Source of the DNA: Streptomyces sp. CG 926
Lineage (GTDB): Bacteria; Actinomycetota; Actinomycetes; Streptomycetales; Streptomycetaceae
Assembly (NCBI RefSeq): GCF_003148825.1
Contig: NZ_QGGZ01000001.1
Span: 620,001 to 684,000, forward strand
Direction: 5' to 3'
Length of the DNA stretch: 64,000 bases
Part shown: positions 1-64,000 of the stretch, one piece after another
Layout of the letters: each line of letters begins with the position of its first letter
Position numbering within the stretch: position 1 is the stretch's first letter
The notes under the pieces: generated by a model
The model's database searches: none
Told to the model about the DNA's origin: nothing
What the model saw: only the letters and a program-made list of their open reading frames with translations
Made by a program: the position numbers and the translations under genes

Positions 1-117
1 AGCACCACCGCCCACAGCCTGCTCGGATACCGCAGCACGTCTTCCCCTCCCGGCGCCTGTGGACGCGCCCGGACGGGCGGTCTCCCGCGTCATGTTGGGG
101 TCGGCGCCCGGGCCGCG

Positions 118-140
118 CCACCTCGTAGCTACGAGGGTGG
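118..140. repeat. near-perfect palindrome downstream of the response regulator
   Basis: A 16-bp perfect palindrome, CCTCGTAGCTACGAGG, lies at 121-136. With one bulged G at 137 the symmetry extends to 118-140. It sits about 50 nt beyond the stop codon of the response-regulator gene. It has no loop and no T-tract, so it is not a classical intrinsic terminator. It could be a termination or RNA-stability hairpin, or an operator for a gene to the left of the window. Confidence 0.5.
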
Positions 141-188
141 GGTGCGGGCGGCGCTCTGCTACCGCCGCCGGGCCGAAGGAGCCGTCCT

Positions 189-854
189 CTAGGGCTCGAT
201 GAGCCCGACCCGGATCGCGTACCGGGTCAGTTCCAGCCGGTCGCGCATCCCGAGCTTCTGGAGCAGGTTGGCCCGGTGGCGCTCCACGGTCTTGGCGCTG
301 ATGACCAGGAGGTCGCCGATCTCCTTCGAGGAATGGCCCTCCGCGACGAGCTTGAGGATCTCCTCCTCGCGCTCGGTGATCGCCCGGGCGGGCAGCGGGT
401 CGCCCTGGCGGGCCCGGTCCAGGTAGTTGCGGATGAGGGTGGTCTCGGCCCCGGGATAGATGAACGGCTCGTCCCGGATCGCCGCCCGGCACGCCTCGAC
501 CAGGTCGCGGTCGGCGACCGACTTGGGGACGTAGCCGGCCGCCCCGGCCTTGAGCGCCTCGAAGAAGTACTGCTCGTTGTCGTACATGGTCAGGATGAGG
601 ATGCGCAGCTCCGGACGCAGCCGGGAGAGTTCCCGCGCGGCCTGCAGTCCGGTCATCCGGGGCATCGCCACGTCGAGCACGGCGAGGTCCACCTCCCCGG
701 TACGGGCCAGGGCGACGGCCTCCGCTCCGTCCCCGGCCTCGGCGACCACCGTCAGGTCCGGCTCGGCGTCGAGGATGAGCCGGACCCCGCGCCGTACGAG
801 GGCGTGGTCGTCGGCGAGCAGCACACGGGTCGGCGGCCGTTCAGGATCGGTCAA
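189..854 (-). CDS. NarL/FixJ-family response regulator
   Basis: This 221-residue DNA-binding response regulator has a receiver domain at residues 9-125: acidic pair D15/D16, phospho-acceptor D61 (in VLDVAMP), T89 and K111. A LuxR-type helix-turn-helix follows at about 158-218, with ITEREEEILKLVAEGHSSKEI and ISAKTVERHR. All phosphorylation residues are present, so it should be functional. Its start overlaps the end of the histidine kinase gene by 4 nt, marking the two as a cognate pair. They lie at the 3' end of the hydrogenase locus on the same strand, so control of H2 metabolism is a reasonable guess, but nothing in the sequence proves it. Confidence 0.93.
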   Translation of the reverse strand: MTDPERPPTRVLLADDHALVRRGVRLILDAEPDLTVVAEAGDGAEAVALARTGEVDLAVLDVAMPRMTGLQAARELSRLRPELRILILTMYDNEQYFFEALKAGAAGYVPKSVADRDLVEACRAAIRDEPFIYPGAETTLIRNYLDRARQGDPLPARAITEREEEILKLVAEGHSSKEIGDLLVISAKTVERHRANLLQKLGMRDRLELTRYAIRVGLIEP

Positions 855-1825
855 CGGGGTTCCTCCGTGGTCGCCGCGGCGGCCGTGGTCACGGCCGGTA
901 CGTCCAGCTGTACGTCGGTGCCGCCCGTCGGGCCGCTCCCGATGGCGAGGTCGGCGCCGATCAGCAGGGCCCGTTCCCGCATGCCCTGGATCCCGGCGCC
1001 CTCGCCGGCGGCGCCGATGCCCCGCCCGTTGTCGCGGACCAGCAGCAGGACCGCCCCGTCGGGTCGGCCCGACAGGCGCACCTCGACCTCGCTCGCGCCC
1101 GCGTGCCGGGCGGCGTTGGTCAGGGCCTCCTGGGCGACGCGGTAGACGACGAGCTCGGCCGCTTCGTCCAGTGGGGGCACGTGGGGGCCGATGACGTGCC
1201 GAACGGTCAGCGAGCCGCTGGTGAACTCGGCCGTCAGCGCGCGCACGGCACTGTGCAGCCCGAGCTCCTCCAGGACTCCCGGGCGCAGTCTGCGGGCGAT
1301 GCGGCGGATCTCGTCCAGGCTCGTGCGGGTCGTCTCCTGCACCTGGCGGAGCTCCTCCCGCAAGGGGGTCGGGGCGCGGTCGGCGACGTGCTTGAGCTGG
1401 AGCAGGACCGCGGTGAGGGTCTGGCCGACCTCGTCGTGCAGTTCCTGGGCGATGCGGCGCCGTTCGGCTTCCTGCGCGGAGAGGGCGCGGGAGCTGCTGC
1501 CGGCCCGCTCGGCCTCCAGGCGGCCCAGCATGGCGTTGAAGGAGGTGGTCAGCTCGACCACTTCGGCGGGGCCCTCCACCCGTGCCCGGCCGCCGGGGCG
1601 CAGCAGGTCGACCGCGCTCATCGCGCGGGTCAGCCGGCCGAGCGGTGCCAGGCCGATCCGGAGCAGGGCGGCGTTGGCGACGAGCATGGCGGCCAACCCG
1701 GCGAGCAGCACCACGGCCTCGCCGAAGAGCACCGGGGTGGAGACGGTGACCGGTCCGAACAGCAGCAGGACGGCGGTGACGAGGACGGCCGCGTTGAGCA
1801 GGAAGATCCGCCAGTACAGCGACAC
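851..1825 (-). CDS. membrane-bound two-component sensor histidine kinase (HisKA_3)
   Basis: A GTG at 1825 is preceded by AGGGGAGGGA, so I take it as the start (324 aa) rather than a possible upstream ATG at 1984. The protein opens with two membrane segments (about residues 5-27 and 33-57). A HAMP-like linker follows, then a HisKA_3 dimerisation helix with the phospho-acceptor His130 in the motif RRRIAQELHDEVGQ. An HATPase_c domain at about 220-315 has N-box NAARHA, G1 box DNGRGIG and a GxGIQGMRERA segment. The periplasmic loop between the helices is only a few residues, so signal sensing is probably within the membrane or cytosolic. It phosphorylates the adjacent NarL-type regulator. Confidence 0.9.
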   Translation of the reverse strand: MSLYWRIFLLNAAVLVTAVLLLFGPVTVSTPVLFGEAVVLLAGLAAMLVANAALLRIGLAPLGRLTRAMSAVDLLRPGGRARVEGPAEVVELTTSFNAMLGRLEAERAGSSSRALSAQEAERRRIAQELHDEVGQTLTAVLLQLKHVADRAPTPLREELRQVQETTRTSLDEIRRIARRLRPGVLEELGLHSAVRALTAEFTSGSLTVRHVIGPHVPPLDEAAELVVYRVAQEALTNAARHAGASEVEVRLSGRPDGAVLLLVRDNGRGIGAAGEGAGIQGMRERALLIGADLAIGSGPTGGTDVQLDVPAVTTAAAATTEEPR

Positions 1826-1987
1826 GGGCGTCCCTCCCCTGGTTCCGGGTCCGCCGCTCCGGCGGACCGCTCGCTTCCGCGGTCCCCGCCGATGTGCTCT
1901 CGCACCTGCGGTGACCTGCGGTGGGACCGGTGTCCCCGGTTCAGCCTGTCGGGTGCCGGGAGTCTTGTCCATCCGTGCCGGCACCCA

Positions 1988-2230
1988 TCATCGGCTCGCC
2001 CGGCGGCGCGTACGGGGCTCCGCGCCCAGCCGGTTCACCGCCAGCGCGGCCACGACCAGACCTGCCGCCAGGACGAGCCCGTTGGGCAGGGTGGCCCCGG
2101 CCACCGCGGCCCAGACCCCCAGCGCGATGGCCAGCCAGGCGCCGGCCCGTCGGTACGGCCGCCGGCGGGGCCGGGGCCCGGCGGGGGCTCCGGGAGGGGT
2201 GGTCCTCGCGTCGTCGTGGGCTGTCGGCAT
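1988..2230 (-). CDS. small two-helix membrane protein
   Basis: An 80-residue protein starting at an ATG (2230) preceded by AAAGGAG. Residues 1-30 are polar and Arg/Pro-rich. Two hydrophobic helices (about 32-48 and 50-66) follow, separated by a short turn containing PNG, and the C-terminus is basic. It lies between hypE and the histidine kinase on the same strand. I recognise no family. It could be an accessory subunit of the sensor kinase, but this rests on position alone. Confidence 0.7.
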   Translation of the reverse strand: MPTAHDDARTTPPGAPAGPRPRRRPYRRAGAWLAIALGVWAAVAGATLPNGLVLAAGLVVAALAVNRLGAEPRTRRRASR

Positions 2231-2331
2231 GGCCCCGCTCCTTTCGGTGGGCCGGGCGGGGGCGCGGGAGCGGATCCACCGCCGGGGGCACGAGCCGCTC
2301 CGCGCCGGGGGTGGCGCGCGGCGTCGGTCGC

Positions 2332-2394
2332 GGCCGGTCACGCCCGGTCGGCCGCGTCCGGCCGGTCACGTGCGGCCGCGTCCGGTCGGCCGCG
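2332..2394. repeat. degenerate GC-rich direct repeats between hypE and the small membrane protein
   Basis: Within the 284-bp gap 2231-2514, short exact direct repeats are interleaved. GGCCGGTCACG occurs at 2332 and 2360, GGCCGCGTCCGG at 2350 and 2374, and CGGTCGGCCGCG at 2345 and 2383. The rest of the gap shows no convincing gene. The block lies upstream of the small membrane protein and kinase genes, so it may hold regulatory sites, or be slippage-generated filler. Confidence 0.5.
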
Positions 2395-2514
2395 GGGCCG
2401 GACCTCGCGGGCGGCGGGCGCGGCCACCGCCCGGAAGGGGCTTCGCGGCCACCCCCAGCATCGCCCGCCCGACCGGCCCCGCGCATCGGGGCCGGCACCC
2501 AACGTGCGCACCGG

Positions 2515-3576
2515 TCAGCAGATGCGCGGCAGCTGCTCCCCGATCGGCAGGTCGACCACGCGGGTGCCGCCGAGGCCGGTGCGGGCCACGACCAGCCCCG
2601 GGTGGGCGTCCACGGCCTCGCCGATCACGGCCGCGTGGCGGCCCAGGGGATGGGCGCGCATGGCGTCGAGGACGGCCTCGGCGTGCTCGCGGGGCACGAA
2701 GGCGACCAGCTTGCCCTCGTTGGCCACGTAGAGCGGGTCGAGTCCGAGGATCGCGCAGGCGTTCGCGACCGCCGCCGGGACAGGGACACGGCCCTCGTGG
2801 ATCACGACGCCGGTGCCCGAAGCGGCCGCGATCTCGTTCAGGGAGGCGGCCAGGCCGCCCCGGGTGGGGTCGCGCAGGACGTGCAGGTCGGGGGTGACGG
2901 CGAGCATGCTCCGTACGAGGCCGCCCAGGTCCGCGCAGTCGCTCTGGATGTCCACGCCGAATTCCAGGCCTTCGCGGACGCTCATGATCGCCACGCCGTG
3001 CAGGCCGATCTCGCCGCTGACGATGACGACGTCGCCGGGGACGACGCGCTGCGGGCGCAGATCCACCCCCTCGGGGATGATCCCGATGCCGGCGGTGTTG
3101 AGGTAGATGCCGTCGCCGTGGCCCGCTTCCACGACCTTGGTGTCGCCGGTGGCCACCTCCACGCCGGCCGCTCGCGCCGCCGCGCCCATGGCCTCGGCCA
3201 CGCGCGCCACCACCGACATCTCGACGCCCTCCTCCAGGATGAACCCGCAGGACAGGTAGGCCGCTTCGGCGCCGCTCATGGCGAGGTCGTTGACGGTGCC
3301 GTTGACCGCGAGGTCGCCGATGCAGCCGCCGGGGAAGAACAGCGGCCGCACCACGTACGAGTCGGTGGAGAAGGCCAGGCGGACGCCGCCCAGGGAGACG
3401 GCCGCGGAGTCCCCGAGCTGGGCGAGCACGTCACCGCCGAAGGCGGGGGCGAAGAGGTGCTGGACCAGCTCGGCGGAGAGTGCGCCGCCGCCGCCGTGGC
3501 CCATCACCACACGGGGACGGTCGCGCAGCGGGGCCGGGCAGGTCCAGCCCGTGATGTCGAGTGCGGTGTCAGACAA
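2515..3576 (-). CDS. hypE: hydrogenase maturation protein HypE (carbamoyl dehydratase)
   Basis: A 353-residue protein of the PurM/AIR-synthase-like ATP-grasp-independent family. HypE receives a carbamoyl group from HypF on its C-terminal Cys, dehydrates it with ATP to a thiocyanate, and passes the CN- to the iron held by HypC-HypD. The C-terminus PRIC ends in the required Cys353. The N-terminal MGHGGGG loop and the GDTKVVE motif are typical. The start is a TTG preceded by GGAGG and overlaps the end of hypD by 8 nt. It is the last gene of the hyp series. Confidence 0.96.
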
Positions 3577-4762
3577 CGGGGCTCGCCTCCAGCGGGGCGC
3601 TCGCTGCGGTCGGGGCGGTCACGGCGGTCTTCGAGGCCTGGGCGGCCTCGGCCTTCGCGGCGGGCACCGTCCCCAACTCCAGTCGTCGGTAGAGGTAGTA
3701 CGCGGCGCAGGCGCCCTCGCTGGAGACCATGGTGGCGCCGAGCGGGTTGCGCGGGGTGCACAGCGTGCCGAAGGCCTCGCACTCGTGCGGTTTCAGCAGC
3801 CCTTGGAGTACCTCGCCGCTGCGGCACTCGGCCGGTTCCCGGGTGTTGATCCCGGTGACGGAGAAGCGGTGTTCGGCGTCGAAGTCCCGGTAGCGCTCGG
3901 ACAGCCGCCAGCCGCTGTCGGGGATGACGCCGATGCCCCGCCAGGCCCGGTCGGTGACCTCGAAGACGTCCTCCAGCATGGCGAGGGCGGCGGGGTTGCC
4001 CTCGGGGCGGACGGCGCGTGCGTAGGCGTTGTCCACGGTGTGCTCGCCGCGCTCCAGCTGTCGGACGGCCCGGCGTACGCCTTCCAGGATGTCCAGCGGT
4101 TCGAAGCCGGTCACCACGATCGGGACCCGGTGGCGCGCGGCCAGTTCGGGGTATTCGCGCACGCCCATCACGCTGCACACGTGCCCGGCGGCGAGGAAGC
4201 CCTGGACCCGGCAGCTCGGCGACCGCATGATCGCCTCGATCGCCGGGGGCACCCGCACATGGGAGACCAGGAGGCTGAAGTTGGGGATGCCCAGCTTCTT
4301 CGCCTGGTGGACCGTCATGGCGTTGGGCGGCGCGGTGGTCTCGAAGCCGATGCCGAAGAAGACCACTTGGCGCTTCGGGTTCTCCTGGGCGATCCGCAGG
4401 GCGTCGAGCGGGGAGTAGACGACGCGTACGTCGCCGCCCTCGCTGCGCACCTGGAACAGGTCGCGGCCGGTCCCGGGCACCCGGAGCATGTCCCCGAAGG
4501 AACAGAAGATCACGTCGGGGCGGGAGGCGATCTCCAGCGCCTTGTCGATGACCTCCAGCGGGGTGACGCACACCGGGCAGCCCGGGCCGTGGATCAACTC
4601 GACCTGTTCAGGCAGTAGTTGATCGATGCCGTGTCGGATGATGGTGTGGGTCTGGCCGCCGCAGACCTCCATCAGCGCCCAGGGCCGGGTCACGGTGGCG
4701 TGGATGTCGTCCAGCAGCCGGCGGGCGAGGTCGGGATCCTGGAACTCCTCGATGTACTTCAC
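3569..4762 (-). CDS. hypD: hydrogenase maturation protein HypD (Fe-cofactor scaffold)
   Basis: This 397-residue Fe-S protein, with HypC, forms the scaffold on which the Fe(CN)2CO unit is assembled. Visible signatures are [12 protein letters not shown] near residue 34, GPGCPVC near residue 60, a central GFETTAP segment, and the C-terminal Cys set that binds a [4Fe-4S] cluster ([28 protein letters not shown]). The GTG start at 4762 overlaps the hypC stop (GTGA), which fixes it better than far-upstream alternatives. A low-complexity Ala/Thr tail of about 25 residues follows the conserved core. Confidence 0.95.
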
Positions 4763-5142
4763 GGCTGGACGTCCTCCTGCGGGGCGGCGAGAGCGGGCGC
4801 CGGCGCGGACGCGGGCCCGGGTACGAGGTCGGATGCGGGGTCGGGATCGTCGGTGAAGGGCCACGGGTCGCCGCCGACCGCCGCGGCCTGCTCCCACGGG
4901 TCTCCGAACTCCTCCTGGAGCATGCCGAGCTGCGCGAAGAGCTCGAGGGTCTGCTTGGCCGACCCCTCGTCGAGGCGCTGGAGGGCGAAGCCCACGTGGA
5001 CGATGGCGTACTCGCCCACCTGGAGGTCGGGCAGGTACTCCAGGCACACCTCCTTCTGCACACCGCCGAAGTCGACGGTGGCCATGCGGGTGCCGTCCTT
5101 CTCCCCGATGTCGAGCACTCTGCCGGGCACCGCCAGGCACAT
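4759..5142 (-). CDS. hypC: hydrogenase maturation chaperone HypC with C-terminal extension
   Basis: HypC binds the Fe(CN)2CO precursor with HypD and then delivers it to the hydrogenase large-subunit apoprotein. The essential N-terminal Cys2 is present ([10 protein letters not shown]), followed by the OB-fold core to about residue 82. At 127 aa it is longer than the usual 75-100 aa. The extra tail is rich in Asp, Pro and Ala ([14 protein letters not shown]) and looks disordered. An AAGGAGAA ribosome site precedes the ATG. It overlaps hypD by 4 nt. Confidence 0.95.
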
Positions 5143-5162
5143 GGGCTTCTCCTTGCTGTGGG

Positions 5163-5208
5163 TGTCTCAGGGGCTGTGTCAGGGGCTGTGTCAGAGGTGT
5201 GTCAGGGG
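5163..5208. repeat. four tandem copies of a TGTGTCAGGGGC-like unit between hypF and hypC
   Basis: The 78-bp gap between hypF and hypC holds four imperfect tandem copies of the unit, with an 11-12-nt period. On the transcribed strand they read CCTGACACAGCC. They lie about 20-65 nt upstream of the hypC start, just before its ribosome-binding site. The array may be a slippage product or affect translation or processing of the hyp transcript. Confidence 0.6.
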
Positions 5209-5220
5209 CGGGGCGGCGGG

Positions 5221-7545
5221 TCAGGGCGCGTGCCGCGCGGCGGCCACCATGAGCTGGCCCAGCGACAACCCGCCGTCGTTCGGAGGGACCCGGCCGTGCC
5301 GCAGGACGGTGAATCCGGCCGCGCGCAGCCGCCGGGCGCACTCCGCGGAGAGCAGGGTGTTGGCGAAGACCCCGCCGGTCAGGGCGACGGTGTCCAGGCC
5401 GTGCCGCTCGCGCGCGTCCGCGCAGAGCGTGGCGACGAGGGCGGCGACGGAGCTGTGGAAGCGGGCGGCGATCAGCGCCGGGCCCGTGCCGGCGCGTACG
5501 TCGGCCACCACGGCGGCGAGTACGGGCGCCGGATCGGCGGTGACCGGACCGGCGTCGGGGTCGGGCGCCGCGCGGAGGCCGAAGGCGTAGCCGGGCCCGG
5601 GATCGGCCGGGTGCGCGCCCAAGGCGGCGCCCTCCAGCTCAATGGCGGCCTGCGCCTCGTAGCCGGCCAGGTGGCAGATACCGACCAGGGAGGAGACGGC
5701 GTCGAAGAGGCGGCCCATGCTGGAGGTCGGGACACAGTTCAGCCCGCGCTCCAACTGGCGTTCCAGCAGCTGGATCTCTCCGGGCGGACAGGCGGCGACG
5801 CAGGGCAGGTCCGGGCTCCGGTCGATGCCCGCGGCCCGCAGATGGGACAGCGCCATGCGGTACGGGCGCTGCACGGCCGCGTCGCCGCCCGGCAGCGGAA
5901 CGTAGGCGAGGTGGGCGAACCGGGTGAACCCGGCGTAGTCGGCGAGGAGGACCTCGCCGCCCCACACGGCGCCGTCGTCGCCGTAGCCGGTGCCGTCGAA
6001 GGCGACCCCGATGACCGGACGGTCACCTTCCACGCCGTGCTCCGCCAGGGTGGAGGCGATGTGCGCGTGGTGGTGCTGGACGCGGACGAGCGGCCGGGCG
6101 CCCGCGGCGCGCTCGGCCCACCGGGTGGAGCGGTAGCCGGGGTGCCGGTCGGCGGCGAGGAGTACGGGGGCGACGCCGGTGATGGACTCCAGCTGCCGCT
6201 CGGCGCCTTCGAGGGCGTACCGGGTGGCGAGGTCGTCCATGTCGCCGATGTGGGCGGACAGCCAGGCCTGGCGTCCTTCGCCGAGGCAGAAGGTGTTCTT
6301 GAGGTCCCCGCCCGCGGCGAGGGTCGCGGGGACGGGCACCGGCAGGGTCAGCGGCAGCGGGGCGTACCCGCGGGAGCGGCGTACGGTCAGCGGCTCGCCG
6401 TCGCACACCCGCACCACGGAGTCGTCGCACGGCACGTGGATGGGCCGGTCGTGCGTGAGCCAGGCGTCGGCGAGGGCGGCGAGCCGGTCCAGGGCCTCGG
6501 CGTCGTCGGTGACGATGGGCTCCCCCGACAGGTTCCCGCTGGTCATGACGAGCAGCCGGGGCCCCGGAGGGTCCCCGGGCAGGCCGAGCAGCAGGTGGTG
6601 GACGGGGGTGTACGGGAGCATCACCCCGAGGTCGGGGCAGCCGGGGGCGACCCCGTCCGGGCCGTCCGCGCCGGCGCGGCGGCGCAGCAGCACGATGGGC
6701 CGGGCGCCGCCCGTCAGCAGCGCGCGTTCCTCGGGGCCCAGGTGGGCGAACCGCTCGACGTCGGTGAGGTTCCGGGCCATCAGGGCGAAGGGTTTGTCCC
6801 CGCGCGCCTTGCGCCGGCGCAGCTCGGCGACGGCGTCCGGCCGGGTGGCGTCGCAGGCGAGGTGGTAGCCGCCCAGGCCCTTGACGGCGAGGATCGCGCC
6901 GGCCGCCAGGAGCCGGCGGGCCTCGGCGACCGGGTCGACCTCGGCGCTCTCGCGGGGCGGTCGCCCGGTGAGCAGGCTGAGGCGGGGACCGCAGGCAGGG
7001 CAGGCGACCGGCTGGGCGTGGAAGCGGCGGTCGGCCGGGTCGCCGTACTCGCGTGCGCAGTCGGGGCACATGGGGAACGGGGCCATGGTGGTGTGGGCGC
7101 GGTCGTACGGCAGACCGGTGACGATGGTGAAGCGCGGCCCGCAGTGGGTGCAGGTGATGAAGGGGTGCCGGTGGCGTCGGTCGGTCGGGTCGGCCAGTTC
7201 GGTCAGGCAGTCGGCGCAGGTGGCGACGTCCGGGGAGACGAGCGTGCGGGCGGGGCCGCCGGTCCGGGAGGCGATGATGGTGAATCCGGTGCCGCCCGCG
7301 ACGGGGACCTCCCAGTGGTCGACGGCGTCGACGACGGCCAGTGGGGGCGCGTCCGCCGCGAGCCGTTCGCAGAACAGCACCACCGCCGCCGGGGCGCCCT
7401 CGACCTCCGCGACGACGCCCTCGGGGGTGTTGGTGACGTGCCCGGCCAGACCCAGCCCGGTCGCGCGGGTGTAGACGTAGGGCCGGAAGCCGACGCCCTG
7501 GACCACGCCCCGGACGGTGATCCGGCGCCGCTGCACCGCCTCCAT
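5221..7545 (-). CDS. hypF: carbamoyltransferase HypF
   Basis: The 774-residue HypF makes the carbamoyl group that becomes the cyanide ligands of the NiFe site, from carbamoyl phosphate and ATP, and loads it on HypE. Domains in order: acylphosphatase (about 6-95, [15 protein letters not shown]); paired zinc fingers (about 109-190, CADC, CTHCGPR, CPDC and CPACGPR); a YrdC-like domain (about 200-390, including [12 protein letters not shown] and [10 protein letters not shown]); and a Kae1-like carbamoyltransferase domain (about 400-770, with the metal-binding HHHAHIAS and the C-terminal TGGVFAN). All key motifs are intact. It overlaps hypB by ATGA and is separated from hypC by a repeat-bearing 78-bp gap. 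Confidence 0.97.
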
Positions 7546-8390
7546 CAGCGGGTCTGCGCGGCCGTGTGGACGTGCGGGTGCGGGTGCTCGTGGTCGAGGT
7601 CACCGTCGTGATCGTGATCGTGATCGTGGCCGTGATCGAGTGCGTGGCCGTGGCCGTGCTCGTGGCCGTGGCTGTGATCGTGCTCGTGGCCGTGATCGTG
7701 CTGTTGACGGGCCATCACCGGGGTGTGCGTCACCGCACCCGCCCCCGCCGCCAGTGCCCGGTCGAGCAGGACGCCCAGGCCCTCACCCGCGCGCGCCGAG
7801 GTGAGCACCACCTCCACGCCGGGATTGACCTGATCGACGTTGGCGCGGAAGGCGGCCTCGTCGAACTCGACCGCCCGCGCGATGTCGGTCTTGGTGACCA
7901 CCACCAGCTGGGCCAGCCCGAAGGCGGTCGGGTACTTCAGCGGCTTGTCCTCGCCCTCGGTCACCGAGGCCAGCACCACCCGCAGGGACTCCCCCAGGTC
8001 GTAGCCGGCCGGGCAGACCAGGTTGCCGACGTTCTCCACGAAGAGCAGCCGGGTGTCCTCGGGCAGCCAACCGTCCAGGTGCCGGCCGAGCATCGCCGCC
8101 TCCAGGTGGCACAGCCCGTCGGTGAGCACCTGCTTGACCGGTACGCCCGAACGGGCCAGCCGTAGCGCGTCGTTCTCGGTGGCCAGATCGGCCGTCAGCG
8201 CGGCCACGGCCACGCCCCGCTCCCGCGCCAGGAGCAACTCACGTTCCAGCAGCGCCGTCTTGCCGCTGCCGGGGCTGGAGAGCAGATTGACCACCGTCGT
8301 ACCGCGGGCGGTGAGTTCGGTGCGCAGGACCTGGGCGGCGACGTCGTTCTTGGCGAGCACCGCCTGCCGTAGATCGACCACTCGGCACAT
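7545..8390 (-). CDS. hypB: nickel-insertion GTPase HypB with C-terminal polyhistidine tail
   Basis: HypB is a SIMIBI-class GTPase that drives Ni delivery to the hydrogenase large subunit together with HypA. The P-loop SSPGSGKT lies at about residues 38-45. The metal-binding Cys/His region VLTDGLCHLEA, switch motif FVENVGNLVCPAGYDLGE and the guanine-specificity TKTD all follow. From residue 231 to the end (51 residues) 20 residues are His, mostly alternating with Asp or Gly. Such a Ni-storage stretch more commonly sits at the N-terminus of HypB. Here the N-terminus is short (MCRVVDLRQ). The tail coincides with a GTGATC/GTGGCC hexamer-like DNA repeat. It lies 3 nt after hypA and overlaps hypF. 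Confidence 0.96.
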   Translation of the reverse strand: MCRVVDLRQAVLAKNDVAAQVLRTELTARGTTVVNLLSSPGSGKTALLERELLLARERGVAVAALTADLATENDALRLARSGVPVKQVLTDGLCHLEAAMLGRHLDGWLPEDTRLLFVENVGNLVCPAGYDLGESLRVVLASVTEGEDKPLKYPTAFGLAQLVVVTKTDIARAVEFDEAAFRANVDQVNPGVEVVLTSARAGEGLGVLLDRALAAGAGAVTHTPVMARQQHDHGHEHDHSHGHEHGHGHALDHGHDHDHDHDGDLDHEHPHPHVHTAAQTR

Positions 8391-8393
8391 GAT

Positions 8394-8789
8394 TCAGGCC
8401 TCCTCGGGAATCGGTTCGCGGGTACGGGCACCGGCGGGGCCGTCTTCCCAGCGCACGCTGAGGATCTCCAGCTCACGGCCCGACAGCAGTTCCACGTCGG
8501 TGGCCCTGCCGCATCCGGGACAGCACAGCTCCGGGGGCATGCCCACCGCCCAGGTGTCGGGGCAGGAGCCGCAGCGGGCGCGGGCCCGCACCGACTCCGT
8601 GAGGAGTTCGGCGCCTTCGAGGACCGTTCCGGCGCAGGCCAGTTCGAAACAGAAGGCCAGTGCGTCGGGTACCACGCCCGCCAGCTCACCGACCCGCAGC
8701 CGTACGGAGGTGACGGCCTGTGCGCCGCCCGACCGGGCCGCTTCTTCCACCTGGCCCACGACGGCCATGGCGATCGACATCTCGTGCAT
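8394..8789 (-). CDS. hypA: hydrogenase nickel metallochaperone HypA
   Basis: A 131-residue HypA. The N-terminal Ni site MHEMSIA (His2) is intact, and the zinc ribbon is visible as CGSC and CPGC (about residues 73-93). HypA docks with HypB and hands Ni(II) to the large subunit before endopeptidase cleavage. The 17-residue tail after the conserved end is longer than in many homologues. It lies immediately upstream of hypB. A 138-bp gap (8790-8927) without an obvious gene separates it from the preceding micro-protein gene. Confidence 0.95.
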   Translation of the reverse strand: MHEMSIAMAVVGQVEEAARSGGAQAVTSVRLRVGELAGVVPDALAFCFELACAGTVLEGAELLTESVRARARCGSCPDTWAVGMPPELCCPGCGRATDVELLSGRELEILSVRWEDGPAGARTREPIPEEA

Positions 8790-8927
8790 CGGACTCCGTC
8801 CTGCCGGGGCTCATTGAACCGGCGGGACGGGGTCCGTGCGGTCGGGCACGCCGGTGCGCGGCACGCCCCGTACGCCATTCGGGCGCCCGCGTCCGCACCG
8901 GCGTCCACGGCCGCGCCCGCGGCGGTG

Positions 8928-9032
8928 TCACATCCGGCGCATCCGCAGGTAGCGGCGGAGGTCGGGAAGGACCTGCAGCAGGACGGCGGTGACGGCGGCG
9001 GCCGCGGCCCCGCAGATGACGGCCTTCTTCAT
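8928..9032 (-). CDS. 34-residue micro-protein in the hydrogenase operon
   Basis: An ATG at 9032 preceded by GAGGAGAA opens a 34-codon frame ending in TGA. It has a basic start (MKKAVICG), an Ala/Val/Leu helix (residues 4-22) long enough to span or lie in a membrane, and an Arg-rich amphipathic end (LRRYLRMRRM). It begins 10 nt after the endopeptidase gene. Its strong ribosome site, position within the operon and clean codon use argue that it is real. It resembles the very small proteins grouped as DUF6893 in streptomycetes, but I cannot verify that assignment. Function is unknown; a small membrane-tethering or assembly peptide is possible. Confidence 0.7.
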   Translation of the reverse strand: MKKAVICGAAAAAVTAVLLQVLPDLRRYLRMRRM

Positions 9033-9042
9033 GGAGTTCTCC

Positions 9043-9612
9043 TCAGTTCGCGGCGAGTCCGGACGGTTGCGTCCGCGGCCGGTCGGTTTCGTCAGGGGAC
9101 CGGCCGTGGATCAGCTCCAAGGCCGTGCGTACGGCCTCCGGTACCGCGGCGGCCACGGGTGCGCTCAGCCCGATGCCCTCCTCGACACCGGCCGGTTCGC
9201 AGCCGAGGACGAGGGTGCGCCGGGGCGGGGTGGCGCCCGTACCGGCGCACAGGGTGTCCAGCAGGGCCAGGACGGCGTCGGGTGACATGTGGTGGCCGTC
9301 GAGGACGGGCGGCGACGCCGCGCCGCGGGCCGGGTCCGTGCTCGCGCCGCCGTCGACCTCGATGAGGTAGAGCGTGCCCGGCTCGCCGCCGCGTGCGGTG
9401 GCGTCGACCAGCAGGAGCGTGTCGTAGCCGTCGAGGAGCTGGTAGGCGAGGTGGACGCCGCGCACCCCGAAGTCCACCACCTCGACCCCGTCGGGCAACG
9501 GGTGCTCGGCCAGTGCCCGTACGGTCTCGACGCCGAAGCCGTCGTCGCCGAGGAAGACGTTGCCGATGCCCGCGACCAGGACCCGTTCGTCCTGTTCGTC
9601 CCGGTCGTTCAC
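9043..9612 (-). CDS. hydrogenase maturation endopeptidase (HyaD/HupD family)
   Basis: A 189-residue Ni-dependent protease that removes the C-terminal tail of the [NiFe] large subunit once Ni is inserted. The motif GIGNVFLGDDGFG lies at residues 15-27. The metal-binding Asp (about D47 in VEVVDFG) and a His in DGHHMSP (107/108) complete the usual Glu/Asp-Asp-His set; here the first ligand is within DDG. The GTG start overlaps the preceding gene (GTGA). Its predicted substrate, ending after His571 of the large subunit, is in the same operon. Confidence 0.92.
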   Translation of the reverse strand: MNDRDEQDERVLVAGIGNVFLGDDGFGVETVRALAEHPLPDGVEVVDFGVRGVHLAYQLLDGYDTLLLVDATARGGEPGTLYLIEVDGGASTDPARGAASPPVLDGHHMSPDAVLALLDTLCAGTGATPPRRTLVLGCEPAGVEEGIGLSAPVAAAVPEAVRTALELIHGRSPDETDRPRTQPSGLAAN

Positions 9613-11063
9613 GCGTCCTCCAGGGGGGTGACCTCGTCGGGCTGGAAGTAGAGGAACCTCCCCTGTTCCCGACGGATGTCCGCGCCCGGGTCGTCCTCCA
9701 CGGTGACGGCGAGGTGCACTCCCCCGTCGACGTCGTGCAGTACGGCCTCGACCAGCGCGGTACGGCCCTGGAGGAAGAGGTCCTGGGCGTCGGTGCGCCG
9801 CAGCCCGGGGCGCAGCCGGACGCGGCTGCCGGGGCCCACCGAGGCTCCGTCGATCGTGATCCGGTCGCGGGCCGGGTCCGCGGTGTCCGCCCGCGCCGGG
9901 TCCCACCAGGGGGTGTCGGGCCGGAACACCACGTCCTCGGAGGGGAGTTCGGCGATCAGCGGCGGCTGCTCGGGGCCGGCGACCTCCCGCAGGGCGCGGA
10001 CGGCGCCGTGCAGCCGCTCCAGCACCTCGGGCGGCATGGAGTCGGCGAGGTCGATCACGGCGGCCGCCCGGGCGTCGGTGCCGCGGGCCTCGCGCTTCTC
10101 CTGCTCGGTCAGCGCGGCCGTGCGCAGGGCGAGGATCTCGTCGATCTCCAGGGCGTCGTACATGGCGCCCGCGCTCTCGGGGGCGATGGCCGGATGGTCC
10201 TCCAGAATGATCGGGGAGGACAGGACCACGTCGGCGCGGCCGGGTTCGCCCGCGAGCACCGGCCAGGTGTGCCGGTTCTCGCAGGCGGCCACGGCCTGCC
10301 TGGCCCATTCGGGCGGGTCGGTCATCGAGAGGAAGGACCCGGCGTCCAGGCCCAGCAGCAGGTGGGCGGCGACCAGCGAGTGGGGCAGGGCGGCCTCGCG
10401 GTCGACGGGGCCCGCTCCGGGGGGCGGGGTCCACGGGCTGGTGTTCTCCACCACCGCCCGCAGCCGCAGCACCCGGTAGGCGCCGGGAAGTTCGGTGGCG
10501 CGCAGCCGCAGTACGCCCTCGATCTCCTCGGTACGGCGCACCAGGCGGCCCACGGTGCGCCCGTCGGCGTCGTGGACGGGCTCGGTGTCGACGCGGGCGG
10601 GGCGGTGGAAGGGGAAGGTGACGTCCTCGTCGCCCAGCAGCTCGGCGACGGGGACGCTCACCTCGACGCGTTCCTCGGTGCCCTCGTCCCAGGGCACGAG
10701 GACCCGGTCGGCCAGGTGCAGTTCGGCGACCTCGGTGAAACCACCGTCGTCCGAGGCCTGTTGGACCGTACGCCGTTGCGCGTGCAGGAAGCGCAGCTCC
10801 AGGGCGAGGGTCGCCGCGCCCCGCGGTTCCATCAGGATCTCGGTCTGCTGGAGGACGTGCTCCTCGTGCGCGCGGCCCCAGGCCGGTGGCACGAGGACGC
10901 CGAACTGCCAGCGCAGCCGGTTCTTCGCGGCCGAGGCCCGGTAGGGGTAGAGCACGTACCCCTCCAGCAGGACCGCGTCGGCCACCTGCCGGGCGACCGC
11001 GAAGCGGGAGTGGGAGTCGGAGCCGGAGTGGGAGCCGGGGTGGGGGGTGGTCGTCGTGGTCAC
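9609..11063 (-). CDS. conserved hydrogenase-locus protein of unknown function (484 aa)
   Basis: I do not recognise a named domain. The 484-residue protein is soluble, with no signal peptide or membrane helix and no Cys cluster. It starts with a Thr/His/Ser-rich segment, then a characteristic stretch VLLEGYVLYPYRASAAKNR and WQFGVLVPPAW at about 33-65. The middle and C-terminal parts are mixed alpha/beta with many acidic residues. The GTG start overlaps the DUF6084-like gene (GTGA) and its stop overlaps the endopeptidase start, so it is translationally coupled within the hydrogenase operon. This suggests a role in assembly or electron-acceptor coupling of this hydrogenase type. Confidence 0.85.
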   Translation of the reverse strand: MTTTTTPHPGSHSGSDSHSRFAVARQVADAVLLEGYVLYPYRASAAKNRLRWQFGVLVPPAWGRAHEEHVLQQTEILMEPRGAATLALELRFLHAQRRTVQQASDDGGFTEVAELHLADRVLVPWDEGTEERVEVSVPVAELLGDEDVTFPFHRPARVDTEPVHDADGRTVGRLVRRTEEIEGVLRLRATELPGAYRVLRLRAVVENTSPWTPPPGAGPVDREAALPHSLVAAHLLLGLDAGSFLSMTDPPEWARQAVAACENRHTWPVLAGEPGRADVVLSSPIILEDHPAIAPESAGAMYDALEIDEILALRTAALTEQEKREARGTDARAAAVIDLADSMPPEVLERLHGAVRALREVAGPEQPPLIAELPSEDVVFRPDTPWWDPARADTADPARDRITIDGASVGPGSRVRLRPGLRRTDAQDLFLQGRTALVEAVLHDVDGGVHLAVTVEDDPGADIRREQGRFLYFQPDEVTPLEDA

Positions 11064-11764
11064 GGCGCCGCCCTCTCGGTGAGGCGCGGCAGGATCGCGC
11101 CCAGCCGGACGGGACCCGGTGGGTCCTGCGGCTGCGGCGGTCCGGCCGCGTCCAGCAGGGCCCGTACGGTCGCCTCCCAGGAGGCGAGGGCGTGGCGGGA
11201 GCGGAAGGCGAGCAGCTCGTCCATGGTGTCGCGGGGCAGCCGGAGCCAGCCGCAGCCGGGGAAGTGCTGTTCGATCATCTCGCGCCACACGGCCACGGGC
11301 ATCCGGTACGTGGCCTCGCGGTCCCAGGGCACCGGTTCGACGCGGAATCCGGCGTCACCGGTGAAGGCGGTGCCGGAGAACAGCATCAGCAGTGGTACCT
11401 CTCCCTCCGTCAGGGCTTCGAAGTACCGGGTGGCGGCGATGTCCATGTCGTAGGTGCAGGGCACCACCAGGTCGGTCTCGGTCTCCCCGGTGAAGCTCGG
11501 GACCATGACGGAGACCTGGGCGAACTGCACGGGCTGGAGGGTGTTGCCCCAGCGGGAGCGCTCGCCGAACAGGTCCGCGAGCCCTTCCGCCTCGGCGGGG
11601 CCGTAGCCGCGCCGGGCCGGTTCGATGCGGATCTGGCAGCGCAGGGCGATGGCGTGCACCGGGGCGCCGCCGGCCGCGGTGATCCGCAGCCGGAAGACGA
11701 GGGTGGGTCCGGCGGCGTACGGGTCGGCGCGTACCCCGGTGCAGGTGAAGGCGAATTCCGTCAT
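11060..11764 (-). CDS. DUF6084-like hydrogenase-associated protein
   Basis: A 234-residue soluble protein. Features include an early beta-rich segment (FAFTCTGVRADPYAAGPTL), CQIRIEPARRGY, GERSRWGNTLQPVQF, and a PWDREATYRMPVAVWREMI stretch. I associate this pattern with the DUF6084 family seen next to actinobacterial [NiFe]-hydrogenase genes; the assignment is from memory. No cofactor-binding motif is evident. It overlaps its neighbours by 4 nt on both sides, so it is made in step with the DUF5947-like and 484-aa proteins. Confidence 0.8.
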   Translation of the reverse strand: MTEFAFTCTGVRADPYAAGPTLVFRLRITAAGGAPVHAIALRCQIRIEPARRGYGPAEAEGLADLFGERSRWGNTLQPVQFAQVSVMVPSFTGETETDLVVPCTYDMDIAATRYFEALTEGEVPLLMLFSGTAFTGDAGFRVEPVPWDREATYRMPVAVWREMIEQHFPGCGWLRLPRDTMDELLAFRSRHALASWEATVRALLDAAGPPQPQDPPGPVRLGAILPRLTERAAP

Positions 11765-12432
11765 CGGGTCCCGTCCTCGTCCGGCGTCGGGGGCAGGGCC
11801 CTGGACCGCCGTTCCACCTGCTCGAAGAAGGTGTTCAGCGCGGCCCGGGCCTCCGCCCCGCCGTCGAAGCCCTGCCACAGCAGCCGCATCCGCCCCACCA
11901 GCTCGTAGCAGATGTCGATCGGCACCAGGTAGCACTCGGTGCGGCCCTCCGAGCGGCGCAACAGCAGCGCCTCGACGTCGGGTTCGAGGAGCATGGACAG
12001 CCGGCCGCCGCCGAGTACGGTCTGCCAGGTCTCGGGGTCGAGTTCGCTCTCGGTGGCTCCGGCCGGGCTCGGGTAGAGGGCGACCAGCCGGTCGAGGGCG
12101 GCGTTGCGGAAGAAGAACGCGACGCCGACCGGGATCTGCAGGAGTTCCCACGCGCCGTCGTCGAGCCGGTGGGCGGGGTCGGTGAGGTAGCGGTCCGGTA
12201 CGGCCCGCAGCCGGCCGGTGCCCGCGCCCGGCCGGTCGAACAGCAGGGCGCAGGCGGTGCAGGCGCAGAGCAGGGCGCGCTGTTCGGTCTGCACCAGGTG
12301 GCGGTGGCCGTCCTGGGGCACGGCGACCCCGCACAGTTCGCAGGTCTCGGGCCGGGGCGGGCGCGGGCCCGCGAACCGGCGCAGCCCGCGCGGGGCGCGC
12401 GGGCCGTCGTGCAGGAGCCCGGGCCCGCTCAC
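11761..12432 (-). CDS. DUF5947-like hydrogenase-associated cysteine-motif protein
   Basis: A 223-residue protein with a metal-binding signature near its N-terminus: CELCG at residues 31-35, and about 22 residues later CACTAC. The five cysteines in a C-x2-C...C-x-C-x2-C pattern could bind zinc or an Fe-S/rubredoxin-like iron centre. The rest is alpha/beta with ELLQIPVGVAFFFRN and YLVPIDICYELVGRM. I relate it to DUF5947, found beside group 1h hydrogenase genes. It is translationally coupled to the NifU-like gene before it and the DUF6084-like gene after it. An electron-carrier or cluster-assembly role is possible but not shown. Confidence 0.82.
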   Translation of the reverse strand: MSGPGLLHDGPRAPRGLRRFAGPRPPRPETCELCGVAVPQDGHRHLVQTEQRALLCACTACALLFDRPGAGTGRLRAVPDRYLTDPAHRLDDGAWELLQIPVGVAFFFRNAALDRLVALYPSPAGATESELDPETWQTVLGGGRLSMLLEPDVEALLLRRSEGRTECYLVPIDICYELVGRMRLLWQGFDGGAEARAALNTFFEQVERRSRALPPTPDEDGTR

Positions 12433-12965
12433 GGCACCCGCGCCGGGCTCGGGGGCCGGGTGCCGATCTGCAGGAGGGCGGGTGCGGGGGCCGCGGCGGG
12501 CTCCTGCTCCACGCTCGTCACCTCGGGGGCGAAGCAGGCCAGGGTGTCCTCCAGCGTCCGACCGGCATCGGGTCCGCCGCCGGAGCCCGAACCGCAGCCG
12601 CAGCCGGAGGACGAGGCGGCGGCGGGGCGCAGGCGCAGGACGCCGGTGTCCGCGTCGAAGCCGAGCAGTTCCAGCGGTTCGCCGTGGGCGGCCAGGGCGC
12701 GGCCGATGCGGGTGTGCACGTCCTCGGGGTGCAGGCCGTGCAGGGAGAGCAGGCTCGCCACGAGTTCGTCGCCGTAGACCGGCGCGAGCGGGCCGTCGCC
12801 GACCTTCTCGACGATCCGGGCGAGCCCGGCGCCGTAGAAGTCCATGAGGACGCGCACCAGTTCCTCGGCCGCCGCGCAGGCCGCCGGGTCGCCGGTGGCG
12901 GCGAGCCGGTCGAGGACCTCCTCGACCCGGCGCCCGGCCTGGGGGCCGTCGATCGCCGCCCTCAT
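12429..12965 (-). CDS. NifU-like protein with altered Cys motif
   Basis: A 178-residue protein coupled by ATGA to the large-subunit gene. An N-terminal helical part (residues 10-95) precedes a NifU-C-like segment (GVLRLRPA, then TLEDTLACFAPEVTSVEQ). In NifU proteins the scaffold motif is C-x2-C; here the corresponding loop is a Ser/Gly stretch with C122-x-C124. C30 and C144 are the other cysteines. In mycobacterial Hhy hydrogenase loci a NifU/Rieske-type protein is needed for H2 oxidation, and this gene occupies an equivalent position. It may be an electron-transfer or cluster-delivery partner. No separate Rieske gene is visible in the window. Confidence 0.8.
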   Translation of the reverse strand: MRAAIDGPQAGRRVEEVLDRLAATGDPAACAAAEELVRVLMDFYGAGLARIVEKVGDGPLAPVYGDELVASLLSLHGLHPEDVHTRIGRALAAHGEPLELLGFDADTGVLRLRPAAASSSGCGCGSGSGGGPDAGRTLEDTLACFAPEVTSVEQEPAAAPAPALLQIGTRPPSPARVP

Positions 12966-14746
12966 CCGCCCAGTCCGCTCAGACCGGTGGGCACGTGCAT
13001 CGTCTTGACGGTCTTGCCGCCGCCGACGTACATGTGGACGCCGCAGGGCAGACAGGGGTCGAAGCTGCGGACCGCGCGCATGATGTCGATGCCCTTGAAG
13101 TTCTCCGGGGTGTTCTCCTCGAAGATCGGGGTGTTCTGCACCGCGTCCTCGTACGGCCCGGGCGTGCCGAAGGTGTCGCGGGTGCTGGCGTTCCACGGGG
13201 TGGGCGGGTACGGGTGGTAGTTGGCGATCTTCCCGTCGCGGATCACCATGTGGTGCGAGAGCACGCCGCGCACGGCCTCGGTGAAGCCGACGCCGAGTCC
13301 CTCGTCCGGGACCTCGAACTTCTCCCAGGTCTGGGTGCGTCCGGCGCGGACCTCGGCGAGGCCCTTCTCGGCGCAGTGCAGGGCGATGGCGGCCGCGTAG
13401 GCCTGGAAGTAGGTGCGCGCGCGGTTGCGTTCCAGCGCGTTGCTCCACTTCGGGATCTTCCACTCGAAGCGGGTCTCGGGCTTGGTCATCGTGCGCGGCA
13501 GGGTGATCACGACGCTGTGACCGGTGGCCTGCACGTAATCCGTGTGGACCAGGCCCGACAGGGCGGTGGACCACAGGCGGGCGATGGGGCCGCCGCCGGT
13601 GTCCAGGGCCAGGTGGTCCTTGCCGTCGAACCAGCGGGGCGACATGACCCAGCTGTACTTGTCGTCGAAGTTGCGCTTCTGCGGGGCCGGGATGGTGTGC
13701 TGGTTCCACGGGTGGCGCGGGTCGACCGGGTTGCCGAGCGGGTCGTGGGTGACGAACTGCTCCTGGCCCTGCCAGTCGTCGTAGTACGAGCTGCCGAGCA
13801 GGATGCGGATGCCGAGGTTGATCTCGGTCAGGTCGTTGGTGACCAGCTTGCCGTCCACCACCACGCCCGGGGTGACGAACATCTTCCGTCCCCAGTCGGT
13901 CATGTTGGCGTACGTGAAGTCGCAGTACTCGGGGTCGTTGAGGGCGCCCCAGCAGCCGAGGAGGACGCGACGGCGGCCGACCTCCTCGTAGCCGGGCAGG
14001 GCCTCGTAGAAGAAGTCGAACAGGTCGTCGTGGAGCGGGACGACCTTCTTCATGAACTCGCAGTACCGCATGAGGCGGCTCATGTAGTCCGTGAAGAGCT
14101 GGACGGAGGCGATGGTGCCGACGCCGCCCGGGTAGAGGGTGGAGGGGTGCACGTGGCGGCCCTCCATCAGGCAGAACATCTCGCGCGTGTAGCGGGAGAC
14201 CTGCAGCGCCTCGCGGTAGAACTCGCCCTCGATGGGGTTGAGGGAGCGCATGATGTCGGCGATGGTCTTGTAGCCGTGCTCGCCGGCGTGCGGGGCGGGG
14301 GTGCGCTCGGCGAGTTCCAGGACGCCCGGGTTGGTCTCGCGGACCATCTTCTCGCAGTAGTCGACCCCGACCAGGTTCTCCTGGAAGATGTTGTGGTCGA
14401 ACATGTACTCCGCGGACTCGCCCAGGTTGATGATCCACTCGGCGAGGTGGGGCGGCTTCACCCCGTAGGCCATGTTCTGCGCGTACACCGAGCAGGTGGC
14501 GTGGTTGTCACCGCAGATGCCGCAGATGCGGCTGGTGATGAAGTGCGCGTCGCGGGGGTCCTTGCCGCGCATGAAGACGCTGTAGCCGCGGAAGACCGAC
14601 GAGGTGCTGTAGCACTCCGCGACCCGCTTCTGCTTGAAGTCGATCTTCGTGTGGATGCCGAGACTGCCCACGATCCGGGTGATCGGATCCCAGGCCATCT
14701 CCACCAGGCCGCTGCCGTCTGCGGCCGCCTTCGTCTTCGGTGTCAT
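12962..14746 (-). CDS. hhyL: group 1h (formerly group 5) [NiFe]-hydrogenase large subunit
   Basis: The 594-residue catalytic subunit oxidises H2 at a bimetallic NiFe site. Its four Cys ligands are C75 and C78 in the L1 motif (RICGICGDNHATC) and C565 and C568 in L2 (DPCLPCGVH). The L2 His571 is followed by a 23-residue tail (MYVGGGKT... to GLGG) expected to be cut by the endopeptidase. The L1/L2 sequences match the actinobacterial high-affinity class that scavenges atmospheric H2. It lies 91 nt after the small-subunit gene and overlaps the NifU-like gene. Confidence 0.97.
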   Translation of the reverse strand: MTPKTKAAADGSGLVEMAWDPITRIVGSLGIHTKIDFKQKRVAECYSTSSVFRGYSVFMRGKDPRDAHFITSRICGICGDNHATCSVYAQNMAYGVKPPHLAEWIINLGESAEYMFDHNIFQENLVGVDYCEKMVRETNPGVLELAERTPAPHAGEHGYKTIADIMRSLNPIEGEFYREALQVSRYTREMFCLMEGRHVHPSTLYPGGVGTIASVQLFTDYMSRLMRYCEFMKKVVPLHDDLFDFFYEALPGYEEVGRRRVLLGCWGALNDPEYCDFTYANMTDWGRKMFVTPGVVVDGKLVTNDLTEINLGIRILLGSSYYDDWQGQEQFVTHDPLGNPVDPRHPWNQHTIPAPQKRNFDDKYSWVMSPRWFDGKDHLALDTGGGPIARLWSTALSGLVHTDYVQATGHSVVITLPRTMTKPETRFEWKIPKWSNALERNRARTYFQAYAAAIALHCAEKGLAEVRAGRTQTWEKFEVPDEGLGVGFTEAVRGVLSHHMVIRDGKIANYHPYPPTPWNASTRDTFGTPGPYEDAVQNTPIFEENTPENFKGIDIMRAVRSFDPCLPCGVHMYVGGGKTVKTMHVPTGLSGLGG

Positions 14747-14837
14747 CGTTTCTGCCGTGACCCTTCTTCGGTGCGGAGAGCGGGAGTTGGGGGGTGCGTC
14801 CGTGGGACCCGGGGGTCCGGGAGGGGACCTGGGGCCG

Positions 14838-15893
14838 TCACCAGGGCGGGCGGTAGCCCGTGGTGAGGCTGCGGCCGGTCTGCCGCCACTTCGGTTCCTC
14901 GTCCACGGTGTGGGCGGTCACCGACCGGAGGCGGCGGATCAGCGCGCCGTACGCGCCGCTCGCCTTCGTGGAGACCTTGGCGCCGGGGGGTTCGTCCATG
15001 AAGGGCATGAACTTGTCGGGGAAGCCGGGCATCGTGCAGGCGATGCAGATGCCGCCGACGTTGGGACAGCCGCCGATGCCGTTCATCCAGCCGCGCTTGG
15101 GGACGTTGCACTTGACGACGGGGCCCCAGCAGCCGAGTTTGACCAGGCACTGCGGCGAATCGTAGGTCTCGGCGAACTGGCCCTGCTCGTAGTAGCCGGC
15201 GCGGTCGCAGCCCTCGTGGACGGTGGCTCCGAAGAGCCAGGTCGGGCGGAGCTTGTCGTCGAGGGGGATCATCGGGGCGGAGCCGGCCGCCTGGTAGAGC
15301 AGGTAGGTCAGGGTCTCCGAGAAGTTGTCCGGCTGGATCGGGCAGCCCGGCACGCACACGATCGGGATACCGGCCTTCGAGGTCCAGTCCCAGCCCAGGT
15401 AGTCGGGCACGCCCATGGCACCCGTCGGGTTGCCCTCCATCGCGTGGATACCGCCGTACGTGGCGCAGGTGCCGATGGCCACGACGGCGAGGGCCTTGGG
15501 GGCCAGGCGGTCGATCCACTCGCTGGTGGTGATGGGCTGCCCGGTCTCGGGGTCGTCGCCGAAGCCGCACCAGTAGCCCTCGGGCTTGATCTTCTCGTTC
15601 GGGATCGATCCCTCGACCACCAGGACGAACGGATCGATCTCGCCCCGCTCGCCCTTGAAGAACCACTCGATGAAGGTGTCGGCGCCGCCGACCGGACCGC
15701 ATTCGAAGTCGATCAGCGGCCAGTGCACGGCGATCTTCGGCAGACCGGGCAGTACACCGGTGACGATCTCCTCGATGCTCGGCTGCATCGCCGCCGTCAG
15801 GGACACGGAGTCGCCGTCGCAGCTCAGACCCGCGTTGATCCAGAGGATGTGGATCAGCGGGTCCTCGACCGATTCCTTAGTCGCAGTGGCCAT
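14838..15893 (-). CDS. hhyS: group 1h [NiFe]-hydrogenase small subunit with Asp proximal-cluster ligand
   Basis: The electron-relay subunit, 351 residues from the ATG at 15893, which follows a GAGGAG ribosome site. There is no Tat (RRxFxK) signal peptide and no C-terminal membrane anchor, so the enzyme is cytosolic or peripheral. The proximal cluster motif reads SCDGDS: C25 is kept but the usual second Cys is D28, with C143 and C184 as likely remaining ligands. This Cys3Asp pattern is known from the actinobacterial-type hydrogenase of Ralstonia eutropha. The C-terminal half supplies His226/Cys229/Cys249/Cys255 and a group including C276, C283 and C286 for the distal and medial clusters. Confidence 0.96.
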   Translation of the reverse strand: MATATKESVEDPLIHILWINAGLSCDGDSVSLTAAMQPSIEEIVTGVLPGLPKIAVHWPLIDFECGPVGGADTFIEWFFKGERGEIDPFVLVVEGSIPNEKIKPEGYWCGFGDDPETGQPITTSEWIDRLAPKALAVVAIGTCATYGGIHAMEGNPTGAMGVPDYLGWDWTSKAGIPIVCVPGCPIQPDNFSETLTYLLYQAAGSAPMIPLDDKLRPTWLFGATVHEGCDRAGYYEQGQFAETYDSPQCLVKLGCWGPVVKCNVPKRGWMNGIGGCPNVGGICIACTMPGFPDKFMPFMDEPPGAKVSTKASGAYGALIRRLRSVTAHTVDEEPKWRQTGRSLTTGYRPPW

Positions 15894-15964
15894 GGGACGG
15901 CTCCTCGGGGAGGTGATCGGGAAGGGGTGGGAGGAGGCGGCCTGCCTCACCCACACCTTTCTTG

Positions 15965-17707
15965 CTAACAGCAGTCCGGGCCGGGCGCCGCGTCAGGTAC
16001 GGCCAGTCCAGTGACACCGCGCGGCCTGCCGGCCGACCCGCTCAGATGGAGCGGAGTGGCGGTCGGGCGCTCCTTGCGGACGAAGGCGCGCCGCAGGGCG
16101 TGGAAGGGGGCGTCGGGGTCGAAGAAGGTCCCGTGCATCAGGGCCAGCTCGGCCCGGCGGTGGTCGGCCAGCGGCCGCCGCGCCTCGTCGCGTTCGCGCG
16201 CGGCCTTCTTCCCGGCGATCCGGGAGGCGGTGGCGGGGAGAGCGGCGAGGCGGGCCGCGAGGCGCTCCGTCTCGCGGGCGAAGTCCCCGGGCGAGCAGGG
16301 GACCGTACGGTCGACGAGCCCGAGCCCGTGGGCGGTGGCGGCGCTCAGCGGGAGGGCCTCGGTGGTGAGGCGGTCCGCGAGTGCGGGGCCGACGCGGCGG
16401 GGCAGGGTGTACGTCCAGTACTCGGAGCCGTGCAGGCCCATCAGGCGGTAGTGCGGGTTCAGGACGACGCCCGAGCGGCACCAGACCTCGTCGGCGGCGA
16501 GGGCGAGCATGGCGCCGCCGGCGGCGGCGTTGCCGCCCAGCGCGCTGACCACGAGCCGGTCGGTGGTGGTCAGCACCGCCTCGACCAGGTCGTTCATGGC
16601 GTTGATGTTGGCCCAGGACTCCTCGGCCGGGTCGTCCGCGGCCTCGATGACGCCGAGGTGGATGCCGTTGGAGAAGAAGTCGCGGCCGCCGCCGAGGACC
16701 AAGGCGGTGGTGGGGCGGGTGAGGGCGGTCCGGTACGCGTCCAGCAGGCGGCGGCAGTGCGCGGTGCTCATCGCGCCGCCCGGGAAGGAGAACGACAGGA
16801 ACCCGACCTGGCCCTCCTCGTGGTAACCGATGTCGGACCAGGTGCCGTGGTGGGGGCCGGCCTCCGCCGGCGCGGGGACCTCGGGCAGCGCGGGCAGCCG
16901 GTCCGCGAGCGCGAGCGTGGCGGGCAGCTTGAGGGTGGCCGGTCCCCCGGGCAGGCGGCGGGCGCGCAGCTCCGGGATCCAGACCGCCCCGTCCGCCGTG
17001 GCCCGGCAGAGCGCCCCGGCCCGGGTGGCCAGCAGCTCGCCGGGACGGCCGCACAGGTGCTCCTCGCGGTGCCCGCCGTGCAGGTACCACTCGCCGCCGA
17101 GCAGGTGGTCGCGTACGCCGGGCTGCGAGTCGGCGGCGCGCAGCGCGCGCAGGGCGTCCTCGGTGGTGTCGCTCCCCCAGTCGATCCGACGGTCCTCCTG
17201 GCGCAGGAGCGGCCGGGCGTGGCCGCTCGCCTGGGGCCGGGGGGTGTAGGTACCGGAGGCGAACCGTTCCACCGCGAGCAGGACGGCCTCCAGCGCGGCG
17301 TCGGCGATCTCGCCGCGGTAGAGGTCGCTCTTGCCGACCGGCGGCACCGGGCACTCGGCGCTCGCCCACACGTCGCCCGCGTCCATCTCGGCGTTGGCCT
17401 GCAGGACGGTCACCCCCCAGCGGGGCTCGCCGTCCTGGACGGCCCGGTCGAGGGAGGAGGGGCCGCGGTCGCCGACCGGTCCTGGGTGGACGACCAGGCA
17501 CGTGTGGGCGGCCCAGACCTCCTCGGGGATGGCCGTGCGCAGCATCGGGGCGAGGACGAGGTCGGGACGGTGACCGCGTACGACGTCGGCCAGGGAGGAG
17601 CCGGGCAGGGCGAGTTCGACGGCGACGCGGTGGCCGTGGTCGCGCAGCTCGGCGTGGACGCGCTGCGTGAGGCTGTTGAACGCGCTCGCGAGGAGCAGGA
17701 CGTACAA
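15965..17707 (-). CDS. hypX: HypX/HoxX, aerobic CO-ligand synthase
   Basis: A 580-residue two-domain enzyme. HypX converts N10-formyl-THF through formyl-CoA to the CO ligand of the NiFe site under air. The N-terminal formyltransferase domain (about 1-280) shows HPGPVGDRGPSSLD. The C-terminal crotonase domain (about 300-560) has FSFPGGAMSTAHC, the oxyanion region GGGRDFFSNG and GGNAAAGGAMLALAADEVW. I choose a TTG at 17707 just after GGGAG because the conserved core starts there (LYVLLLASAFNS). An upstream start would add about 50 low-complexity residues. It is the first gene of the hydrogenase operon; its promoter should lie in 17708-17908, where I see no clear -35/-10. Confidence 0.92.
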   Translation of the reverse strand: MYVLLLASAFNSLTQRVHAELRDHGHRVAVELALPGSSLADVVRGHRPDLVLAPMLRTAIPEEVWAAHTCLVVHPGPVGDRGPSSLDRAVQDGEPRWGVTVLQANAEMDAGDVWASAECPVPPVGKSDLYRGEIADAALEAVLLAVERFASGTYTPRPQASGHARPLLRQEDRRIDWGSDTTEDALRALRAADSQPGVRDHLLGGEWYLHGGHREEHLCGRPGELLATRAGALCRATADGAVWIPELRARRLPGGPATLKLPATLALADRLPALPEVPAPAEAGPHHGTWSDIGYHEEGQVGFLSFSFPGGAMSTAHCRRLLDAYRTALTRPTTALVLGGGRDFFSNGIHLGVIEAADDPAEESWANINAMNDLVEAVLTTTDRLVVSALGGNAAAGGAMLALAADEVWCRSGVVLNPHYRLMGLHGSEYWTYTLPRRVGPALADRLTTEALPLSAATAHGLGLVDRTVPCSPGDFARETERLAARLAALPATASRIAGKKAARERDEARRPLADHRRAELALMHGTFFDPDAPFHALRRAFVRKERPTATPLHLSGSAGRPRGVTGLAVPDAAPGPDCC

Positions 17708-17908
17708 GGGATCTCCCAGCGGCGGCCCGGAGCCGCGCGTGCGCGGTGCCCGGCCTGGTCGGCGGCCCGTGGCCGGAAGATGACCGGCCGCCTGAGATGG
17801 TCGGGGAGATCCGGGCGCCCACGGCCGAGCCCCGCGCGGCGGGTCACTCGAAAGCACCCGTTCCGGGGTCCGCTCGGCCCAAGGGGGGGCAGGGGCCGGG
17901 GATCCGCG

Positions 17909-18343
17909 CTACCGGCCGTCGCGACCCTCCCGGCCATCCCGGCTATCCCGGCCCCCCTCGCCTCGGTCGCCGTCCTCGCCCTCCTCGATCGCGATGGCTT
18001 TGGCCAGCTCCCGCTGCGCGCGGCCCGGCTCGCCCTCGTACTGCTCCAGGAGGGCCGCGGCGATGGCGTCGAGCTTGCGCTGGATCGCGTGTTCGGCCCG
18101 GCGTTCGGAGTTCTTCAGCAGGGCCAGGAGCAACAGGGCGACCGCGCCCATCGCGTCGCCGAACAGGTGCTGCCAGCTCGTGTCCAGGTGGGCGAAGTGG
18201 ACCACGAGGAAGCCGGCCACCAGCAGGACGCAGAACACGGAGAAGGCCGGCGAGCTGGTGAAGTTCGAGGCCAGCTCCGCCAGCTTCTCGAAGCGGCCGA
18301 GTCGCCCCTGGCCGTTCTTCTTCGCGGGATGTTCGAAGGCCAT
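17909..18343 (-). CDS. small low-affinity iron permease-like membrane protein
   Basis: A 144-residue protein with two membrane helices (about 31-50 and 61-81), preceded by a basic amphipathic start and followed by a helical, charged tail. The pattern (SSPAFSVFCVLLVAGF, then DAMGAVALLLLALLKNSERR) matches proteins annotated as low-affinity iron permease family members, although transport is unproven. The last 25 residues are Arg/Asp/Gly-rich repeats (GRDSRDGREGRDGR). The ATG at 18343 has an AGGTG ribosome site 6 nt upstream. It is upstream of hypX on the same strand with a 201-bp gap, so is probably a separate unit. Confidence 0.8.
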   Translation of the reverse strand: MAFEHPAKKNGQGRLGRFEKLAELASNFTSSPAFSVFCVLLVAGFLVVHFAHLDTSWQHLFGDAMGAVALLLLALLKNSERRAEHAIQRKLDAIAAALLEQYEGEPGRAQRELAKAIAIEEGEDGDRGEGGRDSRDGREGRDGR

Positions 18344-18531
18344 GGTCTGCACCTGCCCTCTCTTGCCCCACCCCATCCCCTCCGGGCCGTTCGAGCACCC
18401 GGCCGGCCCAGGGGCGGTCAGTGCGCCCAGGTCGTCCCTTTCGGATCTTGTCGGCCGGGCCGGGGTCGTCCGGTGCGGTGCCCGCAAGGCGGAGGGGGCG
18501 CGGGTACCGGACGTACTCGGACGTGCCGGGC

Positions 18532-19050
18532 TCAGCCCGAACCGGAGGAGACGGCCTGGACCGGCGCCCAGAGACTGACGCTCCACACGTCCCCGTGCCC
18601 CGCGTGGTAGCCCCGCTCCTCCTCCTCGTCGTCCACGACGATCACCGAAACGTGGGCCGCCGCCGCCCGGTACTCCAAGAAGCCGCCCTGGTCGGCGACC
18701 GTCAGTTCCGGGGCTCCGGGGACGCGCGCGAGTTCCTCCCGCACGGCCTCCCAGGCGACGTAGCGGGGGAACTCGACCCCCATGGTCCGTGCCCAGCCCT
18801 CCGCCATGTCCGGGCCGGAAGCGAGCCGGTGCAGCTCGACGGAGCAGCCGGACATCACCCACTCGTCACCGGGGTTGAAGTAGAACTCGACGAATCCGTA
18901 GTCGCGGCGCAGCGACTTCCCTGCCTCGTCGACCACGTCGACGAAGCGGTGGCGGAAGGCCCGGTCGACCTCGGCGAGCGTGGAGCCGATGCCGATGCCG
19001 TGCAAGCGGCCGGTCCTGAGGAACGAGGCGAGGAATTCGATGCCGGTCAC
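18532..19050 (-). CDS. hypothetical protein (172 aa), possible immunity-type fold
   Basis: A soluble alpha/beta protein of unknown function. A GTG at 19050 preceded by GGGAGA fits best; an ATG at 19065 would add five residues. Early sequence GIGIGSTLAEVDRAF and LRRDYGFVEFYFN resembles small proteins found in toxin/immunity neighbourhoods. I recall this only loosely. The C-terminus is acidic (VVDDEEEERGYH) and then Gly/Ser-rich. It lies 78 nt after the 142-aa gene on the same strand. The gap 18344-18531 on its other side shows no gene. Confidence 0.65.
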   Translation of the reverse strand: MTGIEFLASFLRTGRLHGIGIGSTLAEVDRAFRHRFVDVVDEAGKSLRRDYGFVEFYFNPGDEWVMSGCSVELHRLASGPDMAEGWARTMGVEFPRYVAWEAVREELARVPGAPELTVADQGGFLEYRAAAAHVSVIVVDDEEEERGYHAGHGDVWSVSLWAPVQAVSSGSG

Positions 19051-19128
19051 GGCGGGTTCTCCCATGGGTCGATCAGACCGGATCAGGGGCGGGCCACCGC
19101 GAGCCCGGCCCGATCGGCAGGACATCTG

Positions 19129-19557
19129 CTAGAGCCGCGGGCTCCTCAGTGGCTGCTCCGCGCCGCCCCAGGCGAAGGCGTAGGGGTCCGCGCCGCCCGT
19201 GTACGAGCAGGTGACTCCGATGTCGGGCAGGTCGAATTCCCCTCGCAGCCACCCGTCCATGGCGAGGGCGGCCACCTCGGGCCGGTAGTCGGTCAGCGGG
19301 AAGTCGAGAGAGACGATCTCGAGGTGCACGCCCTTCGGACACCTGGCGCACAACTCCTCCGCACGGAGCGCGACGGCGAAGGAGAGCCATGCCAGGTCCT
19401 CCCGGTGCAGGCCCGCCCGGGGAAGCAGCAGACGGACTCCTCGGTGGATCCCCACGGAGGGAGCCGCCGCTTCGCCCGGTGGCACGGTCCGCGCCGAGAG
19501 GTCCGCCGCCAGCCCGCCGAGCGGGCTCCTGAACCGGTACGTGAAGGTGCGCATCAT
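19129..19557 (-). CDS. hypothetical protein (142 aa)
   Basis: A soluble protein of unknown function with no signal peptide or membrane segment. It carries three to four Cys residues (ELCARCPKG; ITCSY-like GVTCSYTGG) without a clear metal site. Two adjacent ATG codons offer starts at 19557 and 19554. It is divergent from the alpha/beta-hydrolase gene with a 168-bp shared upstream region, and may be co-transcribed with the 172-aa gene downstream. Coding confidence rests on its clean frame and placement. Confidence 0.6.
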   Translation of the reverse strand: MMRTFTYRFRSPLGGLAADLSARTVPPGEAAAPSVGIHRGVRLLLPRAGLHREDLAWLSFAVALRAEELCARCPKGVHLEIVSLDFPLTDYRPEVAALAMDGWLRGEFDLPDIGVTCSYTGGADPYAFAWGGAEQPLRSPRL

Positions 19558-19725
19558 TTCCGTTTCGGCACGGCCGGAGGTACGCCCCGACCCCGAGGTC
19601 GCCGAGCCCGGCCCCGCTCGGCCGTGCCCATCCTGCCACGGCAGGCGGGCGACAGGCCGGGCCGGAAACCGTTGAACCCGGTCCGGGACACCGAGCAGGA
19701 TGGCGACGAGCGAGGGAGGTCCGTC

Positions 19726-20586
19726 ATGGCGTCCGCCGAAGTGACCACGCAGACGGTGCGCGCCGAGGACGGGGCCACGGTCCGGGTCCGGTTCCACCGG
19801 CGGCCCGAGGATCCGTCGGCGCCGGTGTTGGTGTGCATGCCGGCCATGGGAACCAGGGCCCTCTCCTACACACCTCTGGCGGAGGACCTCGTCGAGGCGG
19901 GCTTCCAGGTGGTGCTCGGGGAGCTGCGGGGGCAGGGCACGAGTTCGGTCCAGGTGCGGCGCGGAGTGCGGTACGGCTACCACGAGATGGTGGCGTACGA
20001 CTACCCCGCTCTGTTCCGGGCGGTCGCGGCCGCCTTCCCCGGGGCGCCGCGCCACCTGCTCGGACACAGCCTCGGCGGGCAGCTCGGCACGCTCTACCTC
20101 AGTCAGGAGCCGCACATGGCCGCGGGCGCGATCCTGGTCGGTGTCCCGTCCTGCCACTGGCGTGGCTGGCCCTTCCCGCAGAGTCTGGGAATGCTCGCCG
20201 GGTTCCAGTTCGCGGCCGCCTTCGCCGCGGTGTACGGGTACTTCCCCGGCCGCCGGCTGGGGGTGCTGGGCAACGACTCCGCGCAGGTCCTGCGGGACAT
20301 GGCCACCCAGGTCCGGACCGGCCGCTACGACGTGCCGTCCTCGCCGGTGGACTTCGAGCCCTGGCTGGCCCGGATGGACCTCCCGGTGCTGGCGGTGGCC
20401 ATCGAGGGCGATCCCATGGCGCCGGCCGGCGGGGTGCGCGGGCTCTGCGACAAGCTCACGAGCGCGCGGGTGACGTACGAGGAGCTCGCGCTCGGCGACG
20501 GCGCGCCGGGCGGCCGGCACTACGGCTGGATCCGTGACAACGCCGCACTCGTCGAGCGGGTACGGGCCTTCGTGGACCGGGCCTGA
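19726..20586 (+). CDS. alpha/beta hydrolase
   Basis: A 286-residue alpha/beta-fold hydrolase. The nucleophile elbow GHSLGG (Ser at about 109) is intact, and a conserved terminal His lies in GRHYGW. The acid residue is probably in VAIEGDPMAPAGG. An oxyanion-region PAMGTRA follows the first strands, as in the serine-aminopeptidase/lysophospholipase-like subgroup. The ATG is preceded by GAGGGAGGT. No signal peptide, so cytosolic. Substrate cannot be read from the sequence. It converges with the propeller-like gene after 21 nt. Confidence 0.88.
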   Translation: MASAEVTTQTVRAEDGATVRVRFHRRPEDPSAPVLVCMPAMGTRALSYTPLAEDLVEAGFQVVLGELRGQGTSSVQVRRGVRYGYHEMVAYDYPALFRAVAAAFPGAPRHLLGHSLGGQLGTLYLSQEPHMAAGAILVGVPSCHWRGWPFPQSLGMLAGFQFAAAFAAVYGYFPGRRLGVLGNDSAQVLRDMATQVRTGRYDVPSSPVDFEPWLARMDLPVLAVAIEGDPMAPAGGVRGLCDKLTSARVTYEELALGDGAPGGRHYGWIRDNAALVERVRAFVDRA

Positions 20587-20607
20587 CGCCCCCTCGGCCG
20601 AGGGGCG

Positions 20608-21627
20608 TCAGCGCAGGAGGGCCGGGGAGGAAGCTCCGGGGGCCAGCAGCCGCGGGGCGCCGCTGCCGTCGGCGGGCACGGTCCACAGGTCCGTGCTGTC
20701 GGCGGCGCCGTCGGTGGGCAGGCCGTAGGCCAGCGTACGGTCGTCGAGCCAGGCGGCCTGGTCGTCCACGCTGCGCTTCTCGGCGAGCGCGTGGTCGCGC
20801 AAGGTCCCGAGGTCCATCACGTGCTCGCGCCAGAGCGAGGCCCCGGCCCGCACCCGCTTCTTGTACGCGATGCGTGTCTCGTCCGGGGACAGGGAGGGAC
20901 ATTCGACGTTCTTGGCGAGGGTCTTGACGCTGCGCCCCGAGATCGAGCCCTTGACCAGATGGGTCTCGCCGCCGGTGGAGACGGTGGCGTAGAAGGTGTC
21001 GTCGTCCTTGGAGAAGGTGACCCCCCAGAAGTTCACGTCCTGCGCGCGGTGGTCCCGGCCGTCCATGTCGATGGCGAACTCCTCCAGGTTCGCCTCCAGT
21101 TTCCAGGTGCGGGTGTCCACGATCGCGGTACGGGTGGAGAAGAAGGCGGCGCCGTAGGACTCACCGGAGACGAAGACGGTCCAGGCGGCGAACCGACCGC
21201 TGGGCGAGACCCGAGCCCGGCTCGGGGTACCCGCGAGGGGGAAGCTGCGCAGCGTGCGCAGTTCGGAGTCGACGATCAGGGCCGTGTTGTCCTGGGCGAG
21301 CGCGCCCGGTGTGGAGCGCAGGCACACGCCGGTGCCCGCGGCGGCGTAGAAGCGGCGACAGCCCAGTTCGGAGGCGGTGCGCTCGGAGTCCGGGGCGTCG
21401 GCCGGGACGGAGGCGAGGGCCCCGCGGTGCGGACCCTGCCCGCCGTTGAGGAAGGTCAGGGAGCCGGGCCGGTCGAGGGTGACGGTTCCGGCGGAGACCG
21501 TCGGGCCGCCCGCCGACGGCTTGTCGTCGCGGCCGGCGGAGCGCAGCACCAGCGTGGCGGCGAGGCCGCCGAGCAGCAGCACCGCCACCGCGAGGACGAG
21601 CAGGCGGCGGGGCGTGGACAGCGTCAT
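20608..21627 (-). CDS. membrane-anchored TolB/WD40-like beta-propeller protein
   Basis: A 339-residue protein with an N-terminal membrane anchor or signal helix (about residues 8-28, LLVLAVAVLLLGGLAATLVL). The extracellular part contains repeated strands of TolB type, e.g. SPSGRFAAWTVF, FSKDDDTFYATV, SPDETRIAYKK and DDQAAWLDDRTLAYGL, typical of a six-bladed propeller. Two Cys near residue 90-105 may form a disulfide. It overlaps the MFS gene by ATGA, so the two are made together. It may present ligands to, or stabilise, the transporter. Confidence 0.82.
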   Translation of the reverse strand: MTLSTPRRLLVLAVAVLLLGGLAATLVLRSAGRDDKPSAGGPTVSAGTVTLDRPGSLTFLNGGQGPHRGALASVPADAPDSERTASELGCRRFYAAAGTGVCLRSTPGALAQDNTALIVDSELRTLRSFPLAGTPSRARVSPSGRFAAWTVFVSGESYGAAFFSTRTAIVDTRTWKLEANLEEFAIDMDGRDHRAQDVNFWGVTFSKDDDTFYATVSTGGETHLVKGSISGRSVKTLAKNVECPSLSPDETRIAYKKRVRAGASLWREHVMDLGTLRDHALAEKRSVDDQAAWLDDRTLAYGLPTDGAADSTDLWTVPADGSGAPRLLAPGASSPALLR

Positions 21628-23036
21628 CTCGGGGGCCTCACGGACTTCGGGTTCGACGACGGATTCGACGACGGGTTCGACGGCGGATTCGGCTGCGGGT
21701 CCGGCTGCGGCTCGGGGCGGTCGTCCTGCGGCGCCGAAGGACGCAGGACGAAGCCGGCGACGGCCGCGCAACACAGCAGCCCGGCCGCGGCGGCGGCCAG
21801 GGCCGGGCCGGTGCCCCAGACGGTCCAGGCCGCGCCGAAGGCCAGCGAGCAGCCGAAGCGGGCCAGCGCCTGGCCGGTACCGACCAGGGCCATACCGGTG
21901 GCACGCAGTTCCCCGGGGACGGTGGCGGCGACGGCGGCGGGCAGCACGCCGTCGGTGGCGGCGTAGAACATGCCGTGCAGGGCGAGGACGAGGTAGGGCA
22001 GGGCGGGCCAGGCGGGGGCCCAGAGCAGCAGTCCGTAGCCGGCCAGCAGGAGCGCGTGACCGGTGAGGAAGACGGTGCGCCGGCCGATCCGGTCGGCGAG
22101 GGCCCCGGCGGGCACGGCGAGCAGCAGGAACACGGCGGCGGTGCCGAGCGGCATGAGCGGGAACCACTGGTCGCCGATGCCGGTGCGACGTTGCAGGAGC
22201 AGATAGACGAAGGCGTCGCTGACGGTGGTCAGGCCCAACAGGACGGCGCAGAGGGCCAGGTTGCGCAGCCGGGGCAGGCGCAGCAGGCCGAGCGCGTCGC
22301 GCAGCCGTACGGGGGCCGGCCGGTCCGCGTCGCGGGCCGGGGCGGCGGTGGCCCGGGCCGGGACTCCGGTGGCCGGTCCGGGCCTCGGGATGCCGCCGCC
22401 GCCGGACGGGACGAACAGCATGAGCACCACGACACCGAGTACGGCGACGCAGGCGCTGACGCCGAAGACGGCGTCGTAGCCGTCGACCGTCACGCTCAGG
22501 ATGAGGAAGGCGGCGAGCGGGCCGAGCAGCGCCCCGGTGGTGTCCATGGCCCGGTGCACACCGAAGGCGCGCCCTTGTAACTCGGGTGGTGTGGAAAGGG
22601 AGATCAGCGCGTCGCGCGGGGCGGTGCGCAGTCCCTTGCCGGTGCGTTCCAGGGTGAGGATCACGCTGATCGGGCCCAGGCTGTGGGCGAACAGGAGCAG
22701 CGGTTTGCACAGGGCCGACAGGCCGTAGCCGATGCCGGCGATCAGCTTGTGGTTGCGGACCCGGTCGGCGAGATGTCCGCCGGTCAGCTGCACGAGGGCG
22801 CTGACCCCGTTGTAGACACCGTCGAGCGCGCCGAAGCCGAGGGGGCTCAGGCCCAGCCCGGCGATCAGGTACAGGGGCAGCACGGCGGTGACCATCTCCG
22901 AGGAGATGTCGGTGATCATGCTGACCGTGCCCAGGGCGAGGACGGTCGAGGCGACCGCGGGTGCCCGGGCGGGTCCCCGGCCCGGAGCGGTGTTCGCCCC
23001 TTCGGACGCGGGCGCGGAGCGGTCCGCGAGGTACAT
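21624..23036 (-). CDS. MFS transporter
   Basis: A 470-residue major facilitator with 12 predicted membrane helices from about residue 30 to 430. The inter-helix loop motif GHLADRVRNHK (A-motif-like) lies after helix 2, and GALADRIGRR marks the second half. A central cytosolic loop (about 205-240) is Pro/Ala-rich. The C-terminal 30 residues are a low-complexity Pro/Asn/Ser repeat encoded by a 12-nt tandem repeat at about 21640-21710. Substrate unknown; drug or metabolite efflux is typical for this group. It is coupled to the propeller-like protein. Confidence 0.88.
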   Translation of the reverse strand: MYLADRSAPASEGANTAPGRGPARAPAVASTVLALGTVSMITDISSEMVTAVLPLYLIAGLGLSPLGFGALDGVYNGVSALVQLTGGHLADRVRNHKLIAGIGYGLSALCKPLLLFAHSLGPISVILTLERTGKGLRTAPRDALISLSTPPELQGRAFGVHRAMDTTGALLGPLAAFLILSVTVDGYDAVFGVSACVAVLGVVVLMLFVPSGGGGIPRPGPATGVPARATAAPARDADRPAPVRLRDALGLLRLPRLRNLALCAVLLGLTTVSDAFVYLLLQRRTGIGDQWFPLMPLGTAAVFLLLAVPAGALADRIGRRTVFLTGHALLLAGYGLLLWAPAWPALPYLVLALHGMFYAATDGVLPAAVAATVPGELRATGMALVGTGQALARFGCSLAFGAAWTVWGTGPALAAAAAGLLCCAAVAGFVLRPSAPQDDRPEPQPDPQPNPPSNPSSNPSSNPKSVRPPR

Positions 23037-23165
23037 GCTCTGGAGCTCCCCATGCCGACGGACGTGAGCGCACTCGAACGTGCGAGTGGAACCCTAATGG
23101 TTGTACGGGCCAACGGTGGGGCGTTCGACCGGTTCCGGCCGTTCGCCCCCAGGCGTTGGTGGAGG

Positions 23166-24101
23166 TCAGCCCTGGCGGCTGCTCTCGTCCCGCAGCCAGG
23201 TGGAGAAGTCCTGGTCGCGGATGGCCTTGCGGGAGCCTCGACGGGCGACGAGCGCGGCCACCACGAACACCACCACCCCCGGCAGCAGCGCCGGCCGGGC
23301 CCACAGCAGGGCGCGTAGATCCGCCGTGCCCGTCCGCGCGCTCTGCTCCGACACCGGCTCCGGCGCCCGGTCCGGCCGAGGTCCCGGCGCCCGCTCCGGG
23401 ACCTCGGCCGCCCGCGCCTCCTCCGGCACCTCGGCCCGCCGCGCCGCCTGGAAGCGCTCGAACTCGGCCGAGGAGGTCGCCGCCCGGACCCGCCGCCTGA
23501 TCAGGTCGGACCAGGTGCGCGGCGGGCGGACGACCACCCGGGCCCCCTCGACCACGCGCCGCTCCCCCGGCCCGAAGGCGAGGGAGGCGGCCAGGTCGTC
23601 GGCCATCAGCGGGGGCAGCGCGGCGAGCCGCGCGTGCCCCGCTTCGGTCACGGCGATGACTCCGCGGCCGAACAACCCCTCGCGGACGGCGGGCAGCCGT
23701 TGCCACACCCGGTAGTACGCCCGCACCGGCCAGGCACAGCCGCCCAGCGGGATGTCCCGGCCGGGAGCGGCGGCGAGCAGCTCCCGGTTCCGTTCGAGGG
23801 CGCCCACGAGGGCTCGTACATCGGCGGCCCCGACGACGACGTCGGCGTCCACGTACAGCCGGGGGAAGCCCCGCGCGTGCTCGTCGCCGACCCGAAGTGC
23901 CTGATGTTTGGAGGGAGTCGGGATCTCGATCACGCGTACGCGGTCGCCGCGCCCGCCGGCCACGCGGGCCGTGTCGTCCGTACAGCCGTTGCACACCACG
24001 ACGATGTCGGGCCCGGACACCGAGGTGTCGGCCAGGAGCGCGTCGAGGAGCCGGCCGATGACCCGACCTTCGTTGTGCGCCGGTATCACGATGCTGGTCA
24101 C
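23166..24101 (-). CDS. family 2 glycosyltransferase with C-terminal membrane anchor
   Basis: A 311-residue GT-A fold transferase. The N-terminus SIVIPAHNEGRVIGRLL is typical of GT2. The acceptor metal motif is YVDADVV (DxD), and NGCTDDTARV belongs to the nucleotide-binding half. A single membrane helix lies near the C-terminus (about 270-290, LLPGVVVFVVAALVARR) after an Arg/Glu/Pro-rich linker. I take the GTG at 24101 as start because the domain begins there; a GTG at 24116 is possible, and neither has a clear ribosome site. It is divergent from the polysaccharide operon and may contribute to it. Confidence 0.83.
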   Translation of the reverse strand: MTSIVIPAHNEGRVIGRLLDALLADTSVSGPDIVVVCNGCTDDTARVAGGRGDRVRVIEIPTPSKHQALRVGDEHARGFPRLYVDADVVVGAADVRALVGALERNRELLAAAPGRDIPLGGCAWPVRAYYRVWQRLPAVREGLFGRGVIAVTEAGHARLAALPPLMADDLAASLAFGPGERRVVEGARVVVRPPRTWSDLIRRRVRAATSSAEFERFQAARRAEVPEEARAAEVPERAPGPRPDRAPEPVSEQSARTGTADLRALLWARPALLPGVVVFVVAALVARRGSRKAIRDQDFSTWLRDESSRQG

Positions 24102-24472
24102 CCGGGCAGTATGCACGGTCGAACACCCGCGCCAGGCGATTACGTCAACTCTGCCCGGGGGTAGGCCCGGTGGACTAGATTGAGCGGCGCCGACCGGATT
24201 CGGCACGCTTCGGCGACGCCGGTGTCCGGCATCGGGCGAAGGGGTAGGCGGTACGGGTTCGGCTGCTTGTGGGGAACAGGCGGTCGGGCCGGGGGGCGAA
24301 GCACGCGGATCACGTAGGGCATCGGTTGTGGGGGGCCATCACCGTTGAGCAGGTCACGCACGGGACGCGTAGGCGTCCGGGCTGCCGTCGACGGCATTTC
24401 CCTCCATCACACGCGTCCCGGCCATGAGTTGGCGACACGCCGTCCGGCGTGCGCGGAAGGAAGGGAAACGCC
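24102..24472. promoter_or_regulatory. divergent intergenic region before the polysaccharide operon
   Basis: A 371-bp gap between divergent genes. It contains no credible ORF. Its distinctive element is the nested inverted repeat at 24361-24420, listed separately. The GTG start of the next gene at 24473 has a strong GGAAGGAAGGG ribosome site. Promoters for both directions must lie here, but I cannot pick -10/-35 boxes with confidence. Confidence 0.55.
24361..24420. repeat. nested inverted repeat upstream of the polysaccharide operon
   Basis: CGGGACGCGT at 24361-24370 is exactly inverted as ACGCGTCCCG at 24411-24420. Within the 40-nt loop lies a perfect 14-bp palindrome, TGCCGTCGACGGCA, at 24383-24396. 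The first arm can alternatively pair locally (GACGC/GCGTC at 24364-24377), giving two exclusive structures. The element ends 52 nt before the GTG start of the first sugar-nucleotide gene. It could be an operator pair or a leader RNA switch. Confidence 0.6.
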
Positions 24473-25582
24473 GTGAAGGACACCGCGAAGGACGCGGGGC
24501 AGGGCGCGGGTCAGGACACGGGCGCCACCGGAAAGGGGTCCGCCCCCTTAGGTGTCGCCGTGGTCGGCGCGGGCTACTGGGGCCCCAATCTCGTCCGCAA
24601 CTTCCAGTCCAGCGACCGGTTCCGGTTGCGCTGGCTCTGCGATCTGAACGTGGACCGGGCCCGGCAGGTGCTCGGCGCGTACTCCACGGTCCAGGCCACC
24701 GGCGACTACCAGGCGGTCCTCGCCGACCCGGAGGTCGACGCGGTCGCGGTGGCCACCCCGGCGGGCACCCATCTCGACGTGGCGCTGGCCGCGCTGCGCG
24801 CCGGTAAGCACGTCCTCGTGGAGAAGCCCTTGGCCGCCACGTACGAGGACGGGCTGCGGCTGGTGAACGAGGCCGAGGAACGCGGTCTCACGCTGATGTG
24901 CGACCACACCTACTGCTACACCCCGGCGGTGGGCCGGATCCGCGAGATGGTCCGCTCGGGCGAACTCGGCGAGATCCACTACGTGGACTCGGTACGGATC
25001 AACCTCGGGCTCGTCCAGAAGGACATCGACGTCCTGTGGGACCTGGCCCCCCACGACCTGTCCGTCCTGGACTTCATCCTCCCGGACCACGTGCAGCCGG
25101 TCGCCGTCGCCGCGCACGGAGCCGATCCCATCGGGGCCGGCCAGTCCTGCGTGGCCTATCTGACGCTCCAGCTGAGCACCGGCGCCATCGCCCACGTGCA
25201 CGTCAACTGGCTCTCCCCGACCAAGGTACGCACCACCATGGTCGGCGGGTCCAAGCGCACCCTGGTGTGGGACGACCTCAACCCCACCCAGCGCGTCGCG
25301 GTGTTCGACCGCGGGGTGGACCTGAGCGCCCCGCAGGAGATCGGCGCGGACGAGCGCCGGGACATGCTCGTCTCCTACCGGACCGGCGACATGGTGGCGC
25401 CCGCGATCGGTGAGAAGGAGGCCCTGCGCAGCATGGTCGAGGAGTTCGCCGCGTCCATCAGGACCGGACGGCCGCCGCTGACGGACGGCCGGGCGGGGCT
25501 CAAGGTGCTGGACATCCTGGAAGCCGCCTCCCGGAGCCTGGAGTTCCGCGGAGCGGTCGTCGGACTGCGCACCGGGCGTTGA
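24473..25582 (+). CDS. Gfo/Idh/MocA-family NAD(P)-dependent sugar-nucleotide dehydrogenase
   Basis: A 369-residue oxidoreductase. The Rossmann motif GAGYWGPNLVRNF lies near residue 30, and the cofactor/substrate motif EKPLA at about 120. The C-terminal half has DHTYCYTPAVGRI and DLAPHDLSVLDF (the latter His is catalytic in this family). This resembles WbpB/WlbA enzymes that oxidise C3 of UDP-GlcNAcA before transamination. With the aminotransferase, acetyltransferase, 2-epimerase and 6-dehydrogenase elsewhere in the locus it could serve ManNAc3NAcA synthesis. A GTG with GGAAGGAAGGG upstream is the start. Confidence 0.88.
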   Translation: MKDTAKDAGQGAGQDTGATGKGSAPLGVAVVGAGYWGPNLVRNFQSSDRFRLRWLCDLNVDRARQVLGAYSTVQATGDYQAVLADPEVDAVAVATPAGTHLDVALAALRAGKHVLVEKPLAATYEDGLRLVNEAEERGLTLMCDHTYCYTPAVGRIREMVRSGELGEIHYVDSVRINLGLVQKDIDVLWDLAPHDLSVLDFILPDHVQPVAVAAHGADPIGAGQSCVAYLTLQLSTGAIAHVHVNWLSPTKVRTTMVGGSKRTLVWDDLNPTQRVAVFDRGVDLSAPQEIGADERRDMLVSYRTGDMVAPAIGEKEALRSMVEEFAASIRTGRPPLTDGRAGLKVLDILEAASRSLEFRGAVVGLRTGR

Positions 25583-25641
25583 CCCTGCGCGGTCCGATCA
25601 CTCGCAAGACCACGACCGAACATTCAGTGGGGGGCAGGACG

Positions 25642-26646
25642 TTGAGCAGCGTACGAGGCAAGAGGATTCTGGTCACCGGAGGGTCGGGCACGATCGGCTC
25701 GCACCTGGTGGACCTGCTGGTGGACAACGGGGCACGCGAGGTCGTCGTGCTCGACAACTTCGTGCGGGGGCGGACCGCCAACCTGGCGCGCGCCCTGCCG
25801 AGCGGGGTGGTGCAGGTCGTCGAGGGCGACATCCGCGACGTCGCCACGGTACGGAAGGCGACCGAGGGCGCCGAGCTGGTCTTCCATCTCGCCGCCATCC
25901 GGATCACCCAGTGCGCGGAGGACCCGCGGCTGGCGAACGAGGTCATGGTGGACGGCACCTTCAACGTGCTGGAGGCGGCCGCGGCCGCAGGGGTGGGCAA
26001 GGTGATCGCCTCGTCCTCGGCCTCGGTCTACGGCCTGGCCGAACAGTTCCCGACCACCGAGCGCCACCACCCGTACAACAACGACACCTTCTACGGTGCG
26101 GCGAAGGCCTTCAACGAGGGGGTGCTGCGCAGCTTCCACTCCATGTACGGGCTGGACTACGTGGCACTGCGCTACTTCAACGTGTACGGCCCCCGGATGG
26201 ACATCCACGGCCTCTACACCGAGGTGCTGATCCGCTGGATGGAGCGGATCGCCTCGGGCGAGCCGCCGCTGATCCTCGGCGACGGCCTGCAGACCATGGA
26301 CTTCGTCGACGTCCGGGACATCGCCCGCGCCAACCTGTTGGCCGCCGAGTCGGACCTGACCGACGAGGTGTTCAACGTCGCGAGCGGCACCGAGACCAGC
26401 CTGCTCCAGCTCGCGAACGGCCTGCTGGAGGCGATGGGCGCCGAGGGCATGGTGCCCGAGCACGGGCCGGCCCGCGCGGTGAACGGCGTCACCCGGCGGC
26501 TCGCGGACACCTCGCGGGCGACGGAGCGGCTCGGCTTCACCGCCGAGATCGACCTGCGCACCGGCCTTCGGGACCTGGTGGATTGGTGGCGGGCCGAGCG
26601 CGCCGCCGACGCGGCGGCGGCCGCGGCCGCGGAGACCGGCCGATGA
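25642..26646 (+). CDS. NAD-dependent epimerase/dehydratase
   Basis: An extended short-chain dehydrogenase, 334 residues from a TTG at 25642 behind GGGGGGCAGG. NAD motif TGGSGTIGS is at about residues 10-18. The catalytic pair is Y-x3-K in FYGAAKAF, with an upstream SSSASVYG supplying the Ser. FNVYGPRM and DFVDVRDIARA complete the UDP-sugar epimerase pattern. It probably epimerises or dehydrates a UDP-amino sugar for the glycan made here. Alternative starts (GTG 25627, or a TTG overlapping the preceding stop) cannot be excluded. It overlaps the next gene by ATGA. Confidence 0.88.
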   Translation: MSSVRGKRILVTGGSGTIGSHLVDLLVDNGAREVVVLDNFVRGRTANLARALPSGVVQVVEGDIRDVATVRKATEGAELVFHLAAIRITQCAEDPRLANEVMVDGTFNVLEAAAAAGVGKVIASSSASVYGLAEQFPTTERHHPYNNDTFYGAAKAFNEGVLRSFHSMYGLDYVALRYFNVYGPRMDIHGLYTEVLIRWMERIASGEPPLILGDGLQTMDFVDVRDIARANLLAAESDLTDEVFNVASGTETSLLQLANGLLEAMGAEGMVPEHGPARAVNGVTRRLADTSRATERLGFTAEIDLRTGLRDLVDWWRAERAADAAAAAAAETGR

Positions 26647-27821
26647 GCGCCCCGGACGCCGCTGCGGTCACCGCCCCGGACGCCGCCCCCGCCCGGATCC
26701 CGGTGATGGTGCCGTGGCTGGGCGAGGAGGAGGCGAAGGCGGCGGCCGACGCGGTGCTCTCCGGCTGGGTGGCCCAGGGCCCGCGGGTCGCCGAGTTCGA
26801 GCGGGCCTTCGCCGAGCGGGTGGGCGCCGAGCACGGCATCGCGGTGAGCTCGTGCACCACCGCCCTGCACCTGGCCCTGATCGCGCTGGACCTCGGGCCC
26901 GGCGACGAGGTGATCGTCCCCTCGCTGTCCTTCATCGCCACGGCCAACGCGGTGCGTTACGTGGGCGCCCGGCCGGTGTTCGCGGACGTCGAGGAGGCCA
27001 CCGGCAACCTCACCCCGGCCACCGTGGACGCGGTCCGCACCCCGCGGACCAAGGCGGTGCTCGCCGTCCACCAGGGCGGGGTGCCCGCGGACGTGCACGC
27101 GCTGCGCGCGGCGTGCGCCGACTGGGACGTGGCCCTGGTGGAGGACGCGGCCTGCGGCATCGGCGCGACGGTGGGCGGCAAGTCGGTGGGCCACGGCGCG
27201 CTCCTCGCCGCCTGGTCCTTCCACCCCCGCAAGGTGATCACCACCGGCGAGGGCGGCATGCTGACCACGGACGACGCCCGGTGGGCGGAGCGGCTGCGCC
27301 GGCTGCGCGAGCACGGCATGAACGTGTCCGCCGCGCAGCGCCACGCGAGCAGCAAACCGGTCGTCGAGAGCTACCTGGAGGTCGGCTACAACTACCGGAT
27401 GACCGACATCCAGGCCGCGGTCGGCCTGGTACAGCTCGGCAAGCTGGACGAGATCGTGGCCCGCCGGCGCTCGCTCGCGGCCCGGTACACCGAGCTGCTG
27501 AGCGAGATCCCGGGGCTGCGACCGGTCCGGGACCCCGGTCACGGCCAGGGCAACTTCCAGTCGTACTGGGTGCTGCCGGCCGAGGACTTCCCCGTCGGCC
27601 GGGACGCGCTGCTCGCGGCGCTCTCCGAGGCGGGCATCTCGGCCCGGCGCGGGATCATGGCCTCGCACCTGGAGCCCGCGTACGCCGGCCACGGCGCGGC
27701 GCCGCTGCCGGTCACCGAGCGGATCAGCCGCGACTCCCTGATCCTGCCGCTGTTCCACACGATGACGCGGGAGCAGCAGGACCGGGTGGTCGCGGTGCTG
27801 CGCGAACAGGCGGGCGGATGA
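26643..27821 (+). CDS. DegT/DnrJ/EryC1/StrS aminotransferase (first copy)
   Basis: A 392-residue PLP enzyme that aminates a keto sugar nucleotide. VSSCTTALHLAL binds PLP phosphate, VEDAACGIG holds the PLP-ring Asp, and the Schiff-base Lys lies in SFHPRKVITTGEGG. The C-terminal part carries the GYNYRMTDIQAAVGL segment typical of the family. It is coupled by ATGA overlaps to the epimerase before it and the acetyltransferase after it, so the three probably act in turn: keto-sugar formation, amination, N-acetylation. An Ala/Pro-rich N-terminal extension of about 20 residues precedes the fold. Confidence 0.92.
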   Translation: MSAPDAAAVTAPDAAPARIPVMVPWLGEEEAKAAADAVLSGWVAQGPRVAEFERAFAERVGAEHGIAVSSCTTALHLALIALDLGPGDEVIVPSLSFIATANAVRYVGARPVFADVEEATGNLTPATVDAVRTPRTKAVLAVHQGGVPADVHALRAACADWDVALVEDAACGIGATVGGKSVGHGALLAAWSFHPRKVITTGEGGMLTTDDARWAERLRRLREHGMNVSAAQRHASSKPVVESYLEVGYNYRMTDIQAAVGLVQLGKLDEIVARRRSLAARYTELLSEIPGLRPVRDPGHGQGNFQSYWVLPAEDFPVGRDALLAALSEAGISARRGIMASHLEPAYAGHGAAPLPVTERISRDSLILPLFHTMTREQQDRVVAVLREQAGG

Positions 27822-28591
27822 GCGGCCCGCCGCCGCGGACCGAGGATCTGCTGATCGTCGGCGCGGGCGGGTTCGCCCGCGAGACCGCCCAGGCGGTACG
27901 GGACGCGGCCGCCTCGGCGGCCGCGTCCGGCCGGGCCCCGCGGTGGCGGCTGCTCGGACACCTCGACGACGATCCGGGCCTGCACGGCCGGGAGGTCGAC
28001 GGGGTGCCGGTGCTGGGCGGCGGCCACCTCGTGCACGAACTGCCGGCGGCCCGGGTGGTGGTCTGCGTGGGCAGTCCGCGCGACTACGCCGTACGGGCCC
28101 GGCTGGTCCGGCGCCTGGGGCTGCCCGGGAGCCGTTACGCGACGGTGGTCCACCCCACGGCGGTGGTCTCGGGGTCCTCGCTGCTCGGCGCGGGCTCGGT
28201 CCTGCTCGCGCACTGCGTGCTGACGGCCGCCGTCCGGCTCGGGTCCCACGTCGCGGTGATGCCGCACGTGGTGCTCACCCACGACGACCGGGTCGGGGAC
28301 TTCGCCACGCTCGCCTCGGGCGTCCGTCTCGGCGGCGGGGTGCGGCTGGGGCGCGGGGCGTACGTGGGCGCGGGAGCGCTGGTGCGCGAGGGCACGTCGG
28401 TCGGCGCCTGGTCGCTGACCGGTATGGGAAGCACGGTCCTGGCCGATGTGCCGCCCGGTGAGGTGTGGGCCGGAAGCCCCGCCCGCCGGCTGCGCGCGGC
28501 GGGCGGCCCGGCGCTCGACGAGCTGCGGGCCGATGGCGAGGAGACGGCCGGCCGGTGGCCGGACACACGGATGGGGAGCACAGTCGCATGA
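27818..28591 (+). CDS. NeuD/PglD-family sugar acetyltransferase
   Basis: A 257-residue left-handed beta-helix acyltransferase. The N-terminal Rossmann-like sugar-nucleotide domain starts LLIVGAGGFARE. Hexapeptide repeats run from about residue 105 to 225 (e.g. GSVLLAHCVL, GSHVAVMPHVVLTHDDRVGD). The catalytic His is likely H151 in VVLTHDD-like context, as in PglD. It probably N-acetylates the amino sugar made by the preceding DegT enzyme using acetyl-CoA. It overlaps both neighbours by ATGA. Confidence 0.88.
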   Translation: MSGPPPRTEDLLIVGAGGFARETAQAVRDAAASAAASGRAPRWRLLGHLDDDPGLHGREVDGVPVLGGGHLVHELPAARVVVCVGSPRDYAVRARLVRRLGLPGSRYATVVHPTAVVSGSSLLGAGSVLLAHCVLTAAVRLGSHVAVMPHVVLTHDDRVGDFATLASGVRLGGGVRLGRGAYVGAGALVREGTSVGAWSLTGMGSTVLADVPPGEVWAGSPARRLRAAGGPALDELRADGEETAGRWPDTRMGSTVA

Positions 28592-29703
28592 ACCAGATAC
28601 CGCTCGTCGACCTGAAGGCGGCGCACGCCGAGGTCGCCGAGGAATTACGGGCAGGCTTCGACCGTGTGCTCGCCGACACCGCTTTCATCGGCGGTGCGGA
28701 GGTCCGCGCGTTCGAGCGTGAGTACGCCGACTTCGCGGGGGTCGGGCACTGCGTGGGGGTCGCCAACGGCACCGACGCCCTCGAACTCGCCCTGCGGGCG
28801 AGCGGGGTGGGCGTCGGCGACGAGGTGGTGCTGCCCGCGAACACCTTCATCGCCACCGCGGGCGCCGTCGCCCGTATCGGCGCCCGGCCGGTGCTGGTGG
28901 ACTGCCTCCCCGACACCTTGCTGATGGATCCGCGGGCCGCCCTGGAGGCCGTGGGAGCGGCCACCCGCGCGGTGGTCCCCGTCCACCTCTACGGGCAGTG
29001 CGCGGACACCGAGGCGCTGGCGGCGGGGCTGCCGTCGCACGTGCGGATCGTCGAGGACGCCGCGCAGAGCCAGGGCGCGACCCGGGACGGCCGCTCCCCC
29101 GGCAGCGGGGGCATCGCCGCGACCAGCTTCTACCCGGGCAAGAACCTCGGCGCGTACGGGGACGCGGGCGCGGTGGTGACCGACGACGAGGAGCGCGCGG
29201 ACCTGGTCCGGGCCCTCGCCAACCACGGCGGCATCGCCAAGTACCGCCACGACGTGGCCGGGTTCAACAGTCGCCTCGACGGTCTGCAGGCCGTGGTGCT
29301 GCGGGCGAAACTGGCCCGGCTGGCCGAGGGGAACGCGGCCCGCCGGGCCGCCGCCGCCCGCTACGACGAGCTGCTGGGCGACCTCGCCGCCGCCGGGCAG
29401 GTCACCCTGCCGGTGACGGCCGAGGGCAATGTCCACGTGTGGCACCTGTACGTGGTCCGGGTGGCCGGAGCCGACCGCGACGCCGTCGTCGGGAAGCTCA
29501 ACGCGGAGGGCATCGGCGCGGGCGTGCACTACCCGGCGCCGGTCCACCTGACCCCGGCCTTCGCCCATCTCGACCACACCCGTGGCGACTTCCCGCACGC
29601 CGAACAGGCGGCGGACCGGATGCTCTCGCTCCCCCTCTTCCCGCAGATCACCGCCGCCCAGCAGCAGCGGGTCGCGGAAACGCTCCGCAACGCCCTGCGC
29701 TGA
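28588..29703 (+). CDS. DegT/DnrJ/EryC1/StrS aminotransferase (second copy, WlbC/WbpE-like)
   Basis: A 371-residue PLP-dependent sugar aminotransferase, distinct from the copy at 26643. VANGTDALELAL is the phosphate-binding segment, VEDAAQSQGA holds the Asp-Gln pair, and the Schiff-base Lys is in SFYPGKNLGAYGDAG. Opening IPLVDLKAAH and VPVHLYGQCAD resemble WbpE/WlbC, which aminate C3 of UDP-3-keto-GlcNAcA. This makes it the better partner for the Gfo/Idh dehydrogenase and the WlbB-like acyltransferase at 53161. It overlaps the acetyltransferase gene by ATGA. Confidence 0.92.
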   Translation: MNQIPLVDLKAAHAEVAEELRAGFDRVLADTAFIGGAEVRAFEREYADFAGVGHCVGVANGTDALELALRASGVGVGDEVVLPANTFIATAGAVARIGARPVLVDCLPDTLLMDPRAALEAVGAATRAVVPVHLYGQCADTEALAAGLPSHVRIVEDAAQSQGATRDGRSPGSGGIAATSFYPGKNLGAYGDAGAVVTDDEERADLVRALANHGGIAKYRHDVAGFNSRLDGLQAVVLRAKLARLAEGNAARRAAAARYDELLGDLAAAGQVTLPVTAEGNVHVWHLYVVRVAGADRDAVVGKLNAEGIGAGVHYPAPVHLTPAFAHLDHTRGDFPHAEQAADRMLSLPLFPQITAAQQQRVAETLRNALR

Positions 29704-29735
29704 CCCCGCGCGCTCACGCAAACAATGAGGTCCAG

Positions 29736-32700
29736 ATGAACAGACGGACAAGGTTGCTCCGTTACGGTCTCTTCACCGTGATCGCGGCCTTGATGGCCAC
29801 GGTCCTGCCGCCGGCGGCGGTGGCCGGTGCGGTCGATCCCTGCGGTCCCACCACGAACGCCATCGTGTGCGAGAACTCCAAGCCCGGTACGCCGATGGAG
29901 GAGTGGTTCGCACCCAGCGCGTACGGCGACATCAAGGGTTTCCCGGCCCAGACGAGCGTCCAGGCCGGCGAAACCGTGCAGTTCAAGATCCAGTCGCCGA
30001 CGTCCTACAAGGTCTCGGTCTACCGCCTCGGCCACTACGGCGGCAGCGGGGCACGCCTGATGTCGACCGCGGCCCAGGCGGCCCAGACCTACCCGGCGAA
30101 CTTCGCGCCGGGCGGCAACCCGGCGAACTGCGCCAAGAAGGCCGCAACCGGCCTGGTCGACTGCGGCAACTGGCCCGTCACCGCGACGTGGACCGTGCCG
30201 GCCGACGCCGTCTCCGGGCTCTACGTGGTCAACTTCGACCAGGCGGACGGCAACGGTGTGATGCCGTACCCCTTCGTCGTCCGCAACGACGCGAGCCACT
30301 CCGACATCGTCGTGCAGACCAGTGACGAGACCTGGCAGGCGTACAACAACTACGGCGGCCAGGACCTGTACGACGGCGGCGGCCCCGCCCCGGACGGGCG
30401 GGCGTACGAGGTCAGCTACAACCGGCCGATGGACATCGGTGGGGACAACGGGATCTACGGGTCCGAGTTCCAGATGGTCGCCTGGCTGGAGCGCAACGGC
30501 TACGACGTGAGCTACATGTCCGGGATCGACATGTCGGTCCGGGGCGGGACCCTGCTGCGCAACCACAAGGTCTTCCTCTCCTCCGGGCACGACGAGTACT
30601 GGACCCAGGAGCAGTTCACGAACGCGCTGAACGCGCGCAAGGCCGGGGTCCACCAGACGTACTTCAGCGGCAACGAGGTCTTCTGGAAGACCCGTCTGGC
30701 GCCGAGCATCGACGGTGCCAACACCGCCAACCGGACGCTGGTCTCGTACAAGGAGACCAAGCTGTCCTTCCCGCAGCCGAACGGCATCCCCGACCCGAGC
30801 GGGATCTGGACGGGCACCTTCATGGACCCGGCCAGTGCCACGAACGGCCGCCCCTTCCAGCCGCAGAACCAGCTGACCGGCTCGATGTTCAGCGTCAACG
30901 GCTACCGCAGCGACGCGATCACCGTGCCCGGCACCTTCGCCAAGCAGCGGCTGTGGCGCAACACCACGGTCGCGAACCTCACCCCGTCGCAGACCGCCAC
31001 GTTCCCCACCGGCACGCTCGGCTACGAGTGGGACAGCGACGTGGAGAACGCCAGCCGGCCTGCCGGGCAGATCACGATGTCCTCCACCACGGTGGACATC
31101 GAGGACGGCAAGCTCCTCAAGGACTACGGCAACACCTACGGCAACGGCACCGCCACGCACAGCCTGGTGGCCTTCCGCGACCAGACCTCGCACGCGCTGG
31201 TGTTCGGCGCGGGTACGGTGCAGTGGTCCTGGGGCCTGACCAACATGCCGACCGGCAACCCCGACGACACGGTGGTCACCGCGGACAAGCGGATGCAGCA
31301 GGCCACGGTGAACGTCTTCGCCGACATGGGCGTCCAGCCCAGGTCCCTGCAGAGCGACCTGGTCGCCTCCGCCGCCTCCACGGACGCCGTGGGCCCGGGC
31401 GTCACGGTGACCAGCCCGGCGGCGAACGCGACCGTACCGGCGCTGCGGCCCGTGACCATCACGGGTACGGCAGCCGACACCGGCGGCGGTGTGGTCGCCC
31501 GTACGGAGGTCTCCACCGACGGCGGCACCACCTGGAAGGCGACCACGGGCCTCGGCTCCTGGAGCTACAAGTGGACCCCGACCGTCCCGGGTGCCGTGCA
31601 GATCAAGGTGCGCGCCGTGGACGACAGCGTCAACATCGGCGCCACCACCACGGTGCCGCTGACGGTGGGGCCGCAGCAGTGCCCCTGCACGGTGTGGCCC
31701 GCCGCGGCCGTGCCGGGCACCGTCAACGCCGGTGACGGCAGCGCCGTCGAGCTCGGCGTGAAGATCCGTTCCTCGGTGGCCGGTTCGATCACCGGCGTCC
31801 GCTTCTACAAGTCCCCCGCCAACACCGGCACCCACACCGGCAGCCTCTGGAGCAGCACCGGCCAGCGCCTGGCCACCGGCACCTTCACCAACGAGACGGC
31901 CTCCGGCTGGCAGCAGCTGAACTTCGCCACGCCGGTCCCGGTCAAGGCGAACACCACCTATGTGGCCTCCTACTTCGCCCCGAACGGCGGCTACTCCTTC
32001 GACAACACCTTCGCCGCGAGCGATGCGGGCCTGGCCCCGCTCACCGCGCTGAAGAGCGGTACCGACGGCGGCAACGGCGTCTACCGCTACAGCGGCACGG
32101 GCGGGTTCCCGTCCACCGCCGCGTCCGGCAGCAACTACTGGGTGGACGCCGTCCTGGACACCGCGACCGCCAGCACCACCCCGCCCACCGTCACCGCCAC
32201 CTCGCCGCAGTCCGCGGCGACCGGCACGCAGATCACGGCGGCCATGTCGGCCACCTTCAGCAACGCCGTCGACCTGGACACGCTGGTGTTCTCCGTGAAG
32301 GACTCCGGCGGCGGCGCCGTCCCGGGCACCAAGGTGCTGGGCGCGTCCAACAGCGCGACCTTCACCCCGTCCTCCGAACTGGCGCTGAACTCCACCTACA
32401 CGGCGTCCGTCCAGGCCTCCGACCTGTGGGGCAACGCGATGGCCGCCCCGGTCACGTGGAACTTCACCACGAGCGCGAGCCCGCCGACCGTGAACTGCCC
32501 GTGCACCCTGTGGAACGGCGCCGCGACGCCGAGCACCGCCAACGTGGGTGACGACGCCAACTCCGTGGAGCTGGGCACCCGGTTCCAGTCGGCGGCGAAC
32601 GGCTACATCACCGGCGTCACCTTCTACAAGGGCCCCGGCAACACCGGTACGCACACCGGCAGCCTGTGGTCCGCCTCCGGCACCCTGCTCGCCACCGGCA

Positions 32701-33035
32701 CCTTCGGCAGCGAGACCCTGACCGGCTGGCAGCAGCTGCAGTTCGCCACACCGGTACAGATCACGGCGGGCACCACCTACGTGGCCTCCTACCACGCACC
32801 GAACGGCAACTACTCGGTGGACGGCGGCTACTTCACCGGCGCGCACCGCTCCTATCCGCTGGTGGCACCGGCCGACACGGCCGGCAGCGCCAACGGGCTC
32901 TACAAGTACGGGGCGGCCACCGCCTTCCCGACGAACACCTTCGGCTCGGTGAACTACTGGGTCGGCCCGATCTTCACCACCACCGCGCCGCCCGCCCTGC
33001 AGGAGGGGCTGTCGACGGAGGTGAGCGGGCAGTGA
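29736..33035 (+). CDS. large secreted protein: DMFase-beta-like domain plus two DUF4082 repeats
   Basis: A 1099-residue exported protein; the ATG follows GAGGTCCAG. A signal peptide (about 1-30, LFTVIAALMATVLPPAAVAGA) precedes a long N-terminal domain (about 35-560) resembling the N,N-dimethylformamidase beta-subunit C-terminal fold, with SGHDEYWTQEQF and SGNEVFWKTR. Next are an Ig-like/Y_Y_Y domain (about 560-645), a first DUF4082 module (about 649-810, starting CPCTVW), a Big_5-like domain (about 815-918), and a second DUF4082 module (about 921-1080, starting CPCTLW). The two modules share GNTGTHTGSLWS-type sequence. No sortase or membrane anchor is seen. It lies inside the polysaccharide operon, so it may bind or modify the exported glycan. 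Confidence 0.87.
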   Translation: MNRRTRLLRYGLFTVIAALMATVLPPAAVAGAVDPCGPTTNAIVCENSKPGTPMEEWFAPSAYGDIKGFPAQTSVQAGETVQFKIQSPTSYKVSVYRLGHYGGSGARLMSTAAQAAQTYPANFAPGGNPANCAKKAATGLVDCGNWPVTATWTVPADAVSGLYVVNFDQADGNGVMPYPFVVRNDASHSDIVVQTSDETWQAYNNYGGQDLYDGGGPAPDGRAYEVSYNRPMDIGGDNGIYGSEFQMVAWLERNGYDVSYMSGIDMSVRGGTLLRNHKVFLSSGHDEYWTQEQFTNALNARKAGVHQTYFSGNEVFWKTRLAPSIDGANTANRTLVSYKETKLSFPQPNGIPDPSGIWTGTFMDPASATNGRPFQPQNQLTGSMFSVNGYRSDAITVPGTFAKQRLWRNTTVANLTPSQTATFPTGTLGYEWDSDVENASRPAGQITMSSTTVDIEDGKLLKDYGNTYGNGTATHSLVAFRDQTSHALVFGAGTVQWSWGLTNMPTGNPDDTVVTADKRMQQATVNVFADMGVQPRSLQSDLVASAASTDAVGPGVTVTSPAANATVPALRPVTITGTAADTGGGVVARTEVSTDGGTTWKATTGLGSWSYKWTPTVPGAVQIKVRAVDDSVNIGATTTVPLTVGPQQCPCTVWPAAAVPGTVNAGDGSAVELGVKIRSSVAGSITGVRFYKSPANTGTHTGSLWSSTGQRLATGTFTNETASGWQQLNFATPVPVKANTTYVASYFAPNGGYSFDNTFAASDAGLAPLTALKSGTDGGNGVYRYSGTGGFPSTAASGSNYWVDAVLDTATASTTPPTVTATSPQSAATGTQITAAMSATFSNAVDLDTLVFSVKDSGGGAVPGTKVLGASNSATFTPSSELALNSTYTASVQASDLWGNAMAAPVTWNFTTSASPPTVNCPCTLWNGAATPSTANVGDDANSVELGTRFQSAANGYITGVTFYKGPGNTGTHTGSLWSASGTLLATGTFGSETLTGWQQLQFATPVQITAGTTYVASYHAPNGNYSVDGGYFTGAHRSYPLVAPADTAGSANGLYKYGAATAFPTNTFGSVNYWVGPIFTTTAPPALQEGLSTEVSGQ

Positions 33036-34081
33036 GCACGGTCAGCGTGGTGATCCCCTGCTACAAGTACGGCCATTTCCTGGCGGACTGCGTCAAGAGC
33101 GTGCTGGACGAGCAGGAGGGCGTCGACGTACGGGTACTGATCATCGACGACGCCTCGCCCGACGACTCCGCGGAGGTCGCCCGCGCGCTGGCGGCCGCCG
33201 ACCCGCGGATCGAGGTACGGGTCCACGAGACCAACAAGGGCCACATCGCCACCTACAACGAGGGCCTGCTGGAGTGGGCCGACGGGGACTACGTGGCCCT
33301 GCTGTCGGCGGACGACCGGCTGGTCCCGGGGGCCCTGGTGCGCGCCGCGGCCCTGCTCGACGCCCACCCGGAGGCGGGTTTCGCGTACGGCAGGCCGCTG
33401 CGCTTCCAGCACGGCGGGCCGCTGCCCGCGGCCCGTACCCGTAGCACCGGGTCGGTCGTCTACCCCGGTCGGTGGTGGTTGGACCGGCGGTTCCGGGAGG
33501 GCACCGGGTGCATCACCTCACCCGAGGTGGTGGTCCGCACCGCCCTCCAGCGCAAGGTCGGGGGCTACGATCCGCAGCTGCCGCACGCCGGCGACATCGA
33601 GATGTGGATGCGGCTCGCGGCGCACGCCGACGTGGGCTACGTCCAGGGGGCCGACCAGGCCTTCTACCGGGTCCACGGCGAGAACATGTCCACCACGGAC
33701 TTCGGCGGGCAGCTCGACGACCTGCGCCAGCGCCTTGTCGCCTTCGACTCGGTGCTCGCCAAGTGCGGTGGGCTGCTGCCCGGCTCCGACCGGCTGGCGC
33801 TGTCGGCGCGGACCCGGCTCGCCCGGTACGCGCTGCGGCGTGCCTACCGGGCGTACGACCGGGGTCGCACGGCGGTGGTACCGGTCGACGAGCTCGTGGA
33901 GTTCGCCGCCGAGTGCCTGCCCGGGGAGTACTCGAAGCTGGCCGAGTACCGGGCGCTGCTCAGGCGTCGGCGCATCGGGGCGCGCGCCATGCCGTACCTC
34001 CAGCCGCTCGTGCTCTCGGCCGTGGTCGACCGGGGGCGCGAGTGGCTGTGGTGGCGGTCGTGGAAGCGTCGAGGGATTTGA
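33032..34081 (+). CDS. family 2 glycosyltransferase
   Basis: A 349-residue GT-A transferase: VSVVIPCYKYGHFL at the N-terminus, IIDDASPDDSAE binding the nucleotide, and SADDRLV as the metal-binding DxD equivalent at about residue 90. GDIEMWMRLA gives the catalytic-base Asp/Glu region. The C-terminal about 110 residues are basic and helical, probably membrane-associated. A GTG start overlaps the preceding stop (GTGA). It probably adds one sugar to the lipid-linked repeat unit. Confidence 0.9.
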   Translation: MSTVSVVIPCYKYGHFLADCVKSVLDEQEGVDVRVLIIDDASPDDSAEVARALAAADPRIEVRVHETNKGHIATYNEGLLEWADGDYVALLSADDRLVPGALVRAAALLDAHPEAGFAYGRPLRFQHGGPLPAARTRSTGSVVYPGRWWLDRRFREGTGCITSPEVVVRTALQRKVGGYDPQLPHAGDIEMWMRLAAHADVGYVQGADQAFYRVHGENMSTTDFGGQLDDLRQRLVAFDSVLAKCGGLLPGSDRLALSARTRLARYALRRAYRAYDRGRTAVVPVDELVEFAAECLPGEYSKLAEYRALLRRRRIGARAMPYLQPLVLSAVVDRGREWLWWRSWKRRGI

Positions 34082-34098
34082 TGACGCGAACGTCGTGT

Positions 34099-34803
34099 TC
34101 AGCGGGTCGCCCCGGCGAGGGCGGCCCGCTCGGGCTCCTCGGCCCGGACCACCGGACCGGCGTCGGTGGCTGCCTCGTGCGGCTGCCGGCGCCGGCTCCG
34201 GCGTGTCAGGAGCCGGTCGGTCCACAGGGCCACCACCACGCCGCCGACCCCGCCCAGCAGGGCCGCCCCGGCGAGGCCCCGGCCCTTGTTGCCGGACTGC
34301 GCCACCGAGGTGGGCGGCACCAGCAGGGTCACGCTCATCCGCGCGGAGTCCGGGACGCCCTGCTGCGTCTGCATGTCCGTCAGGTGCTTCGTGTAGATCT
34401 CGATGATCTTCCGGACGGCCGCGTCGGCGGTGGCCGGGTCGGCCTGCTCCGCCTGGATCTGGAGCGAGGGGATCAGATAGCGCGGGGTGACGCTGGTCCC
34501 GCTGTTCCGCGGGATCAACCGGTACGTGCCGTGCACGCCGGCGGCGCGGAGCTCCTCGGCCCCCTCGGGCGAATCCAGCTGCTGCACGGCCGCGTAGGAG
34601 ACGGCGGCGAGCGGCGGTTGCAGATTGGCCAGTTGGTTGGGCTGGTTGTCAGTGACCGGCGGCTTGAGCACGACGATCGCCGTGCTCAGGTACGTCTGGG
34701 TGGGGTGCAGCACTTGCACGGCTCCGGCGGCCGCGAGCACCGCCGCCACGATCAGGACGTACCAGCGCCGACGCAGCGCACGGATCAACTCACCAGGCGA
34801 CAC
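34099..34803 (-). CDS. Wzz/YveK-like chain-length determinant protein (234 aa)
   Basis: A polysaccharide co-polymerase with two membrane helices, at about residues 15-33 and 178-196, flanking an extracellular helical domain. It opens with the RRRWYVLIV sequence shared by the other two Wzz-like domains of the locus. The C-terminal cytosolic tail is Arg/Ala/Glu-rich and lacks both Walker motifs and a Tyr cluster, so it is not fused to a BY-kinase. The GTG start has AAGGA 7 nt upstream. It is the only minus-strand gene within the plus-strand half, and ends 17 nt from the convergent glycosyltransferase. Confidence 0.83.
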   Translation of the reverse strand: MSPGELIRALRRRWYVLIVAAVLAAAGAVQVLHPTQTYLSTAIVVLKPPVTDNQPNQLANLQPPLAAVSYAAVQQLDSPEGAEELRAAGVHGTYRLIPRNSGTSVTPRYLIPSLQIQAEQADPATADAAVRKIIEIYTKHLTDMQTQQGVPDSARMSVTLLVPPTSVAQSGNKGRGLAGAALLGGVGGVVVALWTDRLLTRRSRRRQPHEAATDAGPVVRAEEPERAALAGATR

Positions 34804-34883
34804 AGGGATTCCTTCCGTTGTGACCGATCTTTCCAGGACACGGGTAGGTCCGCCATCAATTGCGGCTTCCTCGGGGGGTGTTC

Positions 34884-36902
34884 ATGAGCATCGGTGAGAT
34901 CCTCGCGGTGCTCCGGCGCCGCTGGTACGTGATGGTGCCGCTGACGCTGATCAGCCTGCTCGCGGGGGCGCACCTGTACCGTTCGGTGCCGGTGGCCTAC
35001 CAGTCGCAGAGCTCGGTGGCGCTGCTCGACTCCACGGCGGTGGCCGAACTGGCCCCCGCCTTCGGCAATCCCATCGCGAACGCCGGCGGTTCGCTGGTGG
35101 TGACCGCGGACGTGCTGATCAGGACGCTGTCGGGGACGGACGCGGCGCGGGACCTGCAGGGCATCGGCGTGACCGATCCCTACACGGTCGGCTTCGCCGC
35201 GAACACCTCGGGGCCGATGCTCACCCTGACCGTCACGGGGACCGACCGGGCGAACGTGCTGGAGGAGACCAACAAGCTGACGGCCTTCGCCGGGGAGACG
35301 CTCAACGCGCTCCAGGCGGCGGCCAAGGTCAAGCCTGCCTACATGGTGCAGACGGCTCCGGTGGTGCTGCCGCAGACCCCGGTGCCGCAGATGAAGAGCC
35401 GCTACCAGCAGGTGCTGGGCGTCGTCATCCTGGGCACCACCGCCGCCTTCGTCCTGTCCTTCCTGACGGACAGCCTGCTCGCGGCGCTACGGCGCAGGCG
35501 CGCGGCCGGGGCCGCCCCGGCCCGGGGGCGCGGGCGCCGTAAGCCGTGGGGGCGGCAGCTGGACGCGACCGCCCTGCTGAGCGGCTATCTGGCGTTGGCC
35601 TTCTTCATCCCCTCGAACCTGACCCTGCCGGGGATGGGCGGCGTGGGGACCCCGGCCAACGTGTTCGCGCTCCTGTGCCTGTTCTGGTACCTGGCGGCCT
35701 GGATCACCGGCCGGATCCGGCCGGCTCCCGGTACCCGGCTGCCGCGGGTAATGATGTGCCTGCTGGCCTTCTCCGTACTGGGCTCCTACCTCGCGAACGC
35801 GATGCGCGGCAGCTCGCACAAGGAGATCCTGGCGGCGGACCGCGGGCTGATCGGGCTGCTGGTCTGGGTGTCCCTGGTGGTGCTGGTCTCCGCGGGGATC
35901 CAGGACCGCGAGCGCCTGGACGTGCTGTTGCGCCGGGCCGTGGTGATGGGGTCGGTGGTGGCCGCCATCGGCTTCTACGACTTCTTCACGGCGACGAACG
36001 TCGCCGACAGCATCAGCATCCCGGGCCTGCAGTCGAGCGTCGCCCAGATCACCACCCTGGACCGGGGTTCCTTCACCCGGCCGCGGGCCACGACGGCGCA
36101 GCCCCTGGAGTTCGGCGGGATGCTCGCGATCCTGCTGCCCTTCGCCGTGCAGCAGGCCTTCGATCCGGTACGGCGGCACCTGCGCGCCTGGCGCCGCTGG
36201 GCGCCGGTGGCGCTGATGGGGGGCGCGCTGCCGCTGACGGTGTCACGGACCTCCATCATCGGGGCACTCATCGTGGTCCTGGTGATGGTGCTGCGCTGGA
36301 AGCCGGAACGACGGTGGGCCGCGATCGGGTTGCTGATGGGCTCCGTGGCCTGCTTCAAGGTGATCATCCCTGGGTTGATCGGCACCATCACGGCGCTCTT
36401 CGCCTCGTTCGTGTCGAACTCCGACAGCAGCACCCAGGCCCGTACCGTCAAGTACAGCGCGATCGTCCCCTACCTCACCGAACGGCCTTTGTTCGGGAGG
36501 GGTTTCGGGACCTTCCTGCCCGAGCTGTTCTTCTTCACCGACAACCAGTACATGCTCACCCTGGCGGAGATGGGCCTCGTGGGGCTGCTCGCCCTCCTGG
36601 TCCTGTTGTTCGCCGGGATCCACCAGGGCGGTGCCATCCGCCGACTGGCCCGCACCGAGTCCGACCGGGAGCTGGGGCAGGCCTTCTTCGCCTCCGCCCT
36701 GGTCTCCCTGGTCATCGCCGCCACCTTCGACGCCCTCAGCTTCCCGATGTTCGCCGGGGTGTTCTTCCTGACGATCGCCGCCGGAGGCAGCTACCTCGGG
36801 TTCATCCGGCGTACGACGCCGGAACCCTCGACCGTGGAGTCCCCATGCAGTTCGACCAGCCCGCAGCCGACCGCCGACCGGAGCCGGGTGCCGGCCCGAT
36901 AG
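34884..36902 (+). CDS. Wzz-like domain fused to O-antigen ligase/polymerase (Wzy/WaaL-like)
   Basis: A 672-residue membrane protein. Residues 1-205 form a chain-length-determinant unit: RRRWYVMVP opening, helix 1 at about 18-36, extracellular part, helix 2 at about 177-197. A basic linker (RRRRAAG to RGRGRRKPWG) leads into a second unit (about 215-640) of roughly ten or more membrane helices. This unit has the large loop and the FGRGFGTFLPE segment of the O-antigen ligase/Wzy family, including RTVKYSAIVPYL. The ATG at 34884 follows GGGGGGTG. The end overlaps the next gene by 58 nt. Co-polymerase and polymerase in one chain is unusual; normally they are separate proteins. Confidence 0.87.
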   Translation: MSIGEILAVLRRRWYVMVPLTLISLLAGAHLYRSVPVAYQSQSSVALLDSTAVAELAPAFGNPIANAGGSLVVTADVLIRTLSGTDAARDLQGIGVTDPYTVGFAANTSGPMLTLTVTGTDRANVLEETNKLTAFAGETLNALQAAAKVKPAYMVQTAPVVLPQTPVPQMKSRYQQVLGVVILGTTAAFVLSFLTDSLLAALRRRRAAGAAPARGRGRRKPWGRQLDATALLSGYLALAFFIPSNLTLPGMGGVGTPANVFALLCLFWYLAAWITGRIRPAPGTRLPRVMMCLLAFSVLGSYLANAMRGSSHKEILAADRGLIGLLVWVSLVVLVSAGIQDRERLDVLLRRAVVMGSVVAAIGFYDFFTATNVADSISIPGLQSSVAQITTLDRGSFTRPRATTAQPLEFGGMLAILLPFAVQQAFDPVRRHLRAWRRWAPVALMGGALPLTVSRTSIIGALIVVLVMVLRWKPERRWAAIGLLMGSVACFKVIIPGLIGTITALFASFVSNSDSSTQARTVKYSAIVPYLTERPLFGRGFGTFLPELFFFTDNQYMLTLAEMGLVGLLALLVLLFAGIHQGGAIRRLARTESDRELGQAFFASALVSLVIAATFDALSFPMFAGVFFLTIAAGGSYLGFIRRTTPEPSTVESPCSSTSPQPTADRSRVPAR

Positions 36903-37819
36903 CGGTCCTCGTCGTCACCTGGAACAGCGCCGCCGTGCTCCCGGAGTTCCTGGCCTCGTTGCCCGAGGGCATGGCCGGACTCGACTGGCGCCTGGTCGTC
37001 GCCGACAACGACTCGGCCGACGGCACCGTGGAGCTGGTCCGGTCCCTGGCCCCGGACGCGACGATCGTCCGGACCGGCCGTAACGCCGGTTACGCGGCCG
37101 GGGTGAACGCCGCCCTGGGGGCCGCCGCCACGTGGGAGAGCGGCTTCCGCGCGGCCCTGGTCTGCAATCCGGACGTGCGAATGAGGCAGGGCTGCGCCAA
37201 GGTGCTCGTGGACGCGCTGGGCACCGGCGCGCCCGGTGGTGGCCGGGTCGGCATCAGCGTCCCGCTGCTGTACGAGGAGGACGGCCGTACGCTGCTGCTC
37301 TCGCTGCGCCGCGAGTCGCGGGTGACCCGGGCGCTCGGCGAGGCGGTGCTGGGCAACCGCCGGGCCGGGCGGTTCCCGCGCTGGAGCGAGATGGTCACCG
37401 ACCCGGCCGCGTACGAGCGGACGACGGTCGCGGACTGGGCGACGGGCGCGCTGATGGCACTGTCCGGGGATTGCCTGGAGGCCTGCGGGCCCTGGGACGA
37501 GTCCTTCTTCCTGTACTCGGAGGAGACCGAGTACTGCCTGCGCGCCCGCGACCTCGGCTTCGTCACCCGGCTGGAGCCCGCGGCCACGGCCACCCATCTG
37601 GGCGGGGACTCGCAGGTGTCACCGCGGTTGTGGACCCTGCTGACGCTCAACCGGGTCCGGCTCTACGGGCGACGGCACGGGACCGCGGCGACAACGGCGT
37701 TCCGGGCGGCCGTGCTGCTGCGGGAGACCTCCCGCGCGCTGCTCGGCCGGCCCGCGAGCCTGGCGGCCGCGAAGGCCCTGGCCACCCCGTCGGCGCTCCG
37801 GGCCACGCCCGGGCCGTGA
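36845..37819 (+). CDS. family 2 glycosyltransferase, rhamnosyltransferase-like
   Basis: A 324-residue GT2 resembling WbbL-type rhamnosyltransferases. AVLVVTWNSAAVLPEFL opens the fold, VADNDSADGTVEL and GRNAGYAAGVNAAL bind the nucleotide, and NPDVRM is the DxD-equivalent. DESFFLYSEETEYCLRA supplies the catalytic-base region. The ATG (GGAG upstream) lies 58 nt inside the 3' end of the polymerase-fusion gene in another frame, so expression is coupled. Ends 54 nt before the convergent bpX6-like gene, with no clear terminator between. Confidence 0.9.
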   Translation: MQFDQPAADRRPEPGAGPIAVLVVTWNSAAVLPEFLASLPEGMAGLDWRLVVADNDSADGTVELVRSLAPDATIVRTGRNAGYAAGVNAALGAAATWESGFRAALVCNPDVRMRQGCAKVLVDALGTGAPGGGRVGISVPLLYEEDGRTLLLSLRRESRVTRALGEAVLGNRRAGRFPRWSEMVTDPAAYERTTVADWATGALMALSGDCLEACGPWDESFFLYSEETEYCLRARDLGFVTRLEPAATATHLGGDSQVSPRLWTLLTLNRVRLYGRRHGTAATTAFRAAVLLRETSRALLGRPASLAAAKALATPSALRATPGP

Positions 37820-37873
37820 CACGGCGTTCCGTACGGCCGAGGTGACTCGCCCCGGGCACCCGCTTCCCCGGCC

Positions 37874-40768
37874 TCAGTCGACCGTGACGCGCAGGTTGGC
37901 GAGCAGGGTCGCGCCGTCGGGGGTGGTGGCGAGCACCCGGCTGGAGCGGTGCCAGTGGGTGACCGCGTCGGCGTGCCGGCGGATGCCCGGGGGGTGTGCG
38001 TCGGCCTGCGGGTGGAACACGGTGGCGGTGGGCGCGCAGGCCCCGCCCGCGCCGGTGTGGAGGAGCACGCCCGTACCGTCCGGGCCGGGCACCGCCAGCG
38101 CCCAGTGGTCGCCGTCGGCGATCGGCGCCTTGGGCGCGAGGCCTTCGACGCTCGGACCGTCGCCGGTCCGGGCGATCGGGCGCTCCCCGATCCAGTGCAG
38201 GTCGGTCCGGTCCGGCAGCTCGCCCTCGGGCCCGTCCGCCGGTCGCGGGTCGACGGCGAGCAGGCTTCCGGAGCCGAGCACGGCGAAGCGGCCGGGGTGG
38301 AAGGCCTCCGGGCGGGTACGGGAGCGCAGCTCCCAGCCGGGCAGGTCCCAGCGCCAGAGCTCGACGACCTGCGTGCCGTCGGGAAGCTCCGACGCCACGA
38401 CGCCCGTACATCCGGAAGGCGTCCGGGCGAGCTGTCCGACCAGCCTTTCGCCGCCGCCGAGTTCGCGCCAGACCACGGTGGGCCGGGGTGCGAGGGTGTC
38501 CAGCACCGTGATGCCGTCGTGGTCGGCCGTGATCAGGTGCCGGCCGTCGAAGGACGGGACGATCTGCTGTGCGCTCAGCGTCGTCCACGGCCGGACCGAG
38601 CGGGTGGCGAGGTCGAGCCGGGAGACTTCCCGGACCCGGCCGTAGCCGGCCACGAGCAACGCGGCGCCGCCGTGGTCGGCGAGCACCAACTGGTCGGCGG
38701 GTACATCCCAGCGGGCCTTGGTGCGGCCGTCGGCGGTGAGCAGCCGGACGCCCGCCTGGCCGCAGGCGACCAGGACCGCGCCGGAGCCGAGCAGCGCCGC
38801 GTCCAGCACCGGCAGCGTGCCGGGCCGGTCGGCGGAGGTGTGCGCCGCGGTGTGCCCGGCGGTGTGCGCCCCGGGACCGGTGCGGTGCGGCCTGGCCAGG
38901 TCGGCGGCGACCAGCGGGTCGGCCCGCTTCAGCAGCCGCTCGTGACGGGCCCCCGCGTCGCGGGCGCCGAGGGTGCCGCCGAAGCCGCCGTCCCGGACGA
39001 CCGCGCGGGCCGCCGCGGTGGCGAGCTCACGGTCCGCCGCCGGGTCGGCGGCCGGGAGTTCCGCCAGTGCGGCGGCCAGCGCCGACCGTCCGGTGGCGCC
39101 CGGATCCCCGTCGCTGTCGAGGACGGCCAGGGCGAGCGCCCTGGTCGACTCTCCGGCGCCGAGCGCCAGCAGGTACGGCAGGGCCCGGCTTCGGGTCGGC
39201 CCGCCGAGCGCGACCGCGTCACGCAGGTCGGCGACCGCCGAGGGGCGCAGCGACGCGTCGGCCCAGAGCACCTCGGCGGCGCCCAGGCGGTCGCCGGACT
39301 CCCTGCGGTGTGCGGCCCAGGCGGCGCGCAGCTCGCGGGCGGACGCCGGGTCGTCGGCCACGAGGCGCTCCACGGCGGGGGCGAACGCGGCCCGTCGGTA
39401 GGCCGTCCGGACGGCTCGCTCGCGCTCGCCGGCCTGCCACCAGAGCCGGACCACGAGGTCCGCGGCGAGGTCACGGCCCTCCGCCAGCTCGGCCGCCTGT
39501 ACGGCACGGCCGTGCCGGACCAGCAACGCGACCGCCTCGGCCGGGGCGTCCCGCAGGTCGGCGAGGACGAACGCGGCCTCGTCGATCCGCCCCTCGCGCT
39601 CCAACCCCTCGGCGGCCCGCTGGTAGAGCGCGGCGAGGTGCTGGTGCACGGTGAGGCCGGAGAGCGGCGAGACGGCCCCGGAACCACCGACCTGCGGCGT
39701 GGGGCGCAGGGCGCCCTCGAAGCGGCGGGGCAGGCCGAGAGCGAGCCAGGGTTTCCCCTCGGACGTCCGGCCGCCGGTCAGCCGGATCGCGTCGCGCAGC
39801 GCGTCCTCCCAGCGGCGCTGCTCGAACGCGGCGGTCAGCTCACGCAGGTAGCGGGCGTGCCGGCCCTGGACCAGCGCGCCGGCCGTACGCATCGTCAGAC
39901 GGGCCAGGAGTGCGTTGAACAGCGGCCGGCGGGCCCGGTCGCGCGCCGGGCCGCGCTCCGGCTCCGAGGGGGAACCGCCGGTACCGGCCACGGCGGCGGA
40001 ACCTTCCGGGCCCGCCGCGGCGCCCTTGCCGCCCTTACGGAAGTGGGCGGCGGCCGGGCCGACGGCGAACGCGAGCAGCAGCACGCCGACGTGGAGGGCG
40101 CTGCCCTGCGACCCGACGACGACGAGGAGGGGCAGCACCACGAGGAGGACGACGGCGGCGACGGCGAACGGGCCGGTCCGGGGGAAGGAGAGCGGCCGCC
40201 TCCGCCCCGCGAACGGCGCCGCCCGGCGACGGGCGGCGGCCGGGGCGTCCTCGGTGAGCCGCCGGGCCCGCTCCGACCGGGGCCCGATGCCGGCGGCAGC
40301 GCGCAGGTCGGTCCTCGGCTGCTGCGGCAGGGCCTCCACGACGGGTTCGGCCTCGGGCTCGGCGGCGCCGACCGGTCGCGGGCGGTGGAGCGTGAGCCCG
40401 GACAGGTCGAGCCACCCGGCCGGGTCCAGTTCCGTCAGTTCCGCGATCCGATGAACGACCGTCATGCCCCCTGCGGCCAGCGCGAGGTGTCCGGCGGCCG
40501 CCGCGCCGACGTCGGCTCCGAGGGTGGCCGACGCGCCGCCGGCCGTCCGTACGACGGGCAGCCCGGGAGCCCGGTCGGCGCGGATCTCCACAGGTTCGGC
40601 CGGTGTGAACAGCCATCTTCCGTCCGGAAGCAGCCGCAGCTCGGCGCCTTCCTGCCAGGACGCGAGGACACGCTCGGCGGCCTCGGCCGGGCCGATCACG
40701 GGCACGTCGAGGACGAACCCGGTGGCCGTGACGGTGGCGCGGAACGTCGCGCCCTGGGTGGCGCTCAT
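37874..40768 (-). CDS. bpX6-like membrane beta-propeller protein of a MoxR ternary conflict system
   Basis: A 964-residue protein. Residues 1-135 form a beta-rich domain (FRATVTATGFVLDVPVIG, then GRWLFTP) that I recognise as bpX6-like. A linker leads to two adjacent membrane helices (about 200-218 and 225-242). A helical TPR-like region follows (about 290-620; repeated Ala/Leu/Arg helices such as QRAAEGLEREGRIDEAAFVLADL). The end (about 640-964) consists of short beta repeats like a propeller. It is last in a four-gene operon with MoxR, and overlaps the preceding gene by ATGA. In bpX ternary systems such proteins are thought to sense or recruit clients. Domain naming is from memory; no effector domain is obvious. 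Confidence 0.78.
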   Translation of the reverse strand: MSATQGATFRATVTATGFVLDVPVIGPAEAAERVLASWQEGAELRLLPDGRWLFTPAEPVEIRADRAPGLPVVRTAGGASATLGADVGAAAAGHLALAAGGMTVVHRIAELTELDPAGWLDLSGLTLHRPRPVGAAEPEAEPVVEALPQQPRTDLRAAAGIGPRSERARRLTEDAPAAARRRAAPFAGRRRPLSFPRTGPFAVAAVVLLVVLPLLVVVGSQGSALHVGVLLLAFAVGPAAAHFRKGGKGAAAGPEGSAAVAGTGGSPSEPERGPARDRARRPLFNALLARLTMRTAGALVQGRHARYLRELTAAFEQRRWEDALRDAIRLTGGRTSEGKPWLALGLPRRFEGALRPTPQVGGSGAVSPLSGLTVHQHLAALYQRAAEGLEREGRIDEAAFVLADLRDAPAEAVALLVRHGRAVQAAELAEGRDLAADLVVRLWWQAGERERAVRTAYRRAAFAPAVERLVADDPASARELRAAWAAHRRESGDRLGAAEVLWADASLRPSAVADLRDAVALGGPTRSRALPYLLALGAGESTRALALAVLDSDGDPGATGRSALAAALAELPAADPAADRELATAAARAVVRDGGFGGTLGARDAGARHERLLKRADPLVAADLARPHRTGPGAHTAGHTAAHTSADRPGTLPVLDAALLGSGAVLVACGQAGVRLLTADGRTKARWDVPADQLVLADHGGAALLVAGYGRVREVSRLDLATRSVRPWTTLSAQQIVPSFDGRHLITADHDGITVLDTLAPRPTVVWRELGGGERLVGQLARTPSGCTGVVASELPDGTQVVELWRWDLPGWELRSRTRPEAFHPGRFAVLGSGSLLAVDPRPADGPEGELPDRTDLHWIGERPIARTGDGPSVEGLAPKAPIADGDHWALAVPGPDGTGVLLHTGAGGACAPTATVFHPQADAHPPGIRRHADAVTHWHRSSRVLATTPDGATLLANLRVTVD

Positions 40769-42468
40769 TCGGTGCCCCCGATCAAGAAGTGGATCGCGCC
40801 GGTGTTGGCGTCGCCGACCACGATCCGGCCCGGCCTGGTCTCGGTGGCGATCAGCGGCATGGAGGGGTGCACGGCCGGCGGCCCGGATCCTCCGGAAAGG
40901 CGGGTCAGGGTCCGCACACCGCCGGCGCGCACGGCGCGCACCACGAGGCCGCTGCGGCTGACGGTGATCAGCGCGGGCGCCCCCTGGTCGTGGACGAGGC
41001 CGATCACGTCGGCGTTCTCGCGGAAGGAGATGCGGCACTCCTCCCCCGAGCCGGTCCGCACCTGCCAGGTCCGGCCGTCCTGCGACCAGGCCTGGGAACC
41101 GCCGCCGTGCAGGAAGTGGCGGGCGTCGCGGGCCGCCTCGTGCAGCGGTCGGCTCTCGAGCAGCCTCGGCTCGCGGAACCGGTCGAAGTACGGCCGGTCG
41201 CCCGCTCCCCGGCCGAGCGCCCCGTCCTCGGCGACGCTGCCGTCCGGGGCGATCCGCCACCAGCGGCCGGCCAGCGGCAGCAGCAGGTCGCCGCCGGCGC
41301 GCAGCAGCGGCAGGACCGGGCGGGCGAACAGTTCCTGCGGCACGGCCTCGTCGCGGTCGACCCCGAAGGCGGCGAGGTCGGCGGTGTACCGTTCGCGTTC
41401 GCCGAGCGGCCGGCCGCTGACGTACGGGACGAGCTCGCCGCCCCGGACGTACAGGGCGATCAGGCGCCGGCCGGTCCGGCCGGCGGCGAGCACCGGCCCG
41501 GGCAGGTCGTGGCGGCGCGCCCGGACGGTGGCGGTGACGCGGGCGTCGCCGTTCGGCAGGTTGACGGCGAACAGGGTGGTGGCCTGCCGGCCCCGGGCGA
41601 GCAGGGTGCGGGCGTCGGTGGTGAAGGCGGGCAGCGCCCAGCCGGCCGCGCCGTCGGCGTCGGCGTCCGGCTGTCCGACGGTGACGGGATCGGCCCGGCG
41701 GAACTCCGCCCCGCGCAGTGCCCGTACGGCGATCTCGCTCGCGGGGAGCGGGAGTTCGGCCGTCGTACCGTCGAGCCGGACGACGACGTGGCCCGCGCCG
41801 TCGGCGGACCAACGGGCGGGCTCGCTCGTCAGGACCCTGGAGCGTGCGGGGAGACCGTCGGCGAGGCGCGGCGAGGTCAGCAGCCAGGCCTGGTCGGCGT
41901 CGTCCAGGGTGGCCAGGGCGTGCTGTACGTCCGAGGGTGTCGGGTCGGTGGGGCGGCGCGCGGTCAGCCAGGCCGGCAGCAGCTCGGCGAGTTCGCCGGT
42001 GAGCGGGCTTCCGGTCGGGTCGCCGAGGACGGCGACGACCAGTTCGGTGCCGCGCGCGGCCGCCCGGCGGTGCAGGACGAGGAGTGCGGCGAGCTGGACC
42101 AGCCGGCCCGCCCCTGCCTGGGTGGGGCCGGTGTCGACCAGGGCGGCGATCCTGCCACGGACCGCAGGGGTGCGGAACTCGGGTGCGAGGTGCAGCAGTT
42201 CGCCGTCGACGAAGCGGCGCAGGAACTCGTCCGGGTACGCGTCGGCGAGCAGCCATTCGGAGGGCAGCAGCTGGTCCGGCCGGCCCGAGCGGGTGAGGCC
42301 GCCGAGGCCGTCGGGGTCGCCGAGGACACCGGCGACGGGCTCGCGCTCGCCGACCAGGGCGTCCAGGCGGCGCAGCAACGGGCCGAAGGCGACGGCGAGT
42401 TCGGGGGTGATGGCCGAGAGGGTGCCGGCCCAGGGGGCGAGGGCGGCGGGCAGGCGGGTGGTCGTCAT
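40765..42468 (-). CDS. bpX-system protein with N-terminal vWA-like region and beta-propeller-like C-terminus
   Basis: A 567-residue soluble protein, coupled on both sides by ATGA overlaps. The N-terminal half (about 1-200) is alpha/beta, with LVQLAALLVLHRRAAARGTELVVAVLG-like alternation and LDDADQAWLLTSPRLADGL. It could be a divergent vWA region, but I see no MIDAS (DxSxS) motif. The C-terminal half (about 210-567) has repeated beta strands, e.g. RTLLARGRQATTLFAV, GRRLIALYVRGGEL, GRWWRIAPDGS and TWQVRTGSGE, suggesting a propeller. It fills the slot of the vWA/propeller component of MoxR-vWA-bpX systems. No transmembrane helix. Confidence 0.72.
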   Translation of the reverse strand: MTTTRLPAALAPWAGTLSAITPELAVAFGPLLRRLDALVGEREPVAGVLGDPDGLGGLTRSGRPDQLLPSEWLLADAYPDEFLRRFVDGELLHLAPEFRTPAVRGRIAALVDTGPTQAGAGRLVQLAALLVLHRRAAARGTELVVAVLGDPTGSPLTGELAELLPAWLTARRPTDPTPSDVQHALATLDDADQAWLLTSPRLADGLPARSRVLTSEPARWSADGAGHVVVRLDGTTAELPLPASEIAVRALRGAEFRRADPVTVGQPDADADGAAGWALPAFTTDARTLLARGRQATTLFAVNLPNGDARVTATVRARRHDLPGPVLAAGRTGRRLIALYVRGGELVPYVSGRPLGERERYTADLAAFGVDRDEAVPQELFARPVLPLLRAGGDLLLPLAGRWWRIAPDGSVAEDGALGRGAGDRPYFDRFREPRLLESRPLHEAARDARHFLHGGGSQAWSQDGRTWQVRTGSGEECRISFRENADVIGLVHDQGAPALITVSRSGLVVRAVRAGGVRTLTRLSGGSGPPAVHPSMPLIATETRPGRIVVGDANTGAIHFLIGGTE

Positions 42469-42959
42469 CGGGCGCCGTCCTCGGCTCCGTGCCGGCCGGG
42501 GCCCTCGGGCCGGAGGAAGGCGTCCAGCGCATCCGGGGAGGTGAGAGGCGTGGGCGGGTCGGCGATCAGCGCACGGCCCGGTACGAGGACGCAGAGCCGT
42601 CCCTCGGCCGCGCCGACGGCCCGGCGCCAGAGTGCGGCGGCCGGCTCGGGGCGGGCGGTGGTGGGGACCAGCAGGCCGGCGTCGCGGCCCAGGTAGCGGG
42701 CCCCGTCGGCCCACGGCAGGTCCGCCTCCGCGCCGAGGACGAGCAGCGCGCGGTCGGCGGCCGGCAGGCTCGGACCGTCGTCGGCGAGCACACCGAGGCG
42801 GGCGCCGGCACGGATCCGCTCCAGGGTCGCCGCGGCCAGGCCGGGCACCGCGTCGCCCACCGCGAGGACGGCGACCGCCGGGAGCGGGGGCTCACGGCGC
42901 TCCCACCGGAGCGGGAAGGACCGCGCGGCCGCGGGCGGGGAAGGCCGGTCGGCGCTCAC
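42465..42959 (-). CDS. small bpX5-like protein of the MoxR ternary system
   Basis: A 164-residue soluble alpha/beta protein that begins after a short disordered start with FPLRWERREPPLPAVAVLAVG. It continues with alternating strands and helices (RALLVLGAEADLPWADGARYLGRDAGL) to about residue 140, then a polar tail. I associate this sequence with the bpX5 group of small domains beside MoxR ATPases; this is recollection, not a search result. The GTG start overlaps the MoxR stop (GTGA) and its own stop overlaps the next start, so stoichiometric co-production is likely. Confidence 0.68.
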   Translation of the reverse strand: MSADRPSPPAAARSFPLRWERREPPLPAVAVLAVGDAVPGLAAATLERIRAGARLGVLADDGPSLPAADRALLVLGAEADLPWADGARYLGRDAGLLVPTTARPEPAAALWRRAVGAAEGRLCVLVPGRALIADPPTPLTSPDALDAFLRPEGPGRHGAEDGAR

Positions 42960-44152
42960 GAGGGGGCGACCGCCGCGACCAGCTCGGCGCGTATCACGGC
43001 CAGCGCGGCCGGCAGGTCGGCCGGCTCGAAGCCCGCGTCGATCTCACGCAGCGCGGCTTCCAGCCGCAGGCGCGAGTCACGTCCCTCGGGGAGGGTCCGG
43101 TGCTCCGCGAGCAGGGCGGTGCCGGCGTGGGCCAGCCGCTCCGCGCGCGCGGCCGTGCTGCGCGACAGCTCTTCCGCGGCGTGCACGAGGCTGCGGTTGG
43201 CGGCCTTCTCCACCAGGTCGGCGAGGATGTCGCGGGCCAGCGCCTGGGTGTCGGCGGTCGGGGCGATCAGCGGCAGCACCCACAGGTCACGCGCGGACGC
43301 GGCGCTGCGGCCGTCCAGCACGGCGGCGGCCGCGACCAGCTTCTGCGAGCGCACCGCCCGACGGTCGCTGACCGGTACGCCGGCGGCACGCAGTCGGCGC
43401 AGGGCGGTACCGAGCAGCGGGGTGACCTCGTCGAGGTCGCAGGCGCGGGCGCCGGCGGCGAGCCGGTCGACGGCGGCGAGCAGGCCGCCGGGGCCGCCCG
43501 GCCCCGCGGTTGCGGCCGTAGGCCGGCGGCGGCCGGCCTCCAGCAGCTCCTCCAGCCGGGCGTCGGCCACCGGCTCGACGAACACGCGGGCGAGGAAGCG
43601 GTCCGCGAAGGCGGCCAGGGCGGGGTCGTCGGGCAGGTGGTTGGCGGCGCCGACGCAAACCCGCAGCGGGCTGTCGAGGACGGTGCGGCCGCGGCGGAAG
43701 ACCCGTTCGTTGAGCAGGCCGAGCAGGGTGTTGAGCACGGCCGTGGACCCGAGGAACACCTCGTCCAGGAAGGCGATCTCGGCCTCGGGCAGCATCCCGG
43801 CGGTCTCGAACTCGACCCGGCCCTCTCGCAGGCCGCGCAGGTCGACGGGCCCGAACAGCTCGTTCGGCTCCGTGAACCGGCCGAGCAGGTACTCGAAGTA
43901 GCGGCCGCCGAGCTGACCGGCGACCCGGCGCACGGCCTCGGACTTGGCGGTGCCCGGTGCGCCGACGACCAGGAGGTGCTCGCCGGCGACCGCGCAGAGT
44001 GTGACCACCTCGGCGACCGTCTCGCGGTCGATCAGGCCCCGGCCGGCGGCGGCCACGGCAGCGCCGACCACCTCGCTGTCCGCGGCGAGCGCGGCAGGGT
44101 CGGGCGTGGCGGGGGCGGGGGTCGCGGCGATGCTGATCTCGGTCACGAGCAC
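42956..44152 (-). CDS. MoxR-family AAA+ ATPase (bpX ternary system)
   Basis: A 398-residue AAA+ ATPase of the MoxR/RavA clade. Walker A is GAPGTAKSE (about 64-72). RFTEPNELFGPVDLR is the clade-specific insertion region, Walker B is IAFLDEVF, sensor 1 is GAANHLPD and an Arg finger lies in ADRFLARVFVEP. All ATPase motifs are intact. The C-terminal part holds the lid and helical bundle. It heads an operon with bpX5-like and propeller proteins, so it is the NTP-dependent engine of a ternary conflict or chaperone system rather than a methanol-dehydrogenase accessory. GTG starts at 44152 and 44146 are both possible. Confidence 0.9.
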   Translation of the reverse strand: MLVTEISIAATPAPATPDPAALAADSEVVGAAVAAAGRGLIDRETVAEVVTLCAVAGEHLLVVGAPGTAKSEAVRRVAGQLGGRYFEYLLGRFTEPNELFGPVDLRGLREGRVEFETAGMLPEAEIAFLDEVFLGSTAVLNTLLGLLNERVFRRGRTVLDSPLRVCVGAANHLPDDPALAAFADRFLARVFVEPVADARLEELLEAGRRRPTAATAGPGGPGGLLAAVDRLAAGARACDLDEVTPLLGTALRRLRAAGVPVSDRRAVRSQKLVAAAAVLDGRSAASARDLWVLPLIAPTADTQALARDILADLVEKAANRSLVHAAEELSRSTAARAERLAHAGTALLAEHRTLPEGRDSRLRLEAALREIDAGFEPADLPAALAVIRAELVAAVAPS

Positions 44153-44225
44153 CGGAGTCTACGGGGGCCGAATCGGCGCCCACCAGCGGGTTTCCACACC
44201 GCCCGCCGTGCCGCCCGGCCCCTGC

Positions 44226-45035
44226 TCAGTCGCGGGGCGCCGGGCTCTCCCAGGCGGTCCAGAAGCTGTCCGGGTTGACCAGGTAGCGGACGGTCGCCCG
44301 GGGCAGGTGGCGTACCTCGTGGCGGCGGCCGTAGCGGCGTATCAGCTCCCAGTCCTCGCGGGGCAGCACCTCGGGGGTGCGGCGCAGTCGGCTGAAGTAC
44401 AGGGACCGGTTGCGCCGCGCCACGAAGGCGTTGGTGTCCAGGAAGGCCTCGTGGGCGGCGCGGCGGCGGTCGAAGGACACCGACAGGACGTCCCGGTCGG
44501 TGCCGTCGGGCAGCACCCTGCGCAGTGCGGTGTAGACGGCGTCGGGCCCCTCGGGCGCCTCCAGCGTGGCCAGGGCCTGCTCCAGATGGTCGGGCTCCCA
44601 GAGGTTGTCGTCGTCGAGGAAGGCCACGTAGCGCGACCTGGTCAGCCGGATCCCGACGTTGCGCACGACGCCGGCGGTCGCCGTGTTGCGGGCCAGGGAG
44701 ACCGCGAAGAGTCGTGGGTCGTCGGGGAGTTCGGGCAGGCCCGCGCCGTCGTCGACGACGACGACCACCTGGTCGGTGACGGTCTGGTCGAGGGCGGAGC
44801 GGACCGCGGCCCGCAGTGCCTCGGGGCGCCGGTGGGTGGGGATGACGGTGGCGACCAGGGCGGCGGGGGGCTCGCCCAGGTCGGCGGCGAGGCGGTGGGC
44901 CTCGGCGTCCTCGAAGCGGCGCAGCCGCAGGGCGGTGGGGGCCAGCAGGACCTTGTTCCTGGCTTCGAAGAGCACCAGCCAGCCGAAGGTCTGCTTGAGC
45001 AGTTCCCAGGGGGCCCGCGCGATCCGGCGCATCAT
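44226..45035 (-). CDS. family 2 glycosyltransferase
   Basis: A 269-residue GT-A enzyme. A basic amphipathic start (MMRRIARAPWELLKQTFGWLVLF) may bind the membrane. The catalytic part shows ATVIPTHRRPEALRAAV, VVVVDDGAGLPEL, RNTATAGVVRNVGI and the DxD motif FLDDDNLW. REDWELIRRYG supplies the catalytic acidic residue. It belongs to the minus-strand half of the polysaccharide locus. It stops only 73 nt before the MoxR start, so the conflict operon could be read from the same transcript. Confidence 0.88.
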   Translation of the reverse strand: MMRRIARAPWELLKQTFGWLVLFEARNKVLLAPTALRLRRFEDAEAHRLAADLGEPPAALVATVIPTHRRPEALRAAVRSALDQTVTDQVVVVVDDGAGLPELPDDPRLFAVSLARNTATAGVVRNVGIRLTRSRYVAFLDDDNLWEPDHLEQALATLEAPEGPDAVYTALRRVLPDGTDRDVLSVSFDRRRAAHEAFLDTNAFVARRNRSLYFSRLRRTPEVLPREDWELIRRYGRRHEVRHLPRATVRYLVNPDSFWTAWESPAPRD

Positions 45036-45057
45036 GTCCTGTCGGTCCTCTCGGTGG

Positions 45058-46128
45058 TCAGGAGGCGGGTGGGGGTTCGACGGGGCGACCGTCGGACATG
45101 CGGTTCCCCTTCCACACGTTCCCGGCGCCGGCCGCGTTCCAGGCGGTGGCGGCGCCGTAGGCACCGGCGGCCGGGTGGTACTGGGTGGAGAAGACGTTGT
45201 TCGTGACCTGGATGCCGGTGGCGCCCGGGCCACCGCCGTAGAGGGCGTACGCTCCCCCGGCCAGCCAGTTGCCGTCGACGACCACGGAGGAGACCACTCC
45301 GGTGTCGGCGAACAGGCCCACGGCCGCGGTGGCGCCCTTGTCCACCGCCGTGGAGTTGAGCAGGGTGTTGCGGCGGATCGTCAGCCGTCCCTTGTTGCCG
45401 CCGCCGCTGATGACGGCGTCGGTGTGCTGCCATTCGCCGCCCTGGTTGCGGAAGGCGACGATGTCGTGGACGTAGTTGTCGTGCAGGTCCCCCTGCCCCA
45501 TGGACAGGGCGTTGCCGAACACCGAGATGTCGCACCAGCCGACCTCGATGGAGCTGCCGCCCATGTTGGAGACCGCGTAGTTGACCCCTCCGTTGTCGGG
45601 GCCCTTGCCCACGACGGCGGTGATCGTGGTGTGCAGGACCTTCAGTCCGCTGTAGCCGGGGCGCAGATTGACCCCCCACCAGTTGGTCGAGGTGATCCTG
45701 CTGTCGATGACGGTGACGTCGTTCGCGTAGATGTCGAGGGAGCCGCGAATGTCCCAGCCCTTGATGACCATGCCGTCCTGCTTGACGGACATGTTCCCGG
45801 TGTCGTGCCGTTCCAGTGCGATCCGCGGGCCGGTGGTGCTCGCGTCGGGGAATCCGCAGGTGCCGGGCGAGGTGCAGGCGGGGGTGGTGGGCGGCGGTTC
45901 GCTCCCCGACGGCGAGACGGTCGGGGAGGGCGGGCCGGAGGTGGTCGGCGAGGCGGAGGCCGAGGGCTGCGGTGGGGCCGTGGTGCTGGGGGTGGCGGGT
46001 TCGGTGGCGCCGGGGGCGGCCGTGGTTTCGCTCACCGCGGTCCGGTCGGCCTGGTAGAGGGTGAGGACGACGGCGAGCACCACTCCGGCGAGCAGCCACG
46101 CCGTCAGGCGCCTTCGGTGCTGTGTCAC
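45058..46128 (-). CDS. secreted or anchored right-handed beta-helix protein
   Basis: A 356-residue exported protein. The N-terminal hydrophobic segment (about 9-25, LTAWLLAGVVLAVVLTLY) is a signal or anchor, followed by a Pro/Ser/Thr-rich wall-spanning linker (about 35-85). The remaining part is a parallel beta-helix (pectate-lyase-like): repeated VTVIDSRITS, LKVLHTTITAV, IEVGWCDISVFG, LTIRRNTLLNS, and VVVDGNWLAGG. A C85/C91 pair and C-rich CTSPGTCGF flank the helix. Lyase or hydrolase activity on the glycan is plausible, but no catalytic residues can be assigned. It begins 6 nt after the flippase gene. Confidence 0.85.
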   Translation of the reverse strand: MTQHRRRLTAWLLAGVVLAVVLTLYQADRTAVSETTAAPGATEPATPSTTAPPQPSASASPTTSGPPSPTVSPSGSEPPPTTPACTSPGTCGFPDASTTGPRIALERHDTGNMSVKQDGMVIKGWDIRGSLDIYANDVTVIDSRITSTNWWGVNLRPGYSGLKVLHTTITAVVGKGPDNGGVNYAVSNMGGSSIEVGWCDISVFGNALSMGQGDLHDNYVHDIVAFRNQGGEWQHTDAVISGGGNKGRLTIRRNTLLNSTAVDKGATAAVGLFADTGVVSSVVVDGNWLAGGAYALYGGGPGATGIQVTNNVFSTQYHPAAGAYGAATAWNAAGAGNVWKGNRMSDGRPVEPPPAS

Positions 46129-46134
46129 AGCTGT

Positions 46135-47592
46135 CTAGCCTTTGAGTAAGGCGCGGCCGGGCAGGACGCACAGGACGTAGCAGAGGGTGCCGGCGGCTCC
46201 GGTCGCCAGGAGCGCGAGGACGCCGCCGCCCAGGTACCGCTCCAGGAGGAGGAGTACGGCGGCCATCACCGCGCCGCCGAGCAGCGGCCAGGCGCAGGCC
46301 CGGGCCACGGTGCCCAGGCGGATGCCGCCGCGGTGCAGGGCCAGGAGGAACACCGGGACCACGACGGCCCCGGCGACCAGGACGTGCCCTTGGGCGACCC
46401 CGACGATCCCGCCGGTCCGGGCGCCGATGACGAGGGCCGGGATCAGGACGATCAGCCACAGTCCCTGGACGCCGATGAGCGAGCGGCGGTGTCCGATGGC
46501 CACCAGGCAGTCGTAGGCGAGTTCGCAGCCGATGCGGACCAGGCCGAGGGCCATCAGCCAGGGCAGGGCCCGGGCGGCGGGCAGCCATCGTTCGCCGTAG
46601 ATCAGTTCCACCACGGGGGCGGCGAGGGCGGCGAGCAGGACGCAGATCGGTACGGTGCCGGCCATCACGACGCCGAGCGCGCGGGCGAACCCGGCGGCCA
46701 GCGCCTGTGGGGAGTCGGCCAGCCGGGAGAAGCCGGCGAAGGAGACCCGGCGGGCGGCTTCGGAGATGATGCGGACGGGCCAGCCGGAGATGTTGAAGGC
46801 GAGTACGTAGAAGCCGAGGGCGAGGGGGTCCAGCGCCGAGCCCACCACCATGGTGTCCACGTTGACCACGCCGAGGGCGAGCATGCTGGCACCGGCGAGC
46901 GGCAGTCCGAACTTCAGCAGGGCCCGGGCCTGTTCCCGGTCCCAGCCGAATTTCAGCGTGCCGGGTGCGGCGAGGCAGCAGCCGATGAGCGCGGCCACGT
47001 TGCCGACCACGGACCCCCAGGCGAAGCTCATGGCGCCCCAGCCCTGGACGGCCAGCAGCAGGGTGACCGCGGTGCTGAGGACGAAGTTGAGGCCGTCGAC
47101 GGCCATCCGCCGGCCCTGCGCGAACTCCCGGGTGAGGAAGCCGGCGGGGACCTGGGAGAGTCCGTCGAGGACCACGCACAGACACATCACCCGCAGGACG
47201 CCCGAGGCCTCGGGCGAGCCGAGCACCCCCGCCACCGCCGGGGCGAGCGCGAACAGTACGGCGTACAGCAGGCAGCTGGAGGCGGCGCTGAGGGTGAGGA
47301 CGGTCGGGGCGAAGCGGCGGGGGTCGCCCTCCCAGCGGACGATCGCGAGCGAGACGCCGAGTTCGTTCGCGGAGAGCAGGACCAGCAGGACGGTCTGGGC
47401 GATCCCGTACACGCCCCAGGCCTCGGGTCCCAGGAAGAAGCGGGCCAGGACGATGCCGGTCGCGAAGTTGCCGAGGCGCATGACCACGGTGTTGATCAGG
47501 CTCCACCTGGCCGCGGAGCCGACCTTGCGGCTCAGCGACGGCGCCGGGGCCGGGGTGGTGTCGCTCGCGGTGTCCGCCGCGGGGCCGGTCAC
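46135..47592 (-). CDS. Wzx-type polysaccharide flippase (MOP superfamily)
   Basis: A 485-residue protein with about 12-14 membrane helices. The start SLSRKVGSAARWSLINTVVMRLGNF is typical of the polysaccharide-transporter branch. Conserved polar residues lie in the first helices (R-L-G-N-F, GPEAWGVYGIAQ). It moves the lipid-linked repeat unit across the membrane for polymerisation. The GTG start overlaps the preceding gene (GTGA), linking it to the chain-length protein. Confidence 0.9.
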   Translation of the reverse strand: MTGPAADTASDTTPAPAPSLSRKVGSAARWSLINTVVMRLGNFATGIVLARFFLGPEAWGVYGIAQTVLLVLLSANELGVSLAIVRWEGDPRRFAPTVLTLSAASSCLLYAVLFALAPAVAGVLGSPEASGVLRVMCLCVVLDGLSQVPAGFLTREFAQGRRMAVDGLNFVLSTAVTLLLAVQGWGAMSFAWGSVVGNVAALIGCCLAAPGTLKFGWDREQARALLKFGLPLAGASMLALGVVNVDTMVVGSALDPLALGFYVLAFNISGWPVRIISEAARRVSFAGFSRLADSPQALAAGFARALGVVMAGTVPICVLLAALAAPVVELIYGERWLPAARALPWLMALGLVRIGCELAYDCLVAIGHRRSLIGVQGLWLIVLIPALVIGARTGGIVGVAQGHVLVAGAVVVPVFLLALHRGGIRLGTVARACAWPLLGGAVMAAVLLLLERYLGGGVLALLATGAAGTLCYVLCVLPGRALLKG

Positions 47593-48365
47593 GGGGATCC
47601 GGCCGTACGGGAGCCGGCCGCGCCGGAGCCGGCCGGCTGGGCGACGGTCATGCGCAGGGTGGCCGTCGGGTCACCGGCGTCGGCGTCGGAGCCCTCGCCG
47701 CTGTCGGAGCCCTCGCCGCTGTCGGCGCCCTCGCCGGGGGCGGGCCGGTGCTTGCCGGGCGAGGCCCCCCGGCGCCTGCGGGCCTCCACGAAGAAGGTGG
47801 CCACCAGGCTGAGGACGAAGCCCAGCGCACCCGCCATGATCAGGAACTGGAGCCTGGCCTTGGTCTGTGCCTCCGGCTTCTGCGGAGGCACGATCGTGGC
47901 CATCCGGATCATGGCGTCGGGGGTCACCGACTGCTGGCTCTGGAACTCCAGCAGTCGCTTCTCCGCGTACTTGGTGAGGATCTCGTCCGACTTCAGCACG
48001 GCGGCCTGGTCGGTCCCGACGACGCTCAGCCACATGTAGGGGCCGAGCGCGTTGTCGGCGATCTTCGCCTCGTGCACTCCGGTGAGGCCCAGGGACTTGA
48101 GGTCCTTCTTGGCGTCGTCGGAGTTGAGGTTGCGGGCCAGGCCGTCGGCCATCCCGGTGAGCGAGGCCTGGGTGCTCAGGAAGGGGTTGCCGTCGAAGGC
48201 CACCGTGGCCTTCTTCGAGTTCAGCAAGGTCACCGTGCTCTGCGACCGGTACTCCACCGGGACCAGCAGGTACACGGCGGCGGTGAGCGCCGCCGTGATC
48301 AGCAGTCCGGGCAGCAGCACGTACCAGCGTCTGCGCATGACCCGCCAGATCTCCGCGAGATCCAT
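47589..48365 (-). CDS. Wzz/YveK-like chain-length determinant protein (258 aa)
   Basis: A two-helix co-polymerase, MDLAEIWRVMRRRWYVLLPG at the start, with helix 1 at about 18-36, helix 2 at about 172-192, and an extracellular part between. The cytosolic tail has an acidic repeat (three copies of an SGEGSD/ADSGEG-type unit) and no Walker motif or Tyr cluster. It sets the chain length of the glycan together with Wzy. It overlaps the flippase gene. It is the third Wzz-like domain in the window. Confidence 0.85.
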   Translation of the reverse strand: MDLAEIWRVMRRRWYVLLPGLLITAALTAAVYLLVPVEYRSQSTVTLLNSKKATVAFDGNPFLSTQASLTGMADGLARNLNSDDAKKDLKSLGLTGVHEAKIADNALGPYMWLSVVGTDQAAVLKSDEILTKYAEKRLLEFQSQQSVTPDAMIRMATIVPPQKPEAQTKARLQFLIMAGALGFVLSLVATFFVEARRRRGASPGKHRPAPGEGADSGEGSDSGEGSDADAGDPTATLRMTVAQPAGSGAAGSRTAGSP

Positions 48366-48387
48366 GGTCTTCCCCCTCGTATTGCGT

Positions 48388-49530
48388 TTACAGCACGTGC
48401 TGTTGTTCGGTGGCCGCCCCGCGCGGGACGAGGTCGGTGGGGCGCGGCCTGGTGTGCGCGGGCGGTCCGTCGAGCAGGACCGCGGCGATGCGCTCGCTCG
48501 CCCGGCCGTCCCAGAGTTCGGGGCAGCGCGGCGCGGGCGGATCGTCGAGGACCCGGTGCACGGTGGCCGTGATGCGCTCCGGGTCCGTGCCCGCCAGTAC
48601 GTTCGTCCCCTCCTCGACGGTGATGGGGCGCTCGGTGTTCTCCCGCAGGGTCACGCAGGGCACCCCCAGGGCGGTGGTCTCCTCCTGGATCCCCCCGGAG
48701 TCGGTGAGCACCACGCGGGCGGCGTCCTGCAGGGCGATGAAGTCGAGGTATCCGGCGGCCGGGACCAACCGGATGCCGTCGGGCACGCCCAGCTCGGCCA
48801 GCCGCTCGGCGGCCCGCGGATGCACGGGCAGCAGCAGCGGACAGCGGTCGGCGATCTCGCCCAGCGCCTTCAGCAGGCCGCGCAGCGCCCCGGGGTCGTC
48901 CACGTTGGCCGGCCGGTGCAGCGTGACCAGGCCGTAGCCGCCCCGGGTCAGCCCGTACCGGTCCAGGACGTCCGACTCCCTGGCCCGGTCCAGGTTGGCG
49001 AGCAGGGTGTCGATCATGACGTTGCCGACGACGTGGATCTGGTCCTCCCGGTAGCCCTCCGCCCGCAGGTTCACGGCGGCGTCGGGCGAGGGGGCCAGCA
49101 GGTAGTCGCTGAGCCGGTCGGTGGCGACCCGGTTGACCTCCTCGGGCATGCTCCAGTCCCGACTGCGCAGCCCGGCCTCCACGTGGGCCAGCAGGGGGCC
49201 GGCCTTCGCGGTGACCAGGGCGCAGGCCAGGGTGGAGTTGATGTCGCCGACCACCACGACCGCGTCCGGGGCGAGTTCGTCGACGAGCGGCTCGAAGGCC
49301 GCCATCACCCGCCCGGTCTGTTGGGCGTGGCTGCCGGATCCGGCGCCCAGGTAGCGGTCGGGCGGGCGGATGCCGAGGTCGCGGAAGAACACGTCGTTCA
49401 TCGACTCGTCGTAGTGCTGCCCGGTGTGGACGAGGATCACCTCGGCGCCGCGGCGCTCCAGTGAGTCCATCACCGGTTTGATCTTCATGTAGTTGGGCCG
49501 GGCCCCGGCCACGGCGACGATCCTGGTCAC
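48388..49530 (-). CDS. wecB: UDP-N-acetylglucosamine 2-epimerase (non-hydrolysing, WecB/WbpI-like)
   Basis: A 380-residue epimerase with two Rossmann-like domains (GT-B fold). GARPNYMKIKPV, HTGQHYDESM, HVEAGLRS and TLHRPANVD lie in the expected order, and SGGIQEE is near the C-terminal catalytic region. It interconverts UDP-GlcNAc and UDP-ManNAc. In loci with a 3-acetamido uronic acid pathway the WbpI member acts on UDP-GlcNAc3NAcA, and the motifs cannot separate the two. The tail of about 25 residues after the core is disordered. It follows the 6-dehydrogenase gene by 4 nt. Confidence 0.9.
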   Translation of the reverse strand: MTRIVAVAGARPNYMKIKPVMDSLERRGAEVILVHTGQHYDESMNDVFFRDLGIRPPDRYLGAGSGSHAQQTGRVMAAFEPLVDELAPDAVVVVGDINSTLACALVTAKAGPLLAHVEAGLRSRDWSMPEEVNRVATDRLSDYLLAPSPDAAVNLRAEGYREDQIHVVGNVMIDTLLANLDRARESDVLDRYGLTRGGYGLVTLHRPANVDDPGALRGLLKALGEIADRCPLLLPVHPRAAERLAELGVPDGIRLVPAAGYLDFIALQDAARVVLTDSGGIQEETTALGVPCVTLRENTERPITVEEGTNVLAGTDPERITATVHRVLDDPPAPRCPELWDGRASERIAAVLLDGPPAHTRPRPTDLVPRGAATEQQHVL

Positions 49531-49534
49531 GGGG

Positions 49535-50791
49535 TCAGAGCACCTCCACGGTGGGTCCGGAGACCCGGTTGCGGCAGTCGAGGACGTAGGTGGCGTGCTC
49601 GGTGACCATCTGGTAGTCGAAGGAGTCGTGGTCGGTGAGCAGGACCACGACGTCGGCGGCGGCCAGCTCCTTGCGGGTCGGTTCGACCCGCACGAGTCGG
49701 GCGTCGACCTTGATGCTCTCGACCACGTGGGGGTCGGCCGCGCGGACCTTGGCCCCCATGTCGAGGAGCAGTTGGGCGATGCGGACGGCGGGCGATTCCC
49801 GGGCGTCGCCGGTGTTCTTCTTGTACGCGAGGCCCAGCAGCAGGATCTTGGAGCCGTTGACCGAGCGGCGCTTGGCGTTGAGCGCGTCGATCACGCGGCG
49901 CGTCACGTACTCGGGCATGTGGTTGTTGATGTCGTTGGCGAGTTCGACGAAGCGGAAGTTCTGGCCGAGTTCGCGCTGCACCCGCCAGTTGAGGTACGAG
50001 GGGTCGATCGGCAGGCAGTGGCCGCCGACGCCCGGGCCGGGGGTGAACTTCATGAAGCCGAAGGGCTTGCTGGACGCCGCCTCGATGGCCTGCCAGACGT
50101 CGATGTCCAGGTGGCGGGCGAACATCGCGATCTCGTTGACGAGGGCGATGTTCACGTGGCGGAAGGTGTTCTCCAGCAGTTTGGCCAGCTCGGCCTCCTT
50201 GGGGGAGCGCACCGGCACGGTGGTGTCGACGAGGTCCCCGTAGAAGGACTCGACGGCCTTCAGGGAGCGGGCGTCGACGCCGGACACCACCTTGGGCGTC
50301 TGCTGGAAGCCCCAGACGGTGTTGCCCGGGTCGATGCGTTCGGGGCTGTAGCCCAGGTGGAAGTCCTCGCCCGCGGTGAGGCCGGAGCCATCCTCCAGTA
50401 TGGGCGCGAACAGTTCCTCGGTGGTGCCCGGGTAGGTGGTGGACTCCAGGATGACGGTGGCACCCGGGCGCAGGAAGCGGGCCAGGGTGTGCGCCGACTC
50501 CTCGATGTAGCGCAGGTCGGGGGCTCCGTCCTGTAAAGGTGTCGGGACCGTGACGACGGCGACGTCGAAGCCGCCGCAGTCCCGGGCCAGTTCGCTGGGG
50601 CGGTAGGTGCCGCGCGCCAGCGCGCGGACCAGCCGTTCGGAGGAGACGTCCTCCACGTACGACTCACCGGCGGCGAGGCTCTTGACCCGCCGGGTGTCCA
50701 CGTCGTACCCGATCACCTGATGTCCGACCTCGGCGGCCCGGATGGCCAGCGGAAGTCCGACGTATCCCTGTCCCACGACGACGACGCGCAT
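49535..50791 (-). CDS. wecC: UDP-N-acetyl-hexosamine 6-dehydrogenase (WecC/WbpA-like)
   Basis: A 418-residue NAD-dependent UDP-sugar 6-dehydrogenase that makes a uronic acid by a double oxidation. GQGYVGLPLA binds NAD, VPTPLQDGAPDL and STTYPGTTEEL precede it on the catalytic face. The nucleophilic Cys is in GVGGHCLPIDPSY. The second Rossmann unit shows LLLGLAYKKNTGDARESP. It overlaps the WecG/TagA-family gene by one nucleotide. It may act on UDP-ManNAc or UDP-GlcNAc. Confidence 0.92.
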   Translation of the reverse strand: MRVVVVGQGYVGLPLAIRAAEVGHQVIGYDVDTRRVKSLAAGESYVEDVSSERLVRALARGTYRPSELARDCGGFDVAVVTVPTPLQDGAPDLRYIEESAHTLARFLRPGATVILESTTYPGTTEELFAPILEDGSGLTAGEDFHLGYSPERIDPGNTVWGFQQTPKVVSGVDARSLKAVESFYGDLVDTTVPVRSPKEAELAKLLENTFRHVNIALVNEIAMFARHLDIDVWQAIEAASSKPFGFMKFTPGPGVGGHCLPIDPSYLNWRVQRELGQNFRFVELANDINNHMPEYVTRRVIDALNAKRRSVNGSKILLLGLAYKKNTGDARESPAVRIAQLLLDMGAKVRAADPHVVESIKVDARLVRVEPTRKELAAADVVVLLTDHDSFDYQMVTEHATYVLDCRNRVSGPTVEVL

Positions 50792-51561
50792 CAGTAACTC
50801 CTGTTCGCGGAAGGGGCGGACGGTGTGCGGTGGATGAGTTCCCGGACCGTCATGAGGAGGAAGGCAGCGTTGGTGGTGAGGTAGCGCTTGCCGAGGCGGC
50901 GCGGTTCCTGGAGGGTGCGGTAGAACCATTCGAGTCCCATCCGCTGCCAGACCAGGGGGGCCCGCTTGGTGATGCCGGCGAGGATGTCGAAGGAGCCGCC
51001 GACGCCGTGGACGACGTGCGCGCCGGTGCGCTTGCCGTAGCCGGCGGTGAAGATCTCCTTCTTGGGCGAGGTCATGCCGAGGAACAGCAGCCGGGCCTCG
51101 CTGTCGGCGATGGCGTCGGCGATGTCCTCCTGGTCACCGTCGCCGAAGTAGCCGTTGCGGCTGCCGGCCACCCGGAGCTTCGGGAAGCGCTCGGAGATCT
51201 GCCCGAGCATCATCTCCAGGACGTCCTCCTGGGCCCCGAGCAGGTAGACGGGGATGTCGGCCACCTCGGCGGCCGCCAGCAGGCGCATGAACAGGTCGAT
51301 CCCGGCGACGCGTTCGGGCAGTCGCACGCCCAGCACCCGGCCGGCCCAGACCACGGCCTGGCCGTCGGCGAGGACGAGGTCGCAGCCGGCGACCGCCTCG
51401 GCGAGGAGGGGGTCGCGGCGCATGTTGACCAGCTTGGCCGCGTTGACCATGCCGATCTCGATCTGTTCGCCGCGCCGCACCGCGTCCAGGCAGCGCTGCA
51501 CGGTCTCGTCCATGGTGAGCGGGTCGAGCGGAACCCCGAAGAGGGACTGTCGTCGTGTCAT
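50791..51561 (-). CDS. WecG/TagA/CpsF-family glycosyltransferase
   Basis: A 256-residue transferase (GT26 family) that typically transfers ManNAc or ManNAcA to a polyprenyl-PP-linked sugar. MVNAAKLVNMRRDPLL, ADGQAVVWAGR (family-conserved Asp), VYLLGAQED and LLFLGMTSPKKEIF are all visible. No membrane helix: peripheral. The context of UDP-ManNAc(A)-forming enzymes fits a ManNAcA-type donor. It is coupled by overlaps to the dehydrogenase and to the unknown toroid protein. Confidence 0.92.
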   Translation of the reverse strand: MTRRQSLFGVPLDPLTMDETVQRCLDAVRRGEQIEIGMVNAAKLVNMRRDPLLAEAVAGCDLVLADGQAVVWAGRVLGVRLPERVAGIDLFMRLLAAAEVADIPVYLLGAQEDVLEMMLGQISERFPKLRVAGSRNGYFGDGDQEDIADAIADSEARLLFLGMTSPKKEIFTAGYGKRTGAHVVHGVGGSFDILAGITKRAPLVWQRMGLEWFYRTLQEPRRLGKRYLTTNAAFLLMTVRELIHRTPSAPSANRSY

Positions 51562-52727
51562 CTCTGGGACCCCCCGAGCCAGGCGAAGAGCATCCAGCCG
51601 AACTCGTACGGTCGGCACTCGCGGTCCACGGCGCCGGGCCGGAAGATCCGGTCGAGCGGGGCGAGGCGAGCGTGCGGTGCCACCCGGGTGGTGAGCCCCC
51701 GGGCGGCCCGGACGGCCTTCTTCGGGTCGCCGCGGTAGACCTTGCGCCAGGTGACGCCGAAGTCCTCGCGGATCATCGACTCCCGCGGGTTCCCGGTGGG
51801 GTCCGCGAGTTCGGGTACGTCGGTCATCCACCGCAGCCCGCGGCGGATCGCCGCGCCGAAGTCGGTGCCGCCCGCCTCGGCCAGGTCGAACAGCGCGGTC
51901 GGGGCCATCGCGTGCTGGTGCACGCTGTAGACCGGGTAGCCCTCCACCACGCCGCCCGTGCGGGCGTCGTAGTGCCACCACCACTGTCCGCCGTCACCCT
52001 GCAGCTCGCAGATACGGGCGGCGCAGGCGTCGGCGGCCGCGAGGGCCTCGGGGTCGTCACCGCTCGCGTGCAGCCGGGCCAACGCCTGCAGCGGATAGGT
52101 CTGGTCGGCGAAGCAGGCCACGTGGGACCGGTAGCCGGGGACCAGCCCGGGCTCGGTGGCGTGCGGGAAGAGCGGGCTGTCGCCGACCCTGGCCGCGAGC
52201 AGCCGTACACGGGCCGCCGTGAGGCGCTCCTCCACGTCCACCACGGCGCGCGCGGCCGCGAGCGCGGAGAGCACCCAGGCCGCCTCGACCGTGTACTGCG
52301 GCCGTCCGGGTACGTCGAGCGTGGCCACCCGGTCGAGGGCGTCGGCCAGTTTGGGATGACCGGTCTCGGCGGCGGCCCAGGCGATGAGCGCCGCGTCACC
52401 GAGGTTCACCACCCCGGGCAGCCGTTCCACGAGCAGACCCGTGAACTCCTCGGCGCTGCGCCCGCCGAAGAGCGCGCGCTGCCGGTCCTCGGGCAGGAAA
52501 CGAGCTCCCAGCGCGGTGATCGCCGCGTACCGGGTGCTCGTACCCCGCTGCTCCAGGACGGGGGTTCCCTCGGGTGAGACGACCCCGGCCCGGGTGAACA
52601 CGAAGGTCTCTTCGTCCGGCAGGTACATCGCCGGAAGCCCCGCCTCGGCCAGCGCGAGCAGCCGCTCGGCCAGCGCGTGCAGCGACCGGTCCTCGTCGGC
52701 CAGTGCTTCTAATCGTGTGGTGTTCAT
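51558..52727 (-). CDS. alpha/alpha-toroid protein of unknown function in the glycan locus
   Basis: A 389-residue protein, mostly paired helices (TVEAAWVLSALAAARAVVDVEE, YPLQALARLHASGDDPEALAA) as in six-hairpin glycosidases and related toroids. Distinct aromatic motifs GQWWWHYD and VEGYPVYSVHQHAMAPTAL may line an active-site cleft. No signal peptide, so cytosolic. I do not recognise a named family. It could be a glycan-lipid epimerase or lyase of the toroid class. The ATG is preceded by GGGGTGGGG, and a 433-bp gap lies upstream, so it probably starts the operon that runs to the glycosyltransferase at 44226. Confidence 0.75.
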   Translation of the reverse strand: MNTTRLEALADEDRSLHALAERLLALAEAGLPAMYLPDEETFVFTRAGVVSPEGTPVLEQRGTSTRYAAITALGARFLPEDRQRALFGGRSAEEFTGLLVERLPGVVNLGDAALIAWAAAETGHPKLADALDRVATLDVPGRPQYTVEAAWVLSALAAARAVVDVEERLTAARVRLLAARVGDSPLFPHATEPGLVPGYRSHVACFADQTYPLQALARLHASGDDPEALAAADACAARICELQGDGGQWWWHYDARTGGVVEGYPVYSVHQHAMAPTALFDLAEAGGTDFGAAIRRGLRWMTDVPELADPTGNPRESMIREDFGVTWRKVYRGDPKKAVRAARGLTTRVAPHARLAPLDRIFRPGAVDRECRPYEFGWMLFAWLGGSQR

Positions 52728-53160
52728 CGGGTCCCCACCCCGATGCCCCTGGTGCTCCCCGCACCCCGTATGTCCGAGCTGTACGGCTCCAACACACCTA
52801 CCCCCTCTGATCTTCTCCTCGGACGGACCTGGCGGTCGTCACTCCGTGGAGGGGGACTGCGCATGACGGCGTCCGCGCCCGCGGCGATGTCACGCCGATG
52901 GCACGAACCGTCCGAAGGCCGGCGTCTGGATCCCCCCAGCGATGCCTCGGACCGGGACACACGTGATCGGCGGTGCCGGCAGTCGCGGGTGTACCCGCTT
53001 CGGCCATGACACAGCCCTGGTGTCCTCGTCGTACACAACCCCCCACTGAGCATGGCCTGTTGCCTGCTCAGATCCCGTGTGCAGGGACACGTTATGCCCG
53101 CGGATGTTCGTTGATTGCGGTTTTGCGGAAATGCCGGTGCCCTAAATTGCCGACATTCCG
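52728..53160. promoter_or_regulatory. 433-bp intergenic region upstream of the minus-strand polysaccharide operon
   Basis: I see no credible gene here; the reading frames present are short and lack ribosome sites. It should hold the promoter of the operon starting at 52727, and perhaps the end of the acyltransferase transcript. A short hairpin, GCGGGT-GT-ACCCGC, lies at 52985-52998, and the last about 60 bp (53100-53160) are notably less GC-rich. No -10/-35 pair can be called reliably. Confidence 0.4.
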
Positions 53161-53760
53161 TCAGGTTCGCTCGATGAGCGTGCCGTCCTTCTCGTCGTGC
53201 AGCGCTCCGGTGCGCGGGCACTCCCAGGTGCCCGGCTCCCCCTCGCGCTCCACCAGGCGGACCCCGGCCCGGCCCACCCACCCGATCCGCCGCGCCGGCA
53301 CGCCCGCGACGAGCGCGAAGTCCGGCACGTCCTTGGACACCACGGCGCCGGCCGCGACGAGCGCCCAGCGCCCGACGCGCACCCCGGCCACGCACACCGA
53401 ACGGGCCCCGAGCGAGGCCCCCTCGGCGACCACGACCCCGGCGGCCTCCCAGTCGCCGTCCCGCTTGATCCGACCCTCGGGGTCGACCGCGCGCGGGTAG
53501 AAGTCGTTGGTGAGCACGGCCGCGGGGCCGATGAAGACCCCGTCGCCGAGGACCGCGGGTTCGTAGACGAGTGCGTAGTTCTGCAGCTTCACGTGGTCAC
53601 CGATCCGTACACCGGGCCCTACGTACGCCCCGCGCCCCACGATGCACCCGCGCCCGAGCCGGGCCTCCTCACGGATCTGTGCCAGATCCCAGATCGTGGT
53701 CCCCTCGCCGAGTTCGGCGCTCTCGTCGACCTGGGAGGAGGGTTGGATTCGGACACTCAC
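53161..53760 (-). CDS. WlbB/WbpD-like sugar N-acyltransferase (left-handed beta-helix)
   Basis: A 199-residue trimeric hexapeptide-repeat transferase. The repeats run from about 18 to 150. VYEPAVLGDGVFIGPAAVLTN and FYPRAVD match the active-site loop of WlbB/WbpD, whose Asn (in LTN here) and neighbouring residues position acetyl-CoA and UDP-GlcNAc3NA. WlbB N-acetylates C3 of the uronic acid made by WlbA and WlbC. These fit the Gfo/Idh dehydrogenase at 24473 and the aminotransferase at 28588, although the genes are 25 kb apart. The C-terminal 40 residues form a CPRTGALH-type extension of unknown role. Confidence 0.85.
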   Translation of the reverse strand: MSVRIQPSSQVDESAELGEGTTIWDLAQIREEARLGRGCIVGRGAYVGPGVRIGDHVKLQNYALVYEPAVLGDGVFIGPAAVLTNDFYPRAVDPEGRIKRDGDWEAAGVVVAEGASLGARSVCVAGVRVGRWALVAAGAVVSKDVPDFALVAGVPARRIGWVGRAGVRLVEREGEPGTWECPRTGALHDEKDGTLIERT

Positions 53761-53926
53761 GGCGCGGTCCCCTTACGGCTGCGAGGCATACGGAAGCACA
53801 GGTGCACGAAGTACGCATGTGCGGAGTGCGGGTGTACGAGCCGAGCATATGCGCCGACGGGTCGGCCCACCCGCAGATCAACCGACTGTTCACGCAACGC
53901 ACTTGAGCCGGGCCCGGGCGGCCGGG

Positions 53927-54487
53927 TCAATCGACCGCCGTGAAGTAGGCGGCCGGATACAGGGAGTCGAGCGCGATCCAGCGCTGCGTCGTCGCCTCGG
54001 CGGGCGCCCGGCCGCCGCCCGCCGAGGCGCGGAGGAAGCCCTGCACGTCAAGAGCGATGCGGGGATCGTCGTCGATGCGCCGTGCCATGTCGTAGTAGGC
54101 GGCGAGCTCATGGACGCACCGCGGGGTGGCGGCCGCACAGGAGCAGGCGACGCCGGCGAGCGCCGGGGCGGGCGAATGGCCCGCGTCGGCGAGCGCGCGG
54201 TACAGGTCGTCGGTGAGCAGGGGCCGGCCGCCGCCCAGCCGGCGGGAGATCTCGGCCGTCGCCCCCGGCGACATCGGCGCCACCTCGATCGTGACCACCG
54301 AGGTGCCGCGACCTCGATGCACGACGGCACGCACGGTCCGGTCGTCGAACGTGATCCGGACCTTCCCCTCGCGTACCGCGCGGCGTGCGCTCGGCAGCTG
54401 GGGATCGGGACGGGTCTGACGCAACGACTCGGCGAACCGGACCCAGTCCTTGCCCCACTTCGTGTAACCGTGGTCGCGGTCGCCCAT
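53927..54487 (-). CDS. SWIM zinc-finger protein, partner of the SNF2 helicase
   Basis: A 186-residue protein. The SWIM motif (C-x-C-x(n)-C-x-H) is visible as CSCAAATPRCVH near residue 123-134. The N-terminal part (about 40-120) is mixed alpha/beta with RITFDDRTVRAVVHRG. SWIM domains bind DNA or proteins and are often found beside or within SNF2-family ATPases. It starts 2 nt after the SNF2 gene stop, so the two are coupled and probably act together on DNA or chromatin-like substrates. An ATG at 54487 fits the domain. Confidence 0.85.
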   Translation of the reverse strand: MGDRDHGYTKWGKDWVRFAESLRQTRPDPQLPSARRAVREGKVRITFDDRTVRAVVHRGRGTSVVTIEVAPMSPGATAEISRRLGGGRPLLTDDLYRALADAGHSPAPALAGVACSCAAATPRCVHELAAYYDMARRIDDDPRIALDVQGFLRASAGGGRAPAEATTQRWIALDSLYPAAYFTAVD

Positions 54488-54489
54488 GG

Positions 54490-56310
54490 TCAGTTCACCC
54501 GCTTCCGGCGCAGGACCTCGACGAGACGGTCGTCGTCCAGTCGGGTCAGCGCGGCGACCCCGGACACGTCGGTGATGCCCGACAGGGCGGACTTGCGGTG
54601 GTGCATAGCCGCGATGTGCTCCTCGACCGTGGTACCGGTGGTCAGGGTCGTGACGGTGACCGTGCGGGTCTGACCGATCCGGTGGACCCGGTCGGAGGCC
54701 TGGGCCTCCACGGCCGGGTTCCACCACCGGTCGAAGTGGATGACGTCGGCCGCGCGCGTGAGCGTGAGCCCGGTGCCCCCCGCCTTCAGGCTGAGGACGA
54801 GCACCTTCGGACCGTCGTCGGACCGGAACCGGCGGACGATGTCGGCCCGCTGCTCCTGGTTCAGACCACCGTGGAAGAACGGCGCATCCACCCCGAACTG
54901 TTCGGCGAAGTGCCGGACCAGCAGTTCACCGGTCTGCCGGTATTGGGTGAAGACCAGGGTCGGGGCGTCGTTCTCCAGATTGGCGGCCACGATGTCGGTG
55001 CACAGGTCGAGCTTGCCCGACCTGCCCGCCAGCTCGCCGAGGTCGTCCGTGATCAGGCCCGGATGGTTGCAGACCTGCTTGAGCGACGTCAGGACCGCGA
55101 GCACCTTGCTCTGTCGCCGGGCGCCGGTGCCGAAGCCGTCGTCGACGACCTGGTCCAGCAGCCGGTCGTACAGCTGCTCCTGCTCCTCGCTGAGGTCGCA
55201 GATGAGATCGGCGTGGATCTTGGCCGGGAGCGACCCCGCGACCTGGGACTTCTTCCGCATCAGCACGACCGGCTCGATGGCCCCGCGCAACCGGGCCGAG
55301 GCGGCCCGGGAGCCGTCCGCGATCGGCCGCACGAAGCGACGGCGGAACTGCGCCCGGTTCGCGAACAGGTGCGGCGCGACCAGATCGAGCAGGGCCCACA
55401 GCTCGTCGAGGTGGTTCTCCACGGGCGTGCCGGTCAGGGCGATCCGGGCGTCGGCCGCGAGGGTGCGCGCGGCCTTCGACACCTGCGTACGGGGGTTCTT
55501 CAGGACCTGCGCCTCGTCGAAGACCGCGGTGCTCCACCGGATCCCCGCCAGGGTCGGGCCGTGCGAGCGGAGCGTGGGGTACCCGGTGAGCACCACCGTG
55601 CCGCCGGCCACCTCGGGCGGCGGCCCGCCGCGCCAGATCACGGTCCGCAGTCCGGGGGCGAACCGCGCGATCTCGTGCGCCCAGTTCCCCACCAACGAGG
55701 TCGGGCAGACGACCAGTTGTGGAGCCCGCGCGGCGCGTCCGGCGAGCCAACCGATGGTCTGCAGGGTCTTGCCGAGTCCCATCTCGTCGGCCAGTACCGC
55801 GCCGCCGTGCGCCTCGATGCTCTCGCGCAGCCAGCTCACCCCACGCGCCTGGTAGGGCCGCAGGTCGGCGGTGAGCACGGTGCGCATCTCGGCCCCCACC
55901 GAGGTGGTGCGGCGGAAGACGCCCCCCGCGTGCTCCGCCGTCGTCACGGCGACGCCTGTGGCGTCGGGGACCGCGTGCGCGGCGATCGGCAGAGCCGGCC
56001 CGGCCGACCCGATCGAATCGCCGCCGCCCTCGATCCACGACCTCCAGGCCTTCACCGACGGGCCGGGCGAGTCGAGGGGAACGGCCGCGAGCCGGTCCGG
56101 CTCGACCAGTACGCAGTCGACGTCGGTCACCTCGAGGCCGCCGAGGTCCGGCGTCGGCACGGCCAGGGAGACGGTCTCGTCGTCGCCGACCGGCGGGGCC
56201 GCCCCCACGGCGCCGTCGGCCCAGGTCCACAGGGCGAACATGTGTCGGTCGGGCAGGTAGGTGGCCTGAATCGAGCGCTGCTCGGAATTCGACAAGGTGG
56301 GTGCGGTCAT
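54490..56310 (-). CDS. SNF2-family DEAD/DEAH-box ATPase (helicase-like)
   Basis: A 606-residue SWI2/SNF2 DNA translocase. From the ATG at 56310 (AAGG upstream) a N-terminal region of about 150 residues precedes the RecA pair. Motif I is DEMGLGKT, motif II DEAQ (in VFDEAQVLKNP), motif III LTGTPVEN. In the second half come LVFTQY, GGTGLTLTRA and DRVHRIGQTR. All motifs are intact. A start further upstream at 56655 would add about 115 poorly conserved residues and is less likely. It is translationally linked to the SWIM gene; the pair may remodel protein-DNA complexes or act in repair. Confidence 0.92.
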   Translation of the reverse strand: MTAPTLSNSEQRSIQATYLPDRHMFALWTWADGAVGAAPPVGDDETVSLAVPTPDLGGLEVTDVDCVLVEPDRLAAVPLDSPGPSVKAWRSWIEGGGDSIGSAGPALPIAAHAVPDATGVAVTTAEHAGGVFRRTTSVGAEMRTVLTADLRPYQARGVSWLRESIEAHGGAVLADEMGLGKTLQTIGWLAGRAARAPQLVVCPTSLVGNWAHEIARFAPGLRTVIWRGGPPPEVAGGTVVLTGYPTLRSHGPTLAGIRWSTAVFDEAQVLKNPRTQVSKAARTLAADARIALTGTPVENHLDELWALLDLVAPHLFANRAQFRRRFVRPIADGSRAASARLRGAIEPVVLMRKKSQVAGSLPAKIHADLICDLSEEQEQLYDRLLDQVVDDGFGTGARRQSKVLAVLTSLKQVCNHPGLITDDLGELAGRSGKLDLCTDIVAANLENDAPTLVFTQYRQTGELLVRHFAEQFGVDAPFFHGGLNQEQRADIVRRFRSDDGPKVLVLSLKAGGTGLTLTRAADVIHFDRWWNPAVEAQASDRVHRIGQTRTVTVTTLTTGTTVEEHIAAMHHRKSALSGITDVSGVAALTRLDDDRLVEVLRRKRVN

Positions 56311-56846
56311 GAACGCCTTCGGGTGCGGTCCGGAAAAGCCGACCAGCGGACCGTAAGCAATGATCGGACGGGTGTCAATTCCCGGACGACGGATAGTGGT
56401 CGGCGACTTTCCGGCGTACCCGAGGGCATGCCGTGGACCTTCTGTCAATTGCTGAACCTGAGGCTTGACCTGGCGAGAATTCCGTGCCCCACCTGGCGTT
56501 CCGGAGGAAGTCGACCGCTTCTGCCTGCCGATCCGGCGGACAGAAATCCCTTTCCCGCATATCTTCCGAACGAGAGGATCGGAATTCTCCCGAAGAAGCC
56601 GACCGGGAAGCTTCGGGATTTCCACGGAGAGGAACGGAAAAGTCCGCGGAGTCAATCCTCGGGCGCCCGGTTCTCCATCGGCGCGGTCACGCGATATCAG
56701 GCACCGGACCCGGTCCGGGTTCGGCCGTTCCCGCTCACGGTGCGGCGCAATGGGGGCGGAAAGAGGTGAAACCCGATCGACGGTGCGGCGTTAGAGGGGT
56801 GGGCCGCCGTTTCGCCCGCGGCGCAGACGCGAGTACGAGGAGCACG
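56311..56846. promoter_or_regulatory. 536-bp divergent intergenic region with less GC-rich DNA
   Basis: This gap separates the SNF2 gene (minus) from the channel gene (plus). No credible gene was found. It is visibly less GC-rich than the flanks. An imperfect stem-loop occurs at 56581-56623, with exact arms CCCGAAG (56589-56595) and CTTCGGG (56611-56617), extended by mismatched GGAATT/ATTTCC. It could be an RNA hairpin or operator; promoters for both genes should lie here. Confidence 0.45.
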
Positions 56847-57734
56847 ATGAGAGACCCGAGGCCGGCCGGACGTGGTCGGATGAAGCTGGCAGCCCGATGC
56901 CGGGTGGCCACGGAGGCCCCCGCCTTCGGGATGGTCGTCTTCTGCGCGATCCTCTTCAACGCCGCGTTGATGGGGGTGGAGACCTACAGCGGCCTCGCCG
57001 CGGAGTACCGGCTCGTGCTCCAGGGCGCGGAGAACTGCTGCCTGGCCCTGTTCACCCTGGAGATGCTGCTGCGCGTGGGCGCCTGTGCGGACCGGCCGAA
57101 AGCATTCTTCCGCGACCCGTGGAACCTCTTCGACCTCGCGGTCGTCGCCTCCGCCTTCGTCCCGCTCGTCCGCGAGAACACCACCCTGCTGCGGCTGCTG
57201 CGCCTCGCCCGGGTCCTGCGCACCGCCCGCTTCCTGCCGCACCTGCGCATCCTGCTGATCGCGGTGGGCCGCAGTCTGCCGGGCACCGCCAGCTTCCTGT
57301 TCGTCGGCGCGCTGGTGCTGTACGTGTACGCCATGATCGGCTGGGTCTGCTTCGCGCGGTCGGACCCCGGGCACTACGGCTCGGTGGGTCGCGCGATGCT
57401 CACGCTCTTCCTGCTGACCACGCTCGACGGCCTGACGGACGCCGTCCGCGCGGGTCTGCAGATCTCCCGGCTGAGCATCATCTACTACGCCTCCTACGCG
57501 CTGCTCGCCTCCTTCGTGCTGGTGAACGTACTGATCGGTGTGGTCCTCAACTCCCTGGACGAGGCACGCGAGATGGAGGACGAGGCGAAGCGCGCCCCGG
57601 AGCCGGGCGCGGAGCCCGACGTCCGGGCGCGGATCGCCACGGCCCGCCGGGCCCTGGACGAGATCGAGGCGAGCCTGCCACCCACGGCCGACCGGCCGGA
57701 GCGGCAGCTGGAGGCCTCGCACACCGGGGCCTGA
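56847..57734 (+). CDS. voltage-gated cation channel (BacNaV-like) with Asp-rich filter
   Basis: A 295-residue six-helix channel subunit; four would form the channel. S1 is at about 26-46, S4 about 113-135 with a repeated Arg pattern (LLRLLRLARVLRTARFLPHLR), S5 about 148-168 and S6 about 205-230. The pore helix and filter read AMLTLFLLTTLDGLTD, so the filter is T192-L-D194-G-L-T-D198. NavAb-type sodium channels have TLESWSM. Here Asp replaces both the Glu and the terminal Met, and Trp is Leu. A charged helical C-terminal tail follows S6, with a predicted coiled coil. ATG follows CGAGGAG. Confidence 0.88.
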   Translation: MRDPRPAGRGRMKLAARCRVATEAPAFGMVVFCAILFNAALMGVETYSGLAAEYRLVLQGAENCCLALFTLEMLLRVGACADRPKAFFRDPWNLFDLAVVASAFVPLVRENTTLLRLLRLARVLRTARFLPHLRILLIAVGRSLPGTASFLFVGALVLYVYAMIGWVCFARSDPGHYGSVGRAMLTLFLLTTLDGLTDAVRAGLQISRLSIIYYASYALLASFVLVNVLIGVVLNSLDEAREMEDEAKRAPEPGAEPDVRARIATARRALDEIEASLPPTADRPERQLEASHTGA

Positions 57735-57761
57735 TACCGGCCCGGCGGCCAGGCGGCCCGG

Positions 57762-60700
57762 TCAGGTGTCGCCGCGGACGATCAGCCGGAGGTCCCGGCC
57801 CCCGTACGGGCGCTCCTCGGCGCTCCAGTGTTGCGGCCAGCCGGGGAGCGGGGGCTCCGGGTCGCTCTTGAAGCGCACGCCCTGGAAGTGGGCCCCGCCT
57901 CCGAACAGGGCGTTCCGGAAGTCCGCCGGTTGTTCGAACGTGGTGTCGGAACTCGTCAGTTCGCGTTCCCAGGTCGCGGACGCGAAGGAGACGGGGCTGA
58001 CGAACCTGGTCCCGCTCAGCCTGACCCGACCGCGGAAGACGGTGCCGGAGAAGTCGGCCGCGCCGGTCACGTGCATGGCGCTCAGGTCCGCCGCGTCCTC
58101 CAGCACGGCCCGCGCGAAGGACACCTCGCCGAGGAACACGGCGTTCGTGCAGGCCGCCGGACCGCGGAAGACCGTACGACGGAACCCGCTCGCCCCGTGG
58201 AAGCGGCTCCGGTCGAAGGCGCCGCCGTCCTGGAACACCGCGCCGTCGAAGGAGACCGGGCCGCCGAAGGTCGCACCCACGAACGCGGCCCGGCTGTCGA
58301 ACACGGCCCGCGTGAAGGAGGCACGGTCGGTGAACTCGACGTCCACCCGGTTCCAGCCGTCCACGAAACGCGCCCGGTCGAAGGCGGCGGGCCCCAGCCG
58401 GACGGGTCCCGACGTACGGGGCTCCAGGGCCGTGAGCAGTCGCGGGAGCAGACCGTGCGCGAAGGTCGTGCCCCGGAGGTCCAGCGGGGCTCCCGGCCGC
58501 AGGGCCGCCAGGTAGGCCCGCTCCTCCTGCGCCTCCAGATGCGCCAGGCACCGCCCGTACCCGGGCAGTCGGACACCGCCGCAGGCCGCGGACCCGGCCA
58601 CCTCGGCTCCGCAGGTCGGCCAGTCGACGGCCGCGTCCAGGAGCGGGTCGGCGTCCATCAGTACCTGCCCGAGCAGTTCGGCGGCGGATTCCGGGCCGCC
58701 GCACACCCAGCCCCCGTCGTCGCGGCCCACCCGCTCCAGGTCGACCCGCACGGGAAACCCGAACAGCCCGTCGAGATCCCGGTGCAGGCGGTGGGACACG
58801 GCGAGGACGATCGTCCCGGGGACAGCCGTCCGCCCCAGCCGGTCGAGGACCGCGGGATCCCGGACCAGTCGGCCGGTCTCCCGCGTCCCGATGCCCACGG
58901 CCACGGCCAGGGAAGGGGGCATCCCCTCCATCCACCGCCCTCCGTACCCCAGCGCGACCGCGCGCAGTACGGACAGCAGACGGCCCGCCTTGGCATGGGC
59001 GCCGGGCGCGTCCACGACGAGGAGGAGCGGCTCCTCCCCCTGGCCGCCGACCGATCGTCCGCCGACGCCGGCGCGCGAGACGAGCTCGACCAGCATGTCC
59101 CTGGTCTCCGCGACCGGCGAACTCCCGATCGGGATCAGGCCGTCGTCACCGGGCCGTACCGCCAGGCACACCCCGGTGTCCGTGTCTGCCTCGTCCCGCC
59201 CGGAGCCCTCCAACGCCGCCCGGAATCCCGGCTGTTCCAGCAGGGCGTCGGCCAGCAGGAAGACCATGCGGTTGCGCCAGACCGTGTGGACGACGCCGAC
59301 CAGCGCGCCGTCCACGGAGACCGGGCCGCCCCGGAAGTGCGTCCAGCCCTCCGGCTCCCCGGAGAGGCGGACGAGTTCGCCGTTGCGGCCGCCGTCGTGC
59401 GGGGCCGCCTCACCCGTCAGCGCGAGCGGGTCCCCCTGGTCGGTGCGGCCGTCGATCCGTAGCCGGTCCACGCGGTGATGGTCCGCCGCCGTCAGCCAGG
59501 GCAGCGGCTCCGCGCGGACGGCCGGGTCCACCAGGTCCTCGTCGGCCTGGAGCAGCAGCATCCGGGGCGCCGCGTCGTCCGACCACACCACGCGGCAGGG
59601 GATCTCCCGGTCGGCGGGCCGTACCCAGGCCACCGCGCCCGGCGCGGGCTGCGCGTCGCCGACCGTCAGGACCAGCCTCGGCGTCAGCAGGGTGCCGACC
59701 TCCTGCGGCTCGGGCATGGCGTCGTGGCGGACCCGGACGACCCGGTCGGCCAGGCCCGGCTCCCCCGGGGGCCTGGCCGCGAACGGCAGCGCGCCCTCGG
59801 CCACCCGGCGCACGCCCTCCCGGCCCGTGGTGACCCGGGTCGCGGAGAAGTCCGGGCCGGTGCTCCGGTTGCGGGACATGAACTCCCAGACCCGGCGCCG
59901 GACCAGCTCCCGTACGGCGGCCACGTCGCCGCGTAGTTGCGAGCCGAGCAGCGCCTCCCGTACGCCGGGCAGGAACTCGAACTCCACCTCCGCGGCGTCC
60001 CGTTCGTCCTCCCAGGGCTCGAAGAGCCCGCCGAGGGCGACCTCGGCGAGGTGGCCGTGCTCCGAGTCGCGCAGCAGGGAGCGTCGGACGAGGGTCATCA
60101 CGGGCAGGGTCAGCGGTACGGCGGCCAGGTGGGCGGCGAGCTGCTGGGCCGTCGGCGAGGCGCTCGCCCGGAAGCGTTCCAGCACGTCCAGGGCGCTGCG
60201 GCCGCCGGCGGGGGCGGGATCCTCCGGGGCGCTCGCGGCGGCGGGTTCCCCATCGAGGCGCAGACAGGCCAGGCGCCGCCACCGGCCGTCCCCGGAGACC
60301 ACCCGCACCAGGCGGGCCAGGCTGCCGGAGGCGACCCCGACCACCGGCACCAGGGGCACCACGGGGACGACGGGCGAGCCTGCGGTGCGGCGGCGTCCGG
60401 CGCGGGCGCGGCGGGCGGCCGGGACGCGCTGCCAGGAGCGGGTGGCGGCGGCCGGTCGGTCGGCTCGGACGGCGAAGGGGACGGGCCGGACGGCGCCGCG
60501 CGTCCAGAGCCGTTCGGGCAGGACGTTCAGTACGGCCACGGCGTTGTGCGCGCACCAGTGCCGGAGCATGCTCCGCATCGGGGCCTCCCGCCAGCCGCCC
60601 GCCACGGTGTCGGAGAGGACGAGGATCAGCCGGCGGCCCGCCGGGTCGGCCAGTTCCAGGGGGTTGCGGGGCGGGCCGCCGTGGCCGCGGGTGACCATCG

Positions 60701-61352
60701 GGGTGGCGCCGGGGCCGGTTCCGGTCAGTTGCCAGGTGCGCACGTCCCGGAAGACCCCGCTGCGGGTCAGGACGCGGCGGAGCTCGTCCACGTGGTCCGC
60801 CCAGAGCAGCATGGAGTGGTGGGTGTCGACGACCAGGGCCAGGTCCAGCCAGCGGCTCTCGGCGGGGCGCAGGACCGGGGTCGTCACCATCCGCTCGATG
60901 CTGCGTTCCACGGTGAGCTGCTCGTCCAGTTCCTCTCCGGGGCCGCCGATGGAGCGGCGGCCCACGGGCCGCAGGGAGCGCATCAGGGCGAGCGGGTCGT
61001 CGAGGGAGGCGGCGCGGGGCAGTCGCAGCGGGGAGCCCCGGCGTTCCATGGCGTCGTCGGCGGGTTTCCCGGCGGGGTCGCGCCGGGCGGCCGGGAAGAG
61101 CTGGACGGCCGGCTCGCCGCCGGCCGGGGCGACCAGCGCGGGGGCCGGGCCGGGCTCGGGTACAGGGGGGTCGGCCGGTGGTGGTCGCCCGCCCGGTGGG
61201 TCGGCGCCGGGCTCCTCGGGCGGGTGGGCCCCGGCGGGGTCCACCCGGGCCGCCAGCCACAGGATGTCGGCGATCTCCTCCGCCCCGATGCCGGTGCTCG
61301 GGACGCTGCCGTCGGCGCCGTCGGCGAGGGCCGCGAGCAGCTTCTCGATCAC
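57762..61352 (-). CDS. SAV_2336-type conflict protein: degenerate vWA, protease-dead trypsin-like domain, pentapeptide repeats
   Basis: A 1196-residue multidomain protein. The N-terminus (MIEKLLAALAD... with a GTG start) and the region to about 165 match the SAV_2336 N-terminal type. A vWA-like Rossmann region follows (about 167-290): the MIDAS position is DTHHS (176-180), lacking the middle Ser, with a later LVLSDT. A trypsin-like domain (about 538-705) keeps the fold (VGTLLTPRLVLTVGD, then FRGGPVSVDGALVGVVH) but the catalytic His and Ser positions are not conserved. A Cys/His cluster (C914, C924, C935, H938) leads into pentapeptide repeats (about 955-1160, many AxFxx-type units such as ASFTRAVFDSRAAFVG). 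It overlaps the MoxR gene by GTGA, and is the likely effector or sensor. Confidence 0.82.
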   Translation of the reverse strand: MIEKLLAALADGADGSVPSTGIGAEEIADILWLAARVDPAGAHPPEEPGADPPGGRPPPADPPVPEPGPAPALVAPAGGEPAVQLFPAARRDPAGKPADDAMERRGSPLRLPRAASLDDPLALMRSLRPVGRRSIGGPGEELDEQLTVERSIERMVTTPVLRPAESRWLDLALVVDTHHSMLLWADHVDELRRVLTRSGVFRDVRTWQLTGTGPGATPMVTRGHGGPPRNPLELADPAGRRLILVLSDTVAGGWREAPMRSMLRHWCAHNAVAVLNVLPERLWTRGAVRPVPFAVRADRPAAATRSWQRVPAARRARAGRRRTAGSPVVPVVPLVPVVGVASGSLARLVRVVSGDGRWRRLACLRLDGEPAAASAPEDPAPAGGRSALDVLERFRASASPTAQQLAAHLAAVPLTLPVMTLVRRSLLRDSEHGHLAEVALGGLFEPWEDERDAAEVEFEFLPGVREALLGSQLRGDVAAVRELVRRRVWEFMSRNRSTGPDFSATRVTTGREGVRRVAEGALPFAARPPGEPGLADRVVRVRHDAMPEPQEVGTLLTPRLVLTVGDAQPAPGAVAWVRPADREIPCRVVWSDDAAPRMLLLQADEDLVDPAVRAEPLPWLTAADHHRVDRLRIDGRTDQGDPLALTGEAAPHDGGRNGELVRLSGEPEGWTHFRGGPVSVDGALVGVVHTVWRNRMVFLLADALLEQPGFRAALEGSGRDEADTDTGVCLAVRPGDDGLIPIGSSPVAETRDMLVELVSRAGVGGRSVGGQGEEPLLLVVDAPGAHAKAGRLLSVLRAVALGYGGRWMEGMPPSLAVAVGIGTRETGRLVRDPAVLDRLGRTAVPGTIVLAVSHRLHRDLDGLFGFPVRVDLERVGRDDGGWVCGGPESAAELLGQVLMDADPLLDAAVDWPTCGAEVAGSAACGGVRLPGYGRCLAHLEAQEERAYLAALRPGAPLDLRGTTFAHGLLPRLLTALEPRTSGPVRLGPAAFDRARFVDGWNRVDVEFTDRASFTRAVFDSRAAFVGATFGGPVSFDGAVFQDGGAFDRSRFHGASGFRRTVFRGPAACTNAVFLGEVSFARAVLEDAADLSAMHVTGAADFSGTVFRGRVRLSGTRFVSPVSFASATWERELTSSDTTFEQPADFRNALFGGGAHFQGVRFKSDPEPPLPGWPQHWSAEERPYGGRDLRLIVRGDT

Positions 61353-62494
61353 GCCGTGGGCCCGGTCAGGTGCTGCATGACGGTGGCGAGGAAGCGTTCG
61401 CGGTCGGCGGGCGCGGACCAGGCACCTGCGAGGCGGAGTTGGATGGCGTTGAGGAGCTGGTCGGTGGCCAGGTCGCCGTCCTCGCCGCGTTCGAGGAAAG
61501 CCTGGACGAGGTCCTGGTACTCCTCGCCGGAGTCGATGTCGACACCGAGCCGGCGGCGCACGATGCGGGCGAGCTTGTCCGGCCCGGGCGGCTCGAGGTG
61601 GAGGCGGACGCAGCGGCGCAGGAAGGCGGGCGGGAAGTCCCGTTCGCCGTTGCTGGTGAGGACGACGATGGGGAAGTAGCGGCACTGGACGCGGCCCTGG
61701 GTGATCCGTACGACCGCGTCGGGGTCGTCGTCGGTGCCGATGGCGACGGTGGGGTCCTCCTGGGCGAGGCGGGCGAGTTCGGGGATGAGGAAGCCGCCGT
61801 CCTCGAAGACGGTGAGGAGGTCGCCGGGGAGGTCGATGTCGCTCTTGTCGATCTCGTCGACGAGCAGCACGCGGGGGCGGTCCTGCGGGAGCAGGGCGGT
61901 GCCGAGGGGGCCGAGGCGCAGATAGCGGGAGATCGACGGCGCGGAGGGGACGCCCTGCGGGTACGTGGCCGCGGGATCGGCCGAGGACGCGGCGCCGGGC
62001 GCGGACACGGGCGCGGACACGGGCTCGGTCCCGACCGCGGTCCCGGCCGCCGTGGCCGCGGGATGTGCGCCCGGCGTGCGCAGCTGCTCCAGCCCGGCCT
62101 CCTGGAGGCGGCCGATCGCGTCGTACAGGTAGAGCCCGTCCCGCAGCACGGTCCGGCTGGTGATCGGCCAGTGCAGTACGGGCCCCAGGTTCAGGTCGGA
62201 GGCGATGCTGTAGGCGAGCGTGGACTTGCCGACGCCCGGTTTCCCGGTGACGAGCAGCGGCCTGCGCAGGTGCAGGGCCGTGTTGACCACGTCCTTCTCC
62301 GGTTCGTCGGGTACGTAGCCCTCGCCGCGCCGCCAGGTCCGCTCCCAGGCCGCGCCCGCGCACCCGGGCGGCGCGTATCCGGGGTCGGGGGCGCCCGTGA
62401 AGTCCCTCCAGGGTGGGGGGAATCCGGCCTCCAGGCGGGCACGCCGGTCCGTGCCCTCGCCGGTCCCGTGGTACAGCCACCAGTCCTTCACCAC
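61349..62494 (-). CDS. MoxR-type AAA+ ATPase of the VMAP/SAV_2336 system
   Basis: A 381-residue AAA+ ATPase. Walker A is TGKPGVGKST, Walker B LLVDEIDKSD, sensor 1 LTSNGERDFPPAFLRR (with the Arg finger). An unusual Ala/Thr/Pro/Ser-rich insertion of about 45 residues lies between the two Walker motifs (AGTEPVSAPVSAPGAASSAD-type sequence). The GTG at 62494 has GGAGG at a good distance; an ATG at 62509 would add five residues. It lies 46 nt after the VMAP-like gene and overlaps the effector gene. It should power the system by NTP-dependent remodelling. Confidence 0.85.
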   Translation of the reverse strand: MVKDWWLYHGTGEGTDRRARLEAGFPPPWRDFTGAPDPGYAPPGCAGAAWERTWRRGEGYVPDEPEKDVVNTALHLRRPLLVTGKPGVGKSTLAYSIASDLNLGPVLHWPITSRTVLRDGLYLYDAIGRLQEAGLEQLRTPGAHPAATAAGTAVGTEPVSAPVSAPGAASSADPAATYPQGVPSAPSISRYLRLGPLGTALLPQDRPRVLLVDEIDKSDIDLPGDLLTVFEDGGFLIPELARLAQEDPTVAIGTDDDPDAVVRITQGRVQCRYFPIVVLTSNGERDFPPAFLRRCVRLHLEPPGPDKLARIVRRRLGVDIDSGEEYQDLVQAFLERGEDGDLATDQLLNAIQLRLAGAWSAPADRERFLATVMQHLTGPTA

Positions 62495-62540
62495 TGCCTC
62501 TGCCTCCATCTTCGGTTCCGCCGTCGGTCGGTGGTCGGGG

Positions 62541-64000
62541 TCAGGCCAGGGACCGGAGGCCCGGGATGTCGTCGGGATCGTCCCACAGGAGCACCAACCG
62601 GTCTGCCCCTGCGGGGGGTTGGTGAGCGTGTGCGGCTCCCCCGGCGGCGCGTGCGGCTCCCGCCGCGGCGCCGGCGGCCGCCCGGCGCACCTCCCGCACG
62701 CGCGCGGGCAGGGCCAGAACGTCCAACGCGCCGGGGTCGGGGCGACCGTCCGGCCCGGCCGGAGCCAGCAGGTCGAGGAGGGCGGGCGCGGGCGGTCCGC
62801 CGCCGCGCGCCCATACGGCGACCGGGAGCCCGCCTTCGAGCACGGCTTCCAGCAGCCCGGCATGCGGGGTGGCCGTGGTGTGCGCGAGGACGCAGGCGGG
62901 CGGCGGCTGCGCGGCCAGTTCCATGCCGAGCGCGTCGGTGACCTCGTCGTCCGTGACGACCCGGACTGCGTCGGGGTGCCGGCCGCCCTGGGCGTGCAGC
63001 CAGCGCCAGGTGCCGTGCCACTCGGCGCGGGTGTCCGCCCGTTCCTGGGGGCAGCGCACCACCACCTGGTGGAGCAGGCCGAGGGCGCGGCGCCGGCCGG
63101 CCGGGCCGCGGGGCACCGGCCACTGGTCGAAGTCGGCGTCGAGCAGTTCGTACGGCACATGGAACTCGATGCGGTCCACCGCGGTGTAGGCCTGCCGCCC
63201 GGTCCCGCCGTCGCTCGCGGGCGCGCCGCCGATGAGGGCGAGTTGGCGTACGAGTTCCTCGCGTACCTGCTCCAGTGCGACCGGCGCTCCTTCCGACTCC
63301 CATATGTGTCGCATCCGTTCACCCCGGAGCCACATCCGCGCCAGGAATCCGGTCTCCCCTCCCGGTGGCGTCTCCAGCCGGACGTGCACGACCGTACGCC
63401 GGGCGGGCGGCGGGGGTGGGGGCAGCACCGGTAGGGCGAGGCGCTCGCGGGTGGCGCGCACCCAGTCCCCGAGCCGGTCCGCCCATGGCGCGTCGTCCCC
63501 GGCGGCGGCCCGGTCCGCGAGGAACCGTACGAAGGGCACGGCCAGCGGCATCCCGCCACGACCGCCTTGGCGCTCGTCGAGGTCCTGGACCACCTCCAGC
63601 AGGTTGTCCCCCGGCAGGCCGCCGTGCGCCGGGGTGGTGCAGCCGGCCGCCTTGAACGCCCAGGCGTAGGCCTCGTGGGCGCAGCGGGGCAGCTCGCGGC
63701 CCTCGAAGAGCTCGCCGAGGCCGTCCCAGGCCGCCTGGTCGAGCTTGGCGGCCCGGGACAGCGCGGCCCGGGACAGCTCGTCGTCGAGGAAGGAACAGGC
63801 GTCCCAGTCCCGGTCGACGATGAACTGCGGCAGCTGCCAGCCCTCGCCGCGCTCGCGCAGCTCCTGGAAGGTGCGGTGGATGCTGAGGGCGGCGCCGGGC
63901 AGCCCGCTGACGCTCTCCCGTACGGACCGCCCGCCCAGTTCGCCGAGCAGGGCCTCGGTGAACCGGCCGGCGCCGCGCTCGGCGTCGTTCTGCGCGACCT
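62541..64000 (-). CDS. VMAP-like (vWA-MoxR-associated) protein, 5' part beyond the window
   Basis: The frame is open to the right edge (485 codons in the window), so the N-terminal part of the gene is missing here. A start at 63593 would be an artefact, because coding-like sequence continues upstream without a stop (e.g. QLPQFIVDRDWDACSFLDD and DNLLEVVQDLDERQGG). The C-terminal region resembles VMAP-C: HVRLETPPGG, WLRGERMRHIW, IEFHVPYELLDADFDQWPV and QVVVRCPQERA. VMAP proteins are the mediators of vWA-MoxR conflict systems and often carry an N-terminal effector-associated domain, which cannot be seen here. The linker after the core is Ala-rich. Confidence 0.8.
   Translation of the reverse strand, partial: VAQNDAERGAGRFTEALLGELGGRSVRESVSGLPGAALSIHRTFQELRERGEGWQLPQFIVDRDWDACSFLDDELSRAALSRAAKLDQAAWDGLGELFEGRELPRCAHEAYAWAFKAAGCTTPAHGGLPGDNLLEVVQDLDERQGGRGGMPLAVPFVRFLADRAAAGDDAPWADRLGDWVRATRERLALPVLPPPPPPARRTVVHVRLETPPGGETGFLARMWLRGERMRHIWESEGAPVALEQVREELVRQLALIGGAPASDGGTGRQAYTAVDRIEFHVPYELLDADFDQWPVPRGPAGRRRALGLLHQVVVRCPQERADTRAEWHGTWRWLHAQGGRHPDAVRVVTDDEVTDALGMELAAQPPPACVLAHTTATPHAGLLEAVLEGGLPVAVWARGGGPPAPALLDLLAPAGPDGRPDPGALDVLALPARVREVRRAAAGAAAGAARAAGGAAHAHQPPAGADRLVLLWDDPDDIPGLRSLA

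What the first reader, a model, noticed from the sequence alone, without database searches (positions are those of the whole stretch)
57420..57443. Voltage-gated channel with TLDGLTD filter
The filter has Asp at the positions equivalent to NavAb E177 and M181, and lacks the Trp at 179. The engineered calcium-selective CavAb also carries Asp at these two positions. A natural Ca2+-permeable prokaryotic channel is plausible.
Basis: partly seen in the sequence, partly recalled or inferred. Interest (0 to 1): 0.6.

Follow-up and report, generated by a model that had tools for sequence, protein, structure and literature searches.

The report
Streptomyces voltage-gated channel, tryptophan-free filter
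A Streptomyces bacterium carries a voltage-gated ion channel, probably letting calcium in, whose ion-selecting gate lacks the tryptophan brace described as near-universal in sodium and calcium channels, and many related bacterial channels lack it too.

Summary
Window 56847-57734 (+) encodes a 295-aa single-domain voltage-gated cation channel (Ion_trans, 138.7 bits). Its filter TLDGLTD (aa 192-198) lies at 57420-57440. In the Streptomyces clade, Gly4 is present in 79 of 79 rows (68 distinct) and Trp5 in 0 of 79.

The CavAb comparison is partly apt: CavAb also has Asp at 178, which is Gly here. The better match is CavMr (TLEGWVD), a native prokaryotic calcium channel in which Gly4 is decisive and Asp7 dispensable.

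The Trp loss is lineage-wide. On a tree built without the filter columns it needs three changes: a 59-row actinobacterial clade, a 6-row clade and one Microbispora strain. Thr1, the Trp's hydrogen-bond partner, changed only on Trp-less branches: 10 of 10 inferred changes, with equal branch length on both sides. Trp-bearing channels with CavMr-like TLEGW filters are the neighbours of the large clade.

Most likely function: depolarisation-gated, calcium-permeable homotetramer. Selectivity is inferred, not shown. Contrary evidence: NavAb S178G (Gly4) is not calcium-permeable, and NsvBa (Asp3) is non-selective. New variant of a known kind.

The parts
56837..56842 (+). GAGGAG, likely ribosome-binding site, 4 nt before the ATG
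   Evidence: read directly
56847..57734 (+). single-domain voltage-gated cation channel gene, 295 aa plus stop
   Evidence: translation; PF00520 138.7 bits; dN well below dS over residues 20-243 against eight relatives; model mean pLDDT 81.1
56919..57155 (+). voltage sensor S1-S3 (aa 25-103) with N38, E45, F69, E72 and D96
   Evidence: all five present in 79 of 79 Streptomyces-clade rows; helices; their likeness to NavAb charge-transfer residues is recalled
57192..57230 (+). S4 gating arginines R116, R119, R122, R125 and R128
   Evidence: first four R in 175 of 175 rows; R128 in 71 of 79 Streptomyces-clade rows
57384..57422 (+). pore helix P1 (aa 180-192)
   Evidence: predicted helix H180-192
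57420..57440 (+). selectivity filter TLDGLTD (aa 192-198)
   Evidence: census
57432..57464 (+). P2 helix (aa 196-206), a Nav/Cav pore feature absent in K+ channels (PMC4436565 passage)
   Evidence: predicted helix H196-206
57471..57593 (+). S6 inner helix and neck (aa 209-249) with the conserved Asn (N227)
   Evidence: predicted helix H209-249; N227 invariant in 33 sequences
57615..57674 (+). C-terminal helix (aa 257-276), heptad-like, probably the tetramer coiled coil of BacNavs
   Evidence: predicted helix H257-276; R262, I263, R267, A269, L270, D271, E274, L277 at 90% or more in 42 sequences

Best explanation
The gene encodes a 6-TM subunit that forms a homotetramer opened by depolarisation through a five-arginine S4. 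Four Asp at position 3 form the high-field ring, four Gly at position 4 widen the mouth above it, and four Asp at position 7 add charge at the vestibule: eight negative charges per tetramer, the number given for CavMr. The pore most likely passes calcium in preference to sodium, by the CavMr logic (open Gly4 mouth over an acidic ring) rather than the CavAb logic (three Asp rings), perhaps with some K+ leak. The Trp5-Thr1 inter-subunit hydrogen bonds that brace this filter in Nav and Cav channels are absent; Leu/Ile/Phe packing probably replaces them, giving a more pliant filter. Shown here: gene, predicted fold, S4, conservation, Trp loss, coupled Thr1 relaxation. Inferred: tetramer, voltage gating, calcium permeability, packing in place of Trp.
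For: PF00520. The monomer model's first PDB matches are CavAb 5klb, NavMs and NavAb, with NaChBac at rank 17 (TM 0.53-0.59 by query length); NavAb 6mvy at Z 15.8, rmsd 4.0, 221 residues. In the Streptomyces clade Gly4 79 of 79, Asp/Glu3 79 of 79, Asp7 75 of 79. CavMr: Gly4 is the key determinant; G4S and G4D cut calcium selectivity (PMC7041947). The nearest characterised filter to this one, TLEGWTD, made as NavPp-D4G, gained divalent selectivity. PMC10120453 proposes that Gly at this site gives calcium selectivity in one-domain channels (section 13). Trp5-Thr1: 10 of 10 inferred Thr1 changes on Trp-less branches (10 is the parsimony minimum); Thr1 kept in 59 of 59 Trp-bearing rows.
Against: NavAb S178G (TLEGWSM) stays calcium-impermeable, PCa/PNa below 0.01, and becomes lithium-selective: Gly4 alone is not enough in another scaffold (PMC12919392). 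NsvBa with Asp3 (TLDSWGS) is non-selective (PMC7041947). CavMr also needs Val6: V6T (filter TLEGWTD) lowered its calcium selectivity and let K+ and Cs+ through, and NavPp-D4G showed greater K+ and Cs+ permeability; this protein has Thr6. CavMr's long disulfide-bearing P2-S6 loop (PMC10120453) is absent here. PMC10120453 names CavMr as its Asp-ring example although CavMr has Glu, so its rule is not shown for Asp. I found no electrophysiology for a natural Trp-less member.
Confidence: 0.55

Rival explanations
1. A voltage-gated but poorly selective cation channel (Na+, K+ and Ca2+ all pass), because the Trp brace is gone and the ring is Asp rather than Glu.
For: NsvBa TLDSWGS is non-selective (PMC7041947); CavMr-V6T and NavPp-D4G, both TLEGWTD, pass K+ and Cs+; NavAb M181A mutants become nonselective with about 10-fold calcium selectivity, attributed to loss of filter stabilisation (PMC12919392); Trp mutation raises filter flexibility in CaV1.3 simulations (PMC10542529 abstract and passages).
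Against: Gly4 and the acidic position 3 are each kept in 79 of 79 rows, stricter than a leak would seem to need; in CaV1.3 the Trp mutants were reported for inactivation, and in the abstract and passages that I saw no loss of selectivity is stated.
Confidence: 0.26
2. A sodium channel, perhaps blocked by external calcium like NavPp.
For: The well-known bacterial relatives conduct Na+; NavPp (TLEDWTD) shares Asp7 and Thr6 and is Na+-permeable and Ca-blocked (PMC7041947); best single-domain PDB sequence match is NaChBac at 134.9 bits.
Against: Position 4 is Gly, not Ser or Asp; changing NavPp Asp4 to Gly gave divalent selectivity (PMC7041947). The host is a soil genus, not marine or alkaliphilic (general knowledge).
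Confidence: 0.12
3. A filter evolving towards a K+/TRP-like shape: TLEGLGD and TLDGLGD resemble K+ channel T-V-G-Y-G-D with one acidic residue inserted.
For: 53 of 79 Streptomyces-clade rows have Gly at both 4 and 6, and 75 of 79 have Asp7; a weaker PKD_channel match, 33.9 bits; Trp is also absent from K+ filters (recalled).
Against: The acidic residue 3 is kept in 79 of 79; a P2 helix, lacking in K+ channels, is predicted; position 6 is Thr in the window and varies; sequence and fold are Nav/Cav-like.
Confidence: 0.03
4. A non-conducting or degenerate pore kept for its voltage sensor.
For: Loss of a residue called exceptionally conserved and structural (PMC4436565 figure legend).
Against: P-loop under purifying selection; L185, L187, L189, L190 and Gly195 invariant in 42 sequences.
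Confidence: 0.04

Closest known systems
CavMr (Meiothermus ruber), filter TLEGWVD, AnclNav group
   Same: single-domain 6-TM channel; Gly4; acidic 3; Asp7; eight filter charges per tetramer
   Different: Trp5 replaced by Leu, Asp instead of Glu at 3, Thr instead of Val at 6, no long Cys-bearing P2-S6 loop; CavMr's own sequence was not on hand, so no direct alignment or tree placement
CavAb (engineered NavAb, TLDDWSD)
   Same: Asp at 3 and 7; top Foldseek match of the model (5klb)
   Different: no Asp at 4 (Gly), no Trp at 5
NaChBac and NavAb (BacNav)
   Same: predicted fold, S4 arginines, S6 Asn, C-terminal helix; NaChBac is the best single-domain PDB sequence match
   Different: TLESWAS / TLESWSM filters; P2 region one residue longer
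Actinobacterial TLEGW channels (this work; 18 loci, e.g. L118, L120, L123)
   Same: 33-40% identical to the window protein, CavMr-like Gly4; neighbours of the Trp-less clade in the tree
   Different: keep Trp5 and Thr1; genomes unnamed; untested
Eukaryotic Cav domain I/III filters
   Same: Gly at position 4 (PMC7041947)
   Different: four-domain protein, Trp kept

Membership tests
Voltage-gated ion channel superfamily (PF00520) | six-helix Ion_trans domain with S4 arginines | tested here: met
   138.7 bits; R116/119/122/125 in 175 of 175 rows; helices
Canonical BacNav | TLESW filter | tested here: not met
   TLDGLTD
Canonical BacNav | single-domain Nav/Cav fold with P1, filter, P2, S6 and C-terminal helix | tested here: met
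   (predicted monomer only)
CavMr-type prokaryotic Cav | Gly at filter position 4 over an acidic position 3 | tested here: met
   79 of 79 rows in the Streptomyces clade
CavMr-type prokaryotic Cav | Trp at filter position 5 | tested here: not met
   0 of 79 rows
CavMr-type prokaryotic Cav | extended P2-S6 loop with disulfide (PMC10120453) | tested here: not met
   AVRAGLQISRLSIIYY, short, no Cys
CavMr-type prokaryotic Cav | calcium selectivity | not testable with these tools
   needs electrophysiology
CavMr-type prokaryotic Cav | placement with CavMr in a tree (AnclNav group) | not tested
   CavMr sequence not on hand; actinobacterial TLEGW channels used instead
CavAb-type three-Asp filter | Asp at 3, 4 and 7 | tested here: not met
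   position 4 is Gly in 79 of 79
K+ channel | T-x-G-[Y/F]-G filter and no P2 helix | tested here: not met
   TLDGLTD; P2 helix predicted

The most novel reading that the evidence does not exclude
A widespread lineage of actinobacterial channels, of which this is a Streptomyces member, conducts calcium selectively through a Nav/Cav-type filter that has abandoned the Trp-Thr inter-subunit brace. Losing the Trp freed Thr1 to drift, showing in evolution that the pair is one functional unit, and the filter holds its shape by hydrophobic packing instead. It would be a natural test of what the near-universal Trp does.
Probability: 0.35. Interest if true: 0.75.

Novelty: new variant of a known kind. 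Interest (0 to 1): 0.55.

Why it matters
The Trp two residues after the ring acid is called exceptionally or ultra-highly conserved across Nav, Cav, NALCN and BacNav, an anchor hydrogen-bonding to Thr of the next subunit and a tuner of inactivation (PMC4436565 legend, PMC10542529 passages). Natural channels lacking it let its role be studied without mutating it. Gly4 with no Trp also tests whether the CavMr rule (Gly4 gives calcium selectivity) holds outside CavMr and NavPp, where NavAb S178G says it does not. If calcium-permeable, it would be a candidate voltage-gated calcium entry route in part of Streptomyces (34 of 199 genomes of the genus matched, the window's own included), a genus in which calcium and the calcium-binding protein CabC act in spore germination (PMC5693915, passages).

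Tried and rejected
Gene neighbourhood as a clue: rejected. The SNF2 helicase upstream has no match in the flanks held (up to 8 kb, shorter in some) of 41 homologue loci; the convergent pentapeptide protein is beside 9 of 41, only the nearest relatives. An all-against-all of flanking ORFs (GC3-filtered, no proper gene calling; the 14 largest clusters viewed) showed nothing at a fixed place across subclades; one cluster of a probable sensor protein occurs in 7 loci, at scattered distances and on both strands.

Exact convergence on 'DGLGD': rejected. Gapped tblastn output suggested TGDGLGD in a second clade; the raw sequences read TGDGGLGD or IGDGGLGD, one residue longer. It is a separate Trp loss, not the same filter.

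Phylogeny-aware test by independent pairs: no power (3 pairs). Fisher 12 of 66 against 0 of 46, p 0.0013, ignores relatedness. The parsimony test was thought of after seeing the data and rests on a quick tree; 10 is the minimum number of position-1 changes on it (9 if only Thr against not-Thr is counted).

Profile searches of whole genomes returned no answer; I used the single protein instead, so more distant relatives were missed. The genome surveys covered Actinomycetota only. No tetramer model was made. I did not see Trp-less natural channels of this family described in the listings (open-access library only; listings capped) or in the passages read.

Full report
What is there. Window 56847-57734 (+) is one gene, 295 aa, with a likely ribosome-binding site. 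Pfam names it Ion_trans, 138.7 bits, with a weaker PKD_channel match of 33.9 bits; NCBIfam gives no match at E 0.001. Two Streptomyces plasmid records hold copies 65-66% identical annotated 'ion transporter'; a third has no annotation. The filter TLDGLTD is aa 192-198, window 57420-57440. The window lies in an 8.5 Mb genome whose nearest named relatives are Streptomyces. The protein has one match there; the two other Ion_trans matches, one below the curated cut-off, are TVGYGD and TTGYGD K+-type channels.

Fold. AlphaFold2 on 33 aligned sequences gives mean pLDDT 81.1 and pTM 0.54 for the monomer. Foldseek's first PDB matches are CavAb 5klb, NavMs and NavAb, with NaChBac at rank 17. The re-alignment gives Z 15.8 (rmsd 4.0, 221 residues) to NavAb 6mvy; the tool warns that helical proteins can score up to about 13-14 without a clear relative, so the sequence evidence (NaChBac 134.9 bits, the best single-domain match; four-domain T-type calcium channels score higher by summing domains) carries equal weight. 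Four S4 arginines, E72 and D96 are present in 175 of 175 aligned rows. A helix at 257-276 with heptad-like conservation looks like the BacNav coiled coil.

Selection. Over residues 20-243 dN is 0.006-0.129 and dS 0.19-0.60 against eight relatives; the C-terminal 52 residues evolve faster (dN 0.09-0.36).

Distribution. 34 of 199 genomes of the genus match (window's own included; two are fragments only, one has in-frame stops). In the phylum 24 of 296 match at E 0.001 or better, the weaker ones being partly other channel types; at E 1e-20, 41 of 299 in the class of G297 and 65 of 345 in the own class. 53 loci came from named genomes.

Filter census. Of 194 loci (196 less the two K+-type ones), 8 gave no tblastn hit and 14 were dropped (4 weak, 4 short, 6 with in-frame stops); 172 remain, with the window, NavAb and NaChBac 175 rows. 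Among the dropped rows whose filter could be read, L161 (TLEDFPQ) and L168 (TLEDFPV) lack Trp and L157, L167, L173, L181 and L195 keep it; all keep Thr1. Streptomyces clade, 79 rows, 68 distinct over residues 21-244 (three are the window's own copy): position 1 Thr 75; position 3 Asp 54, Glu 25; position 4 Gly 79; position 5 Leu 61, Ile 14, Phe 3, Val 1, Trp 0; position 6 Gly 53, Thr 20, Gln 5, Ala 1; position 7 Asp 75. A further 30 rows, 34-46% identical, have TLEN[L/F]P or near forms (SLENLP, SLETLP, SLEGLP, TLEGLP), also without Trp. Six rows (L175-L180) have [T/I]GDGGLGD. Trp-bearing rows are 59 (57 loci, NavAb, NaChBac), 18 of them loci with CavMr-like TLEGW.

Evolution. A tree with the filter included (90 rows) puts its Trp-less rows, except L175 and L176, in a 58-row clade (support 100/99) next to TLENW and TLEGW channels. 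A second tree with the filter columns removed (112 rows thinned from 175, short search, many weak forks) needs three Trp changes, all forced by starred branches: 59 rows (support 96), 6 rows, and L081 (Microbispora rosea, Trp to Gly). Holding the 59 and the 6 together is rejected (AU p 0.005; groups named after seeing the tree). The outgroups NavAb and NaChBac have Trp, so loss is the likely direction. The tool flags long branches. Thr1 is kept in 59 of 59 Trp-bearing rows; 10 of 10 inferred changes fall on Trp-less branches although total branch length is equal (25.35 and 25.34), P about 0.001. At other filter positions the share on Trp-less branches is 1 of 6 (position 2), 3 of 4 (3), 4 of 17 (4), 4 of 16 (6) and 16 of 35 (7). 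This fits the published Trp-Thr hydrogen bond between subunits (PMC10761118 and PMC10542529 passages): once Trp is gone Thr is free to change.

Mechanism. CavMr (PMC7041947; abstract, sections 6, 9, 10 part 1 and passages) gets its selectivity from Gly4 with Val6, not Asp7. Its mutant V6T and NavPp-D4G both carry TLEGWTD, the characterised filter nearest to this one: the first loses some calcium selectivity, the second gains divalent selectivity, and both pass K+ and Cs+ more. PMC10120453 (section 13 and passages) generalises Gly at this site to calcium selectivity. Against: PMC12919392 (passages, section 21) shows that NavAb S178G is not calcium-permeable, so scaffold matters. This protein's scaffold is nearer the actinobacterial TLEGW channels than NavAb, which is why I favour calcium, at 0.55. 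PMC10542529 (abstract, passages) shows that Trp substitutions in CaV1.3 change inactivation and filter flexibility, so unusual inactivation is expected.

Other papers: PMC5824947, PMC3924187 and PMC6090064 were read as passages only; PMC3924187 reports six VIC-family members in S. coelicolor, one most like KcsA and others with 2 or 4 TMS.

Verdict. A real, conserved, Nav/Cav-type bacterial channel with a filter variant that I did not find described; function inferred.

Noticed in passing
   Followed up: partly
L081 (Microbispora rosea): TVENGPQ where other Microbispora strains have TVENWPQ or TVEGWPQ: a lone Trp-to-Gly change, real or a sequencing error.
   Followed up: no
window 57762-62480 (-): 1572-aa ORF whose only Pfam match is pentapeptide repeats near its C-terminus (PF13576), convergent with the channel and conserved beside it in 9 of 41 loci.
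   Followed up: partly
window 54490-56655 (-): SNF2-type helicase (PF00176, PF00271) divergent from the channel; no match in the flanks held for 41 homologue loci, so the left-hand neighbour varies.
   Followed up: partly
G128 and G196: In two congeners the channel or a further copy looks broken: in-frame stops in G128, a copy split over two frames in G196.
   Followed up: no
L118, L120, L122-L131, L158, L160, L162-L164, L166: Unnamed actinobacterial genomes carry 18 channels with CavMr-like TLEGW filters; candidates for further native prokaryotic calcium channels.
   Followed up: partly
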